64,000 nt of DNA from Desulfitobacterium dehalogenans ATCC 51507 (GTDB taxonomy: Bacteria > Bacillota > Desulfitobacteriia > Desulfitobacteriales > Desulfitobacteriaceae): positions 4,092,001 through 4,156,000 of the forward strand of contig NC_018017.1 in the NCBI RefSeq assembly GCF_000243155.2. Direction: 5' to 3'. How positions within the stretch are numbered: position 1 is the first letter of the stretch; each line of letters starts with the position of its first letter. Below, one piece after another: positions 1 through 64,000 of this stretch. The translations under genes and the position numbers were made by a program. The notes under the pieces are model-generated. The model was not told the origin of the DNA and did no database searches. It saw only the letters and a program-made list of their open reading frames with translations.

Positions 1-274
1 TGTCCTTCTCCACGTTCAGCCTCTTCAATTGATCCATATACCGGGCCATGGCAGAGCTGTGATCCATAATCCCTTGATGAACCTTACCATAGGCATCATC
101 ATCACCCTTTAAATCAATCCTTACTTTCTTTTCCTTTTCCAGAGCCTTTATTGTCAGCACAACGATTCCCAGGCAGGCTGCACTGCTTAAGGCGGATATC
201 AATAGATTGCCGCCGATCAGCCAGACTACAAGGAATGCTGCTGCCGCTGCAACACCAAGGAATATTTCTTTCAT
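1..274 (-). CDS. Membrane protein, N-terminal fragment (possibly XpaC-like)
   Basis: The first 91 codons of a minus-strand gene that runs off the left edge. The ATG at 274 has an AGAGGAG ribosome binding site. The N-terminus has two short hydrophobic stretches (about residues 4-20 and 24-42) separated by a Gly-Gly-Asn turn, then a charged segment rich in Lys, Asp and Glu. This layout, directly downstream of a solute-binding/VWA lipoprotein gene, fits the XpaC family that often sits beside TelA-type toxic-anion-resistance genes. That assignment is an inference from context. The rest of the protein is outside the window, so function stays open. Confidence 0.6.
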   Translation of the reverse strand, partial: MKEIFLGVAAAAAFLVVWLIGGNLLISALSSAACLGIVVLTIKALEKEKKVRIDLKGDDDAYGKVHQGIMDHSSAMARYMDQLKRLNVEKD

Positions 275-285
275 AGCAATCTCCT

Positions 286-1827
286 CTAATTATATGCTCT
301 TATCTCCTTAAAGGCGTTAATAAGGTCTGTTCTGCCATCAAAAGTCTTGCCCCTTGTCAGCCTGCTGATTTCATCCAGCTGTTTCGGATTGGCCTTTCCG
401 AACATAATTGAAAATACGGGGGTATCGTAGGCTGTACCAGGACTGAACCTGCCCCCTGATTCACCGTCGGTCATCAGGACGATAGATTTGGTATAGGTTT
501 CGGAATCAAAATCATTTAATATCTTAATGGCACGTTCCACCGGTCTGTATATATCTGTTCCGCCCCCTGTTCCGGTATCCTTTATCCTGGAAATCAAGGT
601 TCTAGTATCCGTGCCGGAGTGAGTTGAATCAACCCATTTGAGATCAGCGGCAAAGGGAATGACAACTATTTCATCATTTTCGGAAAACTGGATCATATCC
701 TCTGCTGCCAGCTCATGATTCAGTATCCGCTCCATGGCCGCTACAAGCTGCTTATTGCCCTCGCCGTACATACTGCCTGAATAGTCAAGGCAGAATACTA
801 CCGCAGAGGGCTTTCTGAATAAATCCTGGTAAAGGGTCAAGGCCATTTTAAGCACAGGACTCGCTGGATATTTAATAGGGGACAAATAAGCGTTCTTATC
901 AATCCCGTAGGATTCCTTAAACACCTCAACGTTGGATACCAGGCCTCCGTAGGTGGTTCTTCTCCCCAACCCTTCAAGCTTTTGCTGGGTATCCGCAGAT
1001 AATAAGAAGTCCTGCAGCTTATTAAAAGTCTCCAGTTTCTCACTGTCATTATTGTCTATATAGGCAAATGGGCTGTCCGAAACAGAGACTCCGTCAGAGG
1101 GATAGATAAACAGCAAAGGTTCTTTATTGCTTTCGATAAGCTGTTTGTTCAGCTCGATAAGGGACGATTCGTAGTTTACCAGGGCATCGTAGTCCCCTTC
1201 CCTGAATATGTCTATTAAGTACTCATCACTGCCGGAATTCCTCGCCACTCCTTTAAACAGCTTCTTTAAGCTTTCCTGAAGAGCCGGTGATGTTAAGTCT
1301 TCTTCTGTCAACACCGGAGGATTACCCGCCAGGCTGTTTAAGAAACCTATGTAAGCCGATGCTCCGCTGTTTGTTTGCGTGACTGAGGGCATCAGAAACT
1401 TTAACTTTCCTACTTCAACCGCCTTCACCAAGTCATTGACAACGGTATCCCTGCTAAATCCCAAGGCTTTATATCTGCTTTCCTTTACCGCAAAGATTAC
1501 GGGGTTAACGGATATGGATTTTGAGTTTTTTAATACTGAGCTTGGGATAGACGCGTTCCATATGCTGTTTGAGGACCATACAGCATCATAATCCTGAGGC
1601 GATGATTTGATCATGGCAGGAATATTTAGAGAGCCCGTATACTCAAATCTCAATTCTATTTTATTTCTTTGGGCAAATTCAGTAAGCATTGGCTCTAAAT
1701 CCTTATTTTCACTACTTGACAAAATAGTGAATCCACCTGTTTCCCCCTTCCCGGAAGAACAGGCGCACAGAGAAAACAATAAAGCTGCCAACAAAAAGAC
1801 AACCGCTATTTTTCTGTACAAAACCAT
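286..1827 (-). CDS. Lipoprotein with solute-binding and von Willebrand A domains
   Basis: A 513-residue predicted lipoprotein. The signal peptide ends in a lipobox (LCAC, Cys near residue 23). The middle 300 residues look like an extracellular solute-binding fold. The C-terminal third is a von Willebrand A domain: it has a MIDAS DxSxS motif (DYSGS, about residue 345) and the later acidic motif MTDGES. Expected role is metal-dependent protein or ligand binding on the outer face of the membrane; the ligand is unknown. The ATG at 1827 was chosen over the longer frame to 1881 because GGGAAG lies 4-6 bases upstream and the signal peptide then starts normally. It ends 12 bases before the next gene (274), so the two are probably cotranscribed. 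Confidence 0.85.
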   Translation of the reverse strand: MVLYRKIAVVFLLAALLFSLCACSSGKGETGGFTILSSSENKDLEPMLTEFAQRNKIELRFEYTGSLNIPAMIKSSPQDYDAVWSSNSIWNASIPSSVLKNSKSISVNPVIFAVKESRYKALGFSRDTVVNDLVKAVEVGKLKFLMPSVTQTNSGASAYIGFLNSLAGNPPVLTEEDLTSPALQESLKKLFKGVARNSGSDEYLIDIFREGDYDALVNYESSLIELNKQLIESNKEPLLFIYPSDGVSVSDSPFAYIDNNDSEKLETFNKLQDFLLSADTQQKLEGLGRRTTYGGLVSNVEVFKESYGIDKNAYLSPIKYPASPVLKMALTLYQDLFRKPSAVVFCLDYSGSMYGEGNKQLVAAMERILNHELAAEDMIQFSENDEIVVIPFAADLKWVDSTHSGTDTRTLISRIKDTGTGGGTDIYRPVERAIKILNDFDSETYTKSIVLMTDGESGGRFSPGTAYDTPVFSIMFGKANPKQLDEISRLTRGKTFDGRTDLINAFKEIRAYN

Positions 1828-1956
1828 CTCACTTCCCATCTTTTCGCATTTATTTCTATATATTATAGCATATGTCAACAAGGATTTATTGAAGCCGCCA
1901 GGAAAAAATCATGGCCTGTGGCAAGGAAACCGCAGACTGCACAGCATGAAATAGAA

Positions 1957-1981
1957 AGACCGCCTTCAGCAAGAAGGCGGT
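1957..1981 (-). terminator. Intrinsic terminator after the MBL-fold gene
   Basis: A 9-bp perfect stem (ACCGCCTTC / GAAGGCGGT) with a 5-base loop, followed on the minus strand by a T-rich run. It sits just past the stop at 2004. Confidence 0.8.
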
Positions 1982-2003
1982 GTCTGCAATCGAAACTAAT
2001 CTT

Positions 2004-2981
2004 CTATACTCTTGTATAATAAACCACCCCATCTTTTAATTCCTTAACCACAACCTTTTGAAAAACAAGATGGGTCAGGTGGGCCAGAGCTTCCCCGGTC
2101 GCAAATATTTTTTGGGCCGGCGGGAAATCTTCCCAGGACTTAATGGATAAATCCCATTGCATTTGACTGGCTACTTGGGCTCCCGACAAACTCCCCTTGC
2201 CCAATATCGTCAGGATATTTTCCAGCCGCCGCTGATGATGAGATTTAAGCTCTTCTATCCTTGTATATCCATCCTCAAGAACATAACGATGGGCAGGGAA
2301 AACCACCTTTAGATCAAGACTGGCAATTTTGTCCAGGCTTTTCAGGTATTCACCGAGGTAATCTCTGGTGATGGTTGCCGGCGGCGCCCAAATCGTATTA
2401 TTGGGAGTGATTTTTCCTAAGATATGATCCCCGGAAAACAGGATTTTTCGCTCCGAATCATAAAGACAAACATGATCCGGGGCGTGACCCGAGGTCTCAA
2501 TACACTGAAAGCTGAATTCTCCAACTTGGAGAATATCCCCATCCTGGACAATGGCTACACTTTCCACGATGTCACTGGCATAGGTATACCCGGGGTGGGC
2601 GGATATACTGATATGGGGCAGCCCGCTTTGACTGATCAGGTCATCAAAGAAGCCTTTTAACCCTTCCTCTGCATAGCCCTGCAAAGATTGGGCACAATAC
2701 CTGCCACTATAGACTGTGTTGGTCGGACGGGATAAGTAACCGGCCAGGCCCGAATGATCGCCATGAATATGAGTTATGAAGATATCCGTGTTTTCCATCG
2801 CAATACCAAGCTCCTCTATAGCTTGATCCATAGCCTCCCTGCATTCGGAACGATTAAAGCCGGTGTCAATAAGGAGGTTCCGCTCATCTCCTTTGACTAA
2901 ATAGGCATTGGTTGCCTTTAAAGGGTTGTTCGGAAGTGGAATTTGAATTTTAAAAATATCTGGGTATACTTGTTCAATCAT
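2004..2981 (-). CDS. MBL-fold metallo-hydrolase
   Basis: 325 residues of the metallo-beta-lactamase fold superfamily. The metal-binding motif HxHxDH is present as THIHGDHSG (about residues 70-78). Further ligands are likely in ETSGHAPDH (about 165) and in FPAHR (about 230). The C-terminal 80 residues form a helical, possibly winged extension, as in many Firmicute glyoxalase-II-like proteins. Start ATG at 2981 follows AAAGGATG. The gene stands alone between two terminators. The substrate cannot be told from sequence: a thioester such as a glyoxalase II substrate, or a phosphodiester, are both possible. Confidence 0.85.
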   Translation of the reverse strand: MIEQVYPDIFKIQIPLPNNPLKATNAYLVKGDERNLLIDTGFNRSECREAMDQAIEELGIAMENTDIFITHIHGDHSGLAGYLSRPTNTVYSGRYCAQSLQGYAEEGLKGFFDDLISQSGLPHISISAHPGYTYASDIVESVAIVQDGDILQVGEFSFQCIETSGHAPDHVCLYDSERKILFSGDHILGKITPNNTIWAPPATITRDYLGEYLKSLDKIASLDLKVVFPAHRYVLEDGYTRIEELKSHHQRRLENILTILGKGSLSGAQVASQMQWDLSIKSWEDFPPAQKIFATGEALAHLTHLVFQKVVVKELKDGVVYYTRV

Positions 2982-3206
2982 CTATAAACATCCTTTCAGT
3001 ATATGTTGAGCCTGTTTTTTTACTCTGGTGGTGCCAACCTTAACAACATGGGAGTCTGCCGTGAATCTACAATCCATTGTTGCGAATTTTCCCAATATTC
3101 TTAGTATAAGTTTACCATAGAATTACCCTCTGTCCCTGCTATGTGCATAGTTTCTTTTATACCTTTGCCGGTTCACCGTCAGCGTGCCCCTTCAATATGA
3201 AAAAGC

Positions 3207-3240
3207 CCCTTTATCCGTATAGTATATCATTCGGATAAAG
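3207..3240 (-). terminator. Intrinsic terminator after the DUF3102 gene
   Basis: CTTTATCCG / CGGATAAAG, a 9-bp perfect stem with a 14-base loop. On the minus strand it is followed by GGCTTTTTC. It lies 12 bases past the stop at 3252. Confidence 0.8.
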
Positions 3241-3251
3241 AGACTTTCATT

Positions 3252-4076
3252 CTACATTTTCGCTTTTAAGCCCTCAGCTAAAAAATTTATGATCTTATCT
3301 TTGTAGACTTTATATGTGTCGGGCTCCTGCTTGGCAAATTCCTTCAGCTCCCACAAAAGCTCCCTGAAGTTCCGGTCAAGGCTCTCGTATAAAAAGGCGA
3401 TTTTATTGGCTTTGCTCTTGTGGTAAGCCTGATCAAGCCTGTTGCTCATCCGGTCGATGGCTTGGGCGGAAGTATCCTGCTTAAGGTTTTTTAGGTCCAT
3501 GCTCAATTTCTCGGCTCTGGCCTCGCTCTTCGCTTTGGCTTGATTCAGCTCTTCCACTTTGGTTATCAGGTTGTCCCGTTCGCCGCTCAGCCGGGTTATC
3601 TGGCCTTCCTGGTCTGCCAGGGTTTGCTGGAGCTCTGTCTTTTCCTGAAGAGCCTGATCCCGCTCCGCCGCAGCCCGGTTCCGTTCCTGAACCGCCTTTT
3701 GCAGCTCCCGGGTCGACATGCTCTCCAGATCCAGCTCGGTGATAAACTGAGCCCGTTCCTCCTCCGGGATCCCCAGCAGAATGAGCCCCTGAGTGTAGCT
3801 CAGTTTGGAAAGCGCTTGCCAATCTGGTGAGGCGGGCTGTGGGGGCCCATACTCCTCAAACAGGCGGATCAGGTTGCCCGCCGTTTTCTGGGAGTAACTG
3901 ACTGACTCTTCCAGCCACCGGCCCCATTCACCATAGGGGAGCAGACCCTTGGCCTCCACCAGGCGGCTGCCGATCTCGATGGCATTGTACAGAAGAACTT
4001 TGCATACCTGATGCTTCATCGTATTGATTTCAGCTGCTATTAAAAGCGGCGTGCGTTCTGTGCTCACATCCCCCAT
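3252..4076 (-). CDS. DUF3102 coiled-coil protein
   Basis: 274 residues. The first 110 match the DUF3102 pattern: a helical segment with LVEAKGLLPYGEWGRWLEE, where a GEW core follows an initial helix. Residues about 120-205 are a long heptad-rich coiled coil full of Glu, Gln, Lys and Arg. A short helical domain closes the protein. Family members often occur near plasmid, phage or integrated elements and resemble the N-terminal part of replication or partition accessory proteins, but no function is established. Start ATG at 4076 follows AAGGCAGGG. It is monocistronic and divergent from the small gene pair at 4306. Confidence 0.8.
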   Translation of the reverse strand: MGDVSTERTPLLIAAEINTMKHQVCKVLLYNAIEIGSRLVEAKGLLPYGEWGRWLEESVSYSQKTAGNLIRLFEEYGPPQPASPDWQALSKLSYTQGLILLGIPEEERAQFITELDLESMSTRELQKAVQERNRAAAERDQALQEKTELQQTLADQEGQITRLSGERDNLITKVEELNQAKAKSEARAEKLSMDLKNLKQDTSAQAIDRMSNRLDQAYHKSKANKIAFLYESLDRNFRELLWELKEFAKQEPDTYKVYKDKIINFLAEGLKAKM

Positions 4077-4305
4077 GATGGTTCCCTGCCTTTAATCGGG
4101 AATTCCCGTCCTTTTTGATTGATTTACTCATAGACTATGTGATCAAGGTCTTAAGTGTGACAAACCTGACAAGGAACTCCAAGAATATACATTCCCTTAA
4201 CCACGATAGTCGTTGCTTCTGTCACCTCTGGATGAACAAGCCCATAAGATAGGACAGGACGGGGTCTCCCGGTCGGTCAATACAGCGGAAAGGAGGGTGA
4301 TGCAT

Positions 4306-4530
4306 ATGGCTGTAGTAGCTCATCCATTGAGCTCAACTGTAGTGATAAGATATCAGGTGGGTGAAACCCCCTCCGGTTCCCCGATCATCAGGCAAAAAAG
4401 CCTGAACAACGTCAAAGCTGAGGCCACGGACCAAGATATTTATGATGTGGCGGCAGCTTTATTCGGTCTGAGCGAACGTCTGGTGATTCAGACGATCCTC
4501 AGAAAAAATTATGATTTGATAGACGAGTAA
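4306..4530 (+). CDS. DUF1659 domain-containing small protein
   Basis: 74 residues, matching the DUF1659 family: beta-rich, with IRQKSLNNVKAEATDQDIYD and a C-terminal half following as a short helix and strand. The start used is the ATG at 4306, nine bases after an AGGAGG site. An in-frame ATG at 4300 lies too close to that site. It is followed after 35 bases by the DUF2922 gene, a pairing common in Firmicutes. Neither family has an assigned function. The proteins are cytoplasmic, without signal or membrane segments. Confidence 0.85.
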   Translation: MAVVAHPLSSTVVIRYQVGETPSGSPIIRQKSLNNVKAEATDQDIYDVAAALFGLSERLVIQTILRKNYDLIDE

Positions 4531-4565
4531 TTCCTGAAAGCATTAACCGGAAAGGAGGTGCTGCG

Positions 4566-4805
4566 ATGGCAATCATAAGCAAAACGGTTCTGCGGCTGAC
4601 CTTTAACACAACCGGAAACAAAGCCTTTTCCTTCAGCCTGGATGATCCAAGGCCGGACTTGACTAAAGGCGAAATCGAAGCCGCCATGGATACGATCATC
4701 GAAAAGAATATCTTTCTTTCCCCCAGCGGTGAGCTGATCGGAAAGAGAGATATCCGGATCGTGGGAACGATGACCAATGACATGTACGATCCCCCGCAAG
4801 CTTAA
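4566..4805 (+). CDS. DUF2922 domain-containing small protein
   Basis: 79 residues beginning MAIISKTVLRLTFNTTGNK, matching the DUF2922 pattern. The FSLDDPRPDLTKGEI segment and the AMDTII helix are typical. It has its own AAAGGAGGTG ribosome binding site. It forms a two-gene plus-strand operon with the DUF1659 gene and ends at a strong shared terminator. Function is unknown. The conserved pairing suggests that the two small proteins work together. Confidence 0.85.
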   Translation: MAIISKTVLRLTFNTTGNKAFSFSLDDPRPDLTKGEIEAAMDTIIEKNIFLSPSGELIGKRDIRIVGTMTNDMYDPPQA

Positions 4806-4838
4806 GCGGAGGATCTGAAGGGTCATTGCTCCATGTAA

Positions 4839-4887
4839 GAAAAACCAAAGGATACCCCCTTCAAAAAGGAGTACCCTTTGGTTTTTT
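4839..4887. terminator. Bidirectional terminator between the DUF2922 gene and smpB
   Basis: A long imperfect stem (AAAAACCAAAGG pairs with CCTTTGGTTTTT, continuing inward with two mismatches) with A-runs on the left and T-runs on the right. It serves both convergent genes. Confidence 0.9.
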
Positions 4888-4895
4888 TAGTCAGG

Positions 4896-5366
4896 TCAAT
4901 AGTTTTTGCCTTGATCCCGGAAGTGACGCTCAATCTCACGTTTGGCATCCCGCTCGGCAATATCTTGGCGTTTATCATAATTCTTTTTCCCTCGGCAAAC
5001 CCCGAGTTCGATTTTAGCCAGGCCATGTTTAAGGTAAATCTTGGTGGGAATCAGGGTCAGTCCCTGTTGTTGCACTTTCCCGATAAGCTTAATGATCTCT
5101 GAACGATTAAGAAGGAGTTTGCGCTTGCGCAAGGGATCATGATTAAAACGGTTTCCTTGCTCGTATGGGCTAATATGCAGCTGATAAAGCCAAACCTCAC
5201 CGTTTTCGATCCGGGCATAGCTGTCCTTGAGGTTGACACGTCCATTACGAATGGATTTAATCTCGGTTCCTGTGAGGATAATCCCGGCTTCCAGCTTCTC
5301 CTCAACAAAATAATCATGATAGGCTTTTCGGTTGTCGGAGATAACTTTAATTCCTTCAGATGCCAC
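4896..5366 (-). CDS. smpB: SsrA (tmRNA)-binding protein SmpB
   Basis: 156 residues, the usual SmpB length. It begins with the NRKAYHDYF box, followed by [13 protein letters not shown] and NLKDSYA. The C-terminus is a basic tail ([15 protein letters not shown]). SmpB carries tmRNA into the A site of stalled ribosomes for trans-translation. Start is GTG at 5366 after GGAGGAG. The gene follows the glycolytic run, near secG and eno as often seen in Firmicutes. No ssrA gene was found within this window. Confidence 0.97.
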
Positions 5367-5510
5367 AAGGCTCCTCCTCCCAGATTCCCGTTTACATACA
5401 GTAAAACTTTAGATCATAAGTATAGCATAAACTCTCGCTTTCTTCCAGTAGGGCAAGCAGCTGGCTTAATGCAGTGCTGTTCAAACTGCTCAAGACCTTG
5501 GACTAGGGAT

Positions 5511-5559
5511 ATGAAAAAGGAGCATCGCTGATTACTTTAAAAGGTAGTCAGCGATGCTC
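5511..5559 (-). terminator. Intrinsic terminator after hppA
   Basis: Stem GAGCATCGCTGATTAC / GTAGTCAGCGATGCTC, 16 bp with one mismatch, followed on the minus strand by CCTTTTTC. Confidence 0.85.
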
Positions 5560-5581
5560 TCTTCCTGGATAATCTAATCTA

Positions 5582-7597
5582 CTAAATCAAAAATGGAGCG
5601 ATAATCAGGGAAATGGTACCCATAACTTTAATTAAGGCGTTTAAGGATGGACCAGCTGTATCCTTGAAGGGATCGCCTACGGTGTCCCCGATGACAGCAG
5701 CGGCATGAGTCGGAGTTCCTTTACCGCCGAGATTTCCAGCTTCAACATACTTCTTGGCATTGTCCCAAGCTCCACCAGCGTTAGCCATGAAGATTGCCAT
5801 GAGCAATCCGGAAACTGTTCCACCGGCAAGCATTCCACCTAAAGCATCCTTACCGAGTAAAAACCCTACCAGGATCGGAGAGCCTATGGCTAAGAGTCCA
5901 GGAACAATCATTTGACGAATAGCAGCTTTAGTGGAGATATCCACGCAAGCGCGATAATCCGGTTTAGCCTTTCCTTCCATAAGACCAGGAATCTCACGGA
6001 ATTGGCGACGGACTTCACCAATCATTTCGAAAGCAGCTTTACCTACAGCTTCCATAGCAAAAGCAGAGAAGAGGAAGGGTAGCGCGGCTCCGATAAAGAG
6101 ACCGATAATCGTGGTGGGTACGAGGATGTCGATTCTATCCAGATGCGCAAGCTCAGAGTAAGCATTAAAGAGAGCTAAGGCGGTCAAGGCTGCGGAACCG
6201 ATAGCAAATCCTTTAGCCACAGCGGCAGTGGTGTTCCCTACAGAGTCGAGTTTATCCGTGGTTTTACGGACCTCGGGCTCTAATTCGGCCATTTCAGCAA
6301 TACCGCCGGCATTATCCGCAACCGGTCCGAAGGAGTCGATGGCCACGACCATCCCTGCAGTAGAAAGCATAGCCATAGCAGCCATAGCAATACCGAAGAT
6401 TCCAGCGACTGCAAAGGAAACATAAGTAGCAACGCAAATGACGATAACAGGAAGAGCGGTACTCTTCATACCGGTAGCCAGACCCTGAATAATATTGGTG
6501 GCTGCACCGGTCTCAGAAGCTTTGGCAATTGCTTGGGAAGGAGCCTTCTGATTTGACGTATAGTACTCTGTTAATAGACCAATAAGAATATTAACGACTA
6601 ATCCACAAATAATCGCAATGAATATATTGTTAGGAGTTAGCGTAAGGGTTTCACTTACACGCACAGGTTCAGTGATCATCAATTGGACGATAGCGTAAGA
6701 AGCGATAGCTGTTAATAAGTTAGTACCCCACAACCCTTTGTTCAAGGCAGTTTGTGGATTGGCATTTTCTCCGGTACGAACAAAAAAGCTTGCAATAATC
6801 GAAGAAAGCATTCCAGCCACCCCAATCATGAGGGGAAGCATAAGTCCGGGAGCTCCGCTTCCTACGGATTGGAAAGCTACAGCACCGATAAGCATAGCTG
6901 CAATGGTGGTAGCAGCATAGGATTCGAAAAGGTCGGCTCCCATCCCGGCAGTATCACCTACGTTATCTCCCACATTATCGGCGATAACAGCAGGGTTACG
7001 AGGATCATCTTCAGGAATACCGGCTTCAACTTTACCTACCAAGTCCGCACCGACATCGGCTGCTTTCGTATAGATACCACCGCCGACACGAGCAAACAAA
7101 GCAATAGCACTGGCACCAAAGGCAAAAGAGTTGATGGTTTCAGCATCTTGGAACCATAAGAAAAGAGCAGCGACCCCAATAAGACCTAATCCGTTAACAG
7201 AAAGACCCATAACAGCCCCTGCACGGAAGGATACTCCCAAGGCCTTGTTCAAGCTGGTCCGAGCGGCTTCCGTAGTACGGGCATTAGCACGAGTGGTAAT
7301 TCCCATACCCACATAGCCGGCCACAGCGGAAAGCAGCGCTCCCACAAGGAAAGATACCGCAGTTTGCCAGCTTTTTAAGAAAGTCAGGATAATAAAGATG
7401 ATGATTACAAAAGGAATAAGTGTTTTGTACTGGCGATTGAGAAATGCCATGGCACCCTCTTGAATCGCGAGAGAAATTTCCTGCATCCGAGCATTTCCTG
7501 GGCTTTCTTTTAAAACACTACTTGCGAAGTAAAAGGCAAATGCCAGCCCGACAAGACCTGCTAAGACAGCCCATATAGGCATTGAAGCAAAATCCAT
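5582..7597 (-). CDS. hppA: K+-dependent membrane-bound ion-pumping pyrophosphatase
   Basis: About 671 residues with 15-16 predicted membrane helices. The pyrophosphate-binding motifs are present: DVGADLVGK and [18 protein letters not shown] (about residues 180-215), and near the C-terminus [33 protein letters not shown] (about residue 450) carries Ala rather than Lys at the cation site, which marks the K+-dependent class. It couples PPi hydrolysis to H+ or Na+ export; which ion is pumped cannot be decided here. The start used is ATG at 7597, nine bases after AGGGGGG. An in-frame TTG at 7603 is too close. It has its own terminator and a 260-bp upstream region, so it is probably monocistronic. 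Confidence 0.95.
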
Positions 7598-7857
7598 TAT
7601 CAAAAACCCCCCTAAATAATGAAAATTTATGTAATGAGCCAGTTTCCCCCTAAATATTAATTCAGTTCCCGTTTGGCACCATTAAAACTACATACTAGGA
7701 TTGTTCATTATTGCATTTTAGTAAGGTAATGGATGAATGTGAACCTACCGGTTCAATTATGCAGGTTATAAGAACTCATGTTTTTAAAGGATTAGCTTTC
7801 TGCGGTTATTGCTCTATTTTTACGGAAGCTGAATAAAGGGAAAAAGGGGACCTGACT

Positions 7858-8082
7858 TTATTTCATAAGCCAGGCTACCCCCAGAGAACTCAGCAAAAAT
7901 ACAACAGCTGAGGCAATACTAACTTTTTGAAGGACAGCATCCAATCCCTTCTTCTTCCCAAAGAAGGACTCACTGGCGCCACCAATAGCCCCCAAACCTG
8001 CACTCACGCCGGATTGAAGTAAAACCGTTGCGATCAGACCCAAGGAGCTAAGGACTAATATAACGGTTAGAAAAATAACCAT
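7858..8082 (-). CDS. secG: Preprotein translocase subunit SecG
   Basis: 74 residues with two hydrophobic helices (about 1-22 and 52-73). Between them is the typical SecG loop LLQSGVSAGLGAIGG followed by SFFGKKKGLD. SecG is the small partner of SecYE and eases SecA-driven export. It sits downstream of eno, the common Firmicute order, separated by a GC-rich hairpin. Start ATG at 8082 follows an AGGGGGTGAATAGG region. Confidence 0.95.
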   Translation of the reverse strand: MVIFLTVILVLSSLGLIATVLLQSGVSAGLGAIGGASESFFGKKKGLDAVLQKVSIASAVVFLLSSLGVAWLMK

Positions 8083-8146
8083 ACCTATTCACCCCCTAAA
8101 TATATTAAAAACCAGTCGGAAGCAGTATCCTGCCTATATCAGGTAA

Positions 8147-8169
8147 ACCGCCACTTCTCTCGTGGCGGT
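8147..8169 (-). terminator. Hairpin between eno and secG
   Basis: A perfect 8-bp stem (ACCGCCAC / GTGGCGGT) with a 7-base loop. On the minus strand it is followed only by TTTACC, so it may be a weak terminator or a processing site that lets some transcription reach secG. Confidence 0.5.
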
Positions 8170-8259
8170 CATTCCTTATGATTTAGTCAGTACCGCTATT
8201 TTAGCACAAAAATTTGACAAAAGGCAAGAGTAGATAAGTCAACTGTCAATATGGAACCA

Positions 8260-9549
<1,290 letters not shown>

Positions 9550-9616
9550 CTAAATATAATATTTAACATAAATCATGTTGGTATAACTTGCCTTATTAAC
9601 TTTATCCTATCATCCG

Positions 9617-9856
9617 CACCGCTCAAACCCGAAATGCAGCCCAAGGATTTTGCTTTCAGGCAGAGAACGGATTTAAGCGAGCAGGCAAGCAATCTTCGCG
9701 AAAGACTGCAGCGGAGTCAGGTTGGAAACAGGACGTTTCCAACCGGCTATGAGGCAGGAGCCGATTTAGCCGGGGACCTGACGCAGCGGAAGCCTTGAGC
9801 GATTAGATTGCTCCGCGCAGCTTATGGAGTGAACGCCTAAAGCAAAATCCTGGAGA
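9617..9856 (+). repeat. Structured repeat, copy A1 (between gpmI and eno)
   Basis: A copy of an unrecognised family. The ends pair: AGGATTTTGCTTT (9644-9656) with AAAGCAAAATCCT (9839-9851). Inside are AGCAATCT / AGATTGCT (9688, 9805), GTCAGGT / ACCTGAC (9716, 9776), hairpin TTGGAAAC-AGGAC-GTTTCCAA (9722-9742), and hairpin CCGGCT / AGCCGG (9743, 9768). The first 27 bases are a leader shared with copy A2. It lies antisense to the glycolytic transcript. The short open frame across it (9538-9798) is not a gene. It fills nearly all of the 334-bp gap. Confidence 0.9.
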
Positions 9857-9871
9857 TCCCGGAGAGTCACC

Positions 9872-11404
9872 TTATAAAATCAAGGACGTCCCCGTCATCT
9901 CCTGAGGCTGCGGAATCCCCATCAGCTCCAGGGCCGTAGGAGCCACATCCCGAAGAGCCCCTCCCTCCCGCAAGGTTTTGCCCTTAAGGTCATCATTAAC
10001 CAAGATAAAAGGCACCGGATTGGAAGTATGGGCAGTCAGAGGTTGGCCTGTTTCCAAGTCCACTTTAGCTTCAGCATTGCCATGATCAGCTGTTATGATG
10101 ACAGTTCCCTGGCGCTCTAAAATCTTGGGAACGATTTTTCCAATACACTCATCCACCGCTTCTATGGCTTTAACGGTAGCCCCAAATTCCCCGGTATGAC
10201 CCACCATATCCGAATTGGCAAAGTTCAGAATGATAATGTCATAATCCTCTGTATCCAAGCGTTTAAGGAGCTCCTCAGTAATTTCATAGGCACTCATTTC
10301 CGGCTTCAGATTATAGGTAGCAACTTTTGGAGAAGGAATAAGGCAACGGGTTTCGCCAGGACAAGGATCCTCTACCCCTCCGTTAAAAAAGAAAGTAACA
10401 TGGGCGTATTTTTCTGTCTCAGCGATACGAAGCTGCTTCTTCTTATGTTTTGCCAGAACCTCCCCTAAGGTATTGTCTAAGTTCTGAGCAGGAAAAGCCA
10501 CTGGAACTTTCAGAGTATCGTCATATTCAGTCATACACACATAATGAAGATTCAAAGGTTTTCCTCGCTCAAAGCCAGTAAATTCCTCATTCACGAGGGC
10601 ATAAGAAATCTCCCGGGCACGATCGGAACGGAAGTTAAAGAAGATGAAGCTATCTCCATCCTGGAGGGTTCCAACGGCCTTTCCTTCTGAATCCACAATG
10701 ACCGTAGGCGCTACAAACTCATCCGTGACTCTGATATCATAAGATTGTTCAATCGCTGCCAAAGGGTTAGGTGCTTTCAAACCTTCCCCATCGACTAAGG
10801 CCCGGTAACCCTTTTCTACCCGCTCCCAACGTTTATCCCGATCCATCGTATAATAACGGCCACTTACGGTAGCGACTTTGCCAAGGCCTAATTCCTTACA
10901 TTTAATATTGAGTCTGGTCATGAATACCTTAGCACTTTGAGGCAGCACATCCCGGCCATCTAAAAGGGCATGGATAAATACTTTTTTAACCCCCATGGCT
11001 TTTGCCATATCTAAAAGGGCAAAAAGATGCTCACTATGTGAGTGAACCCCTCCGTCTGAGAGCAATCCCATAAGGTGCAGAGCGTTGGGCCCATCCTTGA
11101 CCCGTTCCATGGCTTCTTTCAATACGGTATTTTGGGCAAACTCACCGGTCCGTATGGCTTTGGAAATACGGGTGAATTCCTGATACACCACCCGCCCCGC
11201 CCCAATATTTAAATGGCCGACTTCCGAGTTTCCCATTTGCCCTGGGGGTAATCCTACCTCTTCCCCTGAAGCAACGATGAAGGTATGGGGGTACTCCTCA
11301 AACAGCGTATTGAAGCTCGGCTTTTGGGCATTGGCTATGGCATTGCCCTCTGCCTGAGGACTATGGCCCCATCCGTCAAGAATCATTAATAAAAGGGGCT
11401 TCAT
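9872..11404 (-). CDS. gpmI: 2,3-bisphosphoglycerate-independent phosphoglycerate mutase
   Basis: 510 residues, the usual iPGM length. It interconverts 3- and 2-phosphoglycerate using two Mn ions and a phosphoserine. LMILDGWG gives the first metal Asp (about residue 10) and GNSEVGHLNIGAGR the nucleophilic Ser (about 62). HSEHLFALLDMA and GRDVLPQSA follow. The second metal cluster is in FANSDMVGHTG and ITADHGNAE (about 400-440). The start overlaps the tpiA stop as ATGA, so the two are translationally coupled. Confidence 0.98.
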   Translation of the reverse strand: MKPLLLMILDGWGHSPQAEGNAIANAQKPSFNTLFEEYPHTFIVASGEEVGLPPGQMGNSEVGHLNIGAGRVVYQEFTRISKAIRTGEFAQNTVLKEAMERVKDGPNALHLMGLLSDGGVHSHSEHLFALLDMAKAMGVKKVFIHALLDGRDVLPQSAKVFMTRLNIKCKELGLGKVATVSGRYYTMDRDKRWERVEKGYRALVDGEGLKAPNPLAAIEQSYDIRVTDEFVAPTVIVDSEGKAVGTLQDGDSFIFFNFRSDRAREISYALVNEEFTGFERGKPLNLHYVCMTEYDDTLKVPVAFPAQNLDNTLGEVLAKHKKKQLRIAETEKYAHVTFFFNGGVEDPCPGETRCLIPSPKVATYNLKPEMSAYEITEELLKRLDTEDYDIIILNFANSDMVGHTGEFGATVKAIEAVDECIGKIVPKILERQGTVIITADHGNAEAKVDLETGQPLTAHTSNPVPFILVNDDLKGKTLREGGALRDVAPTALELMGIPQPQEMTGTSLIL

Positions 11405-12168
11405 AGGGCAGCCACCGCATTCTGAACCAGTTGCGCAAATCCTTCAGGCTCAAGGCTGGCCCCGCCCACAAGGGCTCCATCCACATCCGGTTGCTCCATG
11501 AGTTCCGCGATATTGTCGCCCTTAACGCTCCCTCCATAGAGGATGTTGATTTCATCGGCAACCACGCCGGCAATTCCGGCTAACGTGGAGCGAATCATGG
11601 CGCACATCTCTTGAGCATCTTCACTGGAGGCGGTTTTACCCGTTCCAATGGCCCAAATGGGCTCATAGGCAATGACCACTCTTTTCAATTCATCCGCTGA
11701 AAGATCAGTGAGATCCTTTTCCACCTGACCGCGAACGATAGCAAAGGCCTTTCCTTCTTCACGGTTGGCTAAGTTTTCACCCACACAGAGAATAGGGGTA
11801 AGCCCTGCTTTGAGAGCTGCCTTCACCTTTTTGGCAATCTCTTCATCTGTTTCACGGAGAACTTCCCGGCGCTCCGAATGCCCGAGGATGACATAGGTGC
11901 AAGCAACATCCACCAGCATAGCGGCAGAAATCTCTCCGGTATAGGCCCCATTAGGGGCGTAGAACATGTCCTGAGCCCCAATATGAATGACGCTCTCCTC
12001 CAGCTCATCCTTGAGAACACTTAAGGCTGTAAAGGGAGCACACACGACAACATCAATTTCAGTAAGTTCACCAAGCATTCCTAAGAGCCTTACCGCATAA
12101 TCCTGAGCTTCACGAAGGCTTTTATTCATCTTCCAATTTCCAGCGATAATAGGATGTCGTTTGGCCAT
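11401..12168 (-). CDS. tpiA: Triosephosphate isomerase
   Basis: 255 residues. Interconverts dihydroxyacetone phosphate and glyceraldehyde 3-phosphate. Catalytic motifs: GNWKMN (Lys near residue 11), LGHSERR (His near 95), YEPIWAIGTG (Glu near 167), and the phosphate-gripping GGSVKGDN. Start ATG at 12168 follows AAAGGAGCTC. A much longer open frame to 12360 only reflects lack of stops in the pgk 3' end. It lies 29 bases after pgk and overlaps gpmI. Confidence 0.98.
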   Translation of the reverse strand: MAKRHPIIAGNWKMNKSLREAQDYAVRLLGMLGELTEIDVVVCAPFTALSVLKDELEESVIHIGAQDMFYAPNGAYTGEISAAMLVDVACTYVILGHSERREVLRETDEEIAKKVKAALKAGLTPILCVGENLANREEGKAFAIVRGQVEKDLTDLSADELKRVVIAYEPIWAIGTGKTASSEDAQEMCAMIRSTLAGIAGVVADEINILYGGSVKGDNIAELMEQPDVDGALVGGASLEPEGFAQLVQNAVAAL

Positions 12169-12197
12169 TAAATGAGCTCCTTTCAAGATGAGATAGT

Positions 12198-13382
12198 TTA
12201 TATAGTTTGAAGTGCGGCTACACCGGGTAGGGTCTTCCCTTCTAAGAGCTTCAAAGAAGCTCCTCCTCCTGTAGAGATATGGCTCATTTGATTCCCCACA
12301 CCCATTTTTTCTACGGCAGCCACAGAATCTCCACCGCCTACTATAGTCATGCCCGGGCATAGAGCCACGGCCTGAGCAACCTTCTCTGTCCCTTTGGCGA
12401 AATGTTCCATTTCAAAGACACCCATAGGGCCATTCCACACGATGGTCCGTGCCTTTTGTATTCTTTCGCTGAAAAGGCCGGCGCTTTCCGGTCCGATATC
12501 CAAGGCCATTTCGTCCTCAGTTAACTCTTGGATGGTGGTAATCCGATAAGGTGCATCGGCCTTAAATTCTTTTGCCGCCACTACATCTTGAGGCAAAAGA
12601 ATGTCTACTTTAAGTTCCTGCGCTTTATCAAGAATCTCTTGAGCTAAGGATAATTTATCTGCTTCCACCAAAGATTTTCCCAGGTCATATCCCTGAGCTT
12701 TCAGGAAGGTATTGGCCATTCCACCACCAATGATAAGAGCATCGACTTTATTGAGCAAGTTCTCAATGACACCGATTTTATCACTGACCTTGGCTCCTCC
12801 AATAATGGCCACAAAAGGCCGCTCCGCATCTTCCAAGGCCTTGCCCATGCTTTCGATTTCCTTTTGGAGAAGGAGGCCTGCCACGCCGGGAATATGATGA
12901 GCGATTCCTTCTGTGGAAGCATGAGCCCGGTGAGCTGTGCCAAAAGCATCATTAACATACACTTCGGCTAAGCGAGCTAATTGCTTAACAAACTCCGGCT
13001 CATTCTTTTCTTCCTCTTCGTGATAACGAACGTTTTCTAAGAGAAGGACCTCACCTTCATGTAATTGGGCCACTTCTTTTTCTACTTCCGGACCGATACA
13101 ATCCGGGGCAATGGATACCGGTCGATTGAGCAATTTACTGAGGCGTTTTGCTACGGGAGCAAGGGAGTACTTCGGATCGGGTTTTCCTTTAGGACGTCCT
13201 AAATGGGAGGCAAGAATAATTTTGGCCCCTTCGCCGATTAGGTATTGAATGGTAGGCAAAGCTGCCCGAATCCTCGTGTCGTTGGTAATATTGCCATGAT
13301 CATCCATGGGTACGTTAAAATCAACCCGCACAAAAACACGTTTATCTCGTACCACGATGTCCTTAAGCCCTTTCTTATGCAT
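12198..13382 (-). CDS. pgk: Phosphoglycerate kinase
   Basis: 394 residues, typical length. It makes ATP from 1,3-bisphosphoglycerate. N-terminal substrate motifs are [13 protein letters not shown] and [10 protein letters not shown]. The nucleotide side has [21 protein letters not shown] and the C-terminal [13 protein letters not shown]. Start ATG at 13382 was preferred to the upstream ATG at 13406: it matches where the family begins and has AAAGGAG upstream. It heads the pgk-tpiA-gpmI-eno series. No gapA or cggR lies upstream, where they usually do. Confidence 0.97.
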
Positions 13383-13661
13383 TAAGTATGGTTCTCCTTT
13401 CCTCATTAGCTTAATCATCTCTGGGTCTTTGCTATGAAAGCTTATGTGTTCAGTAAGTTAAGCATTACTATCTATGTAAATTTTGAGTAATGAATCATAG
13501 CCATTGGCAATTTTATGCCAATCCAATCTGTCTTAGTTTAGCACTTTCTATCATCTTAGTATACCGCTCGAAGGAAGTTTCTACTCTTTAGACTATACCT
13601 TGATCCCAGATTTTAAGGGCATTCACTATCAGATTGTAATTATTCAGCTGATCATTATTCG
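13383..13661. other. Intergenic region between rpoN and pgk
   Basis: 279 bp, AT-rich, with no supportable gene. It should hold the promoter of the glycolytic operon. I see no clear CggR-type operator and no strong terminator for rpoN. Confidence 0.5.
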
Positions 13662-15071
13662 CTAATAGCGTTTCCGTAGAGTTGTTGAAGGGATACCCAG
13701 TTCATCACGGTATTTCGCGACGGTTCGTCGTGAAATCTCCATATTCTTTCCTTTAAGGATCTCTGAGAGTTTCTGATCAGAGTATGGGCTCTTGGGATCC
13801 TCAGCAGCGATGATACCTTTCAAGGTTTGTTTAATTCCTTCCGTGGTAATCCCTTGTTCGCTACCTAAACCTGTGGCAAAAAAGAACTTAAATTCGAAGA
13901 TTCCCCGAGGGGTCTGTACGTATTTATTGGATGTAGCCCGACTGACCGTTGACTCGTGGACCCCGATCTCTTCCGCAATGTCTTTGAGATTGAGAGGCTT
14001 TAAATAGCGAATTCCTCGCCTCAAAAACTCTTCTTGACGTCTTACAATAGCGTCCGCAACCTTATATAGAGTGAGTCGCCTTTGCTCGATACTGCGAATC
14101 AACCATGCTGCCGCATTGAGTTTTTGCTCGACAAATTTGCGAATCTCCGATTCATTATTCTGACTTAATGCTTTACGATAGGCCTGATTAATTCCCAGAC
14201 GGGGCACAGTCACATCATTGACCAGGATAATATATTCACCCTCAACCTCTTCAATCACGACATCGGGAAGGATATACCGAACTTCACCAGAACCCGCAAA
14301 ACGCCGACCGGGTTTAGGATCCAGGGTACGAATTAAATCCGCCATGTCTTGAACTTGACTTGGGGTAATCTTAAGTTGGTTAGCAATCCTTTGTAAACGA
14401 CCGGCGGCTAAATCCTCCAGGTACTTAAGAAACTCAGGCATCTCCGGAGGGTATTCTTCCAGCATGGGGAGCTGCAAGCGCAGGCATTCTTCCAAACTCC
14501 TTGCCCCAACTCCCAAAGGGTCCAGACTTTGGATAACTGCCAAACCTTTTTCTACTTCCTCAAGAGGAAGCCGCAGCTGTCCAGCTATCTCCTCTAAAGA
14601 AAGAGGTAAATAGCCATTATCATCTAAGTTTCCAATAATGTATTCAAGTAAATCCGGGGACACGGGAACCTTTTGTATATGAATCTGTTCAAGCAAATGC
14701 TCTTGAAGAGAAGGAGCTGCCGCTAAAAAAGGCTCAAATCGGTTGCTCTGTCCAGCATCGGGGTCATACTCCCTGCTAATTCGTTCTTCCTGATGCTGAA
14801 AATACTCTTCCCAGTTCATATCCCAAGTACTCTCATCAGCACTCTCGTCTTTCTCCTGAGTTGAAGGACTTTCCTGGGTATTGTCCATGCTTTTATCTGC
14901 TGAATCTTCAATCACATCGAGCAGAGGGTTTTCCAGCATCTGCTGCTCTACATAACCGGAGAGTTCTATTGCTGATAACTGCAGGACTGCAATCGCTTGG
15001 CGCAACTCTGGTGTCATGATTAGTTTCTGCGTTTGTTCCAGGTTCAAGCCATATCCTATGCGCACATTCAT
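13662..15071 (-). CDS. rpoN: RNA polymerase sigma-54 factor RpoN
   Basis: 469 residues. Region I is the Gln/Leu-rich N-terminus (LEQTQKLIMTPELRQAIAVL). It is followed by an acidic linker (about 50-95), the core-binding region, and the DNA-binding region with a helix-turn-helix (IGVHESTVSRATSNKY, about 365). The RpoN box is SRRTVAKYR (about 448). Sigma-54 promoters need an AAA+ enhancer-binding activator; none is in this window. It overlaps the whiA stop by 4 bases, so rpoN is the last gene of the rapZ-yvcK-whiA-rpoN operon. Confidence 0.97.
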   Translation of the reverse strand: MNVRIGYGLNLEQTQKLIMTPELRQAIAVLQLSAIELSGYVEQQMLENPLLDVIEDSADKSMDNTQESPSTQEKDESADESTWDMNWEEYFQHQEERISREYDPDAGQSNRFEPFLAAAPSLQEHLLEQIHIQKVPVSPDLLEYIIGNLDDNGYLPLSLEEIAGQLRLPLEEVEKGLAVIQSLDPLGVGARSLEECLRLQLPMLEEYPPEMPEFLKYLEDLAAGRLQRIANQLKITPSQVQDMADLIRTLDPKPGRRFAGSGEVRYILPDVVIEEVEGEYIILVNDVTVPRLGINQAYRKALSQNNESEIRKFVEQKLNAAAWLIRSIEQRRLTLYKVADAIVRRQEEFLRRGIRYLKPLNLKDIAEEIGVHESTVSRATSNKYVQTPRGIFEFKFFFATGLGSEQGITTEGIKQTLKGIIAAEDPKSPYSDQKLSEILKGKNMEISRRTVAKYRDELGIPSTTLRKRY

Positions 15072-16021
15072 CCTCCTTTCTTGACCTGTCTGCTTTGTTC
15101 ATCCAACTTTTCTGCAAGCTCGTCGATCTTACGCATCCGGTGATTGACCCCCGATTTACCGACCTTAGGAACCAACATCTCGCCTAACTCCTTCAAGCTG
15201 GCATCGGGATATTCCAGCCGCAGCCCGGCAATTTCTCGTAACGGTTCCGGCAAGGCTTGTAAACCGATAGTATTGGCTACTTTTTGGATATTCTCTACTT
15301 GCCGTACAGCCGCGTCCACGGTCTTATTGAGGTTAGCTGTTTCACAGTTTACCAAGCGATTGACTTGATTGCGCACGTCCTTGAGAACACGAACATTCTC
15401 GAATTCCAAAAGGGCCCGGTGGGCGCCGATAAAGCCAAGAAATTCAACAATATGTTCACTCTCTTTAATATAGACCACATGCCAATTCTTACGCATACTT
15501 ACCTTGGCTCCCAAATTAAATTTATTAAGAAGCTTGCTTAATGCGTCAGCATGAAGAGGATCATTGGTGATAATCTCCAGATGATAGGTTCCTTCGGGAT
15601 TATTGATGGATCCTCCCGCCAAAAATGCCCCTCGCAAGTATGCTATTTTATCGCATTTCTTTTTTACTAAAAAATTAGGGATACCCGGTAATATTTCTCC
15701 CTCTTCATCCATAAGTCCCAACTGTTGAAAATCAGCTAAAGCCCGGGGATAGATTTTTACCATGTAGGAGTTATTCTTTTTCAGGCGCAGTTTCCTCCGT
15801 ACCATGATGTCCACGGGTAATTCCAATAAAGTTTTGGCCAAGCGATACACTTTACGCGCCACCGGAGCACTTTCAGTGATAACATTCAAGGCATAAGAGT
15901 TATTGGAAATCTGCAACGTCCCATCCATCCGCACTAAGGCAGCTAATTCTGCAAGATTGCAGCATTTTTTCCTTTCCTCGATCCGAGCCAACTCATCCTT
16001 GGTTTCGGCACTAAAGGACAT
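15068..16021 (-). CDS. whiA: DNA-binding protein WhiA
   Basis: 317 residues. The N-terminal two-thirds is a LAGLIDADG-homing-endonuclease-like fold (CNLAELAALVRMDGTL, YLRGAFLAGGSINNPEGTYHLEI). The C-terminal third carries the WhiA helix-turn-helix (YPDASLKELGEMLVPKVGKSGVNHR in two pieces). In Gram-positives WhiA binds DNA and affects division and, in actinomycetes, sporulation. The conserved order rapZ-yvcK-whiA supports the call. It starts at ATG 16021, 25 bases after yvcK. Confidence 0.97.
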   Translation of the reverse strand: MSFSAETKDELARIEERKKCCNLAELAALVRMDGTLQISNNSYALNVITESAPVARKVYRLAKTLLELPVDIMVRRKLRLKKNNSYMVKIYPRALADFQQLGLMDEEGEILPGIPNFLVKKKCDKIAYLRGAFLAGGSINNPEGTYHLEIITNDPLHADALSKLLNKFNLGAKVSMRKNWHVVYIKESEHIVEFLGFIGAHRALLEFENVRVLKDVRNQVNRLVNCETANLNKTVDAAVRQVENIQKVANTIGLQALPEPLREIAGLRLEYPDASLKELGEMLVPKVGKSGVNHRMRKIDELAEKLDEQSRQVKKGG

Positions 16022-16045
16022 TCTCCCACTTCCTTTACCAGTACT

Positions 16046-17419
16046 TTAGGACTCTTCTCTTAGCTTGTGATTCAACAAATAGGAATCCACTAAAGCAATA
16101 CGCTCTCCCATAGGTTTTAAGCTAAAAAGCAACCGAATAAGGATCCGCGCTAAGCGGTCCGGGTGGTGGCGTACGGTATCACCTTCTTGTAAAAGGTCCG
16201 CTTCCACGTACTTTGCTCCCAACCACTCCACACTTTCCGCATTCCCTCGTACCGGATAGGAGCCCTCTTCCGCATAGCGTTCCAGCAGATCCTGGGGTAT
16301 TTCTTGTTTATTGGCCACCACCACATCCACAAACCCTGCTCCGCAGTGATCAATAAGGGATTGGAGATGGTCCGAGACCTGGAATTGATCCGTCTCCCCC
16401 GGCTCAGTCATAATATTGCAGACATAGATGCAGGGAACATCCACTTCCTGAATCTTTTCTTTGAGTCCTTTCACCAGGAGATTGGGGAGAACACTGGTAT
16501 AAAGACTGCCCGGTCCTAAAACAATCAGATCCGCTTCTTCCAGAGCTCTTAAAGCTTCCGGAATGGGTTCACAATCCTCCGGTTCCAGATAGACTCGTTG
16601 AATACGGCCTTGAGTATCTCTGACCTGAGTCTCCCCCTTGACAGAGGTCCCATCAGCTAACTCCGCTCCTAAAACCACTTGCTCCATGGTCGACGGGTAA
16701 ACACTGCCCCGCAGTGCAAAAATCTCACCGACATGCTCGATGCCTTTTTTGAAATCCCCAAAAGTATCCGCCATCCCCGCTAAAAACAGATTCCCTAAAC
16801 TATGTCCTTTCAAGGTTCCCGTATCAAAGCGATAGGAAAATAATTTCTCCATAATATTCTCTGTATCCGATAAGGCAACCAGGCAATTACGGATATCCCC
16901 CGGTGGGAGAATACCCATTTCACTGCGAAGCTTTCCTGAACTCCCTCCATCATCTGCCACAGTAACAATGGCCGTCAGATTGCGAGTATAATTCTTCAGC
17001 CCTCGAAGCAATGCCGATAAACCTGTTCCTCCGCCAATGACAACGATTTTCGGGCCACGTCGTAAATGCTGCCGTGAATACATGACATCCACAATCCGGG
17101 CTTCTTCATCAGGCAATAACACGGATATAATGGAACGAAGCATCCGTTTAAAACCCACAGCCATAGCCCCCGCTCCTAAAGCGCTGATGAACAACCCCAT
17201 AGGAACAGCCGTACGGGGCGCACTTCCCGTCATACGATAAATTCCTTCCCGGAATTGCAATTCCAAGTAACCCAAGGCGATGCCATCATTCATGACGGAA
17301 AAACCCGCCGCAAAGAGGAATACTCCGAGAACCGCCAGCAAAAACCAGCGTTTAACACCTAAGTTGGGATAAAGCCATTTGAGGGATCTGGGGAGTGATT
17401 TGACCAGTTTAAACTTCAT
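16046..17419 (-). CDS. yvcK: YvcK/CofD-like protein (gluconeogenesis factor family)
   Basis: 457 residues, longer than the roughly 320-residue Bacillus protein. The extra part is an N-terminal membrane region with two helices (about residues 25-45 and 70-92). The CofD-like domain starts near 120 with VVIGGGTGLSALLRGLK, then VTVADDGGSSGKLR and GDIRNCLVALS. YvcK proteins bind UDP-GlcNAc-type ligands and are needed for normal cell shape on gluconeogenic carbon. The membrane-anchored form is common in Clostridia. It overlaps rapZ by 4 bases and precedes whiA. Confidence 0.95.
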   Translation of the reverse strand: MKFKLVKSLPRSLKWLYPNLGVKRWFLLAVLGVFLFAAGFSVMNDGIALGYLELQFREGIYRMTGSAPRTAVPMGLFISALGAGAMAVGFKRMLRSIISVLLPDEEARIVDVMYSRQHLRRGPKIVVIGGGTGLSALLRGLKNYTRNLTAIVTVADDGGSSGKLRSEMGILPPGDIRNCLVALSDTENIMEKLFSYRFDTGTLKGHSLGNLFLAGMADTFGDFKKGIEHVGEIFALRGSVYPSTMEQVVLGAELADGTSVKGETQVRDTQGRIQRVYLEPEDCEPIPEALRALEEADLIVLGPGSLYTSVLPNLLVKGLKEKIQEVDVPCIYVCNIMTEPGETDQFQVSDHLQSLIDHCGAGFVDVVVANKQEIPQDLLERYAEEGSYPVRGNAESVEWLGAKYVEADLLQEGDTVRHHPDRLARILIRLLFSLKPMGERIALVDSYLLNHKLREES

Positions 17420-18309
17420 TTTAATTTATCACCCTTCCGATTTCGGGCGGCATCCCGGTGTTTAACACTCATCGTATAATGACGTTCCTGAAGAAAAACA
17501 CCAATTCGTTCCGCAATAGCAACCGATCGGTGCTGTCCCCCTGTACAGCCTACCCCAATGACCAGGTGCCGCTTGCCTTCCTTTACATAATAGGGAAGGA
17601 TAAACTCTAAGAGACCCAGATATTTATCCACAAACTCTTGGGCAACAGGGTTGCTGAAAATATAATCTTTTACCTGAGGATGCTCCCCGGTAAGAGGCCG
17701 CAGTTCACTGACATAGAAGGGGTTGGGTAAAAAGCGCACATCAATCAGTAAGTCTACATCCAAGGGAATGCCATACTTAAAACCAAAGGAAACTACGGAG
17801 ACTGCTAAATGCCCTGAAGTTTGCTCACTTCCAAAAATCTCAGCTACCTGATGGCGCAGCTGCTGGGAAGACAGATTGGAGGTATCGATAATCTTATGAG
17901 CTACCCCGCGGAGATCGGTCAACATTTGCCGCTCCATTTGAATTCCTTCCAAAATTCCTCCGCCGGGAGACAGTGGATGTCTACGCCGGGATTCCTTATA
18001 TCGTCCTACCAGAACTTCATCCGAGGCTTCTAAGAAAAGGATCTCGTATTGAAATCCTTCGGCATGCAAATCCCCTAAGGCTTCCGCCAATGAGGAGAAA
18101 AACTCACCGCCGCGCAAGTCGCAGACGATAGCCGCACGAGTCACTTTCCCTTGGGACTGAGTACAAAGCTCGGCAAATTTCAAAATCAAGGATGGAGGCA
18201 GATTATCCACACAAAAATACCCCTGATCCTCAAGACTTTGAAGCGCTTGGGTTTTACCCGCTCCCGAAAGCCCTGTAATGACAAGCAATCGAACATGCTT
18301 TGACGGCAT
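17416..18309 (-). CDS. rapZ: RNase adapter protein RapZ
   Basis: 297 residues. The N-terminal P-loop (ITGLSGAGKTQAL, about 10-22) belongs to the YvcJ/RapZ family; the C-terminal domain contains GCTGGQHRSVAIAER (about 245). It binds nucleotides, and in E. coli it directs RNase E to the GlmZ sRNA; the Gram-positive role is less clear. Start ATG at 18309 follows GGGGGAG. The longer frame to 18453 lacks a site and overlaps the upstream gene. First of the rapZ-yvcK-whiA-rpoN set. Confidence 0.96.
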   Translation of the reverse strand: MPSKHVRLLVITGLSGAGKTQALQSLEDQGYFCVDNLPPSLILKFAELCTQSQGKVTRAAIVCDLRGGEFFSSLAEALGDLHAEGFQYEILFLEASDEVLVGRYKESRRRHPLSPGGGILEGIQMERQMLTDLRGVAHKIIDTSNLSSQQLRHQVAEIFGSEQTSGHLAVSVVSFGFKYGIPLDVDLLIDVRFLPNPFYVSELRPLTGEHPQVKDYIFSNPVAQEFVDKYLGLLEFILPYYVKEGKRHLVIGVGCTGGQHRSVAIAERIGVFLQERHYTMSVKHRDAARNRKGDKLK

Positions 18310-18325
18310 AGCCACTCCCCCTTCT

Positions 18326-19513
18326 CTATTTTGCCTCAAGTGCCTTTCTAGCCTCCGCTTGAGCTTCTGCCAAAACCTCCTCCGGCTTAACTCCAGTCCA
18401 AGCCTTTTGCCATGCCTTGTCTTGAATAGGAATAAGCTTCCCTTCCAAGGCATTTCCCGGCAAGGACCAGACTTGAGCCAAGCTCAACCCCACTTGGCGG
18501 AGAATTCCCGACTGAGCTTCTTCACGACTATAGAACGAACTGCTGGCCGGAAAACGTTTACCCGCCTTGGCAATAGCCCATTGTGAATCTGAAGATAGCA
18601 ACTCTTCTTCTACTAAACGGATTAAAGGGCTTAAACTCTCCGAAGATTTGATCGATGAATTAGCAATACCGAGGGTTCTTACCGCTAACAGTTCCCCTTG
18701 TCCGGCTGTCAGCTGATGTAAAGGCACACTTCCCCAGGGTATAGCCTCGGTCAATCCTTGAGCTCGGCTTGCATTAGCGATAGTATAAGCAGCCTGAGCA
18801 TTGAGGAATAGGTCCCAGGCATTAGGGTCGACCACCAATAATTTCTCTTCTTTCCAAGCCAAAAGCTGTTGGAGAAAAATCAAATTGGCCGGTTCTTGAA
18901 GGACAGGCTGCCCATTGCCGGCTAATTTTCCTCCTTGAGCTAACCACCAGGGAGCCAAATTCTTAGCATCAAGAGCGGTTAAAGCCAGCACTCCCTTGGT
19001 TGTATAAAAATCAGCTAAAGTAGGGGGCAGTTGGGCTAAATCCGTTCGATAGTAAAAAACAGGAACATCCGTAGCTAAAGGATGAGCGTAAAGCTTTTCC
19101 CCATATTTAAACTGAGAGGTTAAGCCGATAAAGGAATCCGCATTTCCTATGACAGGGGCTAAGGCTCCTTGTTGGAAGAGTTCAGTTAAGGCTTGAGAAG
19201 TAGTTAAAAATATCTCCGGCCCTTCTCCACCGGCCTGGGCAAGATAAGCGAGATGTGCTATCTCTCCTTCTTCTATATATTCTAGATGAACAATCACTTC
19301 GGGGTGACCGTCCATAATTTTTTGGACTTCCTTACCCAAGGCCTCCACCTCAGCTCCTGCCAAAGAATGCCAGACCTCAATCACTGCCGGAGCAGCTCCC
19401 CCCGGCAATCCTTGCTGAGGGTCTTCCCCACAGCCCGTGAGGAGAAGGGCACATACCAAAAACCCAATTATTGGAATTCTATATCGGAGCTGTTTAACTA
19501 AACCCTTAACCAT
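18326..19513 (-). CDS. Extracellular solute-binding lipoprotein (orphan)
   Basis: 395 residues. The signal peptide ends in LLLTGC (lipobox). The mature part begins VIEVWHSLAGAEVEAL, the typical start of family 1 carbohydrate-type solute-binding proteins. It then follows that layout with a hinge and TDVPVFYYRTDL. No permease or ATPase gene is nearby. It starts at ATG 19513 after AAAGGAG; the ATG at 19540 lacks a site. It lies 36 bases after a radical SAM gene and 16 bases before rapZ, so it is cotranscribed with regulatory genes. Ligand unknown. Confidence 0.85.
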   Translation of the reverse strand: MVKGLVKQLRYRIPIIGFLVCALLLTGCGEDPQQGLPGGAAPAVIEVWHSLAGAEVEALGKEVQKIMDGHPEVIVHLEYIEEGEIAHLAYLAQAGGEGPEIFLTTSQALTELFQQGALAPVIGNADSFIGLTSQFKYGEKLYAHPLATDVPVFYYRTDLAQLPPTLADFYTTKGVLALTALDAKNLAPWWLAQGGKLAGNGQPVLQEPANLIFLQQLLAWKEEKLLVVDPNAWDLFLNAQAAYTIANASRAQGLTEAIPWGSVPLHQLTAGQGELLAVRTLGIANSSIKSSESLSPLIRLVEEELLSSDSQWAIAKAGKRFPASSSFYSREEAQSGILRQVGLSLAQVWSLPGNALEGKLIPIQDKAWQKAWTGVKPEEVLAEAQAEARKALEAK

Positions 19514-19549
19514 GACATTCTCCTTTATCCTTCTCTTCATAACGCTTCA

Positions 19550-21271
19550 TTAATCTGTACGGATGGGATAGGTTTGTGTCCGTCCGTTTTGATAAAAAAA
19601 CAGTACCCATTGGGGCTGTGGCTCTTGGAAATATTCCACTGCTGTTGCCCGAGTCCATTGCCGGCGGTCCATCCCGCGAAACTCCGGTATGATATGAGCC
19701 CATCTTGGATCCTGCTGAAAGGAGTACTTTATCTCCGGATAGTTTGGCGGAAGGTTCTCGTCAGGAAGGAGCAGATATGCTGGAACACTATTGGGGCGTT
19801 CCCACAAATAATAATCCAATCTCAACCGTTCTCTTAGGGGTGCGCATATGTCTGAACGAAAGGACTGATATGCGAAAAAAGCCCATAACTTTTCAAAAAG
19901 GGCCTTAGCTGACCAACTCTGTCTGAACCACCCCTGCTGATGCCAATATTCAGCAAATTCATGATAAAAATCAAAGGGCGTGGAATACCTTCCGATGGCC
20001 CAGTCCAAAGTATGACCAAAGCGACCCGAGTTATAATACCGATCAAGAATATCTTCCAGACGGTGAAGCTTGAGTAGCTCATCATGGCTTAAATCATCCG
20101 TCTGCAAAACGGTATAGGGAGGATCCGGGGAAAAGACGAGCCCATATTCCTTGCTCTTCTTCCGCAGCCCCGACCCCTTAAGCACCTTCAAAAAGCCTAA
20201 CTGGAGCATATCTGGTTGAACGGCATACACTTCATTAAAGGATCCTCGGAAGCTATCCCAGCCTTCTTTAGGCAACCCGGCAATGAGATCCAGATGCAGA
20301 TGAGCTTTACTCATACTGCGAATCTCTCGGACGTACTTTGCCCAGCGTTCAAAATGCTGAGGGCGACAAATGATGGCTAGGGTCTCCGGATTTGTGGACT
20401 GCACCCCGATCTCAAATTGAACCAGATCCTTAGGATAGTCTTGCAAATAATGAAGCCAATCCTCATCCAGCAACTCCCCCGCAATCTCGCAATGGATCCG
20501 AATCCCTGCCTCCGAGGGATAATGGGCTGCTTCTTCCCGGGCAATATCCAAAATTTTAAAGGAATGCTCCTTATCCACATTAAAAGTGCGATCCACTAAC
20601 TTAATGGTCCGTGCTCCGCATTGCAAGGTTTGACGTAAGATCTCGCGAAAACGTTCCGCGGGGAGATACCTAACCCCTTGAAAGGTGGAAGAAAGACAGT
20701 ATTGACAATTAAAAGGGCAGCCACGAGTCGTCTCTACATAGGCAAGACGCCCTTGAAGCTCTTCCTTATGATTATATGGATTAGGAAGCTCAGCCATGGC
20801 TATCTGCTGACGAGGCGGATTTAGAACGATCTCTTGTGTGGAAGATCGCCAGGCCAGCCCCTGTACTTGGGAGGGTTCGGAACCCGATTCCCAAGCCCGC
20901 ATCAGTTCCAGGAAGGTAATCTCCCCTTCCCCTAGAACCGCACCATCAATTTCTGGATTTTCTCTTAAAAAGGCTTCTGCTTCGAAAGAAACCTCCGGTC
21001 CCCCTACCAGGATTCGGGTATGGGGAGAAGTCGGTCTTAACTGACGGATAACCGCCAAGGTCTCCTTCAAGTTCCAGATATAACATGAAAAACCAATGAC
21101 ATCTGCCTTGACTTCATATATCTCGGCAGCAATCCGCTCAATCGGCTCATTAATGGTAAATTCCCGAAGATCAACATCCGGAAATTCTCCTCGAACACTT
21201 TCACGTAAGTACCGTATAGCTAAATTGGTATGCACATATTTCGCATTCAATGCGACCAACAAAATTCGCAA
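19550..21271 (-). CDS. B12-binding radical SAM protein (DUF4080 type)
   Basis: 573 residues. Residues 1-140 form a cobalamin-binding domain (MRILLVALNAKYVHTNLAI, IGFSCYIWNL, VGGPEVSFE). The radical SAM domain follows with its iron-sulfur motif RGCPFNCQYCLSS (about 180-192). The C-terminal 200 residues match the DUF4080 extension. Such enzymes use S-adenosylmethionine and often B12 for methylation or rearrangement; the substrate is unknown here. Start ATG at 21271. It heads the operon running through the lipoprotein, rapZ, yvcK, whiA and rpoN. Confidence 0.92.
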   Translation of the reverse strand: MRILLVALNAKYVHTNLAIRYLRESVRGEFPDVDLREFTINEPIERIAAEIYEVKADVIGFSCYIWNLKETLAVIRQLRPTSPHTRILVGGPEVSFEAEAFLRENPEIDGAVLGEGEITFLELMRAWESGSEPSQVQGLAWRSSTQEIVLNPPRQQIAMAELPNPYNHKEELQGRLAYVETTRGCPFNCQYCLSSTFQGVRYLPAERFREILRQTLQCGARTIKLVDRTFNVDKEHSFKILDIAREEAAHYPSEAGIRIHCEIAGELLDEDWLHYLQDYPKDLVQFEIGVQSTNPETLAIICRPQHFERWAKYVREIRSMSKAHLHLDLIAGLPKEGWDSFRGSFNEVYAVQPDMLQLGFLKVLKGSGLRKKSKEYGLVFSPDPPYTVLQTDDLSHDELLKLHRLEDILDRYYNSGRFGHTLDWAIGRYSTPFDFYHEFAEYWHQQGWFRQSWSAKALFEKLWAFFAYQSFRSDICAPLRERLRLDYYLWERPNSVPAYLLLPDENLPPNYPEIKYSFQQDPRWAHIIPEFRGMDRRQWTRATAVEYFQEPQPQWVLFFYQNGRTQTYPIRTD

Positions 21272-21477
21272 AAAGGATCGACTCCTTCCCTCTCTAGTAT
21301 AGCTTTATCCCGGCTTTATTGCAATTCTTATGCCAATTCTATCTCTATATAAAAATTTTTAATAATAATTAAATAAAATTTGAAAAAGTAGATTTAAACA
21401 AAATCTTATGTACTGTCACCTTTCTATTAAGACTATGAATATACTGTTTATAGTATAGCGCTGTATTCAGAGGTGAT

Positions 21478-22779
21478 ATGATGAGAATTTTACGTAGAGG
21501 GTCCAGAGGAAACGATGTTGCCGAAGTCCAGGTCCGTTTAAGTGAGCTGGGATACATACCCGGACCCATCGATGGAACCTTTGGCGCTAAGACAGAGGCA
21601 GCTGTAATCCGCTTTCAGAGGGACAGGGGATTGACCCCTGATGGGATCGTAGGCCCCCTTACTTACAATGTTCTCTTCCAGCCTGTTCCACAACCAGACT
21701 ACGTCCCTTATACCATTAAAGCCGGCGATACTCTTTACAAGCTTTCACTGATCTATGGAGTATCGGTAGATGAGCTCTTTGCCGCCAACCCTGGTGTCGA
21801 CCCCTACCAATTGCGCATCGGCCAACAAATCGTAATACCCAAAAGACCCGGAAGACGACATACTTTTTCAGCTTGGATTCCTTATTGGGTACAACAGGAG
21901 GCCATGGCTGTAGTACGCCAGCATGCTGAACTTTTCACAACTCTTTCTCCCTTCTGGTATGAACTCACCCCAACAGGAGATTTGCTCCTTTATCCTAATG
22001 GCGAAGACTCTGCATTGATTGAATTCACACTCTCTCGAGGGATCGAGCTTATACCTTTAATCGCCAATAATTATGATCAACAACTGATCTCCACTGTATT
22101 GAACAACCCCACCATCCGTCAACGCCATGTTACCCAAATCGTTAATAAAGTTCTTTCCATGAATTATGCCGGAATCGAGATCGATTACGAAAATATTGCA
22201 GTCACTGATCGAGATCTTTTTGTCCTTTTCCTAAGAGAGCTCAAAACAGCTCTGGTACCCTATAACAAAAAGCTATACGTAGCCATTCAAGCGAAGACCT
22301 ATGCCGACGAGCCGGTCAGCGCCGGCCATGATTATTTGGGGATTGGGAGTATTGTAGATGTTGTTCGCCTCATGCTCTATGATTATAGCTGGGATACTCC
22401 CGGCTCTATTGCCCCAGTCGGCTGGATTCAGGAAGTCCTTGACTATGCGGTGACCGTTATCCCTAGCTCAAAACTGGAAGCCGGTTTGCCTACTTACGGT
22501 TATGATTGGGGAACCACCAGGAGAGGTGTTACCTATGACGCAGCAATCCGTCTAGCCCAGCAATACGGGGCTCAGATTATTCAGGATCCCCAAGGGGGTC
22601 CTCACTTCAGCTATATTGATGCTGATGAAATAGTCCACGAAGTCTGGTTTATCAATGCAATTTACTTTGCTACCTTCGTGGATATCGTCAATCAGTATAA
22701 TATTCGAGGAATATCCATCTGGTATCCCGGTGGAGATGATCCTCAGATTTACACCGTGATTCGGGACCGGCTGATGTAA
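21478..22779 (+). CDS. Peptidoglycan-binding / LysM / GH18 glycoside hydrolase
   Basis: 433 residues in three parts. A peptidoglycan-binding domain (about 1-65) has RRGSRGNDVAEVQVRLSELG and IDGTFGAKTEAAVIRFQ. A LysM domain (about 78-122) has YTIKAGDTLYKLSLIYGVS. A GH18 barrel makes up the rest, with the catalytic DxxDxDxE-type region as YAGIEIDYENI (Glu near 240). It resembles spore cortex-lytic or coat-associated YaaH/SleL-type N-acetylglucosaminidases. It has no signal peptide, which fits spore proteins made in the mother cell. Two tandem ATGs (21478, 21481) follow GAGGTG. Confidence 0.92.
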   Translation: MMRILRRGSRGNDVAEVQVRLSELGYIPGPIDGTFGAKTEAAVIRFQRDRGLTPDGIVGPLTYNVLFQPVPQPDYVPYTIKAGDTLYKLSLIYGVSVDELFAANPGVDPYQLRIGQQIVIPKRPGRRHTFSAWIPYWVQQEAMAVVRQHAELFTTLSPFWYELTPTGDLLLYPNGEDSALIEFTLSRGIELIPLIANNYDQQLISTVLNNPTIRQRHVTQIVNKVLSMNYAGIEIDYENIAVTDRDLFVLFLRELKTALVPYNKKLYVAIQAKTYADEPVSAGHDYLGIGSIVDVVRLMLYDYSWDTPGSIAPVGWIQEVLDYAVTVIPSSKLEAGLPTYGYDWGTTRRGVTYDAAIRLAQQYGAQIIQDPQGGPHFSYIDADEIVHEVWFINAIYFATFVDIVNQYNIRGISIWYPGGDDPQIYTVIRDRLM

Positions 22780-22804
22780 TGTATATAAAAGACTGTATAA
22801 AAAT

Positions 22805-23035
22805 AAAAAAGCGTTTACTCGGGTCGCGTAGCTTTACGCACATCGCTCACTCCATAGCTCCAGGGCTGGTCCACTCGCTTTCTTAACAGCTCCGCCAAAC
22901 CTTTGGGTAATACCTGATGTAAACCGGTGGCTCCGCAACGTTAAGAAAGCATCGTTAACCCGACCGCCCCTCCGCTAAATCCGTTCGCTCCTGTGCGTAA
23001 AGCTACGCTTGCGGGTCCCTTTTCAGCGCTTTTTT
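22805..23035 (-). repeat. Structured repeat, divergent copy B
   Basis: A divergent member of the same family, minus orientation. Terminal stem AAAAAAGCG / CGCTTTTTT (22805, 23027), then a 17-bp perfect stem GCGTAGCTTTACGCACA / TGTGCGTAAAGCTACGC (22826, 22992), then an 11-bp perfect stem GCTTTCTTAAC / GTTAAGAAAGC (22877, 22940). Stem sequences are unlike copies A1-A4. The unpaired blocks match: on the minus strand, GAGCGAACGGATTTAGCG and GCTATGGAGTGAGCG correspond to the A-copy blocks. The gap 22780-23499 holds this copy, A2 and two plain hairpins. Confidence 0.85.
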
Positions 23036-23095
23036 GGGGCTTTTGCTACTCTCTTTCAGGTCTTTTTCAGGGCAGGTTGTCTTGGTCGGGTAGCT

Positions 23096-23337
23096 GCACT
23101 GCTCAGACCCGAAAGACAGCCCAAGGGTTTTGCTTTAAGGCAGAGAACGGATTCTAAGCGAGCAGGTAAGCAATCTTCGCGAAAAGACTGCAGCAGAGTC
23201 GGGTTGGAAACAGGAAGTTTCCAACCGGCCATTGAGCAGGAGCGATTTGGCCGGGAACCCGACACAGCGGAAGTCTTGAGCGATTAGATTGCTCCGCGCA
23301 GCTTATGGAGTGAACGCCGAAAGCAAAATCCTGGAGA
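23096..23337 (+). repeat. Structured repeat, copy A2
   Basis: Same layout as A1. The 5' end has AGGGTTTTGCTTT, which pairs with AAAGCAAAATCCT through one G-U. The GTCGGGT / ACCCGAC stem replaces GTCAGGT / ACCTGAC of A1, and CCGGCC / GGCCGG replaces CCGGCT / AGCCGG. It sits about 60 bases from copy B, head to head with it. Confidence 0.9.
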
Positions 23338-23354
23338 ATCAGCTTCCGGGGCTT

Positions 23355-23395
23355 TTTCAGAGTAGGGTAAGAAACGACCTTATCCTACTCTGAAA
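23355..23395. terminator. Strong hairpin downstream of copy A2
   Basis: A 17-bp stem (TTTCAGAGTAGGGTAAG / CTTATCCTACTCTGAAA) with one mismatch or wobble and a 7-base loop. There is no clear T-run on either side, so termination is uncertain. Confidence 0.45.
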
Positions 23396-23437
23396 GTGGA
23401 TAAGGCCGCCTTTTTTAATGATGATACAGACAAACGC

Positions 23438-23478
23438 AGGGCTGTGATAAAACCATTAGCAAGTTTTAACACAGCCCT
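23438..23478 (-). terminator. Intrinsic terminator after the deacetylase gene
   Basis: Stem AGGGCTGTGATAAAAC / GTTTTAACACAGCCCT, 16 positions with one mismatch and a 9-base loop, followed on the minus strand by GCGTTTG. It lies 22 bases past the stop at 23500. Confidence 0.8.
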
Positions 23479-23499
23479 TTCCTGAGTTGATCCTAAACC

Positions 23500-24576
23500 C
23501 TAATCGTGAAACCCTCCTGGGAAGAGAATGGGGGCAACCTCAGGGGATAGTACTCCGAACTCATAGCCTTGCTCCTTGAGAAAACGAATAATCTTCGGCA
23601 AGGCATCCACTGTCGTCCATTTGCCCGGAGCGTCGTGCATCAAAAGAATAATTCGGTCTCTACCAGGGACTTGTTCTTTGACATTCCTAATAATAGTCTC
23701 CGCAGACACCAGAGGTGCCGATGCATCCCCTGTACTTACATTCCAGTCATAAACTAAATAATCCAGCGCATCCACTGCGTTATAGTAACTGATATGAAAA
23801 TTTCCGTGGGTTCCCCCCGGAGTACGGATCACCTTGGGGCGAACACCAATAAGTTGGTAAATTAAATCTTCGTTCTTTTTCAGGTTAGCTACAAATGCCT
23901 CTGGACTTTTGTAGATTTCACTGTAATTATGAGAATAAGTATGATTGCCAATAGCATTGCCTTGTTCATAGGCCTTTTTGAGCAACTCAGGGTATCTTTC
24001 GACCTGGCTCCCGATAACAAAGAAGGTAGCGTTAACCCCTTCCCTCTTGAGTACTTCCAAGATAGGGGCTGTATTTTCCGAGGGTCCGTCGTCGATGGTT
24101 AAATAAACAATTTTCGAAGGTTCTTCTTTAAATACACGATGCTTCATAGCTAAGCCCGGAGCAGTGGGAGGTGTGCCGGATAATTCATAAAATGTACGAA
24201 CCGGGGTCCCTGGAGGAGCCGGTTCCGGAGACATATTCGCCGGACTCTCTTGAGAATTTTGCGCAGGAGGAATTTCTATAAAAACGGGATCATCGGTCCC
24301 TTCTTCATTGGTGTTGGAATTTTCGTTACCCTCTTTTATGAGGTCATCCTTTTCTTCATAAATGGGGTTTTCTGCAGTGTTGCCATCGCCCTGAGAGCTT
24401 TCTTCCGGAGATTTATCTTGTCCTCCTGTACCTTGCTTATTCTCTTGAGCCATATGAAATCCTTTGAACGTTTTGAAGGATTCTAAGGAGAGCGAACTGC
24501 ACCCCACTAAAGCGAGGGCCCCTATAATAAGTAATGTTAGCCCGAATCTTCTCCATACTCTGCTGTCTTTTTTCAT
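23500..24576 (-). CDS. Polysaccharide deacetylase lipoprotein (NodB domain)
   Basis: 358 residues. Lipobox ALVGC near residue 26. A low-complexity linker rich in Glu, Asn, Gly and Ser spans about 40-120. The NodB homology domain follows: motif 1 TIDDGPSENT (about 157), motif 2 NHTYSH (about 212), motif 3 RTPGGTHG (about 248), and a late LLMHDAPG. Members remove N-acetyl groups from peptidoglycan or other GlcNAc polymers. Start ATG at 24576 after AGAGGCG. Monocistronic. Confidence 0.93.
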   Translation of the reverse strand: MKKDSRVWRRFGLTLLIIGALALVGCSSLSLESFKTFKGFHMAQENKQGTGGQDKSPEESSQGDGNTAENPIYEEKDDLIKEGNENSNTNEEGTDDPVFIEIPPAQNSQESPANMSPEPAPPGTPVRTFYELSGTPPTAPGLAMKHRVFKEEPSKIVYLTIDDGPSENTAPILEVLKREGVNATFFVIGSQVERYPELLKKAYEQGNAIGNHTYSHNYSEIYKSPEAFVANLKKNEDLIYQLIGVRPKVIRTPGGTHGNFHISYYNAVDALDYLVYDWNVSTGDASAPLVSAETIIRNVKEQVPGRDRIILLMHDAPGKWTTVDALPKIIRFLKEQGYEFGVLSPEVAPILFPGGFHD

Positions 24577-24886
24577 GATTATACGCCTCTTTTCTTCTGC
24601 CTGTCTCCCTTGTACGTCAAAGATTTCTCAATAAGCAAGAATCCTTCACATTAATAGACGTATAACGCATTCCTTTTGTTCCGCGAAAATGAGAGTTAAC
24701 AAAAATTTAATATTCTTTAATTAAAGCGAACCCTTTCTTATGGGCCAAGGTTATGATAGCTCAGGGAAACTTAACGCACCAAATGATTATCAGCGTCAAT
24801 ACCCCAATCTTATCTTATTAGTTGAATTTAAAACTTAAGGTGATATACTTATAATTGTAAAATAATAGAAAAGCGAGGCGAAACAG
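24577..24886. other. Divergent intergenic region
   Basis: 310 bp between the divergent deacetylase and CWB2 genes. AT-rich. It holds the promoter listed at 24822-24849. I found no riboswitch or other structured element. Confidence 0.6.
24822..24849 (+). promoter_or_regulatory. Sigma-A-like promoter of the CWB2 gene
   Basis: A -35 of TTGAAT (24822-24827), a 16-base spacer, and a -10 of TATACT (24844-24849). It lies 38 bases upstream of the start codon. Confidence 0.6.
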
Positions 24887-26821
24887 ATGACATTTGAGAA
24901 GAAAGCAACAAGTATCTTCTTAACATTCACCATTTTTTTTGCTTTAGTTTTTCCCGGGCTAACCTATGCAAGCACAGCACCAACAGTGAATCGATTGGCT
25001 GGCCAAGACAGGTATGAAACGGCAGCAACCATTGCCAAGCAATGGTCACATTCAGACTATGCGATTCTTGTCTCCGGCGAAAACTATCCGGATGCACTGG
25101 CAAGTGCACCCCTGGCCCCAAAACATAATGCACCGATCCTATTAACTACTTCAGATAGTTTGCCGACACCCACTAAACAGGCTTTAGCCGATTTAGAGGT
25201 GAACCAGGTCATCATCGTTGGCGGAACCGGAGTTATTGCACCTTCTATTGAAGCAGAACTGCAAGCCATGGGAATCTCTACAACCCGGCTTGCCGGTCAG
25301 AACCGGTATGAGACCGCTCTAAAAATTGCCGACCAAGTTCAAAACTCACCGTCCCAATTGTTCGTTTGCACCGGTGATGATTTTGCGGATGCTCTTTCTG
25401 TGGCACCCATTGCGGCAATCGAACAGATTCCGATTCTTTTAGTTTCCGGCGACTCTTTAGCAAACTCTGTCCAAGAATATCTTGATTTAAATTCGGCTCA
25501 TATCACGAAAACCTATGTAATTGGCTATTCAGATGTTATTAGCGACAAGGTCGCCAGTCAATTTCCTAATGTTGAGCGTATCGTCGGGGCTGATAAATAT
25601 GCCAGAAATATCGCTGTCAACGAAAAATTCAATAACTTATTCAGTACAGGAGCCATTTGTATTGCCAGTGGAGAGGGATTTGCCGACGCTCTTTCCGGCT
25701 CTGCACTGGCAGCCAAAAAATCCGAGCCGATTATTCTCGTCAATAACGCTACTCCTGATACGACGAAAAAGTATTATCAACAACGATTGGTGAACTTAGA
25801 TCATCTCACTGTGTTTGGCGGAACAGGGATCGTTCCGGATAAGGTCATGCAGGATTTAAAGCCCCCTGCTGATTTACCGGTGGGAATCAGACTGGATAAA
25901 ACCTTTATAACTCTGACCAAGGGACAAAGTGAATCTCTGACAGCTATACTGGATATGTCGTCAGGTTCAGTTGAAGGAACCGGCAATGAGCTTGTTTGGC
26001 TGTCCAGCAATCCGACTGTGGCTACGGTGAGCCAGGGAAAAGTTGAGGGTATGGGTTATGGATCAGCCCATATTACGGTAAAAACAAAAGACGGCAGCCA
26101 AGCCTCTTGCCTTGTTGCTGTGGATTCACCAACTAAAAAATATAGAACGATGAATTTGAGCAACTACACAAAAACCGGAACAAATACCGCTACTTTTAAA
26201 TATCAACTGCTTGATGAGACAGGTAAAGATATTACCGCGGAAATTCCAGCCTCTCAATTACGTGCAACTTCTACCCTAAGCTCATCTATTTCTTTAGATC
26301 CAAGTCAAGGGATAGGAACCATAACCTTTAAGTCTTCTTCAGATACGGGCAAACCCATTACCATTATACTCCTTGACGGAGCGAGTGGTTCAGCAGTGAG
26401 CCTCGACTCAACTTCAAACGCAGGTTCCTCCAGTTACACTTATCCCGTCGGTATTCCCCAACCTGAATTGCCGCCCCCAAACCCCGACCAGAAAATTAGT
26501 GAAATCAAGATCACTTCAACAAAACTGGGCATAGCTTGGAGCGATGGCATCAGTAACGACATGGGTTATGCAACCTATATTGTAAAGGATCAAAATGGCC
26601 GTGATATTACCAACTCATCTCTTGCCAATAATCTAAAGGCTACCAGTGATGTGGGTATTGCTGCCACAGCCTACAAGGGCCTGCTGAAAGTGGATTTCGG
26701 TCCGAATCTGGATGCTTACTCCCTGACCGGGGTTACAGTAACGATTACCGATCCCCAAAGCGGCGTGACGGGCACGGCGACCTTAGAAATTACTCCGCAG
26801 ATTCGCGTCATATCGCCTTAA
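24887..26821 (+). CDS. Cell-wall-binding repeat (CWB2) surface protein with Ig-like domain
   Basis: 644 residues. A signal peptide (residues 1-28, ending TYASTA) precedes three CWB2 repeats (about 32-315), each starting with a RLAGQDRYETA-type block or its variant and containing an FADALS or YPDALA block and a VIIVGGTGVI block. Residues about 330-420 look like a bacterial Ig-like (Big_2) domain (ITLTKGQSESLTAIL, VTVKTKDG-like). The remainder is beta-rich. CWB2 repeats anchor surface proteins to the secondary wall polymer. Single gene, own promoter and terminator. Confidence 0.92.
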   Translation: MTFEKKATSIFLTFTIFFALVFPGLTYASTAPTVNRLAGQDRYETAATIAKQWSHSDYAILVSGENYPDALASAPLAPKHNAPILLTTSDSLPTPTKQALADLEVNQVIIVGGTGVIAPSIEAELQAMGISTTRLAGQNRYETALKIADQVQNSPSQLFVCTGDDFADALSVAPIAAIEQIPILLVSGDSLANSVQEYLDLNSAHITKTYVIGYSDVISDKVASQFPNVERIVGADKYARNIAVNEKFNNLFSTGAICIASGEGFADALSGSALAAKKSEPIILVNNATPDTTKKYYQQRLVNLDHLTVFGGTGIVPDKVMQDLKPPADLPVGIRLDKTFITLTKGQSESLTAILDMSSGSVEGTGNELVWLSSNPTVATVSQGKVEGMGYGSAHITVKTKDGSQASCLVAVDSPTKKYRTMNLSNYTKTGTNTATFKYQLLDETGKDITAEIPASQLRATSTLSSSISLDPSQGIGTITFKSSSDTGKPITIILLDGASGSAVSLDSTSNAGSSSYTYPVGIPQPELPPPNPDQKISEIKITSTKLGIAWSDGISNDMGYATYIVKDQNGRDITNSSLANNLKATSDVGIAATAYKGLLKVDFGPNLDAYSLTGVTVTITDPQSGVTGTATLEITPQIRVISP

Positions 26822-26849
26822 CCCTTTCACCGACTTCAACCCTGGATTT

Positions 26850-26890
26850 TGCCAAAGAGAGCCTTTTAAAGTATCTCTTTGGCATTTTTA
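26850..26890 (+). terminator. Intrinsic terminator after the CWB2 gene
   Basis: Stem TGCCAAAGAGA / TCTCTTTGGCA, 11 bp perfect, followed by TTTTTA. Confidence 0.9.
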
Positions 26891-26910
26891 TGTCCTTTTT
26901 CTGTCCAGGT

Positions 26911-27723
26911 TTATTTATGTTTAAGCAGAACATACTCCTCAATAGCCTTGGCAACGCCATCCTCTTCGTTGGAAGCGGTTACCACATCAGCTGCATCCTT
27001 TACCTCTTGCAGAGCATTAGCCATAGCTACTCCGAGGCCTGCACACCGAATCATCTCCATATCGTTGAGACTGTCTCCAATCGCCATGACCTCCTCCCGC
27101 TTGATGCCCAGCCCTTCGGCAAAGGTGAGCAGGGTGTTTCCTTTATTGACTTCCTGATGATTCATCTCCAGAAAATAAGGTTTGGAAGAGGTTAAATGAA
27201 GCTTATCCGGTAACTTTTGGCATAACTTTTGCCGTAATCCTGCCAGCTCTTCAGGGGATCCAAAGGCTATGATCTTCTCCACGCCCTCTTTTTCCTCTTC
27301 AAGGATTGTCATAAGGTCAGCCTCTTCTACAGTGACCCTGATTTTTTGCCCATAGGCCTGGGACCATTCGTTCATTTCCTGAACAAAAACCCTGTCCTCC
27401 CGATACATATGAAAGTGCACCTTTTCCCTCAATAAAAAGCCAATCACTTCCCGGGCTAGGGCCACAGGAATTACTTTTCGGTAAAGAATTTTCCGGCTTA
27501 TAGCCTCCTGAATCATGGCTCCATTATACGTAATGATAGGAACGTCCAACCCCAATTGCTCAGCATAGAGTCTGGCCGAAGCGGGCATCCTTCCTGTGGC
27601 AAAGGTCACATAAACGCCTTGCTCCCTTGCTTGCCGGATAGCTTCAATGACCCGCTCCGATAGGGTTAAATCATCTCTTAATAAGGTATCATCCAAATCC
27701 GTGGCCACCAGTTTGATATTCAA
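26911..27723 (-). CDS. HAD-IIB (Cof-type) phosphatase
   Basis: 270 residues. HAD motif I is ATDLDDTLL (about 6-14), motif II TFATGRMP (about 40), motif III with Lys in the C2 cap region, and motif IV AIGDSLNDMEMI (about 215). Cof-type members dephosphorylate sugar phosphates, FMN or pyridoxal phosphate; the substrate cannot be told. Start ATG at 27723. It converges on the CWB2 gene. Confidence 0.93.
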   Translation of the reverse strand: MNIKLVATDLDDTLLRDDLTLSERVIEAIRQAREQGVYVTFATGRMPASARLYAEQLGLDVPIITYNGAMIQEAISRKILYRKVIPVALAREVIGFLLREKVHFHMYREDRVFVQEMNEWSQAYGQKIRVTVEEADLMTILEEEKEGVEKIIAFGSPEELAGLRQKLCQKLPDKLHLTSSKPYFLEMNHQEVNKGNTLLTFAEGLGIKREEVMAIGDSLNDMEMIRCAGLGVAMANALQEVKDAADVVTASNEEDGVAKAIEEYVLLKHK

Positions 27724-27838
27724 ATGACTTCAACTCCTCGATTGTTTAATTCGACAAGCCGAAGAAGGAATCCTTTCCAAAGCTATTAACCTCAGGTTCT
27801 TATTACCTCCAGATATTGAAAATTCTCCCCAATTCCTC

Positions 27839-27867
27839 TTGACGCGGGACGTTTTTTCTATTATGGT
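27839..27867 (+). promoter_or_regulatory. Promoter of the GntR-ABC operon
   Basis: A -35 of TTGACG (27839-27844), a 17-base spacer, and a -10 of TATGGT (27862-27867). The -10 lies within the left arm of the operator palindrome. Confidence 0.65.
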
Positions 27868-27895
27868 TATATACATAAGTATATAACCATAATAG
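27858..27895 (+). promoter_or_regulatory. Operator palindrome for the GntR/YtrA regulator
   Basis: A perfect 17-bp inverted repeat, CTATTATGGTTATATAC and GTATATAACCATAATAG, with a 4-base centre. It covers the -10 and start region of the operon and is followed about 60 bases later by the regulator gene, as expected for autoregulation. Confidence 0.75.
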
Positions 27896-27953
27896 TCTGT
27901 GTTTTATCCAGCGCTGAACACTTATTTTACTCTATGAAGGGGGGTGTCGTTCC

Positions 27954-28322
27954 TTGAGTCAACCATTCGATAATAACAAACCTATCTATATTCAAATCCG
28001 GGAATTGATTGAAGATCAAATTGTTAACAATCAGCTTAAGGAGGGCGAGCAAGCTCCTTCCACCAATCAACTGGTCAATTTCTATAAGATCAACCATGTA
28101 ACGGTATCCAAGGGGGTTAATCAATTGATTGACGAGGGTATTTTGTTTAAGAAAAGAGGCTTAGGCATGTTTGTGACAGAGGGAGCCCGGGATCGGCTCC
28201 TGGAAAAGCGTAAGGATGCCTTTATTAATGAGTATCTCGTAGGCTTACTCCAAGAGGCTGGTAAACTGGGGATATCCACAGAAGAAATAATTGAACTTAT
28301 CCGAAGGATGAAGAGCTGTTGA
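27954..28322 (+). CDS. GntR-family (YtrA-type) transcriptional regulator
   Basis: 122 residues, short as in the YtrA subfamily: a winged helix (about 8-75: PIYIQIRELIEDQIVNN, EGEQAPSTNQLVNFY, ITHVTVSKGVNQLIDEG-type) and a short helical tail for dimerisation. Such regulators repress adjacent ABC transporter genes. The start is TTG at 27954 after AAGGGGGGTG; the upstream ATG frame stops after seven codons. It is the first gene of a three-gene operon with an ABC ATPase and a membrane protein. Confidence 0.9.
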   Translation: MSQPFDNNKPIYIQIRELIEDQIVNNQLKEGEQAPSTNQLVNFYKINHVTVSKGVNQLIDEGILFKKRGLGMFVTEGARDRLLEKRKDAFINEYLVGLLQEAGKLGISTEEIIELIRRMKSC

Positions 28323-28348
28323 TTACTACGATGAAAGGACGGGATTCT

Positions 28349-29221
28349 ATGGGCACTCAAGTTGTGGTTCATAATGTATCTCTTCAGTATAAAAATTTTC
28401 CTGCTTTAAAAAATATCTCCTTTACATTAGGAGAGGGTAAAATCTATGGCCTCATTGGTCGCAATGGTGCAGGAAAGACTTCTTTGCTTTCCTTGCTCGC
28501 CTCCTTCCGGGAGCCTTCCTCAGGAAAAATTCTCATCAATGGGGAAGAGCCCTTCGAAAATGCATCGGTGATGGAGCAAGTCTGCTTTATCTACGAGAAA
28601 GACTATAAGGATGAATCAGAAAAGGTTCCTGCATTACTGGAAGCAGTGGAGCGCTATCGCCCCCATTATGATAAGGACTATGCCAATTATCTTACTCGAC
28701 GTTTCAAACTGCCTATGAATAAATCTCTGAAAAGTCTCTCCCGGGGAATGCAATCCGTCTTTAACGTGGTTATAGGCTTGGCCAGCCGCTGTCCCATTAC
28801 CATTCTGGATGAAGCTTATCTGGGAATGGACGCTCCCACCAGGGAAGTTTTTTACCAGGAGCTGCTGGCGGATCAAGGGAACTATCCTCGTACCTTTATC
28901 CTCTCCACCCACTTGGTCTCGGAGATGGATTACCTTTTTGATGAGGTGCTGATCTTGGATCGGGGAAGTCTCATCCTCCAAGAAAATTATGAAGAATTTA
29001 TCTCCCGGGCCTCTTCTATTACCGGTCCAGCTGAAGTGGTGGATGAATTTATTCATGGGATGCAAAAGCTCAATGAACAAAGACTTGGCAATACCAAATC
29101 AGTCATGATCTACGGGGTCCTTAGTGAGAGACAGCAACAATCCGCTCTGGCTAAAGGATTGCAGATCGGGCCCGTTTCTCTTCAGGATCTGTTCATACAT
29201 TTGACCAAGGAGGAGGAATAA
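28349..29221 (+). CDS. ABC transporter ATP-binding protein (YtrB-like)
   Basis: 290 residues. Walker A is GRNGAGKTSL (about 36-45), the signature is LSRGMQ (about 137) rather than LSGGQ, Walker B is ITILDEAYLGMD (about 153), and the switch His is in STHLVSE. The ATG at 28349 was chosen because AAAGGACGGG lies upstream. A TTG at 28319 that overlaps the GntR stop is possible. It is coupled to the regulator and the following permease, forming an exporter probably acting in envelope stress or antibiotic response. Confidence 0.9.
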   Translation: MGTQVVVHNVSLQYKNFPALKNISFTLGEGKIYGLIGRNGAGKTSLLSLLASFREPSSGKILINGEEPFENASVMEQVCFIYEKDYKDESEKVPALLEAVERYRPHYDKDYANYLTRRFKLPMNKSLKSLSRGMQSVFNVVIGLASRCPITILDEAYLGMDAPTREVFYQELLADQGNYPRTFILSTHLVSEMDYLFDEVLILDRGSLILQENYEEFISRASSITGPAEVVDEFIHGMQKLNEQRLGNTKSVMIYGVLSERQQQSALAKGLQIGPVSLQDLFIHLTKEEE

Positions 29222-29222
29222 T

Positions 29223-30020
29223 ATGAACACCAAAAAAGCCGTTTATCCTAAAGTAGCAGCAGATTTATTTATGGCCCAGGGACTCTGGACTCTCTTCTTT
29301 CTCGGCATTATTGTGCTTGTTCAAATTATCCAGCATATCATCGCCCTCAATGTAGGGGATGACAACATCACCAGCACCAGCTTTTTCGTAGCTTCCCATG
29401 TTTCTTCACGAATCTACATGCTGGTTATAGGAATTATCGCTGCTTATTCTTTTCTCCCTCATTATGTTCAGAATGGTGTAACCCGCAAAGATTATTTTAA
29501 AGGTGCAGCCTTAGGCTCTTTTGCCTTGGCTATAGCTATCACTCTGGTCACTTTGCTGTTGGCCGGTTTAGAGCATTTGATTGTTAACGGTTTGAACCTG
29601 TCCCTTGTCCTGGAATCTTCTTCCGCCATTGAGCTGGAGGTTGAAGAGGTATTCATCGCTAACCTCATCCAGACACTCATTGTTCCTTCTCCTCTGGAGG
29701 CCAGCGGTTTTTCCCTAATAGGAATTATCCTCGCCACATTAGGAAAATACTTTTACTATGTGGTCGGGTGGATGATCGGCTCAGCCTATTACCGCTATAA
29801 TGGATTGGTTGGGCTGGGGACAATCCTGCTTAGTATCCTTCTCGGTATGGTTTATAGTTCTTTTTGGGGAATGCCTGTAGGCGTCTTCTTACCCTTTGGA
29901 ACGCTGCTCCTCTCTCTCACTCTCCCTACGGCAGCCTCCTTCCTCGGTTCCGTTATAGTTATCGGTTTTATCCTCTGCTGCATTCGTGATCTTACTAAGC
30001 GTGTCCCTATTAAAGCATAA
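29223..30020 (+). CDS. ABC-2-type membrane permease
   Basis: 265 residues with about six hydrophobic helices (near 20-40, 60-80, 100-120, 155-175, 190-215 and 230-255). It has no nucleotide-binding motif and starts 2 bases after the ATPase stop, so it is the membrane partner of that ATPase. The substrate cannot be told. Confidence 0.88.
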   Translation: MNTKKAVYPKVAADLFMAQGLWTLFFLGIIVLVQIIQHIIALNVGDDNITSTSFFVASHVSSRIYMLVIGIIAAYSFLPHYVQNGVTRKDYFKGAALGSFALAIAITLVTLLLAGLEHLIVNGLNLSLVLESSSAIELEVEEVFIANLIQTLIVPSPLEASGFSLIGIILATLGKYFYYVVGWMIGSAYYRYNGLVGLGTILLSILLGMVYSSFWGMPVGVFLPFGTLLLSLTLPTAASFLGSVIVIGFILCCIRDLTKRVPIKA

Positions 30021-30075
30021 TCCCTAGCGCTCAAGCCATAGCTACACCCTGTTACTATCGGATCATAAAGAAGAC

Positions 30076-30130
30076 AAAAAAACTGAACTGCACTTCCTAT
30101 TGTTATTTGCCAGCAATCGGAGTGCAGTTC
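30076..30130 (-). terminator. Intrinsic terminator after uvrA
   Basis: Stem GAACTGCACT / AGTGCAGTTC (10 bp perfect, outer arms), with a partial inner stem. On the minus strand it is followed by a TTTTTTT run. Confidence 0.85.
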
Positions 30131-30198
30131 AATATATCTTATGACTTATTTGGAGGAATCGTCCGCCAATTTCTAACAGTCATACTCATAGTTATTGA

Positions 30199-33021
30199 TC
30201 AGCTCAGATATTTCTTGAGGAATCTACCGGTGTAGGATGTTGGGCAAGCGGCAACTTCTTCCGGGGTTCCCGTGATGACCACCTGGCCTCCGCCACTGCC
30301 TCCTTCCGGACCAAGATCAATGAGATAATCCGCAGTCTTGATCACATCAAGGTTATGCTCAATGACAAGGACGGTATCGCCCCCATCCACAAGGCGATGA
30401 AGCACTTCCAGCAAACGATCCACATCGGCCATATGCAACCCTGTGGTAGGCTCATCCAAAATATAGATAGTCTTACCCGTACTGCGCCGACTAAGTTCAG
30501 TGGCCAGCTTAATCCGCTGAGCCTCACCACCGGACAGGGTAGTCGCCGGCTGACCGAGCCGGATATAGCCGAGCCCCACATCCTGCAGCGTTTGCATCTT
30601 CCGTAAAATTCGGGGAACAGCCTGGAAAAATTCCACCGCCTCATCCACCGTCATGTCGAGGATTTCAGCAATGCTCTTCCCTTTATATTTTACTTCCAAG
30701 GTCTCGCGATTATAACGGGCTCCCCGACAGACTTCACAAGGAACATAGACATCCGGGAGGAAGTGCATCTCAATCTTGATGATGCCATCCCCTTTACAGG
30801 CTTCACAGCGACCGCCTTTGACATTGAAACTAAAGCGCCCAGTAGCATAACCACGCATTTTGGCCTCGGGAGTATGGGAGAAAAGTTCACGAATATAATC
30901 AAATACCCCAGTATAAGTGGCAGGATTGGAACGGGGAGATCTGCCAATAGGGGATTGGTCAATATCTATGACCTTATCCAAGTGCTCTAAACCTTCAACG
31001 ACCTTATGGAGTCCGGCACGCAGCTTGGTTGCTTTGTTAAGCTTGGTGGCCAAGGTCTTATAAACGATCTCATTGACCAAGGTGCTTTTTCCCGAACCCG
31101 ATACGCCTGTGACCACATTGAAAACGCCAAGGGGAATGCGGACATTGATGTTTTTCAGATTATTTTCACGGGCTCCCTTAACCTCCAGCCACTTACCGTT
31201 GAGCTTTCTCCTTTCCGCAGGAACAGGAATTCTCCGGGTGCCGTTCAAATATTGCCCGGTGATGGACTCAGTATTGGCTTTGATCTCCTCGATCTTTCCT
31301 TCGGCAATAATCCGCCCTCCATGGGCTCCTGCTCCCGGGCCGATATCGATGATATGATCCGCAGTCAGCATGGTATCCTCATCATGCTCAACCACCAGCA
31401 AAGTATTGCCCAAATCTCTCAGATGCTTTAAGGCCGCCAGGAGCTTTTCATTATCCCTCTGGTGCAAGCCGATGCTGGGCTCATCCAGAACATAGAGAAC
31501 TCCGGTCAAACTGGAACCAATCTGAGTAGCCAGCCGAATCCGCTGGGCTTCTCCGCCGGAGAGTGTTCCCGCCGCCCGATGCAAGGTAAGATAATCCAGT
31601 CCTACATTGACTAAGAATCCCAGGCGCTCCCGAACCTCTTTGAGAATTTGCCGGGCGATGGTCTGTTCTTTTTCACTGAGCTGCAATTGGGTGATAAACT
31701 CTAAAGCTTCCGTAATCGGCAAGCGGGTATAATCATCGATGGATAGTTCTCCTACGGTCACCGCTAAAGCCTCCGGCTTGAGGCGCTTTCCTTTGCATGC
31801 AGGGCAATCATGCTCGCTCATAAAGTTTTCGATTTCAGTTCGGACATAATCGGAAGTGGACTCCTTGTAGCGCCGCTCAAAAAAGGGAATAAGCCCCTCA
31901 AAAGGTCCTGTATGGGCTTTGGGTTTATCGTCAAAGAAACTCATAAACGTGTATTTTATAGGCTTTTCAATTCCGTAAAGCAGGCCCTTCCATTGCTCCT
32001 CAGAGAGTTCTTCCAAGGGAGTATCCATGGTAAAACCGAGGGCTTCACTGACCGCAGCCATCATGGCCGGATAGTAGCTGGATTGGGATTTGGCCCAGGG
32101 TACGATGGCTCCTTCGCCCAGACTCAGCTTCTTATTGGGAATGATCAAGTCTATATCCACTTCCAGATTCGCCCCTAAGCCCGTACAATCAGGGCAGGCC
32201 CCATAAGGGCTGTTAAAGGAGAAAAGACGGGGAGAAATCTCTTCAAGGGCTATACCGCAGTCCGGGCAGGCGAAATTTTCACTGAAAAGGATTTCCGTAT
32301 TTTCAATAATGTCCACAAGGACATTGCCTTCCCCCAGCTTCAAAGCCGTTTCCAGGGAGTCAGCCAGACGGACCGCACTATCAGGCTTTAAAGCGATACG
32401 GTCTACCACGACTTCGATGGAGTGTTTCTTATTTTTTTCTAATTTAATCTCTTCGCTTAAATCCCGATTTTCACCATCCACCCTTACCCGTACATATCCC
32501 GCCTTGCGGGCATCCTCCAACACTTTGACATGCTCCCCTTTTTTCCCTTTGACTAAGGGGGCAAGAATTTGGAGCTTGGTGCGTTCAGGGTAGACCATGA
32601 CCTGGTCCACCATTTGTTGTATCGTTTGTTGGCTGATTTCTCTGCCGCATTGTGGACAATGGGGATGGCCGACCCGGGCATAAAGGAGACGAAGATAATC
32701 ATAGACCTCCGTCACCGTTCCCACTGTAGAACGGGGGTTACGGTTGGTTGTTTTTTGGTCAATGGAGATGGCCGGAGACAGGCCTTCGATATAATCCACA
32801 TCCGGCTTGTCCATTTGCCCGAGAAACATACGGGCATAGGCAGACAGAGATTCAACATAGCGGCGTTGGCCTTCAGCGTAAATGGTGTCAAAAGCCAACG
32901 ACGATTTTCCGGAGCCGGATAAGCCGGTGACAACCACCAGCTGGTCTCTGGGAATATCCACATTAATATTTTTCAAGTTATGGGCGCGGGCGCCGCGGAC
33001 TTTGATAAAGTTCTGGGTCAT
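30199..33021 (-). CDS. uvrA: UvrABC excinuclease subunit A
   Basis: 940 residues, full length. Two ABC ATPase cassettes: first Walker [16 protein letters not shown] (about 30), signature [13 protein letters not shown] (about 485); second Walker [15 protein letters not shown] (about 638), signature [13 protein letters not shown] (about 825). Zinc sites are CPDCGIALE...CPDC (about 253-280) and CEACKGDG...CEVC (about 738-764). It scans DNA for damage and loads UvrB. Start ATG at 33021 follows GAGGAGG. It lies downstream of uvrB but separated by 779 bp holding two structured repeats. Confidence 0.99.
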
Positions 33022-33091
33022 AGGGGGCCTCCTCGGTAAAGATTAGATTGTTGTATGAGCTTGTTTTGGGTAGTTTTCTATAGATATAGTG

Positions 33092-33309
33092 TCTCCAGGA
33101 TTTTGCTTTCGGCGTTCACTCCATAAGCTGCGCGGAGCAATCTAATCGCTCAAGTCCTCCGCTACGTCGGGTGCCCGGCTAAATCGGCTCCTGCCTCATA
33201 GCCGGTTGGAAACGTCCTGTTTCCAACCCGACTCCGCTGCAGACTTTTCACGAAGATTGCTTACCTGCTCGCTTAAATCCGTTCTCTGCCTTAAAACAAA
33301 ATCCTTGGG
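33092..33309 (-). repeat. Structured repeat, copy A3 (uvrB-uvrA gap)
   Basis: Minus orientation. The terminal stem keeps a U-G pair (TTTTGTTTT opposite AAAGCAAAA). It carries AGCAATCT-type and GTCGGGT / ACCCGAC stems and CCGGCT / AGCCGG. A leader resembling CTGAAAAGACCCC precedes the 5' end at 33310-33345. The gap 33022-33800 holds this copy, copy A4, and 243 bp between them with nothing I can assign. Confidence 0.9.
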
Positions 33310-33552
33310 GGGGTTCTGGGGTCTTTTCAGGAGCAGCTCTGAAGAAAAAGTTAACAGCTATCCTTAGGGGCTTCGTCCTGAGAGTTCACATAATAGGTGT
33401 TTACCCATTGGCCCATTCAAGTCAAGGAACGGCAAACCAATCTCCGTGGTTCGAGAATGAAACGATATAAGAGCTTAGACCAGTATTACTGATTTTAAGA
33501 ATGACCATAACACTGATGCATTAAAGAATACTTTAAACGCCTTAAGATTCAA

Positions 33553-33771
33553 CCCAAGGATTTTGCATTACAAAAGTGAGCGCCTTCAAAGCGAGCAGGA
33601 TGCCAAACTTCGCGAAAAGCTAGCAGCGGAGAAAGGTTGGAAACAGGACGTTTCCAACCGGCCATTGAGCAGGAGCGATTTGGCCGGGTACCTTTCGGAG
33701 CGGAGAGCTTGAGCGTTAGTTTTGCACCGCGCAGCTTTCTGAGCGAACGGTATAACGCAAAATCCTGGAGA
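33553..33771 (+). repeat. Structured repeat, copy A4 (uvrB-uvrA gap)
   Basis: The most diverged of the A copies. Paired changes keep the fold: GAAAGGT / ACCTTTC replaces GTCAGGT / ACCTGAC; GCCAAACT / AGTTTTGC replaces AGCAATCT / AGATTGCT with one mismatch; AAGCT / AGCTT replaces AAGACT / AGTCTT. The hairpin TTGGAAAC-AGGAC-GTTTCCAA is unchanged. Head to head with copy A3. Confidence 0.9.
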
Positions 33772-33800
33772 TCATCTTTCATCGACCAAAGCAACTTACT

Positions 33801-35852
33801 CTACTTACTCCTCTTCCTGGGCGCACTCTTGCGACCTGCCGGAGCCGGCGACTCCCTTTTGCGAGCACGGCCTTGAGTAGGGCGTTTATATTTGTTCTCT
33901 TCCCCTTTAAGTTCGATAATAGCATCGCGGATCTCGGCCGCTCGTTCGAAGTCCATATCTTTGGCAGCTAAGCGCATTTCTTGTTCCAGGCTCTTAAGCA
34001 GTTCTGCCAGTTCTTCAGCAGGCATTTTCGAGCCATAGGCTGCTTTCTTTTCTGCAACCTTGGTGGCTTCCGGAGCCTCGTGGATTTTTTTGCGAATGGT
34101 CTGGGGGATAATCCCGTGCTTTTCATTATAGGCTTCCTGAATAGCCCGGCGGCGATTGGTTTCGTCGATAGCCACTCTCATGGAGCGGGTTATTTGGTCC
34201 GCATACATAATGACTTTCCCTTGGGCATTCCGAGCGGCGCGGCCAATGGTCTGAATCAGAGAGCGTTCAGCGCGGAGAAAGCCCTCTTTGTCCGCGTCGA
34301 GAATAGCAACCAGGGAAACTTCCGGAAGATCCAGGCCCTCCCGGAGCAGGTTGATTCCCACGATGACATCGATATCTCCCAAACGCAATTCCCGAAGGAT
34401 CTCCACCCGCTCCAAAGTCGTAATATCGGAGTGGAGGTATTTGACGGACATATTGAGGTTTTTCAGATAATCCGTTAAATCCTCTGCCATCTTTTTGGTC
34501 AGGGTGGTGACGAGAACACGTTCATCCCGTTCAATCCTTTGGTTGATTTCCCCGATAAGATCATCAATCTGACCTTTTGTCGGCCGGACAGAAATCTCCG
34601 GGTCCAAAAGCCCGGTGGGTCGAATAATCTGCTCCACAATCTGGGGACAATGTTCCAGCTCATAGGGGCCGGGAGTGGCGCTGATATAGACTCGTTGGGG
34701 GACCAGTTCTTCATACTCAGCGAATTTCAAGGGGCGGTTATCTAAAGCGGAGGGAAGCCGGAATCCGTAGTCTACCAGGGTGGTTTTACGGGAACGGTCC
34801 CCTTCATACATACCGCGAACTTGAGGTAAAGTGACATGGGATTCGTCAATCATCATAAGGTAATCCTCAGGGAAAAAGTGCAGAAGGGTATAGGGGGTTT
34901 CTCCTGCTTCTCTGAAGGTTAAATGGCGGGAGTAGTTTTCAACACCGTTGCAAAACCCCATCTCCCTCAGCATCTCCAGATCATAACGAGTTCTTTGTTC
35001 TAAACGCTGAGCTTCCAAAAGTTTATTTTCATCCTTAAATCGTTTGAGCTGCTCTTCTAATTCTTTTTCAATATTCTCGGCAGCTACTAATACTTTATCT
35101 CGTGCCGTGACATAGTGAGAGTTCGGGAAAATGGAAACATGTCGGCGTTCTCCTAGTATTTCACCTGTTAGAACATTGATCTCGTAGATATGTTCGATTT
35201 CATCCCCAAACATTTCGATACGAATAGCGTGTTCACCGGACCCGGCGGGATGGACTTCAACTACATCTCCACGGACACGGAAGGTTCCTCGTTCAAAAGC
35301 CATATCATTGCGATCATACTGAATGGATATGAGTTTTTTTAAAATTTCATTGCGGTCAATTTCCTGCCCCTGTCGTAAGGAAACCATCAGATCACGGTAT
35401 TCCTCGGGAGAACCCAAACCATAAATACAAGATACACTGGCCACCACAATCACATCACGACGTTCGAATAAAGCTGCCGTAGCGGAGTGGCGCATTTTAT
35501 CAATCTCATCATTGATAGAGGAATCCTTTTCTATATAGGTATCGCTGGAAGGGACATAGGCTTCCGGCTGATAGTAATCATAGTAACTGACAAAATACTC
35601 CACAGCATTTTCCGGAAAGAACTCCTTGAACTCAGTGTAAAGCTGAGCCGCTAAAGTCTTATTATGAGCGAGAATCAGAGTAGGCCGTTGAACTTTTTCA
35701 ATAATGTTGGCCATAGTAAAGGTTTTTCCTGAACCTGTTACCCCCAGCAAGGTTTGATGACGTCTGCCGGAATGTATACTTTCGACCAGAGCATCAATCG
35801 CCTGGGGCTGATCCCCGGAGGGCTTATAGGGGGCTTGTAAACGGAACTCCAT
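33801..35852 (-). CDS. uvrB: UvrABC excinuclease subunit B
   Basis: 683 residues. Helicase-like fold: Walker [14 protein letters not shown] (about 36), the damage-verification beta-hairpin [12 protein letters not shown] (about 88), DESH (about 333), helicase motif VI as QTIGRAARN, and the UVR domain near the C-terminus ([22 protein letters not shown] in two pieces). It ends in a basic tail. The ATG at 35852 has TTGGAG six bases upstream; a TTG at 35864 is less likely. A -10 TATAAT lies at 35930-35935 on the minus strand. Confidence 0.98.
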
Positions 35853-35957
35853 GAGTTGCTCCAATCTCCTTTCTTATAAAACTTATAAGTTCTACTATTT
35901 GTTCTGGTCTTTAAATCATTCTAAGCAAGATTATATCACTTCTCCATAGGAAACAAA

Positions 35958-35990
35958 ACAAAAAAGCCGAAAATATGTTCGGCTTTTTTG
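35958..35990 (-). terminator. Terminator upstream of uvrB
   Basis: AAAAAAGCCGAA / TTCGGCTTTTTT, 12 bp perfect with a 6-base loop. It ends the transcript of the 36010-37467 gene. The loop region reads CGAAAATATGTTCG, one base from a Firmicute LexA box. Confidence 0.9.
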
Positions 35991-36009
35991 TTAATTTTCG
36001 CTGGAAATA

Positions 36010-37467
36010 TTAGGAACCTCCTGCACCCTGTTTCATTTCATTTGAAGCGCCTTCACCTTGCTTACCTTGATTGCCCTGCTTACCTTGCTCCTGCTCTTTC
36101 TGCCCCCCTTGCTGTTTCTGTTGCTGCTGTTCTTTCAGGAGCATTTCCGGTGGGACGGTCCGAACTTGATCATTGGCACTTTTTTCTGTTCCCAGAACAT
36201 TGCCTTTTTCATCAAGGTATTCGCGGATAATTTCCGTATGGACTTTTTCAGTCACTTTCTTTACTCCTTCAGGCATAACTCCCTGTCCCCCGCTCTGTCC
36301 CGAAGAGGAGCTTTCCTGGCCTTGACTGCTGGATTCTGCACCTTTTTCTTCACTATTGCCACTACCACTACCACTACCATTACTGCTTTTTTCCCCGCCT
36401 TTTTGATTCCCTTGGCCTCCAGAACCCTTCGCCTGAGACTCTTCCTTTTTCTTTTCTAGCTCTTTCTGAGCTTCTGCTGCTTTTGTATAGCTTTTCTGAA
36501 TGAGGGCGAGATTTTCCGTTGTCACGGTTTTAACTGGAATAATCTTAGCCGCCACTTCACCTTGATCACCGGTAATGGATTGGGTTATGTCTACGGATTG
36601 CTTATCCATTAATTTCTGAGCCCATTGAAATGCATTAGCACCTTGAACATAGGGCGCTGTATCAATGTCAGCGATCTGACTGCCAGAGGCAATCCTATGC
36701 AATGATTTAGGATTAGCTTCTCCACCCATAAGATAAATTTTATCGGTAAGTCCCATGGTTTTAAGCAACTCATAGGCCAGCGAAATGAGTTTCTCATTCT
36801 TGGCACAGATAGCCTTAACTTGACCGGAGTTTTTCTGCAAATGTTCCATAAGGCTTTGTATGGCTATTGTTTCCGATTCGGGAGGATTTGTAATGCTATG
36901 TAACGTCAATTTGGAATCTTTACCCAACTCTTGCTTGAAGGCCGCTACATTCATTTGAGCGATAGGATCTTCTGCTTCCCCTTGTAGATAGACAACCTGC
37001 CCTTCAGTGACTTTTCCTTGGACTTGCTGAGCCATGAGCCTTCCCACCTGATCCGGATCCGGTAGGATGACCCCCTTGGCTTTCACCCCGGAAGGCAGGC
37101 CATTTAAGGCTAGAATCGGTATATCTCCTTTTTGCGCCTCCTTTAAAAAGGATTGCTCCCCTTCTTGAAGAATGAGAACCTTAGCATCCTTAAGGGCTTG
37201 GGAATTCCCTTGGTCTTCTCTGTTCAAAACCTTAACTTCCATTTCTTCTTTTTCGGCCATCTCCTGGATACCGAGAAGAAACATGTCTTTGTTAGGATCC
37301 TCCTGGTTTAAAGCTACTGCTATTATTTTTTTCTCTTCCTGTTGGGAGGATCTACTCGATGTTTTCTCCTTGCTCCCCATTAAGCCGCCAAAAATATTTT
37401 GCATGTTACAGCCGGTTAAGGCCATACTTAGGAGTAACACGATGATCATGGAGGGCACTTTTTTCAT
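36010..37467 (-). CDS. Sugar-type solute-binding lipoprotein with low-complexity tail
   Basis: 485 residues. Signal peptide and lipobox ALTGC (Cys near residue 19). Residues about 45-330 resemble the class I periplasmic binding fold used by ribose-type proteins (IIAVALNQEDPNKDMFLLGI at the N-terminus). Then come a short coiled coil and a 150-residue tail very rich in Gly, Ser, Gln, Glu and Lys. There is no transporter gene beside it. Start ATG at 37467 follows AAAGGAGCG; a longer frame to 37497 has no site. Its function could be sensing rather than transport. Confidence 0.85.
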   Translation of the reverse strand: MKKVPSMIIVLLLSMALTGCNMQNIFGGLMGSKEKTSSRSSQQEEKKIIAVALNQEDPNKDMFLLGIQEMAEKEEMEVKVLNREDQGNSQALKDAKVLILQEGEQSFLKEAQKGDIPILALNGLPSGVKAKGVILPDPDQVGRLMAQQVQGKVTEGQVVYLQGEAEDPIAQMNVAAFKQELGKDSKLTLHSITNPPESETIAIQSLMEHLQKNSGQVKAICAKNEKLISLAYELLKTMGLTDKIYLMGGEANPKSLHRIASGSQIADIDTAPYVQGANAFQWAQKLMDKQSVDITQSITGDQGEVAAKIIPVKTVTTENLALIQKSYTKAAEAQKELEKKKEESQAKGSGGQGNQKGGEKSSNGSGSGSGNSEEKGAESSSQGQESSSSGQSGGQGVMPEGVKKVTEKVHTEIIREYLDEKGNVLGTEKSANDQVRTVPPEMLLKEQQQQKQQGGQKEQEQGKQGNQGKQGEGASNEMKQGAGGS

Positions 37468-37525
37468 GGAACACGCTCCTTTCCAGGGTCGATCCACTCT
37501 ATAGAAAACCTTCTGTTTCGCAATA

Positions 37526-37553
37526 TCAAAAAAGCACCGTTTTGTTGGTGCTT
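37526..37553 (-). terminator. Intrinsic terminator after the PRK06851-like gene
   Basis: Stem AAGCACC / GGTGCTT with an 8-base loop, followed on the minus strand by TTTTTTGAT. Confidence 0.8.
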
Positions 37554-37645
37554 ATCATGAGTATTTCTAGTCTTCCCTTGATTGTATGAAATATGAAAGG
37601 CAACTGCTGTCAATCAATGGTATGACTCTGAAGATCATTCTTTTT

Positions 37646-38674
37646 TTATAGGTTTTTGGGGTCCATATCTCTTAAAGCAGAACTTAATAAATCCGTTTTC
37701 ATACTATCCACTTGATCGAAGTCAACCGTTTTCGTATACATGGATTTAAGTTTATCTCTCAACTTCTGGGTGCCCAGAAGGGCTTCTCTGAGATCATTGC
37801 TAAAAGGACGCCCAAGTCCTTGATCCCCTAGATGCTCCGGATCCCCTTGCCAGATGGTTAGCTTTCTTTCTGGAAAAACGATGCCCAGAATCTCATCAGG
37901 GTAAAGAGGATGTAAGACAATATCAATAACCTGCCCCAGCTGTTCCGCTTCTTTCAAAACCCATTCCATAGCTTCATGTGCCTCTTCCCCATCGAAACGA
38001 ATCTGGTCATAGTCTGTCAAGAAATAAGGGGCTAAGTTCAGCCAGCCCTCCGTACTAATTCCATGAAGAAAGAAGGATTGAACGGCACTCTTCTGGATTT
38101 TTTTCAAGGCATCCTGAGCCTTGCTCCAGGGGCCTTTTGCCTCTTTAAATAAATTTGAAGCATAAAGCTTCGGCAACCAAGGTCTACCACCTTCGGCCTT
38201 TAAATAAAACCTTTCTCGGATTCTTTCTCCGAATTCCTCGGCTAAAATTTCGCCTATTTTCTGTTGCCCATGTTTGATCTTTTCCTCAAGCTCAAGGATT
38301 CCCAATCTTTGTTGCTCAAGCTTTCCTTGATTGCAATATCTGGAAAAATCAATAAAACGCTCAATCACCCCAGGTGCGCGCCAATGCAGAGGTGCGATCT
38401 CATATTGATCAAGGATTGCCCAGTTGAAACGGCGAATAAGCACTCCCGCCATAGAATCCGGATCCCATGCGGAGCGAAGAAAATCAACCTCATACCCGCG
38501 ATCAAGAAGGTCCAGTCCAATCATCTTAATCATGGTGGATTTGCCTGTTCCCGGCCCTCCAATCAGGACATAAGTACGTTCCCATTCTGACATCATATTG
38601 GGTAGAAGCGATATGTATCCGCGATTGGTAATCCCCTCTGCAAAGTAATGTCGTCCATTGGGTTTATTCCCCAT
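37646..38674 (-). CDS. P-loop ATPase of the PRK06851 type
   Basis: 342 residues. Walker A is LIGGPGTGKSTMIK (about 37-48), after NRGYISLLPNMMSEWERTYV. This layout is typical of a conserved Firmicute P-loop family of unknown role, usually longer because a second ATPase-like half follows; here the second half (FFLHGISTEGWLNLAPYF) has no intact Walker A. The start at ATG 38674 follows AAAGGAC. It lies between the CtpA-like protease and the lipoprotein genes. No function is known. Confidence 0.8.
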   Translation of the reverse strand: MGNKPNGRHYFAEGITNRGYISLLPNMMSEWERTYVLIGGPGTGKSTMIKMIGLDLLDRGYEVDFLRSAWDPDSMAGVLIRRFNWAILDQYEIAPLHWRAPGVIERFIDFSRYCNQGKLEQQRLGILELEEKIKHGQQKIGEILAEEFGERIRERFYLKAEGGRPWLPKLYASNLFKEAKGPWSKAQDALKKIQKSAVQSFFLHGISTEGWLNLAPYFLTDYDQIRFDGEEAHEAMEWVLKEAEQLGQVIDIVLHPLYPDEILGIVFPERKLTIWQGDPEHLGDQGLGRPFSNDLREALLGTQKLRDKLKSMYTKTVDFDQVDSMKTDLLSSALRDMDPKNL

Positions 38675-38754
38675 GTCCTTTCCCCCTTGAAATTTTGCTT
38701 GCGGTGTAGTGTATGCATAAGGGAGGTCAGGGGTCACAGGATTTTGGGGAAAAC

Positions 38755-38781
38755 AAAAAGCGGGACAGAAATCTGTCCCAC
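38755..38781 (-). terminator. Intrinsic terminator after the S41 protease gene
   Basis: Stem GGGACAGA / TCTGTCCC around an AA centre, followed on the minus strand by GCTTTTTG. Confidence 0.85.
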
Positions 38782-38786
38782 TGCAG

Positions 38787-39974
38787 CTATTCCATTTTTT
38801 GACGAAGCGCCTTCAGTGCTTCCGTAAGCTGGGTATCGAAGGCTTTTGTGGTAGGAGAAAGAGTCGCTTCTTCTCCATCCTTTAGCTTCACTTGTACATC
38901 GGGCTCGATGCCCTTTTTATGGATATCTATCTTATTAGGAGTCAAATACTTCGCGGTGGTCAGCTTCACGCTGGTCCCGCTATCCAGTTGGTAAATCGTC
39001 TGCACAATCCCTTTACCAAAGGTCTTGACGCCTACAAGGGTGCCTGTTCCACGATCTCTAATCGCCCCTGAAACAATTTCAGCAGCAGAGGCACTTTCTT
39101 CGTTAACTAAAACCACAAAAGGAATGCCTAAATAATTACCTTCTGAAGCCTTGGTTACGGTGTTGCCTCCTTTATCTACAATATAGACGATGGGGCCAGG
39201 TTGAACAAAGTAACTGGTTACTCCCACAGCGGATTCCAATTCTCCGCCATGGTTATAGCGTAAATCCAAGATCATCCCTTTGTAACGGCTGATATCCATA
39301 TTTCGCAGAACTTCATTGAGTTCAAGAGCTGTATTAGAGGAAAACTGTGAAATTCCGATATAAGCTATGTCCGAGTTCCCTGGCAAAGCCAGTCCTTCTA
39401 CCGTGGGTACCGCTATATTTTCCCGGGTTAAAGGGACGGTGACATTTCGCTTAATGCTTTCTCGATAGACCACCAGGGTAACTTTGGTCCCAGGATCCCC
39501 ACGCATTAGGGATACCGCTTTTTCCTGATCGATGGTGGTAGCGTCCACATCATCGATCTTAATAATAACATCCCCGGGCTGTAGTCCGGCTTTAGCTGCC
39601 GGGGTATTTTTGATTGGTCTCAGCACCACAAGCTTTTGAGGATCCTTCAGACTTAAAATAATCCCCACCCCGCCAAATTTCCCTTCAATCTGTTGCATGA
39701 GCTCTTCATTCTCTTGAGCATTCATATAACTTGAATAGGGATCGCCCAAGGAATCCACAATTCCTTTAGTGGCACCATCAATTAGGGTGTCTACAGGCAC
39801 TTCCTCAAGATAGTCACTTTTAACAAGCTGGACCACTTTTGCTAAGCGTCCTACATGATCCAGATGAGTTACAATGAACCCTCCGACAGCCACTGTAAAA
39901 ATCAAACTCCCTATGACAAGAACCCATCCCAAGTTTTTCAAATACTCTTTCCATCGACTCTCCTGCAAATCCAT
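38787..39974 (-). CDS. S41-family C-terminal processing protease (CtpA-like)
   Basis: 395 residues. One N-terminal membrane helix (about 14-36), a PDZ domain (about 92-170: FGGVGIILSLKDPQK, AAKAGLQPGDVIIKIDDV), and the S41 domain with nucleophile Ser in NEESASAAEIVSGA (about 292) and Lys in VGVKTFGKGIVQT (about 317). Acts outside the membrane on C-terminal tails. In other bacteria Ctp proteases act on peptidoglycan hydrolases, which fits the M23 gene just upstream. Confidence 0.95.
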   Translation of the reverse strand: MDLQESRWKEYLKNLGWVLVIGSLIFTVAVGGFIVTHLDHVGRLAKVVQLVKSDYLEEVPVDTLIDGATKGIVDSLGDPYSSYMNAQENEELMQQIEGKFGGVGIILSLKDPQKLVVLRPIKNTPAAKAGLQPGDVIIKIDDVDATTIDQEKAVSLMRGDPGTKVTLVVYRESIKRNVTVPLTRENIAVPTVEGLALPGNSDIAYIGISQFSSNTALELNEVLRNMDISRYKGMILDLRYNHGGELESAVGVTSYFVQPGPIVYIVDKGGNTVTKASEGNYLGIPFVVLVNEESASAAEIVSGAIRDRGTGTLVGVKTFGKGIVQTIYQLDSGTSVKLTTAKYLTPNKIDIHKKGIEPDVQVKLKDGEEATLSPTTKAFDTQLTEALKALRQKME

Positions 39975-40142
39975 ATCCCCTTCCTACACTGATCCGATCC
40001 CAATCATCTTATGTTCCTTTCTTGGGACGTTTTTTACCGTGACTCATCTCTTGATCTTTGGTAGGAGATAAGTGGCGGGCTTTTATTATTTTTTATATTA
40101 TATGCCTATCCACTTCAGGACATACTTATTTCAAAGTAAACC

Positions 40143-40189
40143 AGGCTTCGCATTTGTCGCTTCATAGAAGGCATAAGAATGCGAAGCCT
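40143..40189 (-). terminator. Terminator-like hairpin after the M23 gene
   Basis: Perfect 12-bp stem AGGCTTCGCATT / AATGCGAAGCCT with a 23-base loop. The T-run on the minus strand is weak (GGTTTAC). Confidence 0.6.
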
Positions 40190-40228
40190 TTGGTTGCCCT
40201 TGTGCTTCCGCAGACTCATTCTTTCTGT

Positions 40229-41362
40229 TTAGCGAAAAAATTGCATAGGATCCGTAGATTCCCCTTTTATACGCACTTCAAAGTGAAGATGAGGCCCCGT
40301 GCTCCAGCCTGTTGAGCCAGCATACGCCACCACATCGCCGGCCTTCACCATATCTCCTACTTTAACGGCCAGCTTGGAATTGTGGCCGTAAAGAGTGGTG
40401 TATCCCCCTCCATGATCGACGATAACAGCATTTCCGTAGGCTCCATACCAATCGGCCATAATGACTTCCCCATTCCCTGCTGCCAAGACTTTCGTCCCCG
40501 TGGGCGCGGGGAGGTCCGTCCCAGTATGCAGGCTCTTCTTTTTCGTTATAGGGTGAATCCGCCAGCCATAGGCGTCGCTGATTTCATAGCATCCGGGTAA
40601 GGGATAGGTGCTGATGGTTCCATGAACCACACCGGAATTGGCCGTTAATTTGCGGATCTTTTCGGCAATTGCGTTAGAGTCCGCTTCCATTTGCTCGATT
40701 TGTTCAAAAATATCACTTTGAGCCTTTTTATTGGTATCCAGGGCTACTTGGTGCTCCTTCTTCTTGGCATCCAGTTCTGCTTTGGCTTTCTCTGCTTCAG
40801 CCTTAAGCTTGGCGGCTTCATCCCGGTGGGCTTGCAATACTTTCGTCTCTTCTTCGATTCTTGCCTTTTCCAAGCCAATATCGGTTAGAATCTTCTGGTC
40901 ATTGTCAATCAAACGGTTAAAATACTCCACCCGGGTGATAAAATCACTGAGGTCCTCTGCTTCAAAAAGAATTTCCAGATAGCTGACTTGACCTACCTGA
41001 TAGATTTCTTTGACCCGTTTCCGCAGCACCTCTTGGCGATTGGCCAGTTCTTCCTCTCGCTTCTTTAACTCCTGCTCGGATTGGTTCACTGCCTCCACAG
41101 CCTGGTTATAAGCAACCTGTTTTTCATTCAAGCTATTCGTCGCTACGGTAATCTGAGTTGCTAAACTCTTAATCTGATTTTGAAGTTTATCGGCAGTATG
41201 GGTAAGATTGTTCAGCTGGCTGCGGGCCTGTTCTCCCTTCTTCTGCAGCTCCCTTTGTTCTTTTATGGCGTCCTCTAATTCCCCGGCTTGAAGTGGAATG
41301 ACGGAACCTGCAAGCAATACTGTTGTAAGTAAAAAGGCTATTGCTCCTCTTTTCTTGGTCAT
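40229..41362 (-). CDS. M23 peptidase with coiled coil (EnvC-like murein hydrolase activator)
   Basis: 377 residues. Signal peptide (about 1-26), a long coiled coil (about 28-245) rich in Glu, Lys, Gln and Leu, then a LytM/M23 domain (about 262-375) with its metal ligands intact: HTGTDL and HLHFEV. This is the architecture of EnvC/PcsB-type proteins governed by FtsEX. Here the metal ligands are kept, so it may cut peptidoglycan itself. It lies immediately downstream of ftsX (19-base gap). Start ATG at 41362. Confidence 0.95.
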   Translation of the reverse strand: MTKKRGAIAFLLTTVLLAGSVIPLQAGELEDAIKEQRELQKKGEQARSQLNNLTHTADKLQNQIKSLATQITVATNSLNEKQVAYNQAVEAVNQSEQELKKREEELANRQEVLRKRVKEIYQVGQVSYLEILFEAEDLSDFITRVEYFNRLIDNDQKILTDIGLEKARIEEETKVLQAHRDEAAKLKAEAEKAKAELDAKKKEHQVALDTNKKAQSDIFEQIEQMEADSNAIAEKIRKLTANSGVVHGTISTYPLPGCYEISDAYGWRIHPITKKKSLHTGTDLPAPTGTKVLAAGNGEVIMADWYGAYGNAVIVDHGGGYTTLYGHNSKLAVKVGDMVKAGDVVAYAGSTGWSTGPHLHFEVRIKGESTDPMQFFR

Positions 41363-41381
41363 TTTTTTCCCTCCTTGATCA

Positions 41382-42266
41382 TTAAACCTTCAGGAAACGT
41401 CTTAAGGAAATCACGCTTCCTGCCGCACCTATTCCCATACTTAAAAGGACGATGGAACCCAGTACCTTTCCGATGAGCCCTGCTTCGTTAACCACGGGCA
41501 TAAAGGCCAACGTGGTTTGTATGTACTTAGCCAGCCAATCATAGCCGAACCCCACCAGCAGGATAGCCAACAAACCCCCTGCCAATCCTAAAAACATCCC
41601 CTCCAAGATAAAGGGCCAGCGAATAAAGGCATTGCTCGCCCCGACCAGCTTCATAATCTCAATTTCCTTACGACGGGAAAAAACATTCATCTTAATGTTT
41701 AAAGAGATCAAAATCAGGGAGGCGATGGCAAACAGCCCTACCACCGTTGTTCCCGCCCAGCGGAGCCACTTGGTAAACTTCAGCAAGGGCTCTACCAGGT
41801 TTTTCCCATAGACTACATTATCCACACCGGTCAGCTTAGTAATCCGGTCGGCCACACTTTCAACTTGCTGCGGGTCCACTACATGGACGGTATATTTATC
41901 CGGGAAAGGGTTCGTGCCCCCTAAATCCGAGACAATGGTCGTGGAACTCATCGAACCGGAAAAATTCTTCAAAGCCTGCTCTTTCGGAACAAACTCAATA
42001 GTGTCCACCCCCGCCAAGCCTTTGAGCTTCTCACCCAAAGCCCCGACCTCTTGAGAATTCAAATCATCCTGAGCAAACACGGCAATCTGCAGTTCGGATT
42101 CAAAATCCGAAGCCAGATTCGAGGCATTGAGCAAGAAGAACACCGATGCTCCTAAAATGACCATAGAGATCATCACCGTCAGCACTGAAGCAATACTTAA
42201 CCATAAATTTCTGCGAATAGAGTGAGTTACTTCGCGAAATATGTACTCGAGAGAATTAAACGCCAT
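41382..42266 (-). CDS. ftsX: Cell division protein FtsX
   Basis: 294 residues with four membrane helices (one near 20-45, three in the C-terminal half) and an extracellular domain between the first two (LQIAVFAQDDL to VVYGKNLVEPL). FtsX transmits ATP hydrolysis by FtsE to extracellular hydrolases. Start ATG at 42266 (or 42272) overlaps the ftsE 3' end by about 11 bases, so the two are translationally coupled. Its likely effector is the M23 protein encoded next. Confidence 0.95.
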   Translation of the reverse strand: MAFNSLEYIFREVTHSIRRNLWLSIASVLTVMISMVILGASVFFLLNASNLASDFESELQIAVFAQDDLNSQEVGALGEKLKGLAGVDTIEFVPKEQALKNFSGSMSSTTIVSDLGGTNPFPDKYTVHVVDPQQVESVADRITKLTGVDNVVYGKNLVEPLLKFTKWLRWAGTTVVGLFAIASLILISLNIKMNVFSRRKEIEIMKLVGASNAFIRWPFILEGMFLGLAGGLLAILLVGFGYDWLAKYIQTTLAFMPVVNEAGLIGKVLGSIVLLSMGIGAAGSVISLRRFLKV

Positions 42267-42942
42267 ATCCATAAGCCCCCTGCTTCTGATCACGTGCAAC
42301 TTTTCCATCTTCAATCGCTATGACACGCTTCTGCATTTGATCGACGATATCCCGGGCATGAGTGGCCATCACAATGGTCGTTCCTCTGCGATTAATATTA
42401 TAGAGCAGCTCCATAATCTCCCAGGCAGTCTCCGGGTCCAGATTACCCGTAGGTTCATCCGCCACTAAAAGGGAGGGATTGTTGACAATAGCTCTGGCTA
42501 CCGAAACCCTCTGCTGCTCCCCTCCGGATAACTCATGAGGAAAGGCTTTCTCTTTATTGGCTAAGCCCACAAGCTCCAGAACTTTCTTCGTCCGGCTCTT
42601 GACCTCCCGATTGCCAACACCGATAACCTCCAAGGCAAAGGCCACATTTTCAAAGGCCGTTTTATTGGGTAAAAGACGAAAGTCCTGGAATATAACGCCA
42701 ATATTTCTACGCAGATGGGGAACCTCCCGTTCCCGCATACGAATCATACTTTTACCATTCATGGTCACTTGACCCCGGGTGGGCAATTCCTCACGGTAGA
42801 GCAAGCGGATCAGGGTGGATTTCCCCGCACCACTGGGTCCCACCAGAAAAATAAACTCCCCTTTGTCTATTTTTAGACTAATATCGACAAGGGCCTTGGC
42901 GCCGTTCGGATAGATCTTCGATACATTCGTCATTTGGATCAT
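42256..42942 (-). CDS. ftsE: Cell division ATP-binding protein FtsE
   Basis: 228 residues. Walker A VGPSGAGKSTLIRLL (about 34-46), signature LSGGEQQRVSVAR (about 138), Walker B LLVADEPTGNLDP (about 160). The N-terminus MIQMTNVSKIYPNGAKAL is typical. Start ATG at 42942 after GGAGGCCTAGG. First gene of the ftsE-ftsX-M23-S41 cluster. Confidence 0.97.
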   Translation of the reverse strand: MIQMTNVSKIYPNGAKALVDISLKIDKGEFIFLVGPSGAGKSTLIRLLYREELPTRGQVTMNGKSMIRMREREVPHLRRNIGVIFQDFRLLPNKTAFENVAFALEVIGVGNREVKSRTKKVLELVGLANKEKAFPHELSGGEQQRVSVARAIVNNPSLLVADEPTGNLDPETAWEIMELLYNINRRGTTIVMATHARDIVDQMQKRVIAIEDGKVARDQKQGAYGYGV

Positions 42943-43071
42943 TTTTTCCTAGGCCTCCTTGAATTCTCCTTGAGCTCCCATTTTATCCAAACCTATAAGG
43001 TAATTCGACATGAGGTATGGATTTCCTGTTATCAAAATGCCAAAAACTTATTTCAAAGAAGAAGTTGGGGG

Positions 43072-43105
43072 TAAAAGAAAAAACCCGATTCGAAAAATCG
43101 GGTTT
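43072..43105 (-). terminator. Intrinsic terminator after the 87-residue gene
   Basis: AAACCCGATT / AATCGGGTTT, 10 bp perfect with a 5-base loop, followed on the minus strand by TTTTCTTTT. Confidence 0.9.
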
Positions 43106-43118
43106 ATAACACTATGGG

Positions 43119-43382
43119 TTACAGATTCTCTTTTAAAGCTTTCTCCAAGGCTGAAAATTTTGTCTCCGCTTCATCCTCATCAATGAACCAAAGGCAACCT
43201 TCATTAGGCTCTTCGCGATTGAAGGTGTGAATCAGGCCATTTTTTATTGTATTGCCCCATGCCACAAAAAATTGTGTTGGAGAATTCACGGGATTGACAC
43301 CCGTACCCAAATAAATAAGAATCCCATTCACTTCGGTTTGTCGAAGAATATTAGCTTTAGTCATACCACAGGGATTACTCAA
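43119..43382 (-). CDS. Uncharacterised 87-residue protein
   Basis: 87 residues, no family recognised. It has no signal or membrane segment. It contains a hydrophobic strand pattern (GILIYLGTG, TQFFVAWGN) and an acidic C-terminal helix (DEDEAETKFSALEKAL). The start is TTG at 43382 after GGAGGG; the in-frame ATG at 43364 lacks a site. It lies 36 bases after the transketolase C-terminal gene and ends at a strong terminator, so it may be the last gene of that operon. Confidence 0.7.
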   Translation of the reverse strand: MSNPCGMTKANILRQTEVNGILIYLGTGVNPVNSPTQFFVAWGNTIKNGLIHTFNREEPNEGCLWFIDEDEAETKFSALEKALKENL

Positions 43383-43418
43383 AACCTATCCCTCCCCGCT
43401 CCTACCTTTTGGGAATCT

Positions 43419-44354
43419 CTATTTCCTGGCAATAACCGCTTTCACTGCTTCCACAACTTCCTTTTTGGTCAAGCCGTATTTCTCCAACAACTCCAAAGGA
43501 CGGCCAGATTCACCAAAAGTATCCTTCATCCCAACCCGTACTAAAGGAGTAGGTCTATATTCACTTAAGACTTCGGCCACTGCGCTTCCCAAACCGCCAA
43601 TAATATTATGCTCTTCAGCAGTGACTGCCGCACCGGTCTTTTGGGCACAAGCGACGATGGTCTCCACATCGAGAGGCTTTACGGAAGCCACATTAACCAC
43701 CGCAACATCAAGTCCTTCTTCTTCAAGGTCCTGAGCAGCTTCCAAAGCTGCTGCCACCATGACTCCGTTAGCAAAAACGACACAGTTCGAGCCTTCCCGA
43801 AGGACATTGGCTTTGCCGATCTCAAACTTATAGTTATCATCAAAGAGCAGAGGAACATCTAGCCGGCCCATACGGATATAGACAGGGCCTTCATAGTCTG
43901 CAGCTGCGCGGATGACTTGCCGGGTTTCTTCCCCATCTGCAGGCACTAATACGGTCATATTGGGTACAGCCCTCATAATGGCCACATCCTCCACCGCCTG
44001 GTGAGATCCTCCGTCCTCACCAACAGTAACACCGGCATGGGTGGCGGCGATTTTAACATTTAATTTCGGATAGGCGATAGAGTTGCGAATCTGCTCAAAG
44101 GCCCGTCCTGTGGCAAAAATGGCAAACGTGCTGGCAAAGGGAATCTTCCCCGCCGCTGCCAAACCTGCCGCTGTGCCCATAAGGTTGGCTTCCGCGATTC
44201 CCATATTAAAAAACCGTTCCGGATAATGCTTTGCAAAATCAGCAGTCTTCGTGGATTTAGACAGGTCCGCATCCAAAACAACGATATCTTTATTTTCTGC
44301 CCCTAAGGTCACTAAGGCCTTACCATAGGCATCCCGTGTTGCTTGTTTAGCCAA
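43419..44354 (-). CDS. Transketolase, C-terminal subunit
   Basis: 311 residues: the pyrimidine-binding domain (about 1-180: DADLSKSTKTADFAKHYPERF, GMAEAN-type IGMIAEANL) and the C-terminal swivel domain (about 190-305). The catalytic Glu lies in the GIAEANLMG segment. Together with the next gene it makes one split transketolase, a thiamine diphosphate enzyme of the pentose phosphate pathway. TTG start at 44354 overlaps the end of the N-terminal subunit gene by 8 bases and has a GGAGG site. Confidence 0.95.
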   Translation of the reverse strand: MAKQATRDAYGKALVTLGAENKDIVVLDADLSKSTKTADFAKHYPERFFNMGIAEANLMGTAAGLAAAGKIPFASTFAIFATGRAFEQIRNSIAYPKLNVKIAATHAGVTVGEDGGSHQAVEDVAIMRAVPNMTVLVPADGEETRQVIRAAADYEGPVYIRMGRLDVPLLFDDNYKFEIGKANVLREGSNCVVFANGVMVAAALEAAQDLEEEGLDVAVVNVASVKPLDVETIVACAQKTGAAVTAEEHNIIGGLGSAVAEVLSEYRPTPLVRVGMKDTFGESGRPLELLEKYGLTKKEVVEAVKAVIARK

Positions 44355-45180
44355 GGCGTGCCGCCTCCTCTCCTAATTCCTTCAAGGCTTGCTCTGCTTG
44401 TTCGGCATTAGGTGCGTTCCCATGCCAGCCCACTTGGTTTTCCATAAAGGACACCCCTTTACCCTTGACGGTCCGGGCAATAAGAATGGTGGGTTTTCCT
44501 TTTATACTTTTAGCTTCGGCAAAGGCAGCCAGTAGATCTTCTATATCATGTCCATCCACCTCAATGACATGCCAGCCAAAAGCCTTCCATTTGTCGTTCA
44601 AAGGATCGGAGGACATAATTTTGTCCGTTGTTCCGTCAATTTGCAGACCGTTGTAGTCGAGAACGGCAATGACATTATCCAGCTTATAGTGAGCTGCAGC
44701 CATAGCTGCCTCCCACACTTGGCCTTCCGCCATTTCACCGTCTCCTAAGACGACATAGACCCGGAAATCCTTCTTGTCCAATTTTCCGGCAAGAGCCATC
44801 CCGTTGGCTGCAGAAAGCCCTTGGCCCAAAGAGCCCGTGGACATATCCACACCGGGGACTTTCTTCATATCCGGATGACCTTGTAGAATCCGACCGGTTT
44901 GGCGCAGTCCCAGGATTTCCTCTTTGGGAAAGAAGCCCTTTTCAACAAGGGCTGCATAAAGCACCGGTGCAGCATGTCCCTTAGCTAATACAAAGCGATC
45001 CCGATCAACCCAATGGGGATCCTCCGGATTAACGTTCATCTCATGAAAATACAGAACCGCTAGTATGTCCGCAGCAGATAGGCTGCCTCCAGGATGACCT
45101 GATTTGGCCGGCACAAGCATGGTAATAATATCCTGGCGTATTTGATTGGCCATTCGTTTGAGTTCAATCACACTCACCAT
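44347..45180 (-). CDS. Transketolase, N-terminal subunit
   Basis: 277 residues. The thiamine diphosphate binding half: SGHPGGSLSAADIL (about 27), and the GDGxxxEGQ motif as LGDGEMAEGQVWEA (about 145-160), with metal-binding Asn/Asp in DYNGLQIDG (about 180). Start ATG at 45180 follows GGAGGG; the frame to 45243 is longer but lacks a site. The split form is common in Firmicutes and archaea. Confidence 0.95.
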   Translation of the reverse strand: MVSVIELKRMANQIRQDIITMLVPAKSGHPGGSLSAADILAVLYFHEMNVNPEDPHWVDRDRFVLAKGHAAPVLYAALVEKGFFPKEEILGLRQTGRILQGHPDMKKVPGVDMSTGSLGQGLSAANGMALAGKLDKKDFRVYVVLGDGEMAEGQVWEAAMAAAHYKLDNVIAVLDYNGLQIDGTTDKIMSSDPLNDKWKAFGWHVIEVDGHDIEDLLAAFAEAKSIKGKPTILIARTVKGKGVSFMENQVGWHGNAPNAEQAEQALKELGEEAARLG

Positions 45181-45254
45181 AATCCCTCCATTTATGTGGT
45201 TGACAAAGCATCCTATTAAAACCAGTTTTCTATAGTATCTCATTTTAAAGTCGA

Positions 45255-45304
45255 AAACTCATAGAATATCTAAAAAATCGCCAACATTTATATTCTATGA
45301 GTTT
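45255..45304. promoter_or_regulatory. Inverted repeat upstream of the transketolase operon
   Basis: Perfect 14-bp arms AAACTCATAGAATA / TATTCTATGAGTTT with a 22-base spacer. It lies about 75 bases upstream of the transketolase start and next to the prfB terminator. It could be an operator or a second terminator. Confidence 0.45.
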
Positions 45305-45330
45305 AAAAGGCTTGGCTCATGGCCAAGCCT
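45304..45330 (-). terminator. Intrinsic terminator after prfB
   Basis: AGGCTTGGC / GCCAAGCCT, 9 bp perfect with a 5-base loop, followed on the minus strand by TTTTAAA. Confidence 0.85.
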
Positions 45331-45391
45331 CATCTTTACACATCTTGATTCAGCTTATATTTTATCTTTGCATACTACATCTGATCTCAGC

Positions 45392-46499
45392 TTACTGAGC
45401 GGCTTTTGTCTTTTGCAGGTAAGCAGCGATAAACGGGTCAATCTCTCCGTCCATAACAGCTCCGGTATTCGCTGTTTCCTCGTTGGTCCGGTGATCCTTG
45501 ACCATATTATAAGGATGGAACACATAGGAACGAATCTGGCTTCCCCAAGCAATATCTTGTTGTTCTCCACGAATCTCGGAAATCTCATCTTCCTGCTGCT
45601 TGCGTTTCAGCTCCAAGAGCTTGGCTTGCAGGATACGCAAGCAATAGGCTCTGTTTTGAATCTGAGAACGCTCGCTCTGGGACTGAACCACAATCCCCGT
45701 GGGTAAGTGAGTGATCCGAACTGCGGAGCTTGTCTTATTCACATGCTGTCCACCCGCACCGCTGGCACGGTAGGTATCCACTTTGAGATCTTCTGGAGGA
45801 ATTTGAATCTCTGCATTATCCTCCATCACCTCAGGTATAACATCCACAGATGCAAAGGAGGTATGACGTCGTCCTGAAGCGTCAAAAGGAGATATCCGCA
45901 CCAGGCGATGTACTCCTTTCTCCGCCTTCAAATAGCCATAGGCATTTTCTCCTGCAAAGGATAGGGTTGCACTCTTTACTCCTGCTTCATCGCCGGGCAG
46001 AAAATCCATGATTTCTACTTTATAACCATGGCGTTCTCCATAGCGGATATACATCCGATACAGCATAGATACCCAGTCCTGAGCTTCCGTACCACCGGCT
46101 CCCGCATGAAGGGTCAGAATGGCGTTATTGCGATCATAAGGGCCGCTCAAAAGGATCTCCAGTTCTAACCCGTCCAGGCTTTGTTGAAGGGCTAAAATTC
46201 CTTCCTCAAGTTCAGGCTCGAGGGATTCATCCTTTTCTTCCACTGCCATTTGATAGAGGGTTAGCATATCATCTAATTGCTGCTTTAAGGTGTAATAGGT
46301 TTTGACTTTCTCCTGCTGATAAGAAAGTTCCTGCATGACTTTTTGAGCCGCTTCGGGGTTATCCCAAAAGTCCGGCCTTTGTAGTTCGATCTCTAAGATA
46401 CTGATTTTATCCTCACGCTGAGGGACGTCAAAGTGAAACCCTCAAATCAGCTAAGCGCATTTCTAAACTTTCCAGCTCTTTTTTCCATTCAAATATCAC
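45392..46499 (-). CDS. prfB: Peptide chain release factor 2 (programmed +1 frameshift)
   Basis: About 368 residues when the two frames are joined. It recognises UGA and UAA. The first 23 codons start at GTG 46499 after AAGGTGGTGA and end at in-frame TGA (46428-46430). A +1 shift at CTT-TGA-C continues as DVPQREDKISILEIEL and into the main frame. RF2 marks: SPF anticodon-like tripeptide in RISPFDASGRR, and GGQ in GAGGQHVNKTSSAVR (about 245). The frame open to 46336 alone lacks the true N-terminus. It lies 95 bases after secA. Confidence 0.97.
46427..46433 (-). other. prfB programmed frameshift site
   Basis: The minus-strand sequence reads AGGGTTTCACTTTGAC. CTT is the slip codon, TGA the in-frame stop and C the weakening base after it. 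The AGGG is a weak internal Shine-Dalgarno-like element. When RF2 is scarce the ribosome slips to GAC. Confidence 0.95.
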
Positions 46500-46526
46500 T
46501 TAACGTTCACCACCTTATCGTTTTCG

Positions 46527-46569
46527 AAAAGTAAGGCATATTGCAGCCCAGGGCCTCATTATGCCTTAC
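46527..46569 (-). terminator. Terminator after secA
   Basis: Perfect 10-bp stem GTAAGGCATA / TATGCCTTAC with a 19-base loop, followed on the minus strand by CTTTTC. It lies between secA and prfB and may only partly stop transcription. Confidence 0.7.
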
Positions 46570-46593
46570 GAGTTTTCCTTTATAAAAAGTGCT

Positions 46594-49098
46594 CTAATTT
46601 TCTGATCCGCAGCATTTTTTGTATTTCTTGCCGCTGCCGCAGGGACAGGGATCGTTGCGGCCTATTTGAGGCCCCTCATTATGGACCGGGCGTGCCGGCT
46701 GTTCCTCATCCCGGTTGGTGCGGACATGCTGAGGCTCTTCCGGCGTTTGCTCCGTCACTTGAGGTGTCACCCTCATAATATAGCGGATCGTGTCTTCTTG
46801 AATTGAACTGATCATGCCCTGGAACATATCGTAAGCTTCACGACGATATTCCACCAAGGGATTCTTTTGGCCATAAGCTCTCAGACCAATACCTTCTCTG
46901 AGCATATCCATGGCATCCAAGTGATCCATCCACTTCTTATCCACTACTTGCAGCATAACGGCCCGCTCGATTTCCCTCATGAGCTCTTCACCAAAGGCTG
47001 TTTCACGGGTTTTGTAATGAGCTTGAGCGCTTTCCAGAAGCATTTCCACGATTTCTTCTTTTTCCATGCTCCCGACTTGTTCCGCGGTGATATCGTGATT
47101 GGGCAAGAAGAGGTTTTCTACATACTCCAGGAAGCTGTTGAGATCCCATTCTTCTGGATAGGGACTCTGTGCCCCAAACATATCCACCGTTTCCCGAACC
47201 ACTTTTTCCAGCATATCCGCAATGCTCTCCTGAATGTTGCCACCCATAAGAACTTGACGGCGTTGGGCGTAGATGACTTCCCGCTGAAGATTCATCACAT
47301 CATCATAATCAAGAACATGCTTCCGGATTTCAAAGTTTCTATTTTCCACTCGGCGTTGAGCTGTCTCTACGGAACGGCTGATCATCTTGGACGTAATGGG
47401 GATGGAGTCATCCATTCCTAATTTATCCATCATACCCGTGATATTATCCGCACCAAAGAGGCGCATCAAATCGTCTTCCAAGGAAAGGAAAAACTGGGAA
47501 GAGCCCGGGTCTCCTTGACGCCCGGCACGACCACGGAGCTGATTATCAATCCGGCGGGATTCGTGGCGCTCTGTACCTATGATATGCAGACCACCCAATT
47601 CGGCTACTTCTTCCCCAAGGATAATATCCGTACCACGACCTGCCATGTTGGTGGCGATGGTGACCATGCCCTTCAAGCCGGCTCCGGCAATAATCTCGGC
47701 TTCTTTCTCATGAAACTTTGCATTCAAGACCTGATGAGGTATACCGCGGCGCTCCAACATGCTGCTTAAGCGCTCGGACTTTTCCACCGATACGGTTCCC
47801 ACAAGAACCGGTTGTCCTTTTTTGTGGCGTTCGATGATCTCCTCAACCACCGCTTTGAACTTACCGTCCTCAGTCCGATAGACCACATCGGATATATCCG
47901 CGCGAATCATGGGCTTATTGGTGGGGATCTCAACTACATCTAATTTATAAATCTTCTTGAATTCCGGCTCTTCCGTCATAGCGGTACCGGTCATACCGGC
48001 AAGCTTTTCAAACATCCGGAAATAGTTCTGGAAGGTAATGGTCGCCAAGGTTTGGGATTCTTTTTCGATCTTTACTTTTTCCTTAGCTTCAATCGCCTGG
48101 TGTAAGCCTTCGGAATAACGGCGCCCAAACATAAGACGTCCGGTAAATTCATCAACAATGATGACCTGTCCATCCTTAACCACGTAATCCCGGTCCCTTT
48201 TAAAGAGGGCATGGGCTTTTAATCCCTGGTTCACATGATGAGCCAACTCTGTGTGCAGATCATCAAAGAGATTCTCGACCGAGAGCATAGTTTCAACCCT
48301 GCTAACTCCTTGTTCAGTCAGGGTAACAACCCGGTCTTTTTCGTTAACATTATAGTCTTCTTCCGGCTTTAAGCGAGGGATAATCATCGCGATTCGGTCA
48401 TAGAGCTCTGTAGGCTTGTCCGCCTCCCCGGAAATAATCAAAGGGGTACGAGCTTCGTCAATCAAAATGGAGTCCACTTCGTCCACAATGGCATAATGAA
48501 GTTCCCGCTGAACCAATCCATCGGGTCGGGTCACCATATTATCACGTAAGTAATCAAAGCCAAATTCATTATTGGTACCATAGGTTATATCTGCAGCATA
48601 GCTTTCCCGCCGCTGAACATAATTTAATCCATGGACAATGAGACCCACAGATAGCCCTAAGAACTGGTGAATGCGGCCCATCATTTCGCTGTCACGACGG
48701 GCAAGATAGTCGTTGACGGTAACAATATGCACGCCACGACCAGTCAATGCATTCAAATAGGATGGAAGGGTTGCAACCAAGGTTTTTCCTTCCCCAGTAC
48801 GCATCTCTGCAATCCGGCCATCATGAAGGACCATGCCGCCGATCAGCTGCACATCGTAGTGCCGTTGTCCATTGACACGCCAGGAAGCCTCTCGAACCAC
48901 TGCAAATGCCTCAGGCAAAAGGCTGTCAAGACTCTCTCCATTCTCCAGCCGTTGTTTAAATTCATCGGTCTTGGCACGTAGCTGTTCATCCGACAGCGCC
49001 TTGATTTCCGGCTCTAAGTCATTAATCGCAGCAACCTTTTTCTGATACTTTTTAATCTCACGAGCATTGTCATCAAAAAGTTTATTTAAGAAACCCAT
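46594..49098 (-). CDS. secA: Protein translocase motor SecA
   Basis: 834 residues. Walker A is [11 protein letters not shown] (about 102), Walker B with [11 protein letters not shown] (about 207), helicase motifs with [10 protein letters not shown] (about 488), and a C-terminal zinc-binding tail [13 protein letters not shown]. It drives precursor proteins through SecYEG with ATP. Start ATG at 49098 follows AAAGGTGG. The neighbours prfB and hpf match the order seen in many Firmicutes. Confidence 0.99.
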
Positions 49099-49242
49099 TA
49101 TTGACCACCTTTCCATCTGTCCAAGGGTATCAACTCATTTTATCATTCTCATCTACAGGGTGCAAGCTAATAGCATCATAGCCCGGCTTAAATCTCTTGC
49201 TAAATTCTGTAGGAATGTCCTAAAACAACCATATGCACGCAA

Positions 49243-49268
49243 GAATGGTCTACGCTTGTAGACCATTC
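49243..49268 (-). terminator. Hairpin after hpf
   Basis: A perfect 11-bp stem (GAATGGTCTAC / GTAGACCATTC) with a GCTT loop. The T-run on the minus strand is poor, so it may be a weak terminator or stabilise the hpf 3' end. Confidence 0.5.
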
Positions 49269-49331
49269 GTTTTGAATACGCTTATTTAACTTTATCCTAG
49301 GCTCCCAATTTCTGCAGCTCGCCGATTAAAA

Positions 49332-49859
49332 TCAATCTTCGGGCTCTAAGAGACCATAATCGCCTAATCTCCGGCGATAAACCACATTGATGGCATTGGT
49401 ATCCATGTTAGTAAAGGCGTAGAAATTATGTCCTACCAAATTCATCTGCATAATGGCTTCTTCCACGGACATAGGTTTGGTACCAAACTTTTTATGACGG
49501 ACAACTTCTTCAGTTTCGTCCTCATGGAGAGCAGGATGCTCAATTTCATGATCTTTGAGAACTTTAGTGCGCATCCGTTTGTTAATCCGAGTGCGGTACT
49601 TATCAATTTGACGCTCCAGTTTTTCCACTACCAGGTCGATGGAGGCATACATATCTCCGCTTTCTTCCTCACCTCGAAGAATCATGCCATGAAGGGGTGC
49701 AGTGACCTCAACACGATGCCGGCCTTCCTCTACTAGCAGGGTTACTTTAACATCCATAAACTCGTCAGAGTATTTTTCCAATTTGCCTACCCTTTTCAAA
49801 ACGTACTCTTTCAGGGCATCGGTGACTTCCATTTGTTTGCCGCGAACGCTGATGTTCAT
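49332..49859 (-). CDS. hpf: Ribosome hibernation-promoting factor, long form
   Basis: 175 residues. Residues 1-100 are the ribosome-binding HPF domain (MNISVRGKQMEVTDALKEY at the start). Residues about 118-172 are the long-form dimerisation domain (IVRHKKFGTKPMSVEEAIMQM-type, then LVGHNFYAFTN). It dimerises 70S ribosomes into inactive 100S particles in stationary phase. Start ATG at 49859 follows AAGGGGGG. Confidence 0.97.
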   Translation of the reverse strand: MNISVRGKQMEVTDALKEYVLKRVGKLEKYSDEFMDVKVTLLVEEGRHRVEVTAPLHGMILRGEEESGDMYASIDLVVEKLERQIDKYRTRINKRMRTKVLKDHEIEHPALHEDETEEVVRHKKFGTKPMSVEEAIMQMNLVGHNFYAFTNMDTNAINVVYRRRLGDYGLLEPED

Positions 49860-49956
49860 AGTAAAACCCCCCTTAATATCTGCTTACTATATTATTCCCT
49901 CTTCCCGCAAAAAATCCTTCCAAAACTTTCTTCTCTTTTAACTAAATTTCCATTAT

Positions 49957-50001
49957 AAAAAAGAAGAATCGTTGTAAATTATTCCAACAATCCTTCTTTT
50001 T
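49957..50001 (-). terminator. Intrinsic terminator after the cold-shock gene
   Basis: On the minus strand AAAAGAAGGATTGTTG pairs with CAACGATTCTTCTTTT using two G-U pairs, ending in a T-run. The wobbles fix the transcribed strand as minus. Confidence 0.85.
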
Positions 50002-50061
50002 ATTCATGTGATAGTAACTTTCTCAAAACTCAATGAAGCAGCTCTTCCTTTTCGCTATCAC

Positions 50062-50259
50062 TTATCTCGCTTGCACATTAGAAGCCTGTTCTCCCCTCGG
50101 ACCTTGGATAATGTCGAATTCCACACCTTGACCTTCTTCTAAAGTACGGAAGCCGTCACCCATGATAGAAGAGAAATGAACGAAAATATCCTGTCCATGA
50201 TCTCCTTCGATAAATCCATACCCTTTTTGTTTGCTAAACCACTTTACTTTACCCAGCAC
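50062..50259 (-). CDS. Cold-shock domain protein
   Basis: 65 residues, a single cold-shock domain: KGYGFIEG (RNP1) and DIFVHFSSI (RNP2). It starts at GTG 50259 after AAGGAGG with 8 bases between; the longer frame to 50298 adds an N-terminus no family member has. It binds single-stranded RNA and DNA as an RNA chaperone. It lies alone between two terminators. Confidence 0.93.
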
Positions 50260-50410
50260 AGAAAAAAACCTCCTTGATTCCTTGACAGCTCCGGCCATCT
50301 GCCAAAAGCTAGTCTCTTATGAAGGATGCCCAGGAGGACGCTAATCTAAACCTCTTTTTGGCAACTTTTTTCATGCTGCCTTTAGCTTTATAAGAGATCT
50401 TTTCGTAACA

Positions 50411-50453
50411 CAAAAGCTGATGCAGGACTCTATGGACCACAGCATCAGCTTTT
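50411..50453 (-). terminator. Intrinsic terminator after the amino-acid ABC operon
   Basis: Stem AAAAGCTGATGC / GCATCAGCTTTT, 12 bp perfect with an 18-base loop, followed on the minus strand by GTGTTA. It ends the permease-ATPase transcript. Confidence 0.8.
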
Positions 50454-50493
50454 CTGAAGAGATATTGCAAACAAAATCTGCACTATTTAAAAT

Positions 50494-51213
50494 CTAAAGG
50501 ATCTTACTCAAGAAGGATTGAGTGCGAGGATTCTGAGGGTTTCCAAAGAGGTCGTCAGGGGATCCTTCCTCCATGATTTTCCCCTCATCCATGAAGATCA
50601 CTCGATCTCCCACTTCTCGGGCAAAGCCCATTTCATGAGTGACCACAACCATGGTCATGCCTTCCCGAGCCAGATCCTTCATTACGGCCAAAACTTCTCC
50701 CACCATCTCGGGATCAAGTGCCGAAGTGGGTTCATCAAAGAGCATGACTTTAGGACGCATGGCGAGAGCCCTTGCAATAGCGACCCGCTGCTGCTGTCCT
50801 CCGGAGAGTCGATCCGGATACTCATGAGCCTTATCTTCCAAGCCGACCTTTATCAAAAGCTCCATGGCGATTTTTTCAGTTTCCTGCTTGTTAGTCTTGC
50901 GGACGATTTCCGGAGCCAGAGTGATATTCTCCAAAGCCGTCTTGTGGGGGAATAGGTTAAACCTTTGAAAAACCATTCCCACTTCCCGTCGTATAGCATT
51001 CACATTGGTTTCCGAATTCAAAGGAATACCGTCCACGACAATTTCTCCGGCAGTGGTCTCCTCCAGCTTGTTGAGGCAACGCAAGAAAGTACTTTTCCCC
51101 GAGCCGCTGGGGCCAATAACCACCACAACTTCTTTTTCTTTAATATGACAATCAATTCCGCGCAAGACTTCAAGTTTGCCAAAATGCTTATGCAGATTTT
51201 TAACGGTTATCAC
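50494..51213 (-). CDS. Amino-acid ABC transporter ATP-binding protein
   Basis: 239 residues of the GlnQ type. Walker A is [15 protein letters not shown] (about 33), signature [14 protein letters not shown] (about 137), Walker [15 protein letters not shown] (about 157). It energises the permease encoded just upstream, overlapping by 14 bases. Together with the solute-binding protein at 52082 it forms a polar amino-acid importer. The amino acid is not set by sequence. Confidence 0.95.
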
Positions 51214-51874
51214 TTTTACCGAGCCTCCTCTCTGTATAATTCACGAACCGAGAAAGGATCAGGGTCATGACCAGATAGAATAAGGCCACTTCTAAATAAA
51301 TAACAAAAGGCTGATAGGTACGACTTACAATAAGCTTTCCGGTATACATAAGATCCTGAAGCGCAATGATGGACACCAAGGACGAGTCCTTAAGTAAGGC
51401 AATAAATTCATTGCCCAAAGGAGGGATAACCCGTTTAAAGGCCTGAGGAAGAATAACATGTCTCATAGCTTGACCATGAGTCATTCCCAAAGACCGTGCC
51501 GCTTCTCCTTGCCCTTTATCAATAGACTGAATCCCGGCCCGAAAAATCTCCGCAATATAGGCTCCCGAGTTAAGACCCATGGCCAATATACCTGCAACAA
51601 ACTGGTAATTATCAGGAATCTGGAAATTTAGGAGTTGAGGAACCGCAAAGTACACCATGAGGATTTGTACTAAAAGGGGTGTCCCTCTGAAAAAATCAAT
51701 ATAGGCTATAGCAAAGCCACGTAAAATTCGGCTATTGGACAAGCGCATTAAAGCCATAAACAGACCGATGACAATCCCCATAGCTACAGCCCCAGCCGTA
51801 AGCTCTAAGGTAATTACAGTTCCTTTCAGTAAAGGCCTAAGGCTATCAATCATCAATTCCCAACGGAGTTCCAC
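51200..51874 (-). CDS. Amino-acid ABC transporter permease (HisM/GlnP type)
   Basis: 224 residues, about five membrane helices. It carries the FRGTPLLVQ motif and the EAA loop [25 protein letters not shown] that binds the ATPase. Start GTG at 51874 follows AAGGAGG. It is second in the binding protein-permease-ATPase order, with an intrinsic terminator between it and the binding-protein gene. Confidence 0.95.
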
Positions 51875-52027
51875 ACCCTCATCCTCCTTATATAGTGCAC
51901 ATTTTTAAGTCCTTCTTTGATTCTTTGGTAATTATACATTTCATCGCAAGTTTATTCAAGAATTATTGTTCAGGCATTTTTCTCCAACGGTCTGTCCGGC
52001 ATCCTGTAAAATGAGCATCATAGTCAA

Positions 52028-52055
52028 ACAAAACGCCCAGCACTGCTAGGCGTTT
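52028..52055 (-). terminator. Intercistronic terminator after the binding-protein gene
   Basis: On the minus strand AAACGCCTAGCA pairs with TGCTGGGCGTTT (one G-U) and TTTTGTTTG follows. It lies inside the importer operon. Confidence 0.85.
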
Positions 52056-52081
52056 CGAGTCATCATCATTCTGAGCCGGGC

Positions 52082-52879
52082 TTAGAACTTAGGAGCATCC
52101 TCATTAAACCAGCTCTTATAAATCTCGTTGTATCTTCCATTGTCCATAAGCTTTTTTAAAGAAGCATTTACTTGATCGGCTAATCCTTTGTTATCAAGCT
52201 TAAAGGCGATGCCAAAATACTCTTTTTCGAAAGCACTGGATACTATTTCAATATCCATCTTGGGGTTCTGTTTAATAAAGTAGTAAAGGGTAGGTGTGTC
52301 TGCAACCACTGCATCGGATCCACCGATCATCATATCGTTAATAGCATCCCCGATAGTCTCAAATTTCTTAGGATCGATTCCTAACCCTTCAACCGCATCC
52401 TGACCTGTAGTTCCTTGCTGAACACCAACCTTTTTACCTATTAAATCCTGCTCAGATTTAATAGCGGAACCTTTCTTTACAGCGATAATTTGGGCGGATT
52501 CAAAATATGGATCGCTAAAAAGCACAGATTTGGAACGATCTTCGGTAATAGTCATAGCAGAGATGACTGCATCATATTTACCTTGACCGATTGCTGCAAC
52601 TAACCCATCAAAGGAGGATGACTCAAATTTAACAGTATACCCCATGTCCTTACCGATCTCATTCATTAAATCGATATCAAAGCCTGTGGGATTTTGTTTT
52701 TCGTCCATAAATTCAAAAGGTGCATACTCAATAGCGGAACCGACCTTTAATACTTTTTCTTCTCCTGGATTAGAGCCATTGCTCGCAGACGGCTGGCTTT
52801 GATTACCGCCGCAGCCTGTAAGGGCAAGCAAGCCCATCATAACCACAGCAATGATCCCATGACGTACATTCTTTTTCAT
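52082..52879 (-). CDS. Amino-acid ABC transporter solute-binding lipoprotein
   Basis: 265 residues. Signal peptide with lipobox LALTGC (about residue 23). The mature part shows the family-3 binding fold: VGSAIEYAPFEFMDEKQNPTGFDIDLMNEI in two pieces, the central hinge with IGKKVGVQQGTTGQ, and the C-terminal half ending GRYNEIYKSWF. It feeds the permease and ATPase downstream. Start ATG at 52879. Confidence 0.95.
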   Translation of the reverse strand: MKKNVRHGIIAVVMMGLLALTGCGGNQSQPSASNGSNPGEEKVLKVGSAIEYAPFEFMDEKQNPTGFDIDLMNEIGKDMGYTVKFESSSFDGLVAAIGQGKYDAVISAMTITEDRSKSVLFSDPYFESAQIIAVKKGSAIKSEQDLIGKKVGVQQGTTGQDAVEGLGIDPKKFETIGDAINDMMIGGSDAVVADTPTLYYFIKQNPKMDIEIVSSAFEKEYFGIAFKLDNKGLADQVNASLKKLMDNGRYNEIYKSWFNEDAPKF

Positions 52880-53048
52880 TTTTATCCCTCTCCTTTTACT
52901 CTTCCTTTTTACTTTACTTATCCAACGGTCAAAACATGCTACTTTTTTAACTAAAGTTTTATATTCGTCTTATGGATATTGATTATTATACATAAGGATG
53001 TAAATTTATTCAACAGCTTTTCCTTAAAATGAATAAAAAGAACCATTT

Positions 53049-53077
53049 AAAAAAAGCATTGGATAAACTCCAATGCT
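53049..53077 (-). terminator. Intrinsic terminator after the zinc-ribbon gene
   Basis: AGCATTGG / CCAATGCT, 8 bp perfect with a 7-base loop, then TTTTTTT on the minus strand. Confidence 0.85.
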
Positions 53078-53101
53078 CTCATATATTCTCGTTTACTCTG
53101 A

Positions 53102-53395
53102 TTAGCGACTTACGCGATGATTTTGGTAGCAATCACGGCAGTAAACGGGACGATCAGAAGTAGGTTGGAATGGAACTTGTGTTTCAACGCCACACTCAGC
53201 ACAAACTACAGTGTGCATTTCGCGTTGACGAGTTTCACCGCTGTTGCGGTTGGTTTTACGTGCGTTGCGGCAGTCTCTGCAACGTTGTGGCTCGTTTTCG
53301 AAGCCTTTTTCTGCATAGAATTCTTGTTCACCCACAGTGAAAATGAAAGTGGTTCCGCAGTCTTTGCAGACTAGTTCTTTGTCTTGAAACGCCAT
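53102..53395 (-). CDS. Zinc-ribbon domain protein
   Basis: 97 residues with two cysteine-pair modules: CKDC...CRDC (about 10-41) and CAEC...CRDC (about 68-90), typical of a short CxxC zinc-ribbon family found beside housekeeping genes in Firmicutes. No enzyme motif. Probably binds zinc, possibly with RNA or DNA. Start ATG at 53395 follows AAGGGGAT; it has its own terminator. Confidence 0.9.
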   Translation of the reverse strand: MAFQDKELVCKDCGTTFIFTVGEQEFYAEKGFENEPQRCRDCRNARKTNRNSGETRQREMHTVVCAECGVETQVPFQPTSDRPVYCRDCYQNHRVSR

Positions 53396-53486
53396 GAAGA
53401 AAATCCCCTTACCTTAAAAAATAGTAACAGACTCACGCCTATCCGCCCCTATTATAACACCGAATTCTGAGACTGAATAGTCCCTT

Positions 53487-54239
53487 TTATCTCCTTTTCT
53501 CCAAACCTGCCGCTAAAACGAGTCCATATACATGAGCTGCCCCACCTCTTTTGAGGACCTTGGAACAGTGCTCCAAGGTCGCACCTGTGGTGGTCACATC
53601 ATCAATAAGCCAAACCTTAGCTCCATGGATTTGACTTTGCGCTGAAGAAGGCATTTGAAAAGCCGACTCCAGATTATGAAGCCTTTCTTTCCTACTTAAT
53701 CCTACTTGCGGAGTGGTGGGCTGGACCCGAGCCAGACCCTCCCATAAAGGGATCCCCAGCTCCCAATGGAGAAGAGAGGCGATGACCGCTGCCTGATTAA
53801 AGCCCCTTTCCCCTAATCGCTCATCGTGCATGGGGACAGGAACAAGAATATTAGGTGGCGGCAGATGGCAGAGAGCAAATTCTCCTAGAGGTTGACCAAG
53901 CCGTTTCAGCAGATAAGGCTGAAACTTAAACTTTACATCCTGAATGAACTCCCGCCAAGCCCCCGTATAATGTCCCCAGGCCACAACTTGATCCATACCT
54001 TTAGGCCCTCTGCCCTCAGTGCAGTCCTCACATTTTTTATGAGGGGATTCAAGAAGCTTGCCGCAATGGATACACCGATTCAAATCCGGGTGAAAATAGG
54101 CTTGCTTACAATCATCACAAAAAACCTGACCCCCTGACACGTAGGTTTCACAGAGGAGGCAGGTTGAACTTTTTTCATAGAACAGAGCCCGGGCAAGATC
54201 TTTCATATCTTGCCATAGAGATAAGGTATAGCCGGACAT
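53487..54239 (-). CDS. comFC: ComF-family protein (ComFC, phosphoribosyltransferase-like)
   Basis: 250 residues. A Cys-rich N-terminal zinc-binding segment (CLLC, CDDC, CIHC, CEDC, about 27-72) precedes a phosphoribosyltransferase fold with the PRPP loop VWLIDDVTTTGATLE (about 200). ComFC acts in DNA uptake during transformation; its exact role is unsettled. Start ATG at 54239 after GGAGGTTCC. It lies 73 bases after comFA, the usual pairing. Confidence 0.93.
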   Translation of the reverse strand: MSGYTLSLWQDMKDLARALFYEKSSTCLLCETYVSGGQVFCDDCKQAYFHPDLNRCIHCGKLLESPHKKCEDCTEGRGPKGMDQVVAWGHYTGAWREFIQDVKFKFQPYLLKRLGQPLGEFALCHLPPPNILVPVPMHDERLGERGFNQAAVIASLLHWELGIPLWEGLARVQPTTPQVGLSRKERLHNLESAFQMPSSAQSQIHGAKVWLIDDVTTTGATLEHCSKVLKRGGAAHVYGLVLAAGLEKRR

Positions 54240-54312
54240 AAGGAACCTCCTTATTTATATCCCCTCTCTTAAGCTGATTATCCATGACTAACCGTACTAA
54301 GACTCCGACTTC

Positions 54313-56178
54313 TTAATTATCAATCAAACCCTGTGCAAACGCTATCTCATTTTGTTCTTTAATCCAATAAATCGCCTTTTCTATAGAAGGCGTTCTTTTG
54401 GAGGATAGGAAAAGTGCATTTCCAGTGGGATTCTCTTGAGTCCTACCCACTCGCCCGGCCATTTGGACCAAGGCTCTCTCGTCAAAAATTCCGTGATCCG
54501 CTTCAAGGACGATGATTTGAACATTAGGTATGGTGACCCCCCGTTCAAGAACCGAAGTGCAGACAAAGACTCGAAACATTTTGTTCCGCAGAGCTTCGAT
54601 TTTTTCACCGCGATGGGGATCGGCACTATAGCTTCCAGAGATTGCCCATTGGGGGAACTCCTTTCTTAGGATTTCGACCCAAGGGTTGACCCAGGATATT
54701 TTCGGAACAAAGAGAAGAACAGGACCCAATAGAGCCAACTCCTTAAGCCAATCAAAGACCTTTTGTCCCTGTCCCTTATGGTATAAACACTCAGGATCCA
54801 GGCTCCCCGAAACCTTTTGCCACTGAGGGACGGGAACTGCCTTGCCATGATGACGGGCAGGAAGGCGGATGAGCCCCACTCTTCCTGCTTTAACCTTCTC
54901 CAAGCTTTCCGGCGAGGGAGTAGCTGTCAGATAGACTATCTTTCCTCCCGGACCCAATGCCCGCTCCATTCCCCAAGTTAAGGCTGTATTGCCATAGTAG
55001 GGAAAGGCATCCATCTCATCAAGAAAGATTAGGTTAAAAGCCTGTGAAAAACGCAGGATTTGATGGGTAGTGGCCAGGACAAAGGGAGCCGGTGTAAAAC
55101 GTTCCTGACTTGTTCCCGTGAGAATACTCAGCTTTAAGCCGGGAAAATCCTGTTGGAGACGAGGGGCTACATCCAGAACCACATCTTGACGAGGTGCAGC
55201 AAATAATACCTTTTTCCCTTGTTCAAGTGCCCATGCCGCAGCAGGAAAGCAGACTTCGGTCTTCCCAGCTCCACACGCCGCCCAGAGCAGCATTTCCTTC
55301 CTGGAGTCTTCTCCTTGAATCATGTTATAGTCTATAGCGCCCCCTTTTACAAAATTTAAAACCTGTTGGGCCGCAAGCTTTTGGGCCTGGCTAAGTTCCC
55401 AACGAGGGGAAAATACCCAAGAAATGTTACTACGGCCGTGAAAAGAGGAGGAAGCCGAATGAACAGTCTCCGTAGAGGAGAGGGAACTCATTGGGGAAGG
55501 GGCAATACTCCGGTAGAGTTCATGAAGTGAGCTTACTGCCCCTAAGGAAGTGCAGGCAGGACAAGTAGCGGCCAATCCATAGATGCTTGTCCATTCTTCA
55601 ACCAAAGCATCCCCGCAGCGTTCGCATCTCCAGCCCTTCCCTTCCCTTTTTACTGCGGGAATCCATTGGGCATACCCTTTCATAACCTGCTCATGGCAAA
55701 GGGTCAGGATTTCAGTATAGGATAGGCGACATTCCTGCCCCAGCCGCTGGAGATCAGCCTTAGCTAATAATCTGCCCGTAGTTCTATCCAAGAAATCCTG
55801 AACTCTTTCTTTCTCTGTTATGTTCTTTAGATTGCTCCTCAACGGACTCTCAGGCAAACCTGTCTTTTTCTCCCAACACCAATTGCGGTCCTTTAACCCG
55901 GGCTGCTTCCGCAAGATCTTGAGAATCTCTCTTTTAACCCATGCCCCATCCCTATTTTTATCCCGCCCTTTTTCCTTTGCATAAACTTCCCATAGAGAAA
56001 GCACCTTAGCTTTTATGGATCCCATCCTCTTAAAGTGGATTTCTTCGAGAAGAAATTGGGCAAAGCTTAAGGGAAGTCCGGGCCGCAACACCTCAAACTC
56101 CTCTGTGAAATGTCTATCATCTAACAGAGGGGAAAGTGTCAGTTCCCCCGAATCTGCAACAAAAAGGTAGAACATCAT
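54313..56178 (-). CDS. comFA: ComFA-like DEAD/DEAH helicase
   Basis: 621 residues, longer than the 460 of Bacillus ComFA because of an N-terminal extension. A zinc finger (CERCG...CPAC, about 190-215) precedes the helicase core: Walker A AACGAGKTEV (about 308), DEMD (about 390), and motif VI QMAGRVGRTQENPTG (about 575). ComFA is the ATPase thought to pull single-stranded DNA into the cell. Start ATG at 56178 after AAGGAG. Confidence 0.9.
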   Translation of the reverse strand: MMFYLFVADSGELTLSPLLDDRHFTEEFEVLRPGLPLSFAQFLLEEIHFKRMGSIKAKVLSLWEVYAKEKGRDKNRDGAWVKREILKILRKQPGLKDRNWCWEKKTGLPESPLRSNLKNITEKERVQDFLDRTTGRLLAKADLQRLGQECRLSYTEILTLCHEQVMKGYAQWIPAVKREGKGWRCERCGDALVEEWTSIYGLAATCPACTSLGAVSSLHELYRSIAPSPMSSLSSTETVHSASSSFHGRSNISWVFSPRWELSQAQKLAAQQVLNFVKGGAIDYNMIQGEDSRKEMLLWAACGAGKTEVCFPAAAWALEQGKKVLFAAPRQDVVLDVAPRLQQDFPGLKLSILTGTSQERFTPAPFVLATTHQILRFSQAFNLIFLDEMDAFPYYGNTALTWGMERALGPGGKIVYLTATPSPESLEKVKAGRVGLIRLPARHHGKAVPVPQWQKVSGSLDPECLYHKGQGQKVFDWLKELALLGPVLLFVPKISWVNPWVEILRKEFPQWAISGSYSADPHRGEKIEALRNKMFRVFVCTSVLERGVTIPNVQIIVLEADHGIFDERALVQMAGRVGRTQENPTGNALFLSSKRTPSIEKAIYWIKEQNEIAFAQGLIDN

Positions 56179-56389
56179 AGCATTCTCCTTGCATCCCGTT
56201 AAGAAAGATATAATCTATCCCTATCATCTTAGGTACTATTCCCTCCCGAGCAGTCTTTGTCCTTCCTGTTTTTCAAAATAATTCCATCCAAGGATTACCA
56301 CTATGTTTCTTTCTTTTTCTGGGTATTCTATGAAATGTTCCAGTTAAAAGCATGTCACTTGACCTATCCATACAAAGGAGGAGTGTAAA

Positions 56390-56770
56390 TTGTTGAAGAA
56401 GCTCGCGGTAAGTTTATTGACCCTCGCCTTCCTCACCTTTGGTGCCGGTACAGCCTTTGGGGCAACCACCACTGCGCCGGATCCTGCCAAGTTAGCAGAA
56501 ATCAAAGCTCTCCATCAACAAATGGTTGAGCTTAAGGTGCAAATGATCGATAAGAAAGTGGAAGCCGGAATCCTGGAAAAAGAAAAGGCTGAAAAAATCA
56601 AAGAAGCGATTAAAGAGCGGCAAAAGAAAGTAGAAGAGGACCTAGCCAACGGAAAGGTTGATTTTGGGAAGAAGCATCATAAAGATTGCGATAAGAAACC
56701 CAAAGGCGATTCAAAAGAAACACCCGACGCAAAATCTTCATCGAGCATACGCCTTACTTTGCCTAGATGA
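56390..56770 (+). CDS. DUF2680 secreted protein (YckD-like)
   Basis: 126 residues. Signal peptide (residues 1-24, ending AFGA), then a DUF2680-type helical repeat (LAEIKALHQQMVELKVQMIDKK) and a Lys/Asp/His-rich tail. Function is unknown; the family is secreted and common in spore-formers. The start is TTG at 56390 (a second TTG follows), after AAAGGAGGAGTG. It converges on the next gene. Confidence 0.88.
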   Translation: MLKKLAVSLLTLAFLTFGAGTAFGATTTAPDPAKLAEIKALHQQMVELKVQMIDKKVEAGILEKEKAEKIKEAIKERQKKVEEDLANGKVDFGKKHHKDCDKKPKGDSKETPDAKSSSSIRLTLPR

Positions 56771-56776
56771 CACTTT

Positions 56777-57172
56777 TTAACTGGAACCCTGATCCCCCAA
56801 CTTTGGTTGGGGGATTGTTTCTTGTATGGACCAAGTAAAGCCGGTGAAAGATTGATTTAAACATTTAATGTAAAGAAGCTCTTCCTCAGAAAACTCATCC
56901 TTCTCCCCCCACAGCTCAATCTCACAATGGACGGGCATCCCCATTTCCTGCTCCATATCCCGCAGAAAGCGCTTTAAGGAAAAGGCAAATTGCTCCTGTC
57001 TATAAATGGATTCTTGATTAGTAAATTTTACTGTGATTTGGGTCTTATAACATTTTTTCTTCCAATCGGTGATTTTATGGCCGATCCCCTCCGGAACCGT
57101 CCACTCCCAATAATCCGTCAGAATCCATAACAAAGCCACAAGGGCTCCTAAGCCGGTAAGCTGTGCACCCAT
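56777..57172 (-). CDS. Uncharacterised membrane-anchored protein
   Basis: 131 residues. One N-terminal hydrophobic helix (about 2-20), then a soluble part with a central helix (YRQEQFAFSLKRFLRDMEQE) between likely strands. No family recognised. The ATG at 57172 follows GGGGGGAG. It is convergent with the DUF2680 gene, and its last codons form part of the terminator hairpin of that gene. Confidence 0.7.
   Translation of the reverse strand: MGAQLTGLGALVALLWILTDYWEWTVPEGIGHKITDWKKKCYKTQITVKFTNQESIYRQEQFAFSLKRFLRDMEQEMGMPVHCEIELWGEKDEFSEEELLYIKCLNQSFTGFTWSIQETIPQPKLGDQGSS
56792..56822 (+). terminator. Terminator of the DUF2680 gene, inside the convergent CDS
   Basis: Stem ATCCCCCAAC / GTTGGGGGAT, 10 bp perfect with a TTTG loop, followed by TGTTTCTT. 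It lies within the last codons of the opposite gene. Confidence 0.8.
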
Positions 57173-57347
57173 CAAACTCCCCCCTATCCTAAACTATGCA
57201 AGAGCTCAGGAAGGGTAATTTGTCTTTTCTAAAATGATGATCTGCCCAAATAAGTAAGCCAGGGAAACTGCCCTGGCTATCCACCCTCATTAATCCGCTG
57301 ACTCTATCATTTTATGTTTATGTTATACTACAATTAGTTGAAATCCT

Positions 57348-57785
57348 TTATCCCTCTAATTTAGGACCGACAGCAAATTTTAATGTGCCTTCAGCCGCTA
57401 AGTCTTCTCCTACATAGGCTTTTCCTTGAGCTACACCAATCCCCCGCTTGAGCTTTAATAACTCAACTTCCAGACGAAGTTGGTCTCCAGGGATAACTTG
57501 CCGACGGAACCGTACATCTTCCAGCGCAGCAAAAAGGGCAATATGCCCTGCGTATTCCGGCATCTTCAAAAGGATCACAGCACCCACTTGAGCTAAAGCT
57601 TCCATAATCAGCACTCCGGGCATCACCGGATAACCGGGAAAATGGCCTTGGAAGAAAGGCTCGTTACCGGAAACATTCTTTAAACCCACCCCCCGTTTGC
57701 CATCTTCTAACTCCAGGATCCTATCCACCAGCAAAAAGGGATAACGATGCGGAATAATCTTTTGAATTTCTTGACTATCTAGCAT
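57348..57785 (-). CDS. fabZ: 3-hydroxyacyl-ACP dehydratase FabZ
   Basis: 145 residues, the usual length. Hot-dog fold with the catalytic His in [12 protein letters not shown] (about 12-23) and the Glu in [18 protein letters not shown] (about 55-70). It dehydrates 3-hydroxyacyl-ACP in fatty acid synthesis. The ATG at 57785 follows AGGAGG; the frame to 57827 has no site. It is apart from any other fab genes here. Confidence 0.97.
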
Positions 57786-57902
57786 TAAAACGACCTCCTG
57801 ATTTTTAACTTTTTCGTTTTTTGCCAAAGTTATTTTATTACCTAGTCACAATTTGCTTTTACATTAGTATAACCGAGTTTTTAAAAGAAGGGAAGAATCC
57901 CC

Positions 57903-59048
57903 GTGCCAACCTATAAAATTTTACAGTTAATCGGTGGTGGAGAAATCGGTGGCGCCGAGCAGCATGTCTTGACCTTACTGCAAGGGATGGATAGGAGTAC
58001 CTTTTCTTTAACCTCAGGCTGCTTAATCGATGGCCCCTTCGCTCAATACACCGAGGAGAAAAACATTCCAACCTTGCGTTTTCCCATGAAGCATGCCCTG
58101 GATTTCTCACCTTTACCAAGACTTATAGCCCAAATACGTCAGGGAGGGTTTTCTCTTATCCACACTCACGGTTCCCGAGCCAATCTTTTGGGAAGACTGG
58201 CCGGAAGGCGGTTGAACATACCTGTGGTAAGCACAGTCCATAGCTCCCTAAAGCAAGATTACCTTTCGCCTAGGGCGGCTTTCTTAGCCTTAGCTTTGGA
58301 TCGGCTGACTCTTCCTTTTACCTCCGGGGTTATTACCGTTTCTGAAGCCCTGGCTGAAGAAGTTGCCCGTCGCGGAGCGCAAAGGATTCGCACTATTTAT
58401 AATGGTATCCCTCCCCTTCCTCAATTAGCTTCCGATGAGCAACGGGCAGAACTGCGAGAAAACTTTCGTCGGATATGGGAAATACCCCAGGATGCTCTGG
58501 TTCTTGGCAGCATTGCCCGACTGCACCCAACCAAGGGCCTTCATACTCTTCTGGATGCTGCTCAAATTCTACGCCCTCAGTTTCCTCATATCCATACTTT
58601 GATCATTGGGGATGGGCCTCTTCGCGGGGCACTTATTGAGAAGGCTGAAGCGTTGGAACTGCCCCACACTTTTACAGGTTATCTTCCAGAGGCCTATAGG
58701 GCCCTTCCCGCCATGGATATTTTCATTCTTCCTTCTGTGAACGAAGGTATGGGCCTTGTTCTTCTTGAGGCCATGCAAGCTCATCTTCCCCTTATTGCCA
58801 CTGCTGTAGGAGGAATACCGGAAGTGATTCGCCATTCTCAGGATGGCCTTTTGGTTCCTCCGGGACAGCCGGAAGAACTTGCTAAGTCCTGCTGTTCGCT
58901 TCTCCAGAATCCTGATCTCACCCAGTCTTGTATAGACTCCGGCACGAAGCGTTGGCAGGACTTCAGCGTCCAGGAAATGCTCAGACAAACTCAAGACTAT
59001 TATATGGAAGTGTTAGACGTAAAGCAGCCGGTTGACCTCAGACAATAA
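57903..59048 (+). CDS. Family 4 glycosyltransferase
   Basis: 381 residues of the GT-B fold. N-terminal part: LIGGGEIGGAEQHVLTLL; C-terminal nucleotide-sugar part: IARLHPTKGLHTLL (about 200), and the ExxxxxE block in PSVNEGMGLVLLEAMQAH (about 280-297). It transfers a sugar from a nucleotide donor, probably in envelope polysaccharide synthesis; donor and acceptor unknown. GTG start at 57903 after GAAGGGAAG. Alone in its orientation, divergent from fabZ. Confidence 0.93.
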   Translation: MPTYKILQLIGGGEIGGAEQHVLTLLQGMDRSTFSLTSGCLIDGPFAQYTEEKNIPTLRFPMKHALDFSPLPRLIAQIRQGGFSLIHTHGSRANLLGRLAGRRLNIPVVSTVHSSLKQDYLSPRAAFLALALDRLTLPFTSGVITVSEALAEEVARRGAQRIRTIYNGIPPLPQLASDEQRAELRENFRRIWEIPQDALVLGSIARLHPTKGLHTLLDAAQILRPQFPHIHTLIIGDGPLRGALIEKAEALELPHTFTGYLPEAYRALPAMDIFILPSVNEGMGLVLLEAMQAHLPLIATAVGGIPEVIRHSQDGLLVPPGQPEELAKSCCSLLQNPDLTQSCIDSGTKRWQDFSVQEMLRQTQDYYMEVLDVKQPVDLRQ

Positions 59049-59096
59049 AATTCCATTCTGCAGTGATACCATTTAAACACCACAGAAGCCTGACAG

Positions 59097-59148
59097 TGCA
59101 AAAAGCTCCCCAAGGAAAGTTCTTATGAACTCTACCTTAAGGGAGCTT
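59097..59148 (-). terminator. Intrinsic terminator after rsgI
   Basis: AAGCTCCCCAAGG / CCTTAAGGGAGCTT with one bulge, then GCTTTTTGC on the minus strand. It may also serve the convergent glycosyltransferase gene. Confidence 0.8.
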
Positions 59149-59153
59149 AATAT

Positions 59154-60458
59154 TTAAGTACGTTGGCCATAGGTCATTCTTAAGATATTCTGAAAACCCC
59201 AGTAATTTGGGGAATTATTTTTAGAGTTCTGGTCCATTTTGTGGTTGATGTTTTTCTTGATGTCTTGATTGCTGCTCTCATTGGCTTTATCTGCCGGTTT
59301 ATACTGCCTGTTGCTTTCACTCTTATTAGAGCTGCGTTCCCTTTCCTTCTCCCCACTCTTTCCTTTGTCGGTATCCTTGTTATTTTCCCGGTCATTGGTC
59401 CCTCGGCTGTTGGTTTTATTGAACTTGTTGTCTTTGTCCTCTCCTTGGTCATTTGCCTTGCCCGCTCCATTCCACTTAGAGCTGGAACCAGAATTATTAT
59501 CCCTATTTTGATTGCCTATGTCATTTCCGGACTGTTCTTTTTTATTGTTCTCTCTATCCTGGTTGTTCCCATTATTTTTACTGGGCTTTCCGGTCCGATC
59601 CTTGTCCTCCCCCTTATCCTTTTTATTCTTACTGTTCTTCATATTACCTTGGGAGGCATCTTGACCAAGGAAGAAGCTCATGGTTTCAATAATACGCTTA
59701 TCCTTACGCATCTGCTCTTGAATTTCCGGTATTTCCAATAAACGGGTGCGTTCTTCCTTTTCTTTTAAAGCCTTAGGCTCTACCTCTATACCAGCCTTCT
59801 GAGCAGTATCCGCTAAGGCGTACTCTCCTAAGGAAAGCCCCGTCTCTTGAGCTTGTTTTTTTTGCTCCGAAGTCAATTCATAGACTGCTACACTAGGCTT
59901 AAGACCATGCTCATGAACGGCCTCTTGAACCTGTTTGCTTATTGCTTCAGTATTAATAGGTTTATCAGAAAGCTCTTTTTTGTTCGGTGTAACGGATGAG
60001 TATCCCACCACAACCCAGCTTTCCTCTTCGTTCAAATAATTCAAATCCACCGATCTTTTAATGATCTCATTCAATGCTTCTCCCCATGTCTTGCCCTTAA
60101 GGGACAGTCCGGCGATCATCTGTTCTGCGTCGGAATTCAGGGATTCCAGATCCAGAACCTCTCCCTTCTGATCCACGGTGAGCTGAAGGCTAGGGTTAAT
60201 ATCCAGAGAAATCATGGCCACTGCAGTCCTTGGCTGAAAAGCATTCCACCCGAAAATCCCCATAAATGTCAGCAGAAATACCGCAGCAATACTTGCACCT
60301 ATTCGCCAGAGGGGGGCTCTGCTTGGAGCCGGCAGCTGAATCTCCTGCCCGATCTCCACAGCCCCTTTGTACTTCATGGTTTGAAAAACCCCATCTCCCG
60401 TTAATACGGTAATGGAATTCTTGTTTTTCTCCAGTATAACGGCCCTATTTTTACTCAT
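59154..60458 (-). CDS. rsgI: Anti-sigma-I factor RsgI-like protein
   Basis: 434 residues. Residues 1-50 are the cytoplasmic anti-sigma domain (MSKNRAVILEKNKNSITVLT). One membrane helix follows (about 53-72), then the conserved extracellular domain (AVAMISLDINPSLQLTVDQ and GLSLKGKTWGEALNEII). The last 165 residues are low complexity: Asn, Lys, Asp, Gly, Ser and Arg. It sequesters SigI and may sense the cell surface; here the tail has no carbohydrate-binding module. It overlaps the sigI stop by 4 bases. Confidence 0.93.
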   Translation of the reverse strand: MSKNRAVILEKNKNSITVLTGDGVFQTMKYKGAVEIGQEIQLPAPSRAPLWRIGASIAAVFLLTFMGIFGWNAFQPRTAVAMISLDINPSLQLTVDQKGEVLDLESLNSDAEQMIAGLSLKGKTWGEALNEIIKRSVDLNYLNEEESWVVVGYSSVTPNKKELSDKPINTEAISKQVQEAVHEHGLKPSVAVYELTSEQKKQAQETGLSLGEYALADTAQKAGIEVEPKALKEKEERTRLLEIPEIQEQMRKDKRIIETMSFFLGQDASQGNMKNSKNKKDKGEDKDRTGKPSKNNGNNQDRENNKKEQSGNDIGNQNRDNNSGSSSKWNGAGKANDQGEDKDNKFNKTNSRGTNDRENNKDTDKGKSGEKERERSSNKSESNRQYKPADKANESSNQDIKKNINHKMDQNSKNNSPNYWGFQNILRMTYGQRT

Positions 60459-61168
60459 CCTTCAGCCCTCCTTTCATCCGGGAGTACATATTCCCTTAAG
60501 TAGATATAGTCATGTTGATTAGCAATTAATAAGGCTACTGCCAAGATATACTTTCTCCCCCGCTCCAACACTTTGGGGTGAACTTGTGTCTTTAACGTTA
60601 GGGCTTGCATAGGGAGCTTTCCTGTTCTCTCCACTTGGTGCCATAATTCCGGGGACAGTGCAAGGGTTCGAGCTACCCCGAGGAGGGTTTTTCGACTATC
60701 CCGATGTTTGGGACACACTTCAGCCAGGACTTGAAAGGATAGCCCATATTTTTTCAGGGCTAAAGAAAATTCTTGAATCTCAGCCGCCCTCTCTTGATCT
60801 TGTTGGTGCTTACGAAACTCCTGAATCCCCACATGGATTTCGACAGCCTGCCCTACATCATCTTGATCCATAGGCAAGGCTTCACGTAAACGCTGCTTTC
60901 GATAATAATCAATAAGCCGACGTTTGACCAGGAGTCGAGCATAGGCTAAAAAAGGCACGCCTCGTTCTTCTTCATAATGATCTATGGCTTCATTAAAAGC
61001 GATTAAAGCCTCGGATAATTCTTCATCTCTACCCCATTCTAAGGTGCGGTGACACGTCTGAATAGAAACATGACGAATAAAAGGCTGAGATTCCTGTAAA
61101 AAGTCCTCTCTGGCCTGTGGATCGAGTGTTATCTTCTCCCAGGACCATTTGAATTCCCATTCAGGCAT
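60455..61168 (-). CDS. sigI: RNA polymerase sigma factor SigI
   Basis: 237 residues of the sigma-70 family, SigI group. Region 2 spans about 40-110 (ALIAFNEAIDHYEEERGVPFLAYARLLVKRRLIDYYR in parts); the C-terminal region binds the promoter. SigI responds to heat or wall stress and is kept inactive by RsgI. Start ATG at 61168 follows GGAGGTT. It is followed by rsgI in an overlapping pair, the standard layout. Confidence 0.95.
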   Translation of the reverse strand: MPEWEFKWSWEKITLDPQAREDFLQESQPFIRHVSIQTCHRTLEWGRDEELSEALIAFNEAIDHYEEERGVPFLAYARLLVKRRLIDYYRKQRLREALPMDQDDVGQAVEIHVGIQEFRKHQQDQERAAEIQEFSLALKKYGLSFQVLAEVCPKHRDSRKTLLGVARTLALSPELWHQVERTGKLPMQALTLKTQVHPKVLERGRKYILAVALLIANQHDYIYLREYVLPDERRAEG

Positions 61169-61245
61169 TTTTCAACCTCCCATTCAATAGTACGTCTGAT
61201 GGAGCAATTTTTTAGTCGGTGAGGGAAAATAAAAACTCTGGAATA

Positions 61246-61983
61246 CTACCTTACTTTTCTGGTTCTCCTCTTCTCTTTACCGGAGCGCAATACCTTCCAA
61301 ACAAAGCGAGGGAGAACCAGTTGACGTTTCAGGCGGGTGGGCTGCTTAATCAGGCGATAGAGCCATTCCAGATGGATATTTCGAATCCATCGTGGAGCTC
61401 TTTTATTGATTCCAGCCAGGGCGTCAAAGCTGCCGCCTACGCCGACGCTGACCGTGCTTAAATCGAGATGGGAAAACATCCAAAATTCCTGACGAGGTGC
61501 TCCTAAACCGATAAGAAGAATATCCGGTTTAAATTCACGAATTTGCATCAATAGGGCCGGCTCTTCTTCACTGCTAAAATAGCCGTGAGCAGCTTGCCAC
61601 TGGAAGCCGGGATGTTTTTCCGCTACTCTTTGAGCCGCTTTTTCAGCCACACCGGGCCGACTGCCCAGAAAAAAGACCCGCCAGGCTTGCTCGGCTGCTA
61701 TGGGGAAGAGGGCTTCAACTAAGTCAATCCCTGTTACCCGCTCAACCACCGGATGACCCAGGCGCTTGGCCGCCCAGACCACACCGACTCCATCTGGGGT
61801 AACAATCTCAGCCCCATTAATCAGTTGCTTAAGGCGAACATCTCTTCCCGTGGCATAGATCAGCTCCGGATTAGCCGTAACCACTTGAATGGTCTTCTGG
61901 GCCTCTACTGCTTTTTGGATTTTCTGGACGGTGTCCTCCATAGAGTCCCGATCAACTTTTACTCCAAGTATATCTGTTCTCAA
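61246..61983 (-). CDS. WecB/TagA/CpsF-family glycosyltransferase
   Basis: 245 residues. Typical blocks: TANPELIYATGRD, NGAEIVTPDGVGVVWAAK (about 55-75), RVFFLGSRPGVAEKAA and GLGAPRQEFW, then GGSFDALAGINKRAPRWI near the end. TagA-type enzymes add ManNAc to lipid-linked GlcNAc in teichoic acid linkage units; others act on different polymers. The TTG start at 61983 follows GGAGGG, which is stronger than the longer frame to 62013. It lies downstream of mbl. Confidence 0.93.
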   Translation of the reverse strand: MRTDILGVKVDRDSMEDTVQKIQKAVEAQKTIQVVTANPELIYATGRDVRLKQLINGAEIVTPDGVGVVWAAKRLGHPVVERVTGIDLVEALFPIAAEQAWRVFFLGSRPGVAEKAAQRVAEKHPGFQWQAAHGYFSSEEEPALLMQIREFKPDILLIGLGAPRQEFWMFSHLDLSTVSVGVGGSFDALAGINKRAPRWIRNIHLEWLYRLIKQPTRLKRQLVLPRFVWKVLRSGKEKRRTRKVR

Positions 61984-62022
61984 AGTAAACCCTCCGAATA
62001 CTAAAACATTCACATTTCTATA

Positions 62023-62083
62023 GAAAAAACCGAGAAATAGCTTCTTCCGGTCTGCACCGGATATAGCCCCTTTCCTCGGCTTT
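62023..62083 (-). terminator. Branched terminator after mbl
   Basis: On the minus strand, CCGAG and CTCGG close the structure. Inside are GGCT / AGCT-type pairs and a CCGG / CCGG hairpin, and TTTTTT follows. It lies between mbl and the TagA-like gene and could also act as an attenuator. Confidence 0.6.
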
Positions 62084-62140
62084 AAAGCTTGTCTACAATC
62101 GAATTCTATGTATTCACTACACTACAATGATGTCAGCGAC

Positions 62141-63127
62141 CTAGAAGCTTTGATCCAAGACCTTACCCGTTCCTAAAGCAACACATGAGATAGGATCATC
62201 GGCCAAAGTTACCGGTAGACCGGTCTCCCTTGAAATCCGGGTATCAAACCCATAGACCAGAGCCCCTCCTCCTGTCATAACGATCCCTTTGCTTAAGATA
62301 TCAGCAGAAAGCTCGGGAGGAGTCCGTTCTAATACTTCCTTCACTGCTCCCACAATGGCTTCCACATTTTCTTCAAGAGCGAGGTAGCACTCTTTGGAAT
62401 TGACATTAATGGTTTTAGGAAGACCTGTGACCAAATCTCTCCCCCGCACATCGATTTCAGCATGATCGGGGCGACCTTCAGGAATAGCTGCACCCACAGC
62501 AATCTTAACCTCTTCCGCCGTCCGCTCCCCAATCATTAGGTTATATTCACGCCGAATATGGCGGATAATGGCTTCATCAAATTTATCCCCACCTACTCGT
62601 AAGCTACGCTTGGTGACGATCCCTTCAAGAGAAAGAACTGCCACATCTGATGTTCCTCCACCGATATCCACGATCATATTACCCGTGGGTCCGGAAATGT
62701 CCAATCCTGCTCCCAAGGCTGCAGCATAGGGTTCTTCAATGACCTTGACCTGTTTAGCTCCGGCTTGGTAGGCGGCTTGCTTTACTGCCCGCTCTTCAAC
62801 ATCGGTAACCCCAGAAGGGATACAGACCACCACCCGGGTCTTAAATAAAGGCCAACGCCGGGCCCCTGCTTTTTCCAAAAAGTATTTGAGCATGATTTCT
62901 GTCGTTTGATAATCGGCGATGACACCATCCCGCATAGGCCGAACAGCTACAATATTTCCTGGTGTTCTTCCCAGCATCATCCTTGCCTCTTCCCCAACGG
63001 CGATTTTTTTGTTGGTATTCTTATCGATTGCAAGAACCGAAGGCTCATGAAGAACAATTCCTTTTCCTTTTGCGAAGACCAAAACACTGGCCGTTCCTAA
63101 GTCAATACCTAAGTCAATACCAAACAT
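62141..63127 (-). CDS. mbl: Actin-like rod-shape protein (Mbl/MreB)
   Basis: 328 residues. Actin-fold motifs: phosphate 1 GIDLGTASVLVF (about 8), PSGVTDVEERAV (about 108), phosphate 2 DIGGGTSDVAVLS (about 157), and GGGALVYGFDTRI (about 283). It forms membrane filaments that guide wall synthesis. It looks like the Mbl rather than the mreBCD type, since mreC and mreD are absent, and spoIIID lies upstream as in Bacillus. The N-terminus MFGIDLGIDLGT contains a duplicated GIDL from a 12-bp tandem repeat. Confidence 0.95.
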   Translation of the reverse strand: MFGIDLGIDLGTASVLVFAKGKGIVLHEPSVLAIDKNTNKKIAVGEEARMMLGRTPGNIVAVRPMRDGVIADYQTTEIMLKYFLEKAGARRWPLFKTRVVVCIPSGVTDVEERAVKQAAYQAGAKQVKVIEEPYAAALGAGLDISGPTGNMIVDIGGGTSDVAVLSLEGIVTKRSLRVGGDKFDEAIIRHIRREYNLMIGERTAEEVKIAVGAAIPEGRPDHAEIDVRGRDLVTGLPKTINVNSKECYLALEENVEAIVGAVKEVLERTPPELSADILSKGIVMTGGGALVYGFDTRISRETGLPVTLADDPISCVALGTGKVLDQSF

Positions 63128-63398
63128 TCGTAGTGGTACCCCTTTCTTACACTTCTGGCTTGTCCATTTCGTTCATCATTCACTGCACTAGCTTTCTATT
63201 CCATGCTTAATTTGAATATCCTTCCTAATATATCCTCAAAACGAAAAGTACAATCTCCCCTGCGGGAGATTATACATAATATACCACGTTCTTTTATTCG
63301 ATGAAACTATACTAATTCCTTTATTATTTCCCCTGTTTATCTAGAAAAAAATTCTTCCTTTATCGTTCCCGAACATTTATACAAATAAACCTAACCCT

Positions 63399-63647
63399 TT
63401 AGCTCTCCTGATATTTTTTCCGAGTGGCTTCGCCCCCTCGAATATGCCGTTCAGCTTTATTGCTTTCAAGTATTTGCTTAACCTCCATGGCCAGCTTCTC
63501 ATTGATCAGGGGTAGCCTCTCCGTGACATCCTTATGGACAGTGGATTTACTCACTCCGAAGATATCAGCTGTCTGTCTCACCGTGGCGCTCGATTCCATT
63601 ATATAATTCCCGATATCGAGTACCCGTTTGCGGATATATTCTTGCAC
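63399..63647 (-). CDS. spoIIID: Sporulation transcriptional regulator SpoIIID
   Basis: 82 residues. The helix-turn-helix is ATVRQTADIFGVSKSTVHKD (about 20-40), followed by a basic C-terminal helix (HIRGGEATRKKYQES). SpoIIID tunes the mother-cell SigE and SigK programmes. The GTG at 63647 follows AAGGAGGGG; the frame to 63713 adds residues no family member has. Its neighbour mbl matches the Bacillus order. Confidence 0.95.
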   Translation of the reverse strand: MQEYIRKRVLDIGNYIMESSATVRQTADIFGVSKSTVHKDVTERLPLINEKLAMEVKQILESNKAERHIRGGEATRKKYQES

Positions 63648-63699
63648 TCTGAGCCCCTCCTTTTTGCACCGAAATTTTATACATTTATATGCACTTAAA

Positions 63700-63730
63700 A
63701 TCAAAAAAGACATCCTCGAGAGATGTCTTT
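63700..63730 (-). terminator. Terminator-like hairpin upstream of spoIIID
   Basis: AAAGACATC / GATGTCTTT, 9 bp perfect with a 7-base loop, then a T-run (TTTTTTGA) on the minus strand. No minus-strand gene ends here. Confidence 0.7.
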
Positions 63731-63790
63731 CGATTGGTAAATGCTGTATAAGTCAAAATAAGATTTTTTTCAAAAATACTGTAAAACATT

Positions 63791-63818
63791 ACCAAATTCA
63801 TTTTCATATCATACACTG
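63791..63818 (+). promoter_or_regulatory. SigK-like promoter of the CotD-like gene
   Basis: AC (63791) and CATACACTG (63810-63818) with a 17-base spacer. This matches the SigK pattern AC-N16/17-CATANNNTA except for the last base. It lies 26 bases upstream of the start codon. Confidence 0.55.
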
Positions 63819-63843
63819 TAATATAAAAAGGAGGTGTTTCGCA

Positions 63844-64000
63844 ATGCATGGCTGCGTTAAACCAATTTGTTGCCCACCACAATTCTGCGTAAGGGATTTT
63901 TGTACCCCTAGAGCAGTCCCTGTTATTCATCCGGTCGTAACTATCAATCGCCAGAATATTATTGATGTTCCTCAACATTTTGTTCAGCCGATAACACGTA
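63844..64000 (+). CDS. Spore coat protein CotD-like, N-terminal part
   Basis: A 52-codon fragment that runs off the right edge. It begins MHGCVKPICCPPQFC and contains the CotD signature blocks PVIHPVVTINRQN and DVPQHFVQ. CotD-type proteins are small, Cys- and His-rich coat proteins made late under SigK. The ATG at 63844 follows AAGGAGGTG with 7 bases between. The SigK-like promoter upstream fits this. The open frame on the opposite strand (63685-63978) is its shadow. Confidence 0.85.
   Translation, partial: MHGCVKPICCPPQFCVRDFCTPRAVPVIHPVVTINRQNIIDVPQHFVQPITR

What the first reader, a model, noticed from the sequence alone, without database searches (positions are those of the whole stretch)
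22805..23035. Divergent copy with replaced stems but conserved loop blocks
The copy at 22805-23035 has 9-, 17- and 11-bp perfect stems unrelated in sequence to the A copies. Yet on its minus strand the unpaired blocks GAGCGAACGGATTTAGCG and GCTATGGAGTGAGCG match GAGAACGGATTTAAGCG and GCTTATGGAGTGAACG. GCGGAG also occurs on both sides of its inner stem, as in the A copies. Keeping the loops while stems diverge suggests the loops bind something.
Basis: partly seen in the sequence, partly recalled or inferred. Interest (0 to 1): 0.8.

Follow-up and report, generated by a model that had tools for sequence, protein, structure and literature searches.

The report
Mobile intergenic repeat with RNA-like fold
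The stretch is one arm of a scattered, gene-free DNA repeat that sits between genes in dozens of copies across a whole class of anaerobic bacteria, comes and goes between related species, and is kept folding into one long hairpin on one strand, although what copies it is unknown.

Summary
The 17-, 11- and 9-bp stems and both loop blocks are where stated, and the A/B resemblance is real: a model built only from A arms recognises B arms on the same sense strand (E about 1e-6 to 1e-7). B is not one odd copy of A. It is one of about 70 B arms in this 4.32-Mb genome. At least 44 of them lie 50-300 bp from an A arm in inverted orientation, forming a roughly 560-bp composite that fills intergenic gaps. 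B-type arms occur in 43 of 46 genomes of the family and 58 of 83 of the class. All stems covary (27 of 34 pairs changed on both sides). G-U exceeds A-C pairs on the window's minus strand (148:26; 56:4 within this genome), and mutation bias does not explain it. At least 10 of 18 composites are absent from the orthologous site of a sister species, so the element is mobile or at least gained and lost. The sequence-conserved part is the hairpin apex; the other 'kept loops' are mostly GNA/GNA and GA/GA internal loops, no more conserved than stems. Y1 transposases and reverse transcriptases are absent from some copy-rich genomes. No Rfam match, no published description found. Best reading: a REP/REPIN-like non-autonomous mobile element recognised as a folded single strand, mobiliser unknown.

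The parts
22805..23035 (-). B arm of the composite repeat; sense (folding) strand is the window minus strand; core rod matched by model R1 at 22842-22997
   Evidence: covariation; G-U/A-C asymmetry
22992..23008 (-). 17-bp outer stem, 5' side on the sense strand (partner 22826-22842)
22826..22842 (-). 17-bp outer stem, 3' side on the sense strand
22973..22990 (-). loop block GAGCGAACGGATTTAGCG (5' side)
   Evidence: aligned across genera
22844..22858 (-). loop block GCTATGGAGTGAGCG (3' side)
22940..22950 (-). 11-bp inner stem, 5' side (partner 22877-22887); all 11 pairs covary
22877..22887 (-). 11-bp inner stem, 3' side
22895..22925 (-). apex with the most conserved sequence: GGTTTACATCAGGTATTACCCAAAGGTTTGG
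23036..23104 (.). spacer between the two inverted arms; in other copies it carries a further small hairpin module
23105..23337 (+). A arm (rod 23124-23334), sense on the plus strand, so the two arms' sense strands point outward from the spacer
   Evidence: covariation
9627..9856 (+). solo A arm elsewhere in the window
33092..33309 (-). A arm, left member of an A/A inverted pair
33550..33771 (+). divergent A arm, right member of the same inverted pair

Best explanation
B is the left arm of a non-coding, non-autonomous mobile intergenic element. The element is an inverted pair of homologous but divergent hairpin 'rods' (B on the minus strand, A on the plus strand) around a short spacer; in other genera a single rod is often the unit. 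SHOWN: dispersed multicopy, intergenic, gained or lost at orthologous sites, and one strand of each B rod selected to fold. INFERRED: copies spread through a single-stranded intermediate (ssDNA or RNA) in which a trans-acting enzyme recognises the rod and its conserved apex. Stems are free to change as long as they pair, G-A internal loops keep the rod continuous, and insertion is tolerated mainly behind stop codons. The enzyme is not identified; it is not consistently a Y1/RAYT transposase or a reverse transcriptase.
For: Copies: 70 R1 matches in the genome; at least 44 pair with an A arm 46-302 bp away in inverted orientation. The same inverted layout, (-) arm then (+) arm, recurs with diverged partners in Desulfosporosinus-type genomes. 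Mobility: of 18 composites checked against sister species G002, 10 sites are empty with 37 bp or less between the flanks and 4 are occupied. One composite is also absent in outgroup G003, and one shared by G000 and G002 is absent in G003, both implying insertion. Fold: 104 B arms have 96.6% of cells paired (35-42% when slid) and 27/34 pairs with two-sided change, above all 500 shuffles; A arms 97.7% and 45/61. Strand: G-U:A-C 148:26 overall, 56:4 within this genome; loop positions show no matching mutation bias. Distribution: 43/46 family, 58/83 class, 8/299 of a phylum sample. Placement: no rod inside a gene; 3 of 51 between divergent genes; no orientation preference, 22 ++ vs 17 --.
Against: No consistent target-site duplication: only L019 has a suggestive 6-bp repeat at the junctions. 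No sharp conserved termini. No autonomous copy carrying a gene was found. No mobiliser correlates: Y1 transposase is absent from G046, G009, G003, G018 and G074-G078, which carry 8-64+ copies, and abundant in G059, which has none; RVT_1 is absent from G075, G076 and G078 with 29, 11 and 20 copies. A arms lack a clear strand bias in their pairs (41:17 on A5, 27:19 on A3). Some genomes keep only one or two copies (G026, G028), which fits a retained function as well as a relic. Loss by deletion is not excluded for most empty sites.
Confidence: 0.6

Rival explanations
1. A functional structured RNA element: the rods are transcribed as 3' UTR or free RNAs and bind a protein or ligand; high copy number reflects recruitment to many genes.
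For: Strand-specific, RNA-like covariation; class-wide conserved apex; rods lie close behind stop codons.
Against: No orientation bias relative to the upstream gene (22 ++ vs 17 --). Ten of 18 sites empty in a sister species. No promoter-like site in 22700-23500 apart from one well downstream at 23421-23450, and few terminator stems (4 of 40 A copies). Two arms in opposite orientation cannot both be sense in one transcript.
Confidence: 0.2
2. A retroelement-like (bacterial SINE-like) repeat copied through RNA by a reverse transcriptase in trans.
For: RNA-like G-U/A-C asymmetry; modular insertion of extra hairpins in loops; most genomes carry RVT_1 genes.
Against: Three genomes with 29, 11 and 20 copies have no RVT_1 match; no poly-A or other retro signature; no consistent target-site duplication.
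Confidence: 0.12
3. A REP/REPIN-type element moved by a RAYT (Y1) transposase.
For: Inverted doublets of hairpins, intergenic, avoiding divergent promoters, non-autonomous; the REPIN layout (PMC3116915) is the nearest analogue.
Against: Y1_Tnp absent in several copy-rich genomes; the Y1 genes examined have no rod within their 1.5-kb flanks; arms are about 200 nt, against 20-40 bp for REPs (PMC3733652).
Confidence: 0.05
4. A DNA-level site (cruciform, nucleoid or supercoiling site) with no single-strand intermediate.
For: Long near-palindromes between genes; roughly even spread along the chromosome (KS p = 0.11).
Against: A double-stranded cruciform constrains both strands alike; the B arms show G-U >> A-C on one strand (56:4 within the genome).
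Confidence: 0.05

Closest known systems
REPINs / BIMEs (REP doublets moved by RAYT)
   Same: High-copy, non-coding, intergenic, hairpin-forming doublets in inverted orientation; rare between divergent genes; presence varies between related strains; single-strand structure under selection.
   Different: Arms of about 200 nt with many internal loops instead of 20-40-bp palindromes; no required Y1 transposase; one fold conserved over a bacterial class and beyond; conserved apex rather than a conserved terminal tag.
Bacterial MITEs and RU/ERIC/BOX-type intergenic repeats (e.g. RU-1, RU-2, RU-3, PMC2759123; bcr1 listed in PMC2267715)
   Same: Short non-coding mobile units of 100-600 bp in intergenic regions, modular, folding.
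   Different: No sharp terminal inverted repeats or consistent target-site duplications found; deep compensatory covariation and far wider taxonomic span.
Large structured bacterial ncRNAs (Rfam families; GOLLD, ROOL, OLE as in PMC12286853)
   Same: Large covarying structure with conserved loops.
   Different: Tens of dispersed copies, insertion polymorphism, no dedicated genomic context; no Rfam match at gathering threshold, and none meaningful at E<=10.

Membership tests
REP/REPIN (RAYT-mobilised) | High-copy intergenic palindromic units arranged as inverted doublets | tested here: met
REP/REPIN (RAYT-mobilised) | Unit is a short palindrome of about 20-40 bp (PMC3733652) | tested here: not met
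   Arms are about 155-230 nt of continuous covarying rod
REP/REPIN (RAYT-mobilised) | Genome encodes a Y1 (RAYT) transposase, usually flanked by the repeats | tested here: not met
   No PF01797 match in G046, G009, G003, G018, G074-G078 despite 8-64+ copies; no rods by the Y1 genes examined
MITE | Non-coding, insertion polymorphic | tested here: met
MITE | Precise terminal inverted repeats and a constant-length target-site duplication | tested here: not met
   Ends vary; only one of ten clean sites has a plausible 6-bp duplication at the junction
MITE | Parent transposon with the same ends in the genome | tested here: inconclusive
Rfam structured RNA families | Match to a covariance model | tested here: not met
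Functional ncRNA | Transcribed and accumulates as a defined RNA | not testable with these tools
   No RNA-seq; no promoter evidence
Reverse-transcriptase-mobilised element | A reverse transcriptase available in every genome with active copies | tested here: inconclusive
   No RVT_1 match in copy-bearing G075, G076, G078, but whether copies are active there is unknown

The most novel reading that the evidence does not exclude
A class-wide family of mobile genetic elements that consist only of large structured single-strand 'rods', usually arranged as outward-facing inverted pairs, moved by a so far unknown enzyme that reads folded DNA or RNA through a conserved apex: a new mobilisation system distinct from RAYT/REP and from reverse transcription.
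Probability: 0.3. Interest if true: 0.85.

Novelty: new variant of a known kind. Interest (0 to 1): 0.62.

Why it matters
These elements make up an estimated 1% of this genome (about 70 B arms plus A arms), are spread over a class of anaerobes that includes organohalide and sulfate reducers, and have no Rfam entry and no description in the literature library searched. They offer a natural experiment in which stems turn over while folding, internal-loop geometry and a short apex are held, with polarised insertions between sister species. If the mobiliser is new, it would be a non-RAYT, non-RT route for spreading structured repeats. If it is not, the family is still an unannotated structural repeat that would mislead non-coding RNA searches in these genomes.

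Tried and rejected
RAYT/Y1 association: rejected. Reverse transcriptase as a universal mobiliser: rejected. Intrinsic terminator role: an outer stem directly followed by a T-run in only 4 of 40 A copies. Promoter inside the spacer: none. Chromosomal or replichore orientation bias: not significant (Fisher p = 0.21). A rod cluster around a 7-kb block in G008 looked like a mobile element but encloses a glutamate-mutase/methylaspartate operon. Phage or plasmid origin: no match. Plain consensus-to-consensus alignment of A and B was weak (45 of 2000 shuffles as good); the covariance model settled homology. Literature: no description found. First regular expression for A arms failed and was corrected.

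Full report
OBSERVATION. The minus strand of 22795-23045 folds at -100.6 kcal/mol, z = -6.1. Both halves of B match the corresponding halves of A copies jointly as well as observed in only 2-9 of 3000 dinucleotide shuffles. More decisively, a covariance model made from A arms alone (R2) finds B arms over the full model on the expected strand at E about 1e-7 to 2e-6. E-values from the short calibration are rough. Conversely the B model (R1) listed no A arm of the window's genome. So A and B are homologous but far diverged.

WHAT IT IS. The window is G000:C1:4092001-4156000 of a 4,321,753-bp single-contig genome. From memory, that size fits Desulfitobacterium dehalogenans; named Desulfosporosinus and Paradesulfitobacterium genomes carry the apex exactly, which agrees with the family. 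R1 finds 70 matches at E <= 6e-7, 69 of them full length, in the genome. A arms are similarly numerous. At least 44 of 70 B arms lie 46-302 bp from an A arm, always B-minus then A-plus, i.e. an inverted pair whose sense strands point outward. The consensus of 34 copies shows one composite of about 560 bp with sharply higher identity than its flanks. In the window the composite spans about 22805-23337, between a LysM/glycosyl-hydrolase-18 gene (21478-22779, +) and a polysaccharide deacetylase gene (23500-24576, -). A second window locus (33092-33309 minus, 33550-33771 plus) is an A/A inverted pair with the same geometry.

DISTRIBUTION. R1 hits 43 of 46 genomes of the family and 58 of 83 of the class, with copy numbers from 0 to more than 65. 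In a phylum-wide sample of 299 genomes only 8 are hit, 7 of them in the class, so the model is specific. The eighth, G285, has five copies with a recognisable variant of the apex (GGTTCACATGCAGTAAGCCCAGAGGTTTTGG). No match was found in plasmid or phage records or viral contigs. Inverted pairs with a more diverged partner recur in other genera (L167, L180, L221, L225, L230, L237, L239; and A-type pairs in L211, L214, L215, L216). In several genomes a single rod of about 230 nt is the common unit.

STRUCTURE UNDER SELECTION. On 104 B arms from six genomes plus one further locus, 96.6% of cells pair, against 35-42% when partners are slid by 1-3 columns. 27 of 34 pairs have two-sided changes and 691 cells carry them, exceeding all shuffles. 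A arms behave alike: 45 of 61 pairs, 97.7%. The alignments were fitted to the models, but an independent MAFFT alignment with RNAalifold gave 25 of 39 pairs with compensatory change. Strand test: G-U pairs exceed A-C pairs 148:26 on the B sense strand, 77:13 on the MAFFT alignment, and 56:4 among 30 copies of this genome. Unpaired positions show no matching bias of C>T and A>G over G>A and T>C, so this is not a mutational artefact. One strand of B, as RNA or ssDNA, is therefore what selection sees. A is less clear (41:17 on A5; 27:19 on A3).

LOOPS. The apex is the conserved part (0.870 against 0.757 for paired columns). Other unpaired columns are no more conserved than paired ones (0.767, p = 0.5). 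From established knowledge such loops stack as sheared G-A pairs, so structural need can explain them without a bound partner. The apex is the better candidate for recognition.

MOBILITY AND PLACEMENT. Left flanks of 18 composites all map to sister species G002. Ten of the orthologous sites are empty with 0-37 bp between flanks, four are clearly occupied, and the rest are remnants or unclear. For L002 both G002 and outgroup G003 lack it; for L020, G000 and G002 have it and G003 lacks it: two polarised insertions. No constant target-site duplication was found. Of 33 composites or arms here only one lies between divergent genes. Of 51 rods in four other genomes 3 do, none lies inside a gene, and rod orientation is balanced (22 ++, 17 --). 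This fits tolerated insertion away from promoters and argues against a strand-specific 3'-UTR role. Occupied orthologous sites sometimes carry whole stem cassettes exchanged on both sides (L010 against L194), suggesting gene conversion or replacement between copies.

MECHANISM. Shown: mobile or at least gained/lost, non-coding, folded-strand selection. Inferred: spread through a folded single strand read by an enzyme in trans. The two obvious enzymes fail as general answers: Y1 transposases are missing in G046, G009, G003, G018 and G074-G078, and reverse transcriptases in G075, G076 and G078; all carry copies. They might still act in some lineages, or copies may be relics there.

COMPARISON. 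It works like a REPIN or BIME (inverted hairpin doublet, non-autonomous, intergenic) but is not filed as one, because unit size and the Y1 partner were tested and not met. It is not an Rfam RNA. No paper in the held library describes it; that library lacks most subscription journals, so prior description is not excluded. I rate it a new variant of a known kind.

Noticed in passing
window 33092-33309 (-) and 33550-33771 (+): Inverted pair of two A-type arms, one strongly diverged: the same outward-facing geometry as B/A but with A on both sides.
   Followed up: partly
L010 vs L194, L008 vs L193: At sites occupied in both sister species, whole stem cassettes differ on both sides of the rod at once, as if replaced by gene conversion from another copy.
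   Followed up: partly
L003 spacer (also seen in other composites): The spacer contains a third module, a 16-bp palindrome TTTTTCATCATCTGCC...GGCAGATGATGAAAA, next to a truncated rod stub; similar TTTTCATCCTCTG tails follow rods in Desulfosporosinus.
   Followed up: partly
G285 (loci L279-L283): Five rods with a recognisable variant of the apex motif in a genome from another class of the phylum, hinting at a much wider or horizontally moved family.
   Followed up: partly
G026 and G028 (L290, L291): Nearly identical rods with near-identical close flanks in two genomes of another family of the order that carry only one or two copies, which looks like long-term retention at one site.
   Followed up: no
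L186 (G008:C15:67682-77474): Two tandem B rods on each side of a glutamate-mutase/methylaspartate ammonia-lyase operon, all in the same orientation and with duplicated intergenic flanks.
   Followed up: partly
L019: Only clean insertion site with a suggestive 6-bp direct repeat (AGTAGG) flanking the composite.
   Followed up: partly
window 24887-26821: Large cell-wall-binding (CWB2) and Ig-like domain protein gene near the element.
   Followed up: no
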